IMG/VR virus record: IMGVR_UViG_3300031623_000034
Location: 1-29,025 of that record
Source of the DNA: a virus
Reading direction: 5' to 3' (one strand)
Length of the DNA stretch: 29,025 nt
Part shown: one piece after another, positions 1-29,025 of the stretch
Layout of the letters: the number at the start of each line of letters is the position of its first letter
Numbering within the stretch: the first letter of the stretch is position 1
Notes under the pieces: model-generated
Seen by the model: the letters and a program-made list of their open reading frames with translations, nothing else
Databases searched by the model: none
What the model was told of the DNA's origin: nothing
Program-made: the position numbers and the translations under genes

Positions 1-1591
1 TTGTTAAGTTAGTTGCTGTGCCACTGTTATCACTGCCTGATAATGAAATGGCTCCTGAAGCACTTCCGTTTACGTATGCTGTTAATGTACCAGCCGCGGC
101 GTTGTATGCCCAAGTTGATTGTGATGCGGTTCTAACTGGATCAACAGTTGTAACTCTGTTTACAGCATTTCCAGCCGCATAAGTTGGAGAACCTGAAACG
201 TTTTCAGTAAATCCAGAACAAAGTTTTGGACTTGTTCCTACAACGGCGTTCATTGCAATTGTTTTATCACCTATATCATCTGGTGCCGCAGGAACATCAT
301 CATAAACTTTTAATGATATTGATCCTGTTATAGGTAAAAGTGCTGGATTACAAGTTGAGTGAGTAGTTAATGAAAGTGTTAATGTATCTCGGCCGGTACT
401 ACTATTTGTACCTGCTCCCCAGGCATGGGATAATCTTGTTCCACTTACACCACCTGACGCACTATCGTTTGCAATAGCAGTAGCACTAGAACCATCGCCC
501 CAAGCCATTGAGTATACCACTGTGGCCCCAGATGTATTTGTTGAAGTATTTCTTAAGTATCTTGTTCCGCCTTCTACTGCCCATAAATTATTTCCTGTTA
601 ATGCAGAGCCTCCAGAACTTGCCGCATAGAATTCAAAATTAACAACTGGTGTTGATGTATAAACTGTTACTTGTAAATTTGTCATTGAGTCACCGGAATT
701 TGCAAAGGATCCTGAAGAATCTGTTACTGCACTAAGGTTATATGCTTTTACTGTTATTGTATAAGGTGTACCAGAATTTTCATCATAGTCATGGGTTGGA
801 TTTGTAGCAGTCTCGGTTGTAGTTGTGCCGTCACCCCAATTAACTTCATACCTGTTAGCACCTCCACCAACTGCTGTGATGGCTAAAGTTACTGTCATTC
901 CTAATGACCCTGCCGCTGGAGTTCTTGTATAAGTTACACTTTTTACATATTGACTTAATCTAATATTTTCTTGTACTTCATTTAAATCATCAATTGCATC
1001 TGTAACTGTGCCACCGGTATTAAGTGTATATGATCCATCGCTAACTGTAGAATCAGTTGGAGTTCCTAATGTTAAACCACTACCTGAAGATACTACTGAT
1101 ATACTGCTAACTTGGTCGTCAACATATTTTTTAGTTGATGCATCAGAATCAGCCGCTGGTTCACCAATTTGTAATTTTGCTAGTGTTGATGCAAAATCAT
1201 CGGTTGTAGAACCATCAGCTGTTGTTGTTCCAAATTTAAATTTGTCTATAGATTCGTCCCAATACATTACTGCATTATTGCCAGCCGCACCTCTTTGAAT
1301 CATTACTCCTGCATTATGCCCAATTGAGCCCGAACTGTTTAAGACAATCATGTTGTCTTCTATAGATAAATTTTGTGAGTCTACTGTGGTTGTTGTACCT
1401 GTAACTGTAAGGTCACCAGAAATTCTTGTATTACCAGCAATATCTAATTGAAAATTGCCAGGGGTAGCTGTACCCACACCAACCCTACCGTTAGCTACAT
1501 CTACTACTAATAAATTTGTATTAAATGCTAGATCCGTGGAACGGATAAGATTAGATTCTAATAATTCGCCTGCTATCTTTGTTATTGCCAT
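1..1591 (-). CDS. Virion fibre/surface protein with PKD-like domains (C-terminus beyond left edge)
   Basis: The minus-strand frame is open from the ATG at 1591 to the window edge (530 codons, no stop), so it is a partial gene. Residues 1-210 are of the type common in T4-like marine phage fibres: 'GRVGVGTATPG' near residue 35, then a beta-rich stretch 'RISGDLTVTG' near 56 that is also found in the 3291-4127 gene. Two PKD-like repeats follow. Each has the hallmark WGDG (residues 252-255 and 364-367), and the first continues into 'HDYDENSGTPYTITVKAYN'. PKD and Ig-like folds on phage virions usually mediate weak binding to carbohydrate or cell surface. A likely role is a tail fibre or whisker component. 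The start is supported by a late-type promoter just upstream. The fibre class is well supported, the exact position in the virion is not. Confidence 0.75.
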   Translation of the reverse strand, partial: MAITKIAGELLESNLIRSTDLAFNTNLLVVDVANGRVGVGTATPGNFQLDIAGNTRISGDLTVTGTTTTVDSQNLSIEDNMIVLNSSGSIGHNAGVMIQRGAAGNNAVMYWDESIDKFKFGTTTADGSTTDDFASTLAKLQIGEPAADSDASTKKYVDDQVSSISVVSSGSGLTLGTPTDSTVSDGSYTLNTGGTVTDAIDDLNEVQENIRLSQYVKSVTYTRTPAAGSLGMTVTLAITAVGGGANRYEVNWGDGTTTTETATNPTHDYDENSGTPYTITVKAYNLSAVTDSSGSFANSGDSMTNLQVTVYTSTPVVNFEFYAASSGGSALTGNNLWAVEGGTRYLRNTSTNTSGATVVYSMAWGDGSSATAIANDSASGGVSGTRLSHAWGAGTNSSTGRDTLTLSLTTHSTCNPALLPITGSISLKVYDDVPAAPDDIGDKTIAMNAVVGTSPKLCSGFTENVSGSPTYAAGNAVNRVTTVDPVRTASQSTWAYNAAAGTLTAYVNGSASGAISLSGSDNSGTATNLT

Positions 1592-1604
1592 AATACTACA
1601 TCAA

Positions 1605-1613
1605 TATTTATTA
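1605..1613 (-). promoter_or_regulatory. Late (gp55-type) promoter, TAATAAATA
   Basis: TAATAAATA on the minus strand matches the TATAAATA-like T4 late promoter core. With T4 geometry the transcript would start near 1599, only 8 nt before the ATG at 1591. It lies back to back with a plus-strand promoter at 1638-1646. Confidence 0.55.
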
Positions 1614-1637
1614 GTATTTTGCCGTCATAACCCATAG

Positions 1638-1646
1638 CAATAAATA
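1638..1646 (+). promoter_or_regulatory. Late-type promoter, CAATAAATA
   Basis: TAAATA core 8 nt before the ATG at 1655, so the predicted +1 is about 1652 and the start codon is at +4. It diverges from the promoter at 1605-1613. Confidence 0.5.
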
Positions 1647-1654
1647 ATCGTTAT

Positions 1655-2497
1655 ATGACACTATTACCCATTAACAAATTGCCCAATAAAGTAAAACCAA
1701 TACAAAAAAATGCATTATCTGGAGATGTTATTGATGGTGGTACAATTACAAATTTTAATAGTACTGGCATCAAAGATGAAGCAAACAAATCACAAATTAC
1801 AATAAAAGACTCAGAGGTTGTAGTTGAAAATGATTTGCATATTAAAGGAACTGTTAAGGTTGAAAATTTAGAATATGTTCAAGCACAGGTTCCTAAATTA
1901 AATGTGCAAAAAGCAATGATGATTGATCATAATGAAGTAATTTGGAAAGATAGATTAGGTAAAAGTGTTACAAAAAGTAGTTTAACAGCAGTAGGAATTT
2001 TAAAAGATTTACAAGTTAGAAATACTTTTTATGTTGCAGATGGAAGAGTTGGAGTTAATACAACTGCACCGTCGGCAGACTTCTCAGTAAATTCGGGTGG
2101 TTATGAAATTCTTACAACTATGCAAGAAGCGAATGCATTTGTTGGAACACATACTCACGTTGCATTTGCTATTGGAACAGATTTTACACCAAGACTAACT
2201 TGTCGTGCTAATGGTGATGTAGTTGTTGGGTCAGAAACAGGTAAGTCTGTTAAATTAAATGTATATGGTCAATTAGGTATTGGAGTAAAGCATCCTAAAG
2301 AAAGTTTAGAAGTTGATGGAAATATTAAATTTGCTGAAAGAACATTTACTTCAGGAGAGAAAATACCTAACTCTGGAAGTTGGAATACTGGTTCAATTAC
2401 ATGGAATGAAAAACCTAGTATTAATAAACCAGTTGGTTGGGTATGCGTTAAAGGTGGAAAGCCAGGTACCTGGCGTCCTTTCGGAATAATTCAATAA
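1655..2497 (+). CDS. Tail fibre-like virion protein
   Basis: A 280-residue protein. Beta-rich modules 'GRVGVNTTAPSADFSV' and 'LGIGVKHPKESLEVDGNIKF' are the repeat style of T4-like marine phage fibres. The C-terminus 'GWVCVKGGKPGTWRPFG' resembles the end found on many fibre and adhesin proteins of this group. It is transcribed opposite to the neighbouring fibre genes from its own late-type promoter and ends 3 bases before the convergent gene at 2501. It probably contributes to a distal fibre or adhesin. No enzymatic motif is seen. No Shine-Dalgarno site precedes the ATG. Confidence 0.7.
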   Translation: MTLLPINKLPNKVKPIQKNALSGDVIDGGTITNFNSTGIKDEANKSQITIKDSEVVVENDLHIKGTVKVENLEYVQAQVPKLNVQKAMMIDHNEVIWKDRLGKSVTKSSLTAVGILKDLQVRNTFYVADGRVGVNTTAPSADFSVNSGGYEILTTMQEANAFVGTHTHVAFAIGTDFTPRLTCRANGDVVVGSETGKSVKLNVYGQLGIGVKHPKESLEVDGNIKFAERTFTSGEKIPNSGSWNTGSITWNEKPSINKPVGWVCVKGGKPGTWRPFGIIQ

Positions 2498-2500
2498 AAA

Positions 2501-2968
2501 TTAAGCGCCTAATTTATGTAGGCCGTGGATGATAGTAATAATATGACCATTTGATGCACCATCATTTGCTGGTACAAGAGAACCAAAAGTTATTTGTTGT
2601 CCTGATACTGAATAGTTAGTTGTTGGAATTTGATAAACGCCACCAACAAAAACTAAAATGTCTGTTGCATCATTTACAGTTTGACTGAATGTTGCCGCTG
2701 TTGATCCGTCTACTGTATTACCTGTTCCTGCACCAAACACCGTTGATGATCCGTCACCTTGAAATCGATCAATAGTTAAAGTTTTTTCTCCTGCCGCGGT
2801 TGACACATTATACCAAGCCGCACCAATATAAGATTGATATGTTGAAGTTGTTGTGTTGTAAATTAATTGTCCATTAACACCAGAAGGTCTTTGAGCAGTT
2901 GTTACATTTGGAATTGTAATTCCGAAAGCATTGTTGCCTATTTCTGGATTTTTTAAATATCTACCCAT
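2501..2968 (-). CDS. Virion structural protein with C-terminal 'VFVGGVYQ' domain
   Basis: A 155-residue protein. The N-terminus 'MGRYLKNPEI' and the segment 'RPSGVNGQLIYNTTTSTYQ' resemble virion proteins of T4-like marine phages. The C-terminal part 'DILVFVGGVYQIPTTNYSVS' followed by 'QITFGSLVPA' is a short beta module that recurs in tail fibre and neck proteins of that group. The gene starts 5 bases after the stop of the 2973 gene, so both are probably on one transcript with the 3291 gene. Its exact virion location cannot be told. Confidence 0.65.
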   Translation of the reverse strand: MGRYLKNPEIGNNAFGITIPNVTTAQRPSGVNGQLIYNTTTSTYQSYIGAAWYNVSTAAGEKTLTIDRFQGDGSSTVFGAGTGNTVDGSTAATFSQTVNDATDILVFVGGVYQIPTTNYSVSGQQITFGSLVPANDGASNGHIITIIHGLHKLGA

Positions 2969-2972
2969 AAGA

Positions 2973-3284
2973 TTATAATCCTATAGTTGAGATCGTTGCG
3001 TTGAATTGTGCCGCCGAATCTGGTGCCGCAATCCAAATTTTTGCACCACTTTCTAAAATCATTTTTTCTGTATCGAGTATGTAAGTGTCTCTAGCTTTAA
3101 TAGTTAATTGTGAATATACTAAATGATTTGCAGTAGCTGATACACCAGTTGGAGTAACGTAAACGTCTACGGTTCCGTCACCGTCAGTTTTATTAGTAAT
3201 ATAAATTACAGTAATTGCAGTTTCCGCCCCCGCGGTAAATGCCGCTGTGACACTGGTTGCTACTTGAAAATTTGTTATTGCCAT
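2973..3284 (-). CDS. Small virion protein, decoration/fibre-associated type
   Basis: A 103-residue beta-rich protein with no charged helices, with the pattern '...ITVIYITNKTDGDGTVDVYVTPTG...' and 'DTYILDTEKMILESGAKIWI'. This layout (N-terminal strands, 'LVYSQLTIKARDTYILD', C-terminal 'ISTIGL') resembles roughly 100-residue structural proteins found among fibre genes of T4-like marine phages. It sits between two fibre-type genes, 6 bases from the 3291 gene, with AGGA before the ATG. The function is a guess from family style and context. Confidence 0.55.
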   Translation of the reverse strand: MAITNFQVATSVTAAFTAGAETAITVIYITNKTDGDGTVDVYVTPTGVSATANHLVYSQLTIKARDTYILDTEKMILESGAKIWIAAPDSAAQFNATISTIGL

Positions 3285-3290
3285 ACTTTT

Positions 3291-4127
3291 TTATCCTAAT
3301 GCTATCGCTAATGCCGTAGCCTTACTCTTACTTATCAGTTCACCTACAGCACCGGAACCTATGTTTGAGTTTCTGAAAAATATTCCAGTACCACCTCCAC
3401 CTGCTGTTTTGTTGTAAACTTTAGTTACTGTTGTTGCTGTTGGATCTGAAGCCGCGGCTGACCATGTTAATGTATCATTTATTACCACATCTCCAGTACC
3501 ATTTGCTCTTAAAATTAAATCACCATTAGAAGATCCTTGATCAATTGAGTTAATATTTGTTAAATTTGATCCTAAACTTATTGTTACTGTATCTGGCTCA
3601 CTAGCTACTGTACTAATTCCACTAGCTCCTGCAAATTTTATTGTATTTCCTGTACCAACTGCAACTTGAGTTGAATCATCACCTGCTACTTTTAATGTAA
3701 AGCCTGTGGCAGTACTATCTACATAACTTTTAGATGCGGCGTGATTAGCATGACCAGGTGTTGTAGCAACTTTAATATTTGCTAAAGTTATATTTGAAAT
3801 TGCTGTAACACTTGGAGCATTTGTTGTAGTACCTAATTGGAATTCATCATCTCCTGCGTCCCAATATAATAATCCAGCATTTGAAGTTCCTCTATTAAAA
3901 AACATTCCTGAATCTTCTGTATCAGCTGTTGAATTATTTCTGTTTACTTCTATAAACTTATCTTCTACTGAAAGTGTTGCTGTGTTTAATTCTGTTCTAG
4001 AACCGTCAACAACTAAATCTCCTACAATTCTTGTTGTTTTCGAGTCCAAATAAACGGTATTTGAGCCACCTGCACCCGTGCCCGTTTTGATTGTATAATC
4101 ACCTGATGTACGTAAAGTCTTTGCCAT
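3291..4127 (-). CDS. Tail fibre-like virion protein
   Basis: A 278-residue beta-rich protein. Its N-terminal half shares a module with the PKD protein at 1-1591: 'RIVGDLVVDGSRTELNTATL' then 'SVEDKFIEVNRN' here, against 'RISGDLTVTGTTTTV' then 'LSIEDNMIVLNSS' there. This suggests a common base that attaches fibres to the virion. The rest carries Gly/Thr/Asn-rich repeats with no catalytic motif. It is the first gene of a 3-gene minus-strand unit (3291, 2973, 2501), preceded by a terminator and a late promoter with the ATG at about +3 of the predicted transcript. Confidence 0.7.
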   Translation of the reverse strand: MAKTLRTSGDYTIKTGTGAGGSNTVYLDSKTTRIVGDLVVDGSRTELNTATLSVEDKFIEVNRNNSTADTEDSGMFFNRGTSNAGLLYWDAGDDEFQLGTTTNAPSVTAISNITLANIKVATTPGHANHAASKSYVDSTATGFTLKVAGDDSTQVAVGTGNTIKFAGASGISTVASEPDTVTISLGSNLTNINSIDQGSSNGDLILRANGTGDVVINDTLTWSAAASDPTATTVTKVYNKTAGGGGTGIFFRNSNIGSGAVGELISKSKATALAIALG

Positions 4128-4134
4128 TTGCTAT

Positions 4135-4142
4135 TATTTATG
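4135..4142 (-). promoter_or_regulatory. Late promoter CATAAATA
   Basis: TAAATA core 7 nt before the ATG at 4127 and immediately after the terminator of the upstream gene. The predicted +1 is 4129, so the mRNA is almost leaderless. Confidence 0.6.
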
Positions 4143-4147
4143 TAAAG

Positions 4148-4174
4148 AAAGGGGGAGCGTTGAACTCCCCCTTT
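4148..4174 (-). terminator. Rho-independent terminator after the 4201 gene
   Basis: A perfect 10-bp stem (AAAGGGGGAG with CTCCCCCTTT) closes a 7-nt loop. On the minus strand it is followed by TTTCTTT. It lies 27 bases after the stop of the 4201-4650 gene and directly before the next late promoter. Confidence 0.85.
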
Positions 4175-4200
4175 AATCTTATAAGCACGTGTGTTTAATA

Positions 4201-4650
4201 TTATCTAACGTTTATTGAACCTACGCCTGCTCCTGCTTGAGCTTCGTCAGTACCTTCAGCACCTAGTGTATAAGTGCAAAAACCAGCAGTTCCTGCCGCT
4301 GTTACATAGTGTATAGTTCTGTTATAGAACTTTTCTACGTATGCTACTGTTGAGTCGTTTAGGATAACTTGAACACAGAACTCACCAAGTGAGCTCGCGT
4401 TATCATTAGCTAATGATCCTGGTGCAACGGCTTTCAATTGGTACACAGCTTCACTCGAATCTTCTAATTGTATCTTAAATTTATTAGAACTTCTTTGTGA
4501 TACTACGTAAGCAACTGTTGAATCAACTTTTGCTCCACCGTACGGTCTATAAGCTGTTACGGCTATATTTCCCGCCAAGCTAGATTGATGTTCTGTACCC
4601 TGGTGATATCCAGTGCCAGACATATTGTTTTTGTTGAGTGGTCTTCCCAT
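4201..4650 (-). CDS. Conserved virion structural protein ('MGRPLNK' type)
   Basis: A 149-residue protein. The N-terminus 'MGRPLNKNNMSG' is characteristic of a small structural protein found in T4-like marine phages, often highly expressed. The remainder is beta-rich ('KFKIQLEDSSEAVYQLKAV', 'TAAGTAGFCTYTLGAEGTDE'). It is transcribed alone, with its own late promoter at 4751-4760, a structured 83-nt leader, a clear AGGAG ribosome site 7 nt before the ATG and a strong terminator. That arrangement suggests strong, individually controlled late expression. Its place in the particle is not known to me. Confidence 0.6.
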   Translation of the reverse strand: MGRPLNKNNMSGTGYHQGTEHQSSLAGNIAVTAYRPYGGAKVDSTVAYVVSQRSSNKFKIQLEDSSEAVYQLKAVAPGSLANDNASSLGEFCVQVILNDSTVAYVEKFYNRTIHYVTAAGTAGFCTYTLGAEGTDEAQAGAGVGSINVR

Positions 4651-4662
4651 TTTTTTTCTCCT

Positions 4663-4745
4663 AGTTCAGAGCCTAATGCGAGTTCTACTCGCTACGCGGT
4701 TAATTCCGCATAAGTCTCTACTTGTTGTAGAGCTCTGTTTGAACT
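4663..4745 (-). ncRNA. Cloverleaf-like structured 5' leader of the 4201-4650 mRNA
   Basis: Three hairpins in tandem: gcgag/ctcgc (4678-4682 with 4688-4692), gcgg/ccgc (4696-4699 with 4706-4709) and ctctac/gtagag (4716-4721 with 4727-4732). They are enclosed by a closing stem: agttca (4663-4668) pairs with tgaact (4740-4745), and gag/ctc pairs inside it, leaving a small bulge. The result is a four-way junction. The predicted late transcription start is 4745, the first base of the closing stem. The AGGAG ribosome site (4658-4662) follows the structure directly. The arms lack tRNA signatures, so it is not a tRNA. A role in mRNA stability or translation control is inferred. Confidence 0.6.
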
Positions 4746-4750
4746 GCAAC

Positions 4751-4760
4751 TATTTATTGA
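4751..4760 (-). promoter_or_regulatory. Late promoter TCAATAAATA for the 4201-4650 gene
   Basis: TAAATA core ending at 4751. T4-type spacing puts +1 at 4745, exactly at the start of the structured leader. Confidence 0.6.
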
Positions 4761-4781
4761 TTTTTTGGTAAAATTTAGTGC

Positions 4782-4790
4782 TAATAAATA
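4782..4790 (+). promoter_or_regulatory. Late promoter TAATAAATA for the oxygenase gene
   Basis: TAAATA core ends 5 nt before the ATG at 4796, so predicted +1 is the A of the start codon. It lies back to back with the minus-strand promoter at 4751-4760. Confidence 0.6.
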
Positions 4791-4795
4791 TTCGT

Positions 4796-5428
4796 ATGCT
4801 AGGTAAAAATTTCGTAGATAAGTGTTTAAAGGCAAAAGTTTTAACAGATCCATGGCAACACACAGTAACTGAAAATCATTTAGAGTCAGCTGAATTTAAT
4901 TTGTTATTAAATGAGTGTAATAAACTCTTAGAAATAAAATTAAAAGATATGTCTACATATAAAACAACAACAGAAAATCATATTACACCACAACAATTTA
5001 AGGATTTTAATATCAACTGGTATGATCAAATACGTGATATATCAAAAAACATTTACGAAAATAGAAAAGAATTATGTAATGTATTTCCAGAACATAGATG
5101 GGCAGATGATTTAGTTGTTATTGCTTATGTTGGAGTAACACCACCAAAACCTTATGATCATATTATACATCAAGAAACACATTCAAAGATTTGGTCTAGT
5201 GTAACTTATATTACTCCAGAAAAAAATTGTGGTACAAGAATGTACACCGAAGAGAAAAAAGAAAGTTTAGTTAAAGAAGCACCATGGAAACCAAATTCAA
5301 CTATGATTTTTGCAGGAATTGAAAGTAAAACTTGGCACAGTTATAATAGTACTGAAGAGTCAAATAGAGTTACTTTAAACTTTTTTATAAAAATAAAACA
5401 AGGTGTTAAAGAATATTTTTATCCTTAA
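4796..5428 (+). CDS. 2-oxoglutarate/Fe(II)-dependent oxygenase-like protein
   Basis: From the ATG at 4796 the protein is 210 residues. The C-terminal half reads as a double-stranded beta-helix oxygenase: the iron-binding HxE is His125-Gln-Glu127 ('HIIHQETHSKIW'), the distal His181 is in 'TWHSYNSTEESNRVTLNFF', and Arg191 ten residues later would bind the 2-oxoglutarate carboxylate. Such enzymes hydroxylate proteins, nucleotides or small molecules, and they are frequent auxiliary genes of marine T4-like phages. The substrate cannot be read from sequence. A GTG 18 bases upstream is in frame but lies before the late promoter, so the ATG is preferred. The 3' end overlaps the convergent SGNH gene by 23 bases. 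Confidence 0.7.
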   Translation: MLGKNFVDKCLKAKVLTDPWQHTVTENHLESAEFNLLLNECNKLLEIKLKDMSTYKTTTENHITPQQFKDFNINWYDQIRDISKNIYENRKELCNVFPEHRWADDLVVIAYVGVTPPKPYDHIIHQETHSKIWSSVTYITPEKNCGTRMYTEEKKESLVKEAPWKPNSTMIFAGIESKTWHSYNSTEESNRVTLNFFIKIKQGVKEYFYP

Positions 5429-6116
5429 GATAATTGTAAATCCTTTTAGCAATTTTTTTATTAGATGCAACTGTAGGATGTCTTTTACAAAATTGTTTTG
5501 GATGTTTGTTCCAAAATTCTACTTTATCACCTGATTGTATTACACCTTTTTTAAAATAAGAGTCATCTTTATAATTAAATTCGTTCCAATAATGAATATT
5601 GTCAAATTCATGAGAGTCATTAAATTGAGGAAATAAAAATGTTGTAAGACTTGGTTCTATTACATCTATGTTGTATTCTTTTGCTCTGTTTATATCAATT
5701 GCAGTACACCCACCTACTAAACAAAAGTGTTTTGCTTTTATTTTTGAAACTTGTTTATAAAACTTATCTAAATAATATTCTATATCTTTTTTACAATCTT
5801 TTGTTGTATTAAAATCTTTTTTATTCATATATGCTCTGGAAATTTCTCGTAATACTCCGGTTTTGTAGAACACTATAATATCGTTTTTATAATCAATTTT
5901 ATTAAGGTTATCAATTGCTTCTGAGTTACAAACACCATGATCAGCAGTTACTATTGTTTCCAACCCTGCTAGTTCAGACAAGAAATGTCCTGGCCCTGGG
6001 TACAGAACATATTTTTTCTTTTTTTTCCATTTGAATCCTGGTAGTTTCGGGTAGTTGTAATCTGCTTCGTAACTATGAGCTCCCCAACTGTCTCCAGCAA
6101 TTACTATTCTTGTCAT
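5406..6116 (-). CDS. SGNH/GDSL-type hydrolase-like protein
   Basis: A 236-residue protein. It opens with the SGNH block I 'RIVIAGDSWGAHS' (Gly8-Asp9-Ser10, Ser as nucleophile). A 'HGVCNSEAIDNL' segment (60-71) fits the oxyanion Asn/Gly block, and 'KRHPTVASNKKIAKRI' near residue 213 supplies a late His in the position of the catalytic His. Members are esterases or acyl-carbohydrate hydrolases. Similar stand-alone proteins occur in T4-like marine phages, where they may act on host surface glycans or on virion glycans. The usual Asp three residues before the His is absent (Lys/Arg), so catalysis is not certain. It is expressed from its own late promoter with the ATG at +2. Confidence 0.6.
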   Translation of the reverse strand: MTRIVIAGDSWGAHSYEADYNYPKLPGFKWKKKKKYVLYPGPGHFLSELAGLETIVTADHGVCNSEAIDNLNKIDYKNDIIVFYKTGVLREISRAYMNKKDFNTTKDCKKDIEYYLDKFYKQVSKIKAKHFCLVGGCTAIDINRAKEYNIDVIEPSLTTFLFPQFNDSHEFDNIHYWNEFNYKDDSYFKKGVIQSGDKVEFWNKHPKQFCKRHPTVASNKKIAKRIYNYLKDKNIL

Positions 6117-6122
6117 TTGTTG

Positions 6123-6130
6123 TATTTAAA
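6123..6130 (-). promoter_or_regulatory. Late promoter TTTAAATA for the SGNH gene
   Basis: TAAATA core 6 nt before the ATG at 6116. It follows directly on the U-rich tail of the preceding terminator. Confidence 0.6.
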
Positions 6131-6135
6131 AAGAA

Positions 6136-6174
6136 AAAGAGTGGTGTAAAATTTAAGTAGTTACACCACTCTTT
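6136..6174 (-). terminator. Strong rho-independent terminator after the membrane protein gene
   Basis: A perfect 14-bp stem (6136-6149 with 6161-6174) closes an 11-nt loop and is followed on the minus strand by TTTTTCTTTTT-like sequence. It separates the 6207 gene from the 6116 gene. Confidence 0.9.
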
Positions 6175-6206
6175 GAGGTTAACGTATTTCTAGATTTTTA
6201 TATATA

Positions 6207-6440
6207 TTATTTTCGATTGTAGATATGATATAAAATCCAAACTGCTACTAAACCGACCAAACCTTGGTCAGAAAAGCCAGACAGTACGCCCTGGACATTT
6301 CCTATTACAGAAACATTTGGCCAGAACGGAATACCTTGACCATTGAAAAGAATTTCTAAAACGATTCCTAATGCTATTAGACTTACGCCCACATCAGCTA
6401 ATCCTTTTGCCCATCCTTTTACTTTTACCATGATATCCAT
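6207..6440 (-). CDS. Small two-helix membrane protein
   Basis: The start is set at the ATG at 6440 because GGGAGGT (6447-6453) precedes it by 6 nt; an upstream extension would cover the leader. The 77-residue product has an amphipathic N-terminus 'MDIMVKVKGWAKGLADVG', a hydrophobic segment 'VSLIALGIVLEILF', a loop 'GQGIPFWPNVSVIG' and a second segment 'GLVGLVAVWILYHIY' before a basic end. This is a two-span inner membrane topology. Related small proteins occur in T4-like marine phages. A holin or other envelope role is possible, but there is no lysis gene beside it, so I leave function open. Confidence 0.65.
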   Translation of the reverse strand: MDIMVKVKGWAKGLADVGVSLIALGIVLEILFNGQGIPFWPNVSVIGNVQGVLSGFSDQGLVGLVAVWILYHIYNRK

Positions 6441-6460
6441 ATTTGGACCTCCCTTGATAA

Positions 6461-6480
6461 TAAGATTCATTCGAATCTTA
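6461..6480 (-). other. 5'-terminal mRNA hairpin of the membrane protein gene
   Basis: TAAGATTC (6461-6468) pairs with GAATCTTA (6473-6480) around a 4-nt loop. The late promoter at 6485-6492 predicts +1 at 6479, the base of this stem. The hairpin would be the extreme 5' end of the mRNA, ahead of the GGGAGGT ribosome site. Confidence 0.5.
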
Positions 6481-6484
6481 GAAT

Positions 6485-6492
6485 TATTTAGA
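6485..6492 (-). promoter_or_regulatory. Late-type promoter TCTAAATA
   Basis: TAAATA core upstream of the 6207-6440 gene, predicted +1 about 6479. Confidence 0.45.
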
Positions 6493-6575
6493 AGTCTACT
6501 ATACAAAGTAAAACTACACTATTTGGTTTGGAAGTCGTGTGGCCAATAAAAATATAATTAAATACACATATAAAA

Positions 6576-7583
6576 ATGAATTATCACTTTCCAATACCAA
6601 CAGAATTAATTTTTGAACCAATTAATTTATGTAACGCAAAATGTTTTTGTTGTCCATATTCTTGGTTAGGTGAAAGTAAAGAATACAGATCTCAAAAAAT
6701 GTCTCATGAAAAAATTAAATTTTTGTTAAATGATTTTTCATCTTTGTTAAAAAAATATAAAGTTGCTCCGTGGACAGCTTATATTCAACCATGGAGATAT
6801 TCTGATCCATTAGTTTGTCCTGATTTAGAAATGATTTTCGAACTTGCTGACAAAAATCAAATAGAAGTTATATTAACAACCAACGGTGTATCGTTTACGG
6901 AAAAAAATTGTAAAATTATTCAAAAATATTTGCATACAGTTCGACAAATTAACATTTCTATTATTGGTTTTACTGAAGAAGAAATAAAAGAATGGATGGG
7001 TGTAAGTTGGAAAGTTACTAAAGCAAGATTAATAAAAGTTAAAGAGAAATATCCAGACATAAGCAAGAAAATGGTAATAGGAATCAAGCATAAAACACAA
7101 AACGTTCCAACTAGACAGAGACAAAATATTGTAAATCAAATGCAATCAATTACATTAGGTAGAGTAAAAGCAAAAAACGAATGGATGCATAATAGAATGG
7201 CATCAGGCGATGGGGTTTGGACTAAAAATAAAGAGTTTCCTATCACAAAAACAAACTTTGTACAAGGGTGTAGGATGGTTTATGGAAAAATTTTAAGAAG
7301 AATGGAAGTAATGGTCGATGGTACTGGTGTTTTATGTTGTGATGATGCTGAAAAATTAACAAATTATGGCAATGTTTTTGAACTAGGGATAGAAAAAGTA
7401 TGGCAAAACTTACGAAAAGAGCATGATTTAATTTATAATAAAGAATATTCTAAAGAAAAACAAAATTTAATTTGCAATACTTGTAGTAGAGCAACATTTG
7501 AGTGGACAAATGATGATGAAAGAGATACTATACACGAAATGAAAAAAGAATCTGCTAAAACTAATTTACAATTAATAAATTAA
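6576..7583 (+). CDS. Radical SAM/SPASM-type enzyme
   Basis: A 335-residue protein. The radical SAM cluster motif CxxxCxxC is present as Cys19, Cys23, Cys26 in 'NLCNAKCFCCPYSW'. 'AYIQPWRYSDPLVCPDL' and 'VILTTNGVSF' correspond to the SAM-binding strands of the barrel. The C-terminal part has the cysteines of an auxiliary iron-sulfur (SPASM-like) domain: Cys232, Cys254-Cys255 in 'GVLCCDDAEKL', then 'YGNVFELGIEKVWQN', then Cys300 and Cys303 in 'LICNTCSRA'. SPASM enzymes modify peptides, proteins or sugars. The target is unknown, and no small precursor peptide is visible beside it. It overlaps the convergent sulfotransferase gene by 4 bases at the stop codons. Confidence 0.8.
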   Translation: MNYHFPIPTELIFEPINLCNAKCFCCPYSWLGESKEYRSQKMSHEKIKFLLNDFSSLLKKYKVAPWTAYIQPWRYSDPLVCPDLEMIFELADKNQIEVILTTNGVSFTEKNCKIIQKYLHTVRQINISIIGFTEEEIKEWMGVSWKVTKARLIKVKEKYPDISKKMVIGIKHKTQNVPTRQRQNIVNQMQSITLGRVKAKNEWMHNRMASGDGVWTKNKEFPITKTNFVQGCRMVYGKILRRMEVMVDGTGVLCCDDAEKLTNYGNVFELGIEKVWQNLRKEHDLIYNKEYSKEKQNLICNTCSRATFEWTNDDERDTIHEMKKESAKTNLQLIN

Positions 7584-8152
7584 CAAAATTCTTTATATAA
7601 TTTATAATCGTATTTGTTATAATCTCTGTGCCAAATTATAAATTCTTTTGTTAATTTACTATAATCAATTATTTTTTTATAATCTTTGTTACTTTGGTTA
7701 CTATTCATTGTTGGATTGATATCAACTTTTAATATTTTTGCAATTTCTTTCCATGACTTTTCAAATTTATCAGCGTTAAAAACTTTTAAAAAATTATTTT
7801 TTAATGCATTTTGTACTTGTTTATATTTTTCTTCAATTGGTATGTTAGCAGTTTGCTTTAGATAGTTTGAATATAACCAAAGTACCATAAAATTGCCGTG
7901 CATCTTGTTACAACTTTCTTCAAATGTATCTGCTATGTTTTCTTTTTTATTAAAATCATAATTGAAATGTGACATATCTCTATCTAATGGATTTCTTAAC
8001 AATGTATAATGTTTACCGATTGTTGTTACACTTATATTATGTCCAATAGCATATGAAAATTTGTTAATTTGTCCAATAGATACTCGGTGATTTAATCTTG
8101 CTTTTAATGAACTACCTGCAGTTTTTGGTATATGATGAAAACAATATCGCAT
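7580..8152 (-). CDS. Sulfotransferase family protein
   Basis: From the ATG at 8152 the product is 190 residues. The PAPS 5'-phosphosulfate loop is 'HIPKTAGSSLK' (7-17). The 3'-phosphate-binding motif is 'LLRNPLDRDMSHFNY' (Arg53, Ser61). This is the Sulfotransfer_2-like arrangement, which moves sulfate from PAPS to a sugar or other hydroxyl. It could modify virion or host surface glycans. The start was chosen because a TTTAAATA late promoter ends 5 nt before this ATG. The longer reading frame begins with TTG inside the capsid terminator tail. It is shorter than typical carbohydrate sulfotransferases (about 250-300 residues) but both cofactor motifs are intact. Confidence 0.75.
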   Translation of the reverse strand: MRYCFHHIPKTAGSSLKARLNHRVSIGQINKFSYAIGHNISVTTIGKHYTLLRNPLDRDMSHFNYDFNKKENIADTFEESCNKMHGNFMVLWLYSNYLKQTANIPIEEKYKQVQNALKNNFLKVFNADKFEKSWKEIAKILKVDINPTMNSNQSNKDYKKIIDYSKLTKEFIIWHRDYNKYDYKLYKEFC

Positions 8153-8157
8153 AAGCA

Positions 8158-8165
8158 TATTTAAA
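8158..8165 (-). promoter_or_regulatory. Late promoter TTTAAATA for the sulfotransferase gene
   Basis: TAAATA core ends at 8158. Predicted +1 is 8152, the A of the ATG. It lies 22 bases after the capsid gene terminator. Confidence 0.6.
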
Positions 8166-8187
8166 ACCTGAAAGTACCTCCACAAAA

Positions 8188-8210
8188 AAAGGCGACATAA
8201 AGCCGCCTTT
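8188..8210 (-). terminator. Main terminator of the head operon
   Basis: A 9-bp stem (AAAGGCGGC with GTCGCCTTT on the minus strand, one G-U pair) with a 5-nt loop and a run of seven T. It lies 26 bases after the gp23 stop. Confidence 0.9.
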
Positions 8211-8221
8211 CTTTGAAAATA

Positions 8222-8241
8222 AAATAAGCCTGGGCTTATTT
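8222..8241 (-). terminator. First hairpin overlapping the gp23 stop codon
   Basis: AAATAAGCC pairs with GGCTTATTT; the stop codon TAA lies in the 5' arm. On the minus strand it is followed by TTTATTTTC. With the 8188-8210 hairpin it forms a tandem terminator. Confidence 0.6.
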
Positions 8242-9408
8242 GAATTTTAAGTTACCTGAAGTGATCGCTACTAATCCAACGTAATCAGCCGCATTACCAA
8301 GAGATGATGCAGTGTTTGTTAACTCTACATAACCATATCTTGTTAAAAAGCCAACTACTGGTTCGAAAGTAGACGGATCAAGTACAACGCCACTTGACAT
8401 TAAAGGAATGTAAGGACAATAAAACGCTGGTGCGTCTGCCTCACTTGCTCCTTTATATCCCACTAGTACTGATGTGGCATCAACTGCGTAAGCATCAACG
8501 TATACTCTCATAGAAGCATTTAACGTACCAACAAATTTTGTGTTAGTAGGTGCTTCGAAAGTACCTTCAGTTGATCTTGCAAAAGCTGATGTTGTAGCTG
8601 ATTGTAGAACAGTTAAAGCTGTTGGAGAAACTACTGCGTAGTTTCCAGCGCCTCTTCTTGTTCTAGTTGCAATCGTGTTAGCAACTCTGTTGATTAACAC
8701 AGCCAAAGCCGCGTGTTCATCACCAACGAAAGTTGCAGTACCAGATACAGCCGCTTGGTCATAAGTTTCAGTAGCTGTTCCAGCCAATGTTCTTAATGAA
8801 CCAATGATTTCTTGGTCGATCTCAGCCGTAATTTCTTGAGCTAATGCCGCCATGATCTCTGCTTCTACATCGATACCTTGTTGTGCTTGAGCATCTTGAG
8901 CCGCTTCAAAAGTCCATCTAGCTGATAGTTTTCTAGATTTCGCTTCTACCGGTTGTTTCAAGATTTGTATTGATAGTCTGTTTCCTGCAGTACCTTCTTT
9001 CGCCGCTGTTGTTGACGCTTTAGGTGTTGCTTCTGTTTCATTACCAGAGTACGCTCTCGCAATTTTGAATGGAGATAATGCTTCTTCACCTGCTGTCGTG
9101 TTCGACGCAACTGTGTCTGCATATCTTATTCTTAGTGTGTGGATCTGTCCAACCGGACCAGTCATTGGTTGTACACCAACGATCTCGTTCGCTATAACAG
9201 TAGGCATAACCCTACGTATTACTGGAAGAATCACACGGTTTAGTGTAGCAACGTTACCGGCGCTTGTAGCACCTGCAGTAGCCGCCTCAGACAAATACCT
9301 TTTAGTATTTTCTAGAATGACGTCCATTGTTTTTTTCTTGTTGCCTTCTAAACCTTCAGTTAGAGCTTGTTTTGTTTCGCTCCATTTAGATTCAAATATT
9401 TCTGACAT
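8236..9408 (-). CDS. 23: Major capsid protein gp23
   Basis: A 390-residue homologue of T4 gp23. The family signature 'VILPVIRRVMPTVIANEIVG' followed by 'VQPMTGPVGQIHTLRIRY' lies near residues 57-96, and 'SRKLSARWTFEAAQDAQ' with 'EIMAALAQEITAEIDQEIIG' follows. The N-terminal 45 residues (Lys/Glu-rich, ending 'YLSEAATAG') look like the prohead propeptide that gp21 would remove. At 390 residues it is much shorter than T4 gp23 (521), so the insertion domain of T4 is probably reduced. AAAGGAG lies 11 nt before the ATG. No gp24 vertex paralogue follows; a tandem terminator does. Confidence 0.95.
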   Translation of the reverse strand: MSEIFESKWSETKQALTEGLEGNKKKTMDVILENTKRYLSEAATAGATSAGNVATLNRVILPVIRRVMPTVIANEIVGVQPMTGPVGQIHTLRIRYADTVASNTTAGEEALSPFKIARAYSGNETEATPKASTTAAKEGTAGNRLSIQILKQPVEAKSRKLSARWTFEAAQDAQAQQGIDVEAEIMAALAQEITAEIDQEIIGSLRTLAGTATETYDQAAVSGTATFVGDEHAALAVLINRVANTIATRTRRGAGNYAVVSPTALTVLQSATTSAFARSTEGTFEAPTNTKFVGTLNASMRVYVDAYAVDATSVLVGYKGASEADAPAFYCPYIPLMSSGVVLDPSTFEPVVGFLTRYGYVELTNTASSLGNAADYVGLVAITSGNLKFK

Positions 9409-9434
9409 TTGTATCTTTTCTCCTTTAGTTTAAA

Positions 9435-10502
9435 TTAAATACCCGCTAATTTACGAATATTAGTTAGTTCTGCATCTTCTCTCTTCGCTCTGTCACCTAC
9501 TGCTTCTGTCATAACTTTTGTTCCTTTAACACTTGCAATTGGTTTGTCTGCCATTACGTGAGGTAGATACTTGTTAAATGAATTTTCTAAGTTCACTGTT
9601 TGAACTGATTCTAACAGTTGACTCATTACTTCACCCTTTGTTTTGCTCAATGGTTTGAGCAACTCAGCCATCTTTTCCTTGCGTTCCATTAAGTCTGCTT
9701 GTCTTTTGGACTCAGCATTCTTCGACTCAATCACCGCGTTTTTTTCATCGACAGCCTTCTCAGCGTCTTTTAATTTGAGAGTAGTTTCATCAACGACTTT
9801 CAATAGCTTAGAAGTTTCAGATTTCTCATTTAAATATGAGTTCTGATACTCAGAAGCAAACGCTTCGAATATTTTCTTACCAAAGTTGATTGTTCTGGCT
9901 TTAGAAATGTCATCTTTTAATTGTGTCATTTCTTCACCAATTTTCTTAGTTACTGCTTCTTGTACAACTTTAGCAGATTTCTTTATAAAAGTTTCTTTTA
10001 GTTTAGCCATTTGTGTTTTAGCTTCTGCAACTAATTTAACTTTCGTTTCCACAACGCCTTTTTTGTCTTCATGGAATTCTTTAATTTCCTTAGCAAGTGC
10101 GTTTACAACGAACCCTTCTAATTTTTTAAAGTTCTCATGAACACCTTTACGGTCGCCATGTAGTTCTTTTAACTCTTCAGCAAGTTTTTGCATTATAAAT
10201 GATTCCAATTTTGCTGAATGCGTGCCTACATTTTCTTTGTAGGATATTTTTTCTTGTGCTAGTGCTTTTCTATCTTCTATAAATTTAGAGATTTCTTCGC
10301 TTAACTTCTCAGACATCATTTTATCGATTGCTTCGATCATGTTGCCTTTGTCGTGTTCGTATCTTTTAGCAAATTCTTCTCTTAATTCAGCACCTACTGT
10401 TTCTTTATTTTCTTTTATTTTTGAATCCCAAGCTTCTTGGATGCTGTTTTGCACATCTTCCGAAATTGCTCCTGATTCTACTAGTTTTGATATATCAAAC
10501 AT
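9435..10502 (-). CDS. 22: Prohead scaffold protein gp22
   Basis: A 355-residue, highly charged, almost wholly helical and coiled-coil protein ('KLAEELKELHGDRKGVHENF', 'KLKDAEKAVDEKNAVIESKN') between the protease and capsid genes, exactly the T4 position of gp22. It forms the internal core on which the gp23 shell assembles and is degraded by gp21 during maturation. A repeated helical element recurs about every 35 residues in the first half ('ELKELHGDRKGV', 'EIKEFHEDKKGV'). The ATG shares one base with the gp21 stop (TAATG), which implies translational coupling, with AAAGGA before it. Confidence 0.9.
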   Translation of the reverse strand: MFDISKLVESGAISEDVQNSIQEAWDSKIKENKETVGAELREEFAKRYEHDKGNMIEAIDKMMSEKLSEEISKFIEDRKALAQEKISYKENVGTHSAKLESFIMQKLAEELKELHGDRKGVHENFKKLEGFVVNALAKEIKEFHEDKKGVVETKVKLVAEAKTQMAKLKETFIKKSAKVVQEAVTKKIGEEMTQLKDDISKARTINFGKKIFEAFASEYQNSYLNEKSETSKLLKVVDETTLKLKDAEKAVDEKNAVIESKNAESKRQADLMERKEKMAELLKPLSKTKGEVMSQLLESVQTVNLENSFNKYLPHVMADKPIASVKGTKVMTEAVGDRAKREDAELTNIRKLAGI

Positions 10503-11131
10503 TATTTTAGGTCCTTTATTATATTTGTTAGTGCCTCTTTGAGGTATTTTTGGGCTTTTGCATCATTTCTAACTTCCGCCGCCAGTCCCTTTGCCTTTAC
10601 TCCACCTTTTGTGTTTAAAAGATGTTCATAAATTGGCGTAGGATATGCCCCTGGTGCCGAAGGTTGGGCCACAACATCAACTGTTATGATCTCAAAGTCT
10701 GAAACTTCGCCGTTACCGTATTCTGACATATTGCCAGAACCACGAGAACTAACTCCTAGTTTCACACCTGATTCCAACATTGTTTTGACAAGTTGGCCCA
10801 TCGGTGTTGGCAAAATTTTCATTTTGCCGTATCCATTTGGTCCGTCCATCCACATCTCTGTAATCATGTGAGACACACGGTCCAAATTAATTTTTAAATC
10901 ATCTGGATGATCTACTTCTCCGAGAACTGAATAACCAGATGTAATCTGATCATTAAGAGTTTTAGTTGCCTTTGCAATTTCTTGCACAGGATAAACTCTT
11001 TCGTTAGCATTTTTGATACCACCTTGGATACAGATCCCTTTCATGTACAAGTCCTTGCCTTCGTGTCCTTCGTGCAAAACCTGTATTCTGGCTTGATCGT
11101 ATGTTAAGTGTTCTCTAAGATATAGTGACAT
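10502..11131 (-). CDS. 21: Prohead maturation protease gp21
   Basis: A 209-residue serine protease of the T4 gp21 family. The conserved catalytic His is His75 in 'LGEVDHPDDLK' and the catalytic Ser lies in 'GVKLGVSSRGSG' (Ser128/129). 'DFEIITVDVVAQPSAPGA' is the usual strand following the active site. It cleaves the scaffold, core proteins and the gp23 propeptide inside the prohead. AAGGA precedes the ATG. It lies between the acidic core protein and gp22 on the minus strand, as in T4. Confidence 0.93.
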   Translation of the reverse strand: MSLYLREHLTYDQARIQVLHEGHEGKDLYMKGICIQGGIKNANERVYPVQEIAKATKTLNDQITSGYSVLGEVDHPDDLKINLDRVSHMITEMWMDGPNGYGKMKILPTPMGQLVKTMLESGVKLGVSSRGSGNMSEYGNGEVSDFEIITVDVVAQPSAPGAYPTPIYEHLLNTKGGVKAKGLAAEVRNDAKAQKYLKEALTNIIKDLK

Positions 11132-11171
11132 CTGACAATTCCTTTTTTGTTAAATCAATAATTGCTGACAA

Positions 11172-12140
11172 TTACTTGCCGGCTACTGGTGATTTCGCAG
11201 ATTTATCTGAACCATCTTTTAGATCAGCTTTCTCTTGCTTCTTAAATGAAGAAGATTTAGCTTTTCCGCCTGTGTTCTCAAAATCGCCTGATTTCATATT
11301 TCCTGTTGATGGTGCCGCTCGTCCTGTGTCAGCCGCGCCTGAACCAGTTTTAACTCCGGTTGCCGCACTTTTCACTTTCGGTCCACTTGATACAGGTGAT
11401 TTTGCTGATTTGTCATCTCCGCCGCTCATATCCGCTTTAACTGGATTTTTATATTCTTTCACAGTTTCTTTAGCGCCTTCTTTAGAGTCTTTAGTTTCTA
11501 CTCTAGCCATTTCTGGTTGAGCTTCAACTGGCATTGTTGTTGCAAGAGCTGTTTCTTCTGCTTCTGCTTCATCATTCCCACCGTTCATCATCGCTTCAAA
11601 TTCTGCTTTTAATTCTTCTAAAGCATCTTCTAAATCAGAGATTCTTTCTTCTGGTGCCTGTTCTCCATTTTCGTCGCCGTCTGCGTCCATATCCTGACCT
11701 AATTCGTCAGCGGCCGCATCTGCTTCACCTTCTTCATCTGATGAGATATCTTTAATTAAGTTGTCAGTAGCATCGCCACCGATTTCTTCAATTGATTCTT
11801 CATCTGATTTTGCAGGTTGGATTGCAGGGGTAGTAGCTATAGGTGCCGCTGGTTTAGTAAAGACACCTTCGTCTTTAACTTCTTTGTCAGCTGGAACTTC
11901 TTTAGCTTCTTCCTTAACATCTTTTTCTTTATCTTCTGCTTTCTCTGTTTCTTTGACTTCTTCTTTGTCGTCTTCTTTAGTTTCTGCTTTTGCAGGTGCT
12001 TCTTCTTCAGCTAAACCTTCGTAGATATCTCTCGATTTTTCTACAACGATGTCGTGAAATAAAGCTTCTGCTTTGTCGTTTTCTTCGTTGATTAGTAATT
12101 CTAATAACGATTCAAATTTATTTTGTTTTTCGTTTGACAT
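11172..12140 (-). CDS. Acidic prohead core-like protein with repeated C-terminus
   Basis: A 322-residue protein starting at the ATG at 12140 (AAAGGAG upstream). The N-terminal domain 'FESLLELLINEENDKAEALF' then 'HDIVVEKSRDIYEGL' resembles core proteins encoded next to gp21 in T4-like phages (the place of gp67/gp68). A long Glu/Asp/Lys/Ala-rich low-complexity region follows (about residues 45-235), then a basic, Ser/Gly-rich tail with a repeated unit: 'KADMSGGDDKSAKSPV' and 'KADLKDGSDKSAKSPV'. The polyampholyte composition suits an internal core protein that is cleaved by gp21. The precise T4 counterpart is uncertain. The protein heads its own late promoter at 12187-12194. Confidence 0.65.
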   Translation of the reverse strand: MSNEKQNKFESLLELLINEENDKAEALFHDIVVEKSRDIYEGLAEEEAPAKAETKEDDKEEVKETEKAEDKEKDVKEEAKEVPADKEVKDEGVFTKPAAPIATTPAIQPAKSDEESIEEIGGDATDNLIKDISSDEEGEADAAADELGQDMDADGDENGEQAPEERISDLEDALEELKAEFEAMMNGGNDEAEAEETALATTMPVEAQPEMARVETKDSKEGAKETVKEYKNPVKADMSGGDDKSAKSPVSSGPKVKSAATGVKTGSGAADTGRAAPSTGNMKSGDFENTGGKAKSSSFKKQEKADLKDGSDKSAKSPVAGK

Positions 12141-12186
12141 TTGCACGTGCTCCTTTATTGTGGCAAGTTATACTTATAAGTGTAGG

Positions 12187-12194
12187 TATTTACT
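12187..12194 (-). promoter_or_regulatory. Late-type promoter AGTAAATA of the core/capsid genes
   Basis: TAAATA core upstream of the acidic core protein gene. Predicted +1 at 12181 is the first base of the palindrome ACTTATAAGT (12172-12181). It gives a 41-nt leader with AAAGGAG at 12150-12156 and would drive core protein, gp21, gp22 and gp23. Confidence 0.5.
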
Positions 12195-12243
12195 AAAAAA
12201 GGGTAAAAATGGTACCTATATTTGGCAAAATTAGGTCTTTTGG

Positions 12244-12870
12244 CTATATTTTTATTTGTAGGTTAAATTTAGCTAAAAATTCCTCGGTTGTGATGTGTTT
12301 TATATTGTCGTGCCAGGCAATGTCTTTGGGTTTAAACCCGCCGTTATGTGTTATACGGATGAAATTAATTTTTTTGAAATCTTGTAGGCACCTCTTCGTT
12401 TGATTCATCCAGTTGCCAGAAAAAGTAGCCTCATCTTTACTCTTTTTATAGTTACGACTGTTTTTAAAGAGATTATTAAACCGCGATGTTTGGGGAACTT
12501 TATCATCTTTATGTCCTTGATAGTCAAACCCTAATATATAAATTTCAGAATGTTTACGTTCACAAGCCATTCTTAATGCTGTTGGTCCAGAACTCCACCC
12601 TAAACTTGGTTGAAACCATTTACAATTATCTAATATTTTTGGATGTTTGTTATATTGTGCATTAAAGTTTGTCCATACTTGATTATGTTTCATATAATCA
12701 GACTCTGCTATTTCAATTAACATTTTAGGATCTACAGCAACTAAAAAATCAGGACGATCAGTACGATAAACAGCATTACAGGCAAATACTGTGCCGTGTT
12801 TTTTTAAATCTTCTATGTGAATTCCTTTTCGGGATTCGCCATTCCCTAATACAAATGCTATGTCACTCAT
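12244..12870 (-). CDS. Conserved Rossmann-like protein of T4-like marine phages
   Basis: A 208-residue protein. 'IAFVLGNGESRKGIHIEDLK' at the N-terminus is a glycine-rich nucleotide-binding-like turn, followed by 'GTVFACNAVYRTDRPDFLVA' and 'VDPKM'. 'PSLGWSSGPTALRMACERKH' and 'EIYILGFDYQGHKDD' are further conserved-looking motifs. The pattern recalls the DUF115/MptE-like or sialyltransferase-like Rossmann folds, but I cannot assign a reaction. It sits inside the head operon between the small gp67-like gene and the core protein gene. That position may simply be an insertion of an auxiliary gene, or it may indicate a role in virion modification. Confidence 0.5.
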   Translation of the reverse strand: MSDIAFVLGNGESRKGIHIEDLKKHGTVFACNAVYRTDRPDFLVAVDPKMLIEIAESDYMKHNQVWTNFNAQYNKHPKILDNCKWFQPSLGWSSGPTALRMACERKHSEIYILGFDYQGHKDDKVPQTSRFNNLFKNSRNYKKSKDEATFSGNWMNQTKRCLQDFKKINFIRITHNGGFKPKDIAWHDNIKHITTEEFLAKFNLQIKI

Positions 12871-12912
12871 AATTTATATTAATTATTATGTTTTACTAAA
12901 CGGTGTATTAAA

Positions 12913-13158
12913 TTAGATTGCTAAATCGTCCATTTCTGGCGCTGGTTGTCCATACATTTTTTGAACAAATACCGCTTCTTCTTTTTGTCTAGCATCATGT
13001 TCTTCAGATGCTAATCTCATTGAATTGATTTCGCCAAGTGAAAGGCGTGTTTTTCTAGTGTCATCTTTATCTAGTATAGAAATATCGTTTTCAGGTTCAT
13101 ATGTTTTATCATGTTCAAACCCGTCTGCTGTATGTGTAAAGAATTCCAATAGTTTCAT
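12913..13158 (-). CDS. Small prohead-region protein (gp67 position)
   Basis: An 81-residue charged protein directly after the portal gene: 'MKLLEFFTHTADGFEHDKTY', then a helical 'KTRLSLGEINSMRLASEEHD' and 'ARQKEEAVFVQKMYGQPAPE'. T4 has gp67 (80 residues, prohead core) at this place, and other T4-like marine phages have a similar small gene between 20 and 21. Homology to gp67 is positional inference. The ATG lies 5 nt after a TTAAATA late-type element just after the gp20 stop, so it may have its own leaderless transcript besides readthrough. Confidence 0.55.
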   Translation of the reverse strand: MKLLEFFTHTADGFEHDKTYEPENDISILDKDDTRKTRLSLGEINSMRLASEEHDARQKEEAVFVQKMYGQPAPEMDDLAI

Positions 13159-13163
13159 AACAG

Positions 13164-13170
13164 TATTTAA
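13164..13170 (-). promoter_or_regulatory. Late-type promoter TTAAATA inside the head operon
   Basis: It begins 2 bases after the gp20 stop codon and ends 5 nt before the ATG at 13158, so predicted +1 is the start codon. Confidence 0.45.
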
Positions 13171-13172
13171 TC

Positions 13173-14906
13173 CTAAGCTGGTGTTGGCGGTGCACCGCCT
13201 CCAGGTATAGTACCTCCGCCACCTGGTGTAGTTCCTGGTGCTCCTGGCCCTGGTTGCCCTGGTTCTGGAGCTTCTGGCTCTGCTGTTGGTTCTTCAAATT
13301 GGTCTAAATCTGAAGTAATGTTTGATTGTGATATCCCGCCTGCTCGTAATTGTGTTGCTTTGCTTTGTTTTTTCTTAGGAATATTATTTTCTTCTGCCCA
13401 AAGATCAGCATTTCTTGTCATTTCTTCTTCAGTTAAACCAAGATATCTCTTTAATACAAATCTTTTTGCCATATATGGTAGATCAGCAAGTTGTGAAAAT
13501 GTTGATACTCGTGCCTGATCCATTTCAGTTTGTCTATATTGTGCAAAGTTTTGTGGTGGATTAAGTTTAATTTCAAACATTGTATTATCAATGTTGTAAC
13601 CTTTACTATGAATCCATAATTTAAATTCTTCGTCGAATACGTTTGCTATCATACTTTGTAATCTCATACAGTATTTGTTAAATCTTAATTCTTGTATGTA
13701 CGCAGTACCAACTCTACCGTCATTATATGATTGTTGTCCATCATCAGGACCTGTTGGCAAATATGAACTTGGTATTTTTAATCCTCTAAACAATTTGTTT
13801 GTAAAGAATTTAAGATCATCTATTTCACCTAGGTTAGTACCACCCGGTAGTGTATCAACTTTAGATCCTCTTCCTTCTGCTGTTTGCGGAAAGAAATAAT
13901 CCTCATTAATTGACATAGGATTATATGTAGCATCAACATAGTTGACACCACCTGATGTGCTTGGAATTCTTCTTTGATTAATTTCGTTTTTAACTCTCTC
14001 AACGAATTGCATCGCCAAGTGTGTTGGCATATTACCTACGTCGATATAAAATACTCTTCTTTCAGGTGCTCTTTGAACCCTGTAAATGATAATTGCATCT
14101 TCTAATAATTCTTTTTGTTTGTAAACTTTGAAAACTTGTTCTAATATTGATTGTCCAAAAGGAAATAAGTTGTCTAAACCATCTGACATACTTAAATGAA
14201 TAACGTGTTCAGCATTAACGTTGTACGCATTCATAGTTTTATAAAAACGTCCACCAGATGCTCCAGAAAATCCTGACATATTTGCTTGATTTCCTGCGTT
14301 TGCATAACTTGATCCATATGCCGCAGTACCACCACCAGTTGTTCCACCACCACCATAAGTTTGATTTGGTGTTATTTGTGTTGCACTTAATCTTTGTAAG
14401 TTTGGATTAATATCTCTTATAACATATTGTTCAGGTTTTTTACCTTCTGATTCATTAACAACTATTCTGTCAACTTTTGCATTGTCAATATACAACCATT
14501 TTTGTGTTTCGGGATCTCGTACAAAAAAACAGTCACCATATTTTAATGCATTTCTGATAATTCTAAAAACTCTTTTTGAAAATTTGTTTGCTTTTGTCCA
14601 TTGTTGAAGTGCTTTCTTTAAAAGTTTAACTTCATGGTCTGTTGTTTCATCTTTAAAAACTAGATCAAACGGAGTTTCATTTTCTTTATTATGTTGTGAA
14701 CAAAATTCTGCTAAAATATCTAGTGCCGCATTAATTTCACTGTCTGAATCCATTTGGTCATATTGAAAATATCTTTGAATTCTGTTTGGATGTCCGGTAT
14801 AAACATCAGGCAAATAAGATGAATAGTTTCTTTTTGCGAAATTAGGAACTTTTTCTCCTGAGATAGGAGACAAGTTTGCGTCTTTAAAGTATTTTTTCCA
14901 AGCCAT
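13173..14906 (-). CDS. 20: Portal vertex protein gp20
   Basis: A 577-residue homologue of the T4 portal (T4 gp20 is 524). Family segments include 'YFQYDQMDSDSEINAALDIL' (about 46-65), 'LEDAIIIYRVQRAPERRVFY' then 'IDVGNMP' near 270-295, and 'DLKFFTNKLFRGLKIPSSYL'. It forms the dodecameric DNA channel at one vertex and nucleates prohead assembly. Two low-complexity parts are unusual: a Gly/Ser/Ala-rich insertion at residues 183-220 and a Pro/Gly-rich tail of about 45 residues ending 'GGGTIPGGGAPPTPA'. It starts 8 bases after the tape measure stop, which implies co-transcription. No clear Shine-Dalgarno site is present. Confidence 0.95.
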   Translation of the reverse strand: MAWKKYFKDANLSPISGEKVPNFAKRNYSSYLPDVYTGHPNRIQRYFQYDQMDSDSEINAALDILAEFCSQHNKENETPFDLVFKDETTDHEVKLLKKALQQWTKANKFSKRVFRIIRNALKYGDCFFVRDPETQKWLYIDNAKVDRIVVNESEGKKPEQYVIRDINPNLQRLSATQITPNQTYGGGGTTGGGTAAYGSSYANAGNQANMSGFSGASGGRFYKTMNAYNVNAEHVIHLSMSDGLDNLFPFGQSILEQVFKVYKQKELLEDAIIIYRVQRAPERRVFYIDVGNMPTHLAMQFVERVKNEINQRRIPSTSGGVNYVDATYNPMSINEDYFFPQTAEGRGSKVDTLPGGTNLGEIDDLKFFTNKLFRGLKIPSSYLPTGPDDGQQSYNDGRVGTAYIQELRFNKYCMRLQSMIANVFDEEFKLWIHSKGYNIDNTMFEIKLNPPQNFAQYRQTEMDQARVSTFSQLADLPYMAKRFVLKRYLGLTEEEMTRNADLWAEENNIPKKKQSKATQLRAGGISQSNITSDLDQFEEPTAEPEAPEPGQPGPGAPGTTPGGGGTIPGGGAPPTPA

Positions 14907-14914
14907 ATATTAAA

Positions 14915-17038
14915 TTATACAATAGAACCACTTAGGTTTGCAACATTAATCTTCGTACCTTTAGTGTTTCTTTCTGTCATTACTCCTAGTGCTATTAGTG
15001 TATTTAAGTGTTGTACCGCGGCATTATTAGACTTTACAAGTTGTGTGATAGTGGTATTCAAAGTAGTCAGTTGTGAATTGCTACGCATAGCTGACGCACC
15101 TGCTTGTGCCACTGTGTTATTATTAGAAACAATTGTACCAGCTGTTTTCGGCACAAATAATTCTGGGCCTTTTTCACCTACTAACGTTGGTGTGTTACTA
15201 AAAACATCTCCACCAGCGTGTTTTCCTTCACCACCAAATACTGCATCAGCAATTCCGCCTACTGCCCATTTTCCTGCCATAGCACCGACAACTGTACCTG
15301 CTGGTCCAAAAACGCTTCCAGCAATTCCACCTAGTGCTAATCCAACTAGTTCTCCTATGCCTTTTGCATTATTACTTTTATCATCATCAGTTAATTTAAA
15401 GATAGATGATATGGCGGAAATAGCAATGGCAAGTGGTGCAAGAATTTTAGTTAATAAACCCATGGTTCTACCTATCATACCAAACATCGCTCTCCAGCCA
15501 AACAAACCTAGTTTAACTCCAGCCGCTATAATCATTGTTTGTTTAGCCGCATCAAATAAAAATTTTCCTCCTAATGCTGTTACAACTGCTCCAGCAAACA
15601 TTTTAGGATGTTTAGTAAGCATACCAATTAATGAATCCATAGAACCCATAAATGGACCTTGTAGCCAATCACTAAATTTTGTAATTGCTGGTCCAAAGTG
15701 TGATAATATGTTAGTTTGTATTGATTCAAAAGCCGCTTTTAATCTTTTTGCCGCTTCATTAAATGTAGTTAATGTATCTGTTAATGCGGTCGCTTGTTTT
15801 TCTTGTTCTGTTTGTGATTTTTCTAAATCTAAACCTAATGTTGAAAGTTTTAAAAGTGAATTTCCTGCTTGATCTAGTCCTCCAAATAATAATGTTTGAG
15901 CATCAAACCCTTCTTTGAAATTTAATCCAGCATCTCTTAATCCTGCTAAAGCTTCTTCGGCACCAATACGTCCATTTCTAAATGCAGTAATAGTATCCAT
16001 AAACCCTTTTGAAGTTCCTGCAAGTGTTTCACCAAGTTCTCCAAATGGAACTCCGGTTGCTATCATATTTTTAACAACATCTCCTAAAGCAGGATCTAAT
16101 GCTGTCATAGATGCTACAAGATTTTGTGCCTCTCTAGCTTGGTCTTCATTTAAACCACTTAGGTATGCTTGGAATACTGAATCGGCTTGTTGAGCCGCAA
16201 CGTTTTCATCTAATTGTTCTCTTTGAATTCCTGTTAGTCTAGCTAACTTGTCAAGTTCTTTAGAATATTCAATTACATTTGCAGTTACTTCTGCTTGGGT
16301 TAAAGCACTAAATCTTTGTTGTATTCGTTGTCGTTCTAAATATGTACCTAAAAAATCATTTAGGTTTTCTGTTGTAATCCCCAATGAAGCTACTTGAGGT
16401 ATACCGACTCTTCTTAATTCTTCTGAGAATGCAGTCAAATATGCAACACCTGATTGTGTAGTTCCAAATAATGCCGCTAATGATTGTGTGTTATCTGATA
16501 ATACACCAGCAAATTCAGTTAGTGGCATTTGCATATCAAAGGCCGCTTGTCTCATTGAAATTAAAGATTGTCCAAAGTCAGCACCTGTTGTTGCAAGTTG
16601 TCTATATAAGTTAACGTTGAAATCTAAAGAATTACCAAATTTATCAATAAGTCCACCAAACGCCGGAAGTTCGGAAAACATTCCAGTAAAGGTTTTGAAT
16701 TGATCTGTTCCTTCTTTGCCTGCATCAGCAAGATCCCAAAGAGTAGCTCCTACTTTACCAACTGTTTGTCCAAATCCTTTTACAGACTGTCCAGCTCTTT
16801 GTAATTCGGCCCCAACACTTTTAAGAGCATCATTTACATCATCAAGTCTTTTTATTTCTTCTTTATCTTCTCCGGCCTTTTTCTTTTGTAGAGCAAGTTC
16901 TTCTTTAGCTAGTTTTAATTTTTGTTGTTGTTCTGATCTTGTTAGTCCACCGAGACGACCCATGGCAGTTTCTCGCGGGTTGCTAGAGTCTTTTATTGCT
17001 TTTACTAGTTCTTTAATATCTTGATCGTCAATTGCCAT
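14915..17038 (-). CDS. Tail tape measure protein (gp29 role)
   Basis: A 707-residue protein. It has a helical N-terminus ('QQQKLKLAKEELALQKKKAG'), a long helical centre, hydrophobic segments at about 490-610 ('MIGRTMGLLTKILAPLAIAI', 'GLALGGIAGSVFGPAGTVVG') and the tail-length-protein signature 'GGDVFSNTPTLVGEKGPELF' followed by 'VPKTAGTIVSNN'. This C-terminal signature is typical of tape measures in many tailed phages. The protein would fix tail length inside the tube and be ejected with DNA. In T4 the role belongs to gp29, encoded among hub genes; here it sits directly upstream of gp20 and divergent from the chaperone gene. Confidence 0.85.
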   Translation of the reverse strand: MAIDDQDIKELVKAIKDSSNPRETAMGRLGGLTRSEQQQKLKLAKEELALQKKKAGEDKEEIKRLDDVNDALKSVGAELQRAGQSVKGFGQTVGKVGATLWDLADAGKEGTDQFKTFTGMFSELPAFGGLIDKFGNSLDFNVNLYRQLATTGADFGQSLISMRQAAFDMQMPLTEFAGVLSDNTQSLAALFGTTQSGVAYLTAFSEELRRVGIPQVASLGITTENLNDFLGTYLERQRIQQRFSALTQAEVTANVIEYSKELDKLARLTGIQREQLDENVAAQQADSVFQAYLSGLNEDQAREAQNLVASMTALDPALGDVVKNMIATGVPFGELGETLAGTSKGFMDTITAFRNGRIGAEEALAGLRDAGLNFKEGFDAQTLLFGGLDQAGNSLLKLSTLGLDLEKSQTEQEKQATALTDTLTTFNEAAKRLKAAFESIQTNILSHFGPAITKFSDWLQGPFMGSMDSLIGMLTKHPKMFAGAVVTALGGKFLFDAAKQTMIIAAGVKLGLFGWRAMFGMIGRTMGLLTKILAPLAIAISAISSIFKLTDDDKSNNAKGIGELVGLALGGIAGSVFGPAGTVVGAMAGKWAVGGIADAVFGGEGKHAGGDVFSNTPTLVGEKGPELFVPKTAGTIVSNNNTVAQAGASAMRSNSQLTTLNTTITQLVKSNNAAVQHLNTLIALGVMTERNTKGTKINVANLSGSIV

Positions 17039-17067
17039 ATGGTTAAAATTCCGTCATTATAGACGCA

Positions 17068-17075
17068 TATAAATA
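17068..17075 (+). promoter_or_regulatory. Late promoter TATAAATA (chaperone gene)
   Basis: A perfect T4 late promoter octamer. Predicted +1 about 17081 gives a 29-nt leader without Shine-Dalgarno before the ATG at 17110. Confidence 0.75.
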
Positions 17076-17100
17076 TAGACATACATACGCATATATTGTA

Positions 17101-17108
17101 TATTTATA
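17101..17108 (-). promoter_or_regulatory. Late promoter TATAAATA (tape measure and portal)
   Basis: A perfect octamer on the minus strand, predicted +1 about 17095, leader about 57 nt. The two promoters face away across each other, so the 5' ends of the two transcripts overlap by about 15 nt. Confidence 0.75.
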
Positions 17109-17109
17109 G

Positions 17110-18039
17110 ATGAAACAAATAACAGAAAAACCATTAACAAAAATGCCGGAAATACCGGAGGTAACAAAGCCTATGCCTATGGGAAACGTTAATCCATTAG
17201 AAAAGTATTATAGACAACCTGTAATCTATATAACTTTGCCGTCAAAAGGAAAATATTATAGTAAAGAAGTGTTTGAACCAACAACAACTGGAGAACTTCC
17301 GGTTTTGCCAATGACAGCTAAAGATGAAATTGAATTTAAAACGCCAGATGCTATGATTTCTGGACAAGCTACTGTTAATGTAATACAATCGTGTTTTCCA
17401 AATATTAAAGATGCATGGCAAATAGTGAATTATGATTTAGATACTGTTTTATTAGCTATAAGAATTGCAACGTATGGAGACACAATGGACGTGTCTGGAA
17501 CGATTCCGGGAATTACACCAGCAGAAGTGATGAATCATACTTTAAATTTGCCACAGTTATTAGAAACAATGAAAGATATTAAATTAAAAGACGAAGCAAC
17601 AACAAAAAGCGGATTTACAATTAAATGTAAACCATTAACTTATAAAAAATTATCTGATAGTCAAGTTTCTGCGTTTGAACAGCAAAAACAATATGCCACA
17701 GTAGCTACAAGTAAAATGTCCGACCAAGAAAAAGGAAAATCGTTTGCACAAAATTTTGCTAAATTAACAGAATTAAATTTTTCTATGTTAGTTGATGCTA
17801 TTACAGAAATTACAACACCAGATAAACAATTAGTTTCAGATCCTGATCAAATAAAATCATTTATTGACAATGCTGATGCAAAAATTATTAGTGAAATACA
17901 AGTAGTGCTTGGAGAAATTCGAACACAAGCGGCAATCAAACCACTTAAATTAAAAGCAACAGATGAGCAAATTAAAAAAGGAGCAAGGGCAACATTTGAA
18001 ATGCCTGTTACTTTTGATAGCTCAAATTTTTTCGCGTAA
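17110..18039 (+). CDS. Tail/baseplate assembly chaperone, gp26-like (T4_baseplate family)
   Basis: A 309-residue protein. 'YITLPSKGKYYSKEVFEP', 'ELPVLPMTAKDEIEFKTPDA', 'NVIQSCFPNIKDAWQIVNYD' and 'LDTVLLAIRIATYGD' follow the pattern of the family that includes T4 gp26, annotated as baseplate hub in T4-like marine phages. By position (directly beside the tape measure gene) and by the frameshift signal at its 3' end, it behaves like the G-type tail assembly chaperone of other tailed phages, which coats the tape measure before tube assembly. The slippery stretch 18024-18033 lies three codons before the TAA, so most ribosomes make the 309-residue form and some make a fusion of about 384 residues. 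Confidence 0.8.
   Translation: MKQITEKPLTKMPEIPEVTKPMPMGNVNPLEKYYRQPVIYITLPSKGKYYSKEVFEPTTTGELPVLPMTAKDEIEFKTPDAMISGQATVNVIQSCFPNIKDAWQIVNYDLDTVLLAIRIATYGDTMDVSGTIPGITPAEVMNHTLNLPQLLETMKDIKLKDEATTKSGFTIKCKPLTYKKLSDSQVSAFEQQKQYATVATSKMSDQEKGKSFAQNFAKLTELNFSMLVDAITEITTPDKQLVSDPDQIKSFIDNADAKIISEIQVVLGEIRTQAAIKPLKLKATDEQIKKGARATFEMPVTFDSSNFFA
18024..18033 (+). other. Programmed -1 frameshift slippery stretch AAATTTTTTC
   Basis: In the zero frame the codons read tca aat ttt ttc gcg taa. This holds two overlapping canonical heptamers, A AAT TTT and T TTT TTC. A -1 slip enters the frame that stays open to 18263. The zero-frame stop follows after two codons. Confidence 0.75.
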
Positions 18040-18263
18040 CTCTGCTGTCTAAGGATAACCACGACATTATTAAATTTCTTAAAGATTTAGAGCAAAATAT
18101 TAAAAATTTGAAAATGGAATTATTTAAAGTGTGTTGGTTTATGCGGGGCGGAGTAACTTACGAACAAGCATTAAATTTAAGTCCAGAGGAACGCATAGTT
18201 GTAGCTGATTTAGTAAAAGAAAACATGGATACTACCAAAAAAACTGGTCAACCTTTCTTCTAA
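18030..18263 (+). CDS. -1 frame extension of the tail chaperone (T part of a G/GT pair)
   Basis: The frame is open from the slippery site with no stop. After 'FRVTLLSKDNHDIIKFLKDL' it reads 'MELFKVCWFMRGGVTYEQAL' and 'NLSPEERIVVADLVKENMD', ending 'TGQPFF'. Its first in-frame ATG is at 18114 and would give only 49 residues, with no ribosome site. Small proteins of this pattern (aromatic WFMR, 'LSPEER', 'TTKK.G.PFF' end) follow the gp26-like gene in T4-like marine phages. Continuous with the upstream gene through a -1 slip, it adds 77 residues that would recruit the tube or tape measure by analogy with lambda gpGT. An independent start at 18114 is the alternative. Confidence 0.7.
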   Translation, partial: FRVTLLSKDNHDIIKFLKDLEQNIKNLKMELFKVCWFMRGGVTYEQALNLSPEERIVVADLVKENMDTTKKTGQPFF

Positions 18264-18316
18264 AATAATATATTATACTATAATGGATACTAAAAAAATG
18301 GATAATTATAACCTAT

Positions 18317-18652
18317 ATGTCTGAAAGAGATCTTATTCAAGAACTCAAGTCTACAATTAAGGATCTCAGCGATGAGAAAGACGAACTCCTTAAGACTATT
18401 AAACAAAAAGAGTCGCGAATTAAGTCTGTTATGATTAAATTAGAAAACGCAACACAAGACGTTAAAACTTTAGGACACAAAATTTCCGATTATGATAAAG
18501 AAATTACAATAATAAAAGAAAAACTTAAAGATAAAAATAAAATTGTTAAGAAAGAAATTGACGAAGAAATAGAAAAGTATATAACGACAAACGGCACAGA
18601 AGAAGATAGCACAACACACAAAACAGAAGCCGCCGAAGAAGACAAAGAGTAA
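18317..18652 (+). CDS. Coiled-coil protein of unknown function
   Basis: A 111-residue protein. Residues 1-90 are a continuous Lys/Glu-rich heptad-like helix ('LIQELKSTIKDLSDEKDELL', 'IIKEKLKDKNKIVKKEIDEE') and the last 20 are acidic and unstructured ('TTHKTEAAEEDKE'). I do not recognise the family. It follows the chaperone extension by 53 bases on the same strand, which could mean a tail assembly role, and ends 26 bases before a convergent gene. No Shine-Dalgarno site is evident. Confidence 0.5.
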   Translation: MSERDLIQELKSTIKDLSDEKDELLKTIKQKESRIKSVMIKLENATQDVKTLGHKISDYDKEITIIKEKLKDKNKIVKKEIDEEIEKYITTNGTEEDSTTHKTEAAEEDKE

Positions 18653-18678
18653 TCCAGCAGATATATTTTATTAGAGTT

Positions 18679-19485
18679 TTAAGTACGAGGAAGAAGTGAT
18701 GGGATCTTAGCAACATCCGTTAAAGAGTTAACCCTAGAATCACTTCTGCATAATTGTTGATATAGTTTTTTAGATTTAGACCATTTAGTTCCAGTCCACC
18801 ATTCAAAGCCTATCCATTTACTCCTATACATTGAAGAAGCTTCGTATCCAGAACCCATATAAAAGTATGCGGCCTTGTGTTCTTTAGCCCATTGTAGTTC
18901 TATATCTAAAGTAAGTTGGGATATTGGATCAACGTTACAGTGTATTACAGATTGGTATCCGGCCCAAAATATATTATCTCTGTTAAAATCGTCATCATCG
19001 TCATCTCCAAGTTGTCTTGTATAACCACCAAACCCTCCGACGTCTTCTTGGTAATGATATTTTTTAAGTTTTGTAAACGCAATAATTTTATCAGGCGTAT
19101 CTGTATAAAAGATAAGAAAAGAATCTCGTCCATGATAATGATTAAATGGATTATCTATTGTAATTTTTTTTCGTTTCATGAAATCATGGTATATTTTAGG
19201 TAGTCCTAGTAGTTTAACCATTTCATTGGCTTCAATTTCTTTTACTTTTAATTGTTTACCATTAAGTTTATGTGATTTAAAACGTGGAATGTATTTGTCA
19301 AGATCAATACGAGTAGAACGAGCTTGGTAAAATATTTCTTTTCCTTTATAAGGATTATCTGATGCTAGCCACCCGTCTTCGATTGCCTCGTTTTCTTCTT
19401 CTTCCATTACTATTGCTAAAGGAGAACATATAACTAAATCTTGATGTTTTTGTTTGCCATGAATATGGTCAAAAATTACTTTCAT
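18679..19485 (-). CDS. GNAT-fold protein resembling the C-terminal domain of arginyl/leucyl-tRNA-protein transferases
   Basis: A 268-residue protein. 'HGKQKHQDLVICSPLAIVM' and 'EIFYQARSTRIDLDKYIPRF' form the N-terminal part. The C-terminal part 'DPISQLTLDIELQWAKEHKA' followed by 'AYFYMGSGYEASSMYRSKW' then 'GFEWWTGTKW' has the layout of the transferase GNAT domain (ATE/Bpt), where a '(Y/F)LG(Y/W)W...M.YK..F.P.E' block binds the substrate. Similar proteins occur in T4-like marine phages. If active it would add an amino acid to protein N-termini, tagging host proteins, but this is a remote likeness. The ATG is at +2 of the predicted late transcript. Confidence 0.45.
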   Translation of the reverse strand: MKVIFDHIHGKQKHQDLVICSPLAIVMEEEENEAIEDGWLASDNPYKGKEIFYQARSTRIDLDKYIPRFKSHKLNGKQLKVKEIEANEMVKLLGLPKIYHDFMKRKKITIDNPFNHYHGRDSFLIFYTDTPDKIIAFTKLKKYHYQEDVGGFGGYTRQLGDDDDDDFNRDNIFWAGYQSVIHCNVDPISQLTLDIELQWAKEHKAAYFYMGSGYEASSMYRSKWIGFEWWTGTKWSKSKKLYQQLCRSDSRVNSLTDVAKIPSLLPRT

Positions 19486-19491
19486 TTTTAG

Positions 19492-19499
19492 TATTTACA
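19492..19499 (-). promoter_or_regulatory. Late-type promoter TGTAAATA for the 18679-19485 gene
   Basis: TAAATA core 6 nt before the ATG at 19485, immediately after a 7-bp hairpin at 19501-19518. Confidence 0.5.
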
Positions 19500-19500
19500 A

Positions 19501-19541
19501 AGATGGCTCTAGCCATCTAAACTTTCGCTACGCTCAGTTTA
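19501..19541 (-). other. Pair of hairpins at the end of the non-coding region
   Basis: AGATGGC/GCCATCT (19501-19507 with 19512-19518, 4-nt loop) and TAAACT/AGTTTA (19518-19523 with 19536-19541). They lie between the U-rich end of the candidate RNA and the next late promoter. The first has only a short T run after it on the minus strand (TTTG), so it is a weak second terminator or part of a longer form of the RNA. Confidence 0.5.
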
Positions 19542-19555
19542 TTTTAAATTACATT

Positions 19556-19888
19556 CTAAAAAATAAACGCAATATGCGTCCTATGTGCTAGATGTTAGTC
19601 ATAGTTCTGCTATTTCTAGCAGAACGACTTACCCATGTGCTGAGTTTATAGTCATTATATATTGCTGTCGTAACCGGGCGGTTGTGCTGTACCCGTTAGC
19701 TTGTTCTATCCAACGCGAGTTTGTGTAATCTTTATACAATAATCTTACACAAACTTGGGGGTGCTTTTTCTCAGAGCCCCATCATTTGCCTTTCCTACAA
19801 GCAAGATCTGATCGCAATTGCGACCTCAATGCTGTTTTATATATAAAGTAGATATGATTTGCCTAGTGGAAGGATGCTGTTGCCCTTC
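19556..19888 (-). ncRNA. Candidate structured non-coding RNA of about 330 nt
   Basis: The 460 bases between 19486 and 19947 hold no credible ORF but many stems. In transcript order they are: AGTG-AAGG with CCTT-CACT (19865-19891); a 12-nt palindrome TCGCAATTGCGA (19812-19823); a GGGGCT/AGCaCCC hairpin (about 19757-19780); a perfect 11-bp stem 19718-19728 with 19745-19755; TAAC-GGG with CCC-GTTA (19671-19698); a perfect 9-bp stem 19604-19612 with 19617-19625 whose minus-strand loop is GAAA, extended by AGTC/GACT; and ACGCA/TGCGT (19567-19579), followed by TTTATTTTTT. A sigma70-type promoter precedes it. The GNRA loop, promoter and terminator all agree on the minus strand. Family unknown; ends are estimates. 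Confidence 0.6.
19558..19579 (-). terminator. Terminator-like end of the candidate RNA
   Basis: A 5-bp stem ACGCA/TGCGT with a 3-nt loop, followed on the minus strand by a T-rich run (19566-19558). Confidence 0.5.
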
Positions 19889-19893
19889 ACTTA

Positions 19894-19922
19894 TATATAA
19901 CATAGAATAAAATTATAGTCAA
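19894..19922 (-). promoter_or_regulatory. Sigma70-type promoter TTGACT-17-TATATA for the candidate RNA
   Basis: On the minus strand TTGACT (19922-19917), a 17-nt spacer, then TATATA (19899-19894). Predicted start near 19887. This is a host-type early promoter, unlike the late TAAATA type in front of protein genes. TTATATATAA occurs again at 19837-19846. Confidence 0.55.
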
Positions 19923-19932
19923 CAGAATTGAG

Positions 19933-19940
19933 TTTAAATA
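19933..19940 (+). promoter_or_regulatory. Late-type promoter TTTAAATA for the GIY-YIG gene
   Basis: TAAATA core 7 nt before the ATG at 19948, so the ATG is at +3. Confidence 0.45.
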
Positions 19941-19947
19941 TTGAAAT

Positions 19948-20355
19948 ATGTGGTTTTATGAGAATAAAAAAGTAAACGAACTACCAGAAAGTTGTGTTGG
20001 GTTTGTGTATCAAATAACAAATGCAATCAACGGTAGGATGTATATAGGTAAAAAGTTAGCAAAGTTTAAAAGATCTAGAGCACCACTTAAAGGTAGAAGA
20101 AATAAGCGTAGATACAAAGTAGAAAGTGATTGGCAAGACTATTACGGATCTAGCGACGACCTAACAATAGATATCAAAAGACTTGGTGCAGAAAACTTTA
20201 AAAGAGAAATACTCTTTTATTGTAAATCAAAATCGGAATTATCCTATGTAGAAGCACGAGAGCAGTTTGCTCGTAAAGTGTTAGAATCAAATCAATACTA
20301 CAACGGACATATTAGAGTGCGTGTTCATGGAAAAGGTATTTTAAAATTAACTTAA
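19948..20355 (+). CDS. GIY-YIG family endonuclease
   Basis: A 135-residue protein. The catalytic module is 'CVGFVYQITNAINGRMYIGK' (GIY as Phe-Val-Tyr 19-21, YIG as 32-34), followed by a basic stretch 'KRSRAPLKGRRNKRRYKVES', 'DWQDYYGSSDDL' and 'NFKREILFYCKSKSELSYVE' with the candidate metal-binding Glu102, ending 'YYNGHIRVRVHG' with Asn119. This is a free-standing nuclease of the Seg-like type carried by T4-like phages. It may act in recombination, DNA processing or homing. It is divergent from the structured RNA and has a TAA-ATG junction with the next gene. Confidence 0.8.
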   Translation: MWFYENKKVNELPESCVGFVYQITNAINGRMYIGKKLAKFKRSRAPLKGRRNKRRYKVESDWQDYYGSSDDLTIDIKRLGAENFKREILFYCKSKSELSYVEAREQFARKVLESNQYYNGHIRVRVHGKGILKLT

Positions 20356-20724
20356 ATGCAACAATTACATAAAAAATATGGCTATAAGTTATATAACTGT
20401 ACTATGGAAGAATGGAAACATAATTTTTTTGAAGATTATGAAATTCGAAAAAATAGAACAGCACAAGAAAAACCACTTTTTGAATTTGTAAAATTTCAAA
20501 GTGTTAAGCAAGGTATTGAATTAATAAAAAATGTTTTTATACCTGCCGAACATGAATTTTTACCACTTATTAAATGGACTTTGCATGAAAAAAATACTTT
20601 GTTACTTAAAGAGTTAGTTTTTAAAAATGAAGAAGATGCAAAATTGTATCAAACTGCTATTGAAAGAGCATGGGCGTTATTTGGGCATTTAGATATTCGA
20701 GTAAAACAAATTTATTATGATTAA
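20356..20724 (+). CDS. Hypothetical protein
   Basis: A 122-residue protein, mixed alpha/beta by composition, with aromatic-rich parts ('YGYKLYNCTMEEWKHNFFED', 'FVKFQSVKQGIELIKNVF', 'AIERAWALFGHLDIRVKQIY'). No motif I recognise. The ATG follows the GIY-YIG stop codon with no gap and its own stop overlaps the next gene by 8 bases. The three genes are therefore translationally coupled and probably made together. It could be a partner of either neighbour. Confidence 0.55.
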   Translation: MQQLHKKYGYKLYNCTMEEWKHNFFEDYEIRKNRTAQEKPLFEFVKFQSVKQGIELIKNVFIPAEHEFLPLIKWTLHEKNTLLLKELVFKNEEDAKLYQTAIERAWALFGHLDIRVKQIYYD

Positions 20725-21760
20725 TGAGCAAAGAATAACATTTGATAATTTCCTTACAAAAGAAGACTATGTTATAAACGAAAATACAGAAGTTTTGTAT
20801 TTGTATTTTTATGATACAACAGCGGCAACAGAATATCAACTAGTTGGAAATACATTAGAATGGCGGCCAACTATTTGGATTGAATATGAAAAAGAACGAT
20901 TAGCAACATTAAAAAAATTAGTTTTAGTAAGTTGTAATGGTAAGTTAGATAACTTTAGAGTATATCTACAAAGAAAATTTCCAGCAGTTATAGTGGAAAC
21001 ATATGTTTTTGATCAATCACGTTTAATGAATATAATTTTATCGAACCAAGACATTAATCCAAGTGTAAAGAGAAATAGGGCAGTGTTTTGTTCATTGGGT
21101 AATATGAGATTAAATCGTTATATTTTAGCCAGATGGTGTCAGGATAATAATATAGAAATTGCGTATGATGAGATTAGTAATAATGACAAATCTTATTATG
21201 ATTATCAAATATCGAGCTTATGGAAAGAACCGTTTAAAACAGAATTTAAAAATACATCTTTTAAATATTTTGGCAATACAATTTCTGCAACTGCATTTGC
21301 AAAAAAGTTGCCAGATCTTTTACAACAAGCATATTTTTATTTTGCACCAACAATGCCTAGTGATGATATGTGGACGCATAGACACGATACTAAATTTTTT
21401 GATGCTGTTAGATGTTCAAGTATTCCGTTTTTTATTTGTGAGAAAGATGCTAACAAAAATGGTATGGAACATTTAGGATTTAAAACATATTCAGGATTTA
21501 ATTTATCTAATGAATCACTTGATAATCCTGTTGAAAGATGGGTAAAGATATTAGAAGATAATAAAGAAATTTTTACTGATTTAAAAATATCTGAAGAAGT
21601 ATATAATCAAAATAAAGATGTTATTAAATTTAATTTAGATCATTTGTTGAATACAAACTGGGTAAATTTTTTTCAACAACAATTTGATGCTTTACCAAAT
21701 AGTATACAAAATGTATTAGAGGAAAATTTTAATACTTTAAAAAAAGCCAGCACCAAATAG
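20717..21760 (+). CDS. Hypothetical protein, possible glycosyltransferase-like
   Basis: A 347-residue protein. The stretch 'FAPTMPSDDMWTHRHDTKFF', 'DAVRCSSIPFFICEKD' and 'MEHLGFKTYSGFNLSNESLD' has the order seen at the end of several phage glycosyltransferase-like proteins (a 'K.F.A...P F' motif, then 'LGFKT(F/Y)...ESLD'). The N-terminal half 'VLYLYFYDTTAATEYQLVGN' with 'LEWRPTIWIEYEKERL' is unfamiliar. No DxD motif is certain. The assignment is weak. Its stop codon lies in the loop of the terminator at 21743-21770. Confidence 0.4.
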   Translation: MINEQRITFDNFLTKEDYVINENTEVLYLYFYDTTAATEYQLVGNTLEWRPTIWIEYEKERLATLKKLVLVSCNGKLDNFRVYLQRKFPAVIVETYVFDQSRLMNIILSNQDINPSVKRNRAVFCSLGNMRLNRYILARWCQDNNIEIAYDEISNNDKSYYDYQISSLWKEPFKTEFKNTSFKYFGNTISATAFAKKLPDLLQQAYFYFAPTMPSDDMWTHRHDTKFFDAVRCSSIPFFICEKDANKNGMEHLGFKTYSGFNLSNESLDNPVERWVKILEDNKEIFTDLKISEEVYNQNKDVIKFNLDHLLNTNWVNFFQQQFDALPNSIQNVLEENFNTLKKASTK

Positions 21761-21770
21761 CACTGGCTTT
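21743..21770. terminator. Bidirectional terminator between convergent genes
   Basis: An 8-bp stem AAAGCCAG/CTGGCTTT with a 12-nt loop. On the minus strand it is followed by TTTT, serving the histone-like gene. On the plus strand it has only a short T run, and it contains the stop of the 20717 gene. Confidence 0.7.
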
Positions 21771-21796
21771 AGTTGAGATCTCAAATCTAAAAAAAA

Positions 21797-21994
21797 CTAG
21801 GCCGCCGCTTGAGTCTTCGCCGCGTTCTTAGCCTCTTGAATTTCTTTTCTTCTAGCTTTGATCAATTTTGACAAAGCCGCTAGTGCCTTACGAGCTCTAG
21901 TCGCACTTGCCTTAACACCCTTTTCTGTGAACTTTTGATTCTCAGTAGAGTAGTTTTGGATCTCTGTCATGATCGAATCGTGTGTTTGTGACAT
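21797..21994 (-). CDS. Histone H1-like (Hc1-type) DNA-binding protein
   Basis: A 65-residue basic protein. The core 'GVKASATRARKALAALSKLI' and 'KARRKEIQEAKNAAKTQAAA' matches the Lys/Ala/Arg-rich helical style of Hc1-type histone-like proteins, which occur in chlamydiae, many marine bacteria and T4-like marine phages. It probably coats or compacts DNA, perhaps of the host or of replicating phage. AAAGGA precedes the ATG, and a sigma70-type promoter upstream suggests early expression. It is a single-gene unit closed by the terminator at 21743-21770. Confidence 0.65.
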   Translation of the reverse strand: MSQTHDSIMTEIQNYSTENQKFTEKGVKASATRARKALAALSKLIKARRKEIQEAKNAAKTQAAA

Positions 21995-22035
21995 AATTTA
22001 TAGTCCTTTATATATTGTTAATTAACATATGAGTA

Positions 22036-22065
22036 ATTAAAGCACGTAAGAAGTGAGTTTGTCAA
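22036..22065 (-). promoter_or_regulatory. Sigma70-type early promoter TTGACA-18-TTTAAT
   Basis: TTGACA at 22065-22060 and TTTAAT at 22041-22036 on the minus strand, upstream of the histone-like gene. The -10 overlaps a 13-base element TATGAGTAATTAA (22028-22040, plus-strand reading) that recurs upstream of gp55. Confidence 0.55.
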
Positions 22066-22072
22066 GAAAAAT

Positions 22073-23848
22073 CTAAACAATTATTTCCACATCATTGGAA
22101 TAATTGGTAAAACCATTTTCTTTTACTACTTTTAGTACTGAATCCACCCTAGAAATTAATTCATCTTTGTGAGAAATTAGGAAAATGTTCTTTTGTTGAG
22201 TCCTACTCATATTTTTTAGTACAGCCATAGCAGACTCAACACCCGATACATCCATACCAGCATCAACCAATTCATCAATAAACAATAAGTTGATCTGTTG
22301 ATAAAGACTTTCCCAAACATCTCTAAATGCCCAACTTAAAGATAATATTAATCTGTTTCTTTCACCTCTACTTAAATTATCAAAATCTAAATCTCTACCC
22401 AGCTCTTCTATTTGTACAGTTAAGTCACTTTGGAAATTAACTGTATGTGGAAGTTTTACTTCACCAAGATAATATGCTAGTCGTTGATTCAAATAAGTTA
22501 AGTTTTGTTCTATTATTCTTGTTCGTATAAATGAATCTTTTGCAGTTAATAGTTTATATAAGAATTCTTGGTGTCTATGTAAATCTTCAAGTTCATTAAC
22601 TTTTTTATAATTAATTTTTTGAATTGCACTTTTGTTTAATTCTATAATTTGTTCCTCGTATGGATCTGTTTTTTTCTCATTTTGTTTTAATTGTCTTTTT
22701 AAATCTGCTAAAGAACCTTTATGATTATATGCTTCATCAATATTGTCGTAATACGTGTCGGGTATAATACCAATGTCGCCAATGTCAGTAACATTTTGTT
22801 GCACATTTACAAGATCACTTTTTAGTTTTTCTGCATATTGTTTAGATTCAGTTAACGTTGAATTTAATTTAGTTACTAAATGTTTGTGTTTGTCGTCATG
22901 CAGTTCTTGTTCACACGTAGGACATTTAGCATCTTTGGCAAATACTAAATCTTTTTCAGTTTTTTCAACTTGCGTTTCTGCTTTAGTTAAAGAATCTTCA
23001 TGATACGCTTTTTCCTTTTCTAAACTTCTTAATGTTTTTACATCATCAGTATGCTTTGCAAGTTTTTTATGTGCATTTAGTTCTTTTGTAATATCTACTT
23101 TTTCAAGTTCTGCAATTGCTTTTGAAAATCCCTGTCCATCTTCATTTTTTTGTGTTTGCCATGCACTACTTCTTAATTTTAATGATTCAATTGATTCTTG
23201 TATTTTTTCATTTGATGCTATTTGTGAATCTATTTTAATTTTTTCTTCAACTATTTCAATTTTGTTTGCTTTTTGTTGTTCTTTAAGCAAGTCTGCTTTT
23301 TGACTTAATAGTGTTATACCTAATAACTGTTCTATAATTTCTCTTTGTTCTGCTTGTTTAGTTGCGAGAAATGGTTGTGTATATGTGTTTAACGCAATTA
23401 TGTTTTTAAACATAGCATGGGTCATACCAAGTAATCTGTTTATTTCTTTTTGTGTTTCTTTATTTTCCCCTTGTGCTTCATCTGAACCTGTATTTTGCTC
23501 AATGTCATTTGCATAAAATCTTAATTTTTGAGGTTTTCTTCCACGTTCAATTGTATAGGTTACATTATTTTTTATAAAGTTTATAGAAACCAACATATCT
23601 TTTGCATTGGTTTTGTTTACAAGATTATCTCTTCTAATGTTTGTTAATGCCTCACCATAAAATACATAAGATAATGCATTAATGATTGTAGTTTTACCAG
23701 TACCGTTTCTTGCACCAGCATCGTCACCACCTAGATCCATGTTCTCACCTAGTACTAAAACTAAATGTTTGTTATCAAACGTAATTGCCTGGATAGCATT
23801 ACCCACGCTCATAAAGTTTTTTACTGTAAGATCTTTAATTATTAACAT
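22073..23848 (-). CDS. 46: Recombination nuclease subunit gp46 (Rad50-like SMC ATPase)
   Basis: A 591-residue homologue of T4 gp46. The Walker A motif is extended by an acidic insert (34-53, ending 'ARNGTGKT') as in other T4-like marine phages. Two coiled-coil arms flank a zinc hook Cys-Pro-Thr-Cys at 309-312. The ABC signature is 'LSRGERNRL' (492-500), Walker B is 'LLFIDE' (521-526) and the switch His is His560 in 'ISHKDEL'. With gp47 it resects DNA ends for recombination-dependent replication and helps degrade host DNA. Its start overlaps the end of gp47 by 14 bases, indicating coupled translation. Confidence 0.95.
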   Translation of the reverse strand: MLIIKDLTVKNFMSVGNAIQAITFDNKHLVLVLGENMDLGGDDAGARNGTGKTTIINALSYVFYGEALTNIRRDNLVNKTNAKDMLVSINFIKNNVTYTIERGRKPQKLRFYANDIEQNTGSDEAQGENKETQKEINRLLGMTHAMFKNIIALNTYTQPFLATKQAEQREIIEQLLGITLLSQKADLLKEQQKANKIEIVEEKIKIDSQIASNEKIQESIESLKLRSSAWQTQKNEDGQGFSKAIAELEKVDITKELNAHKKLAKHTDDVKTLRSLEKEKAYHEDSLTKAETQVEKTEKDLVFAKDAKCPTCEQELHDDKHKHLVTKLNSTLTESKQYAEKLKSDLVNVQQNVTDIGDIGIIPDTYYDNIDEAYNHKGSLADLKRQLKQNEKKTDPYEEQIIELNKSAIQKINYKKVNELEDLHRHQEFLYKLLTAKDSFIRTRIIEQNLTYLNQRLAYYLGEVKLPHTVNFQSDLTVQIEELGRDLDFDNLSRGERNRLILSLSWAFRDVWESLYQQINLLFIDELVDAGMDVSGVESAMAVLKNMSRTQQKNIFLISHKDELISRVDSVLKVVKENGFTNYSNDVEIIV

Positions 23849-24854
23849 CTAAACTATTATAAATGGCCATTAATATTTTTTTATCGTATGTTTCAGAATC
23901 AACACCTTCTAATTGTTTTAAAACAATTTGATCAACAGAATCAAATTTTTGTATTTGCACTAATGGTTGTTGTGCTCTATCAATTTGTTCTGGTATTAAT
24001 TGTAATTCTCTTAATTCGTATTTGTCTATAAAAGTTTCTCTTATAAAGTTTGCTTCTTCATACGAAATTTTAATATCTAATGTAACTCTCACATACATTT
24101 TTGGTTTTAATACTTTGTCAGGATCTGCAAGGAGTTCGGATATTTTAATTGTTCTATATCTTGGCATATCTGGCCAATTAATATATTTTGGTTCTCCACC
24201 CCATTCTAATATCATCATGCCACGTTCGTCATCCCATGCATCTGCGTAATTGTGTGGAAACGCATTACCAATATAAGTTATATTTTTATTATATTGTCTT
24301 TTATGAAAGTGTCCTGAAAATACTTTTTCACATCCGGTAAAGTGTTCTGCTTTAATTGTGCCAATATCCGGCATATCTACCATTGCATTCATTTTAAAAT
24401 ATGGAAGTTCAAAGTGTCCAAATACATATTTTGCTTTTAAATTTTGTATACGTTTCCATTCATCTTGCACTATCCATGGAATAATTGCAATATCATCTTC
24501 TACTATCCATTTGTTTACTATATGGACATTAGGAATATTTCTAATATACTCTACAGAATTAATTTCTCTTTTATCTCTATAAAATAAATCGTGATTACCA
24601 TTTATAAAATAGAATTTTTCAAATGCTTTTGCTAATCTTTCAACATTAGATACTGTGTAATTCATTGTTGAAACGTTAGTTGCAGATCTATGATGATGCC
24701 AGTCTCCTAAAAATATACAGGTCTCACAACCTTGTGCTTTAGCTTGTTCTATAAACCAATTAATAAATGATTCACAATCATCATTATGTACACGTGAATT
24801 ACCTTTTAATCCAAAGTGTATATCTGTGAAACAAGCTACTTTTTTAAAAAACAT
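23835..24854 (-). CDS. 47: Recombination nuclease subunit gp47 (Mre11-like phosphoesterase)
   Basis: A 339-residue protein. The metallophosphoesterase motifs are complete: Asp11-x-His13 ('CFTDIHFG'), Gly-Asp at 50-51 ('FLGDWHHH'), 'NGNHD' (85-89), 'FGHFE' (145-149) and 'SGHFHKRQ' (180-187). It binds two metal ions and supplies the nuclease of the gp46/gp47 complex. The gene starts three bases after the gp55 stop and overlaps gp46, so gp55, gp47 and gp46 form one operon. Confidence 0.95.
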   Translation of the reverse strand: MFFKKVACFTDIHFGLKGNSRVHNDDCESFINWFIEQAKAQGCETCIFLGDWHHHRSATNVSTMNYTVSNVERLAKAFEKFYFINGNHDLFYRDKREINSVEYIRNIPNVHIVNKWIVEDDIAIIPWIVQDEWKRIQNLKAKYVFGHFELPYFKMNAMVDMPDIGTIKAEHFTGCEKVFSGHFHKRQYNKNITYIGNAFPHNYADAWDDERGMMILEWGGEPKYINWPDMPRYRTIKISELLADPDKVLKPKMYVRVTLDIKISYEEANFIRETFIDKYELRELQLIPEQIDRAQQPLVQIQKFDSVDQIVLKQLEGVDSETYDKKILMAIYNSLDVNN

Positions 24855-24857
24855 ATG

Positions 24858-25838
24858 TTACCATCTTTTCTTTTTAAGTTCGTACGTTGGCAAATCCGCT
24901 CGGTCAAATTCTTTATATGTTGCTCCTTCAAAATCTTTTGATGTTAATTTGCCTTTTTTCTTTAGCGTTTTGTTTAATTTTTTAATAGCAGTTTTGTTTA
25001 CAATTTTAACTGGTCCATGTAAATTTGCTTTTCTTCTAAGTATGGCGGCTTCTGTACTTTTAGCTTGTCGAGTTGAAGAAGGCATCATATGATTTTGTTC
25101 TAATAAATCATCTCGTATATTTTGATTTTTCTTTTCAATGTTTAAAATTCTTGTAAAACTATTTGTAATAGCCGCAGTATAATATGCAAAGGGGTTTTCT
25201 GATTTGCTTTCATCAAACTGTAACCCAATTTGTGATAATTGCATTAATGCTTGTGATTGCATTTCGTCGTTATATGTGTAACCTCTCCAGTTTGCTCTAG
25301 TACCATATCTTTCACATAGTTTCATAAACATCATTGCTAAACTGTTTGTAATTTTCCCATGAGTGCAAGAGAAATGTCCATTAGACATACCGCCAACCCA
25401 ATGAGATTTCCCCACACAAATTAATTTTCCTTTTTTATCGATCTTATAATGGTTAAATGCTGGAAAATTTACTTTTGTGTGATGATCTGCTACTGTTTTT
25501 GGATTTTTCTTTCTAGTAGGGTCTAACGGAATATGATCATATGTAGAAACTCTAAATACCAAATCAGATTTGTTAATTTTACGAGTGTTTACTACGAAGT
25601 CTGATAATTTAATTTTTTTCTCACCACGTAGTTTAGCCTGCATCCAAGCTTCTTGTGTTAGTCGTTTTGATCTGTTTTTCCTTGCTTGGGTGATGCTAGT
25701 TGCATTAATTCTTTTAAGATTTGGTACAATTAAATCGTGTTGGTGATTGTCCTCTTCCACATAAGAACAAAAAGAGTTCTTACTTTTATGTATTTGGGCC
25801 AAGAGGTCCCGATTGTTTAAGTATTTTACTCTTTTCAT
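24858..25838 (-). CDS. 55: Late promoter sigma factor gp55
   Basis: The start is set at the ATG at 25838 (AAAGGA 5 nt upstream), giving 326 residues. The family core is 'LCERYGTRANWRGYTYNDEM' followed by 'QSQALMQLSQIGLQFDESKS', 'NPFAYYTAAITNSFTRILNI' and 'EKKNQNIRDDLL', equivalent to sigma region 2, which reads the -10 element TATAAATA. T4 gp55 is 185 residues. Here there is an extra N-terminal part of roughly 140 residues (basic, 'NRSKRLTQEAWMQAKLRGEK') and a Lys-rich C-terminus ending 'ELKKKRW'. The T4 protein's C-terminus binds the sliding clamp; whether this one does is not clear. It would direct host RNA polymerase to the late promoters listed here. Confidence 0.9.
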   Translation of the reverse strand: MKRVKYLNNRDLLAQIHKSKNSFCSYVEEDNHQHDLIVPNLKRINATSITQARKNRSKRLTQEAWMQAKLRGEKKIKLSDFVVNTRKINKSDLVFRVSTYDHIPLDPTRKKNPKTVADHHTKVNFPAFNHYKIDKKGKLICVGKSHWVGGMSNGHFSCTHGKITNSLAMMFMKLCERYGTRANWRGYTYNDEMQSQALMQLSQIGLQFDESKSENPFAYYTAAITNSFTRILNIEKKNQNIRDDLLEQNHMMPSSTRQAKSTEAAILRRKANLHGPVKIVNKTAIKKLNKTLKKKGKLTSKDFEGATYKEFDRADLPTYELKKKRW

Positions 25839-25902
25839 ATTATTCCTTTGCTTTATTAATGTCGGGTAAAATGACCACAAACAGGTCTGTTGAAGTGTGT
25901 CG

Positions 25903-25915
25903 TATGAGTAATTAA
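25903..25915 (-). promoter_or_regulatory. Shared 13-base element upstream of gp55
   Basis: TATGAGTAATTAA (plus-strand reading) is identical to 22028-22040 upstream of the histone-like gene. There it covers the -10 of an early promoter. No matching TTGACA is seen here, so it may be an early/middle promoter element or an operator. Confidence 0.35.
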
Positions 25916-25934
25916 GTGCGCCTTTAAAGATGCC

Positions 25935-25942
25935 TATAAATA
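25935..25942 (+). promoter_or_regulatory. Late promoter TATAAATA of the baseplate genes
   Basis: A perfect T4 late octamer. Predicted +1 is about 25948, giving a 38-nt leader without Shine-Dalgarno before the ATG at 25986. Confidence 0.75.
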
Positions 25943-25985
25943 TTGTTTTATAATACAAAACTTTGGGAAAAATAACAACCGAATT

Positions 25986-26837
25986 ATGTCACAACCAGGA
26001 AACAAAACAGTAGGAACACTAGTCAAAAACGCAGGTAAAGGTATCTGGGATAAAACATTTGGCAGATTAACTGGTTCTGGTATAAGAACAGACTCACGAA
26101 TAACCCATACACGAGCTAAATGGTCAGGAAGGTCAACGGAGAAGGATTGGAGAGTAAAATTAACAATCCCTGCGGATGCTCCTTCAAGACTGAAAGAGTT
26201 ACTATTTGATAATGAGGTATTAGGACCATTAGCAAAAGGTGACAATCCGGTGAATGGTATAATTTGGCCAATAACACCCTCAATAATATATTCAGCCGCA
26301 TCAAATTATAATTCTTTATCACAGGTACATAGCAATTATCCATTTCAGGCCTATCAAAATTCACAGCCTAATGATATTAATATTATAGGAGATTTTATTG
26401 TACAAAATTCTGAAGATGCCAAGTATTGGGTAGCGGCAATAGGTTTTTTACGATCAGTTCATAAAATGTTTTTTGGTGGAGCAGAACAAGATTATAGAGG
26501 TAATCCACCACCAATTTTACACTTGTCGGGATATGGTGATCAGATGTTTAATAAAATTCCGGTTGTTCTGAATCAATGGAATGTTGAACTAAGAGCAGGC
26601 GTTGATTATATTTGTACTCAACAACAACCTTATGGGGGTTCAGCACCGCAAGTAGGACGCCCGCATTTACAAAATATAACAAGTGTAGATGATGTTCCGG
26701 CAACATGGGCACCAACAATTTCGATGGTGTCTGTAATGATAACACCAATTTACTCACGTGATTCTATTAAGAAATTTTCTATGAGAGGATTTGTTGATGG
26801 AACATTAAGCAAAGAAACTGGAATAGGGTGGCTATAA
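25986..26837 (+). CDS. Baseplate tail-tube initiator/cap (gp48/gp54-like)
   Basis: A 283-residue protein. 'IIWPITPSIIYSAASNYNSL' then 'VHSNYPFQAYQNSQPNDINI', 'KYWVAAIGFLRSVHKMFFGG' and 'PPPILHLSGYGDQMFNKIPV' is the pattern shared by the T4 gp48 and gp54 family, the tube-like proteins that sit on the baseplate hub and start tail tube assembly. T4 gp48 has 364 and gp54 320 residues. I cannot tell which of the two this one replaces; T4-like marine phages usually label the gene next to 53 as 48. It is first in a plus-strand operon with gp53 and the large structural gene. Confidence 0.8.
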   Translation: MSQPGNKTVGTLVKNAGKGIWDKTFGRLTGSGIRTDSRITHTRAKWSGRSTEKDWRVKLTIPADAPSRLKELLFDNEVLGPLAKGDNPVNGIIWPITPSIIYSAASNYNSLSQVHSNYPFQAYQNSQPNDINIIGDFIVQNSEDAKYWVAAIGFLRSVHKMFFGGAEQDYRGNPPPILHLSGYGDQMFNKIPVVLNQWNVELRAGVDYICTQQQPYGGSAPQVGRPHLQNITSVDDVPATWAPTISMVSVMITPIYSRDSIKKFSMRGFVDGTLSKETGIGWL

Positions 26838-26839
26838 AA

Positions 26840-27139
26840 ATGGCAAAGTATTCACAAACATCTCCATATTTTGACACAACTGAAAATGATATTAGTTTAG
26901 ATATTCTTTCACCGAGAACAATAACAGCCGAAGATGATGATCAATCTTATACAATAGAAAGAACTTACGCATATAGACCCGACTTACTTGCTTTTGATTT
27001 ATATGGAACTCCAAGATTATGGTGGGTGTTTACACAAAGAAATCCAAATGAACTTGAAGATCCAATATACGATTTTAAACCAGGTGTAACTATTCAGTTG
27101 CCAAAAAAGGAAAATATTTCCAGCGACTTGGGAGTATAA
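26840..27139 (+). CDS. 53: Baseplate wedge protein gp53
   Basis: A 99-residue protein starting at the ATG at 26840, 2 bases after the previous stop (a GTG at 26828 is in frame but overlaps the upstream gene). 'SYTIERTYAYRPDLLAFDLY', 'GTPRLWWVFTQRNPNELEDP' and 'IYDFKPGVTIQLPKKENI' match the conserved part of T4 gp53 (196 residues), including the LysM-like end. gp53 joins the wedges around the hub and connects to the sheath. It is shorter than T4 gp53, as in other marine relatives. Confidence 0.85.
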   Translation: MAKYSQTSPYFDTTENDISLDILSPRTITAEDDDQSYTIERTYAYRPDLLAFDLYGTPRLWWVFTQRNPNELEDPIYDFKPGVTIQLPKKENISSDLGV

Positions 27140-27142
27140 TCC

Positions 27143-29025
27143 ATGGCAGTTCATCCAATATATACAACTACTGAAAATAGTAAAACGCAAAATACAAAAA
27201 ACACAAAAACAACAACAGCAACTAACACTATTTTCAAATATGCACGGCCAAATTTATTACATAAATTTGCATCTTATATTCCACTTTGGACTTTATCAGC
27301 ATTAACACAAGCCGAAATACAAGAACCAAAACGTTTTTGGAATAGTCGACCACATGATATGATTGTAAGAAGTGCAGGCTTAGGAGATGCTAATTCAACG
27401 CATTGGAGACCAAATCCACATTCAGAAGGTACAATGGCCGAAGAAGTTAAAAAAAGTCTTAATAAAAGAGCCACAGAGGCAATGGATGAAGCATTAAATG
27501 AATATAAAAAACAAAGAGATTTATATTTTGAAAGTGTTAGAGTGAATAGTTTACCACCGTTTAATGAAGATAGGCCGTTGTCATCAGTTACAAAAATCGA
27601 AATGGTTATAAATGAACCTATGGGAATTAGTTTGTTAAAAAGAATAAGAGCGGCCGCGGCAAATAATGGATATGCAGACCACGTTGACGCTCCGTATATG
27701 TTAACACTAGAATTTAGAGGATGGAACGAAAAAGGACAAGAAATATCCAAGGACGAAACGGCGTTACTTAAAAGAGTTATTCCAATTAAAATTGTTAATC
27801 TGCAATTAGATGTATCACAAAACGGTACAGTTTATAATCTTCGTGCTATACCATATAATGAATTTGGATATTTGAATCAATATGCTTATTTAAGAACGAC
27901 AGGACAATTGACAAACGATGCAAGATTGGCAGATACATTACAGGAATTACAAAATTTACTTAATAAACAAAATAAAGATGAAAAAGACTACCATTATCTT
28001 GTAGAAGACCCAGATGAATATGTATTGAAAGTACATCCACTTTTCGGTGAACAGCAATTAATAATAAATCAGACAATTGGCTCTATAAAAATGAATAATC
28101 AAAGTGCTCCGCCAGGAAAGCAAGATGAGATTAATAAAAAATTAGTTGGACAAGTGAAAGCAGGCGATCATATTATGACAATTCTAACATCATTAATGAA
28201 GATGATTGAAGGATTTGGAGATGATGTACTTGAGAAGTGGAAAGACTCAGTAGTCATGACAAGATCAGTTTATTCGAAGAGGGATACAAAAGAATTAAAT
28301 CCTAATGAAAGAGCTCATATGGCCCGGACAAATGAAGATTTTCATTTTAACTATTTTCAAATTCGAACTTCAGTTGTTCCACAAAAAACAAAGTGGGATA
28401 GATATAGAAAAACACACCCAAAAATTATTACGTATTATATAGAACCTTTTAAAATAAATGGATATAGTTTAGCAATTCCGGGAGTTTCAGTAGGTAGAGA
28501 GCAAATACCGTTTGTATATAAAAATTACAACTATATTTTTACTGGTGAAAACACTGATATTTTAGATTTGAATATTAATTATAAAGTTGCATACTATCAA
28601 TCAAAATTAAAAAATATAAATGTTCAAAACGAACGAAGGATTAATATAATAGAACCTGATAAACAAATACCACCAAGTCATGAGGATTCATTTGCTGGTG
28701 ACGATTTTCTTACAAAAAGCGAAGTTGATGGTGCAAAAAGTATGAATGCGTCAATGAATAGTGAAGGCGGTGGAATAGTAGATCAATTTATGGATTCATT
28801 AACTCACCCAACTGCTGATATGGTTAGAGTTGAAATGCAGATATTAGGAGATGTTGCATATATGGGACAAGCACAATTTATGCCACCAAGTTTTAAAGGA
28901 AAAGATATAATTGATAAAGACGGAGATATTTCATATTTTAGAGGCGAGGAAGGTGCAATTTATAATAACAGACTTGATGCTTATAATCCAGATGTAGCAG
29001 ATCCGGTAGTAAATTTACGATTTAG
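27143..29025 (+). CDS. Large virion/baseplate structural protein (C-terminus beyond right edge)
   Basis: Open from the ATG at 27143 through the window end (627 complete codons). It starts 3 bases after the gp53 stop and is probably translated by coupling. The N-terminus is polar ('ENSKTQNTKNTKTTTATNTI'). Later parts include 'YIPLWTLSALTQAEIQEPKR', 'MLTLEFRGWNEKGQEISKDE', 'KIVNLQLDVSQNGTVYNLRA' and 'YYIEPFKINGYSLAIPG'. It follows the style of large structural proteins next to gp53 in T4-like marine phages, but I cannot name a T4 counterpart. A baseplate role fits the operon. There is no catalytic motif. Confidence 0.65.
   Translation, partial: MAVHPIYTTTENSKTQNTKNTKTTTATNTIFKYARPNLLHKFASYIPLWTLSALTQAEIQEPKRFWNSRPHDMIVRSAGLGDANSTHWRPNPHSEGTMAEEVKKSLNKRATEAMDEALNEYKKQRDLYFESVRVNSLPPFNEDRPLSSVTKIEMVINEPMGISLLKRIRAAAANNGYADHVDAPYMLTLEFRGWNEKGQEISKDETALLKRVIPIKIVNLQLDVSQNGTVYNLRAIPYNEFGYLNQYAYLRTTGQLTNDARLADTLQELQNLLNKQNKDEKDYHYLVEDPDEYVLKVHPLFGEQQLIINQTIGSIKMNNQSAPPGKQDEINKKLVGQVKAGDHIMTILTSLMKMIEGFGDDVLEKWKDSVVMTRSVYSKRDTKELNPNERAHMARTNEDFHFNYFQIRTSVVPQKTKWDRYRKTHPKIITYYIEPFKINGYSLAIPGVSVGREQIPFVYKNYNYIFTGENTDILDLNINYKVAYYQSKLKNINVQNERRINIIEPDKQIPPSHEDSFAGDDFLTKSEVDGAKSMNASMNSEGGGIVDQFMDSLTHPTADMVRVEMQILGDVAYMGQAQFMPPSFKGKDIIDKDGDISYFRGEEGAIYNNRLDAYNPDVADPVVNLRF

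Follow-up and report, generated by a model that had tools for sequence, protein, structure and literature searches.

A predicted double-pseudoknot RNA gene of jumbo-like, T4-related phages with 2 short motifs that stay identical while both change

We have analysed a window of 29,025 nt of viral DNA (positions 1 to 29,025 of IMG/VR record IMGVR_UViG_3300031623_000034), and we find that the minus strand of positions 19499–19922 is predicted to encode a structured RNA of about 390 nt, and not a protein. As judged from comparison of homologous loci, the element is a stand-alone RNA gene of jumbo-like phages related to T4. That a real, selected RNA is specified by the minus strand we regard as almost certain. 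As to what the RNA does, the best explanation, to which we give about an even chance, is that it would act as a scaffold bearing 2 matched motifs for one external partner, a nucleic acid being likelier. An earlier note, made by inspection of the window, had proposed a structured non-coding RNA with its own promoter and terminator at this place, and the homologue comparison described below supports that proposal.

The RNA is located in a gene-free gap of 462 nt (19486–19947), as defined by the flanking gene calls, between the end of a minus-strand gene at 19485 and the start of a plus-strand gene at 19948; the earlier figure of about 460 bases was therefore accurate. Protein coding within the gap was rejected, since a stop-free frame is not conserved among the homologues. 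The putative promoter of the RNA, which consists of TTGACT at 19917–19922 and TATATA at 19894–19899 (minus strand) with a 17-nt spacer, is present with the sequence and spacing that the earlier note gave, and may be early, as proposed there. The site was not listed when the window by itself was put through a simple promoter scan. Among 74 homologues, 33 have the pattern TTGACN-15..19-TAWHAH at an almost constant offset, as compared with 0.9 expected by shuffling and 2 on the opposite strand. We placed the transcript start from the position of this promoter. At the other end, a terminator-like hairpin with a U-rich tract occupies 19558–19581 on the minus strand, and the terminator scan located it at 19565–19581 (1 found, 0.2 expected), in agreement with the hairpin and U-rich tract noted previously. 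The RNA had been drawn as extending over 19556–19888. The predicted RNA covers that interval, but it may reach a second conserved element at 19499–19540 on the same strand, composed of a GAGCGUAGCGAA hairpin and an AGAUGGC..GCCAUCU terminator-like hairpin; this 3' terminator element is retained in 69 of 74 homologues.

Folding of the minus strand, relative to shuffled sequence, gave z scores of -3.5 for 19556–19888 and -3.9 for 19500–19920. The plus strand folded nearly as well (z -3.8), so that the strand cannot be chosen on the energy of folding. Across the homologues, we counted 307 G-U pairs and 46 A-C pairs, a nearly seven-fold excess which places the RNA on the minus strand, as had been surmised from the strand cues in the window. 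When 45 sequences were aligned with MAFFT, double compensatory changes were seen at 35 of the 43 pairs (covariation 0.567, against 0.212 when shuffled), and in a set of 76 diverse sequences the same was true of 43 of 48 pairs, 2 pseudoknots included (0.651, against 0.201 shuffled and at most 0.116 slid); because the structure was chosen from covariation in these same alignments, such counts are support for it and not an independent test. The 76-sequence alignment was fitted to a covariance model, R1, from which the pseudoknots are absent. Conserved pairing at homologous loci, which the earlier note had named as a check on its proposal, is thus present.

Read from its 5' side, with all coordinates referring to the minus strand, the RNA begins with a variable, lineage-specific domain (19797–19890) that is outside the tested consensus structure. 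It is followed by helix A (19757–19780), which has the form GGGG...CCCC with an inner 2-bp helix and a GAAA-rich loop and is supported by compensatory changes (helices 1–2), and by helix B (19719–19754), a long stem with double changes in 10 of 10 pairs; the perfect 11-bp stem reported earlier is found here, at 19718–19755. The loop of helix B contains the 5' strand of pseudoknot 1 (19733–19738), the 3' strand of which is at 19656–19661. This pseudoknot shows double changes in 6 of 6 pairs, and is paired in 93.0% of alignment A2 and in 74.0% of the wider alignment A3. Pseudoknot 2 joins GUUGG at 19710–19714 (GUUG, 19711–19714) to ACAAC at 19681–19685 (CAAC, 19681–19684), the latter in a conserved loop; it is 97.2% paired, 3 of its 5 pairs show double changes, and it occurs in the variants GUUGU/ACAAC, GUCAU/AUGAC and GUCGU/ACGAC. 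The most conserved element of the RNA is the core hairpin CGGGUACAGCACAACCGCCCG (19675–19695), which is invariant or nearly so in alignments A1 and A2. A terminal hairpin with a covarying helix (19602–19627), within which the perfect 9-bp, GAAA-capped stem of the earlier note was located at 19604–19625, separates 2 short motifs, M1 (ACUC-AGCACAU-G, 19634–19645) and M2 (AUCU-AGCACAU-A, 19582–19593).

When the window was searched against Rfam 15 at gathering scores, the RNA matched no family; its best match was to isrK, at a chance level of 16 bits where 50 are needed. Similarly, RF01718 (gathering score 37 bits) had no match in the window, and none at E<=5 in 19450–19980. Yet 4 scanned relatives (L046, L034, L063 and L028) match RF01718 at 83–120 bits; there it makes up the 5' domain, and in each of them an R1 core match is found directly downstream (E of about 1e-11 to 1e-19). 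The earlier suggestion of a new RNA family stands for the window RNA and the core, neither of which matches an Rfam family, but not for the 5' domain of these 4 relatives; since their RNAs have a Polynucleobacter-1 (RF01718) 5' domain, one part of the wider family had been described before. The Polynucleobacter-1 model is 141 nt long, and the core, the 2 pseudoknots and the matched motif pair, the last of which is new, all lie beyond its end. The table row for Polynucleobacter-1 in Weinberg et al. 2010 (PMC2864571) gives no function, and within the open-licence literature we found no further mention of RF01718 beyond the paper that named it. By ARAGORN, the RNA is not a tRNA or tmRNA, and there is no tRNA in the window; nor does the RNA match the Rfam models for GOLLD and ROOL. 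Those 2 are large, ornate RNAs with no known function which are likewise borne by phages or prophages, and neither of them is known to have a matched motif pair. The present RNA is about half as long as GOLLD, which it resembles in that the 3' part is conserved and the 5' part varies (PMC12286853). Elsewhere in the window, at 4648–4732 on the minus strand, there is a member of a known cis-regulatory family, freshwater-2 RNA (RF02980; 78 bits, 49.9 needed).

Using the neighbouring proteins as a route, we reached IMG/VR contigs with RNA copies 65–89% identical to that of the window. A near-invariant 19-mer of the core hairpin, GGGTACMGCACAACCGCCC, is present in at least 119 viral contigs of IMG/VR and in 5 MAG contigs. 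About 40 further contigs contain more divergent homologues, a group that we call largely freshwater on the ground that some members have RF01718. Model R1 found the window copy once and matched most of 80 loci with a GIY-YIG gene, many of them without the 19-mer, and searches of whole IMG/VR records gave one convincing copy per record. A wider model, R2, had matches in only 2 of 369 bacterial genomes belonging to one class and in 1 of 297 belonging to one order, figures that include the starting MAGs; the RNA is thus near-absent from the sampled bacterial genomes. One bacterial MAG contig (L286) carries at about 1500–1800 a divergent homologue with the motif pair CUC-GGUUGAUG / UCU-GGUUGAUG, and may be phage DNA that was assigned to a bacterial bin.

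Judged by its portal protein, the window phage is close to Phosso, Atu_ph07, XaC1 and PA5oct, which are jumbo T4-like phages. Searches by blastn with the window RNA and 4 divergent homologues gave nothing credible among GenBank phages, and only R2 reached the cultured Agrobacterium phage Atu_ph07 (MF403008), which has 2 RNA paralogues on its minus strand, one at 490.1 kb and one at 383.3 kb, each in a gene-free gap and each with pseudoknots 1 and 2. The second copy accounts for only about 0.5 kb of a 2.2-kb gene-free gap (382156–384352). In the open-licence literature, neither the Atu_ph07 paper nor a 2026 jumbo-phage review mentions such an RNA. Other matches were set aside: a weak R2 match in PA5oct (NC_071039, 13108–13408) is in a gene-free gap and is without the core sequence, and we do not claim it; a match in G010 is in sequence that on inspection seems to be coding; and a pattern match in Phosso is inside a clp gene. 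The PA5oct gap itself, 912 nt (12810–13720) in the terminal repeat of this cultured Pseudomonas phage, could contain a more distant structured RNA.

The matched motifs came to light in a mutual-information ranking of every pair of columns in the marine alignment. The top-ranked columns comprised Watson-Crick pairs together with several in which the letters are always equal, and the latter proved to be 2 copies of a motif of 5–8 nt flanking the terminal hairpin. In the window, the motif is AGCACAT (minus strand, 19635–19641 and 19583–19589); elsewhere it takes the forms ACCACAG, GCCACAG, AGUACA, ACUACAA, ACAUGAUG and ACGUGAUG. M1 and M2 were equal at 5 variable columns in 72 of 72 distinct marine sequences, and on a tree built without those columns we counted 6, 4, 5, 1 and 1 parsimony changes at the respective positions and about 10 for the motif as a whole. 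The letters just upstream differ, being CUC for M1 and UCU for M2 in 69 of the 72 and CAA and UCA in the other 3. Because these adjoining letters stay different, we rejected target-site duplication and gene conversion as the cause of the identity. Divergent RNAs have the same layout, with motifs such as AGAUAAU, AGAUGAU and GGAUAAU; in this set, where segments were chosen by their CUC/UCU anchors, at least 7 of 8 letters were identical in 26 of 31 cases. By eye, the pair in copy 1 of Atu_ph07 is CUC-AUGAAU / UCU-AUGAAU, and that in copy 2 is probably CGCAU / CGCAU, which is short, is without CUC/UCU anchors and could be partly chance.

We found no pairing partner for M1 or M2 within the RNA, and consider it likely that the 2 motifs meet a common external partner. 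According to this explanation, the RNA would act in trans, its fold serving as a scaffold that displays 2 equal, single-stranded recognition elements, each of which would bind the same partner, and the sequence or specificity of the partner would shift between lineages. Whether that partner is a nucleic acid, which would be contacted by antisense, guide or decoy pairing, we put at even chances; we hold a nucleic acid to be likelier than a protein because Atu_ph07 has 2 paralogues with apparently different motif pairs, an argument that draws mainly on the short, anchorless pair of copy 2. A more specific version, which we offer tentatively, is that the RNA presents 2 identical short guides on a double-pseudoknot scaffold and is re-targeted by changes in both, so that Atu_ph07 would have 2 such RNAs with different targets.

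Alternatively, M1 and M2 may be equal sites for a sequence-specific RNA-binding protein of phage or host, in which case the RNA would be a sponge or a ribonucleoprotein scaffold and the motif classes would track changes in the protein. We think this possible, at a rather low probability. It would fit the occurrence of a longer unit, helix-GUGACUG..CAYYY-X, in 2 copies, which resembles a duplicated binding module, and also our failure to find antisense targets: complements of the motifs were not enriched in phage contigs of their own class, nor near gene starts in 9 large records. One protein would not, however, explain the apparently different motif pairs of the Atu_ph07 paralogues.

The RNA lies directly upstream of, and on the same strand as, the gene at 18679–19485, and could on that account be a cis-regulatory leader. 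Polynucleobacter-1 is marked 'y' in what appears to be the cis-regulatory column of the table in Weinberg et al. 2010 (PMC2864571). Against this, terminator elements are located between the RNA and the gene, and in many relatives the downstream gene is a different one or is oppositely oriented; we consider such a role improbable. The earlier note had described the neighbours of the RNA as a GIY-YIG nuclease and an ATE-like protein. The nuclease is confirmed (below), but Pfam and PHROG searches with the 18679–19485 product and with one relative gave no support for 'ATE-like'.

On the other side of the RNA, and divergent from it, a plus-strand gene (19948–20355) encodes a single-domain GIY-YIG nuclease of the SegE type (PF19835, E=2.5e-34). 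Many phage records label GIY-YIG relatives in PHROG phrog_447 as 'NAD synthetase', a label at odds with the GIY-YIG domain that Pfam assigns. Of 117 loci with sufficient flanking sequence, a set partly fetched by way of the GIY-YIG gene, 95 had such a gene within 600 nt of the RNA, on either strand; where the RNA sequence was the only means of retrieval, the gene was one of the 3 closest upstream in 82 of 100 loci. Its orientation varies between lineages. In a few loci (L082, L098, L106 and L092), it is replaced by a phage nuclease of the PDDEXK_15 type (PF24608, as tested with the protein of L106). Structured RNAs beside small nuclease genes are familiar from HEARO and the omega RNAs of IsrB, IscB and TnpB, and by analogy the present RNA might be a guide or cofactor of the adjacent nuclease, a role which the frequent linkage, and the filling of the slot by a PD-(D/E)xK nuclease, would suit. 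We judge this to be very unlikely. The nuclease here is GIY-YIG and is dispensable for the RNA, no mobile-element ends were seen, and there is no Rfam match to those RNAs. Atu_ph07 has 2 RNA copies and no PF19835 gene, whereas Melnitz, P-HM1 and phiM19 have GIY-YIG relatives and no RNA that our searches could detect; nuclease and RNA are about 2 kb apart in L026 and L027; and no part of the nuclease domain, which is 135 aa long, is an obvious candidate for guide binding. The partnership is thus not an obligate one. Free-standing homing endonucleases of the SegE type are known to sit beside conserved loci in T4-like phages. The neighbouring gene is a member of that group, which accounts for the neighbour and not for the RNA, and a free-standing homing gene beside a conserved RNA gene would be the simpler account of the linkage. 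Several loci (L013, L014, L087, L185 and others) have variable cargo genes between gp46 and the RNA, radical-SAM-like and amidinotransferase-like by eye, which suggests an insertion hot spot. Finally, a DNA-level element, such as a replication origin or recombination site with the repeats as iterons, would agree with the short matched direct repeats and with a place near gp46 that is conserved in many relatives, but we give it hardly any weight in view of the covarying pseudoknots and of the G-U excess, which is as expected for a selected RNA of the minus strand.

In summary, the little-studied RF01718 now belongs to a large family of phage-borne RNAs with a tested structure, members of which occur in marine and freshwater contigs and also in a cultured phage of Agrobacterium. 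Our favoured explanation, that of a scaffold RNA with 2 matched motifs, derives from a rare evolutionary signature, in which 2 short motif copies are kept identical while both change. This signature makes the recognition target of the RNA directly testable, and Atu_ph07, with its 2 paralogues, would be a workable system.
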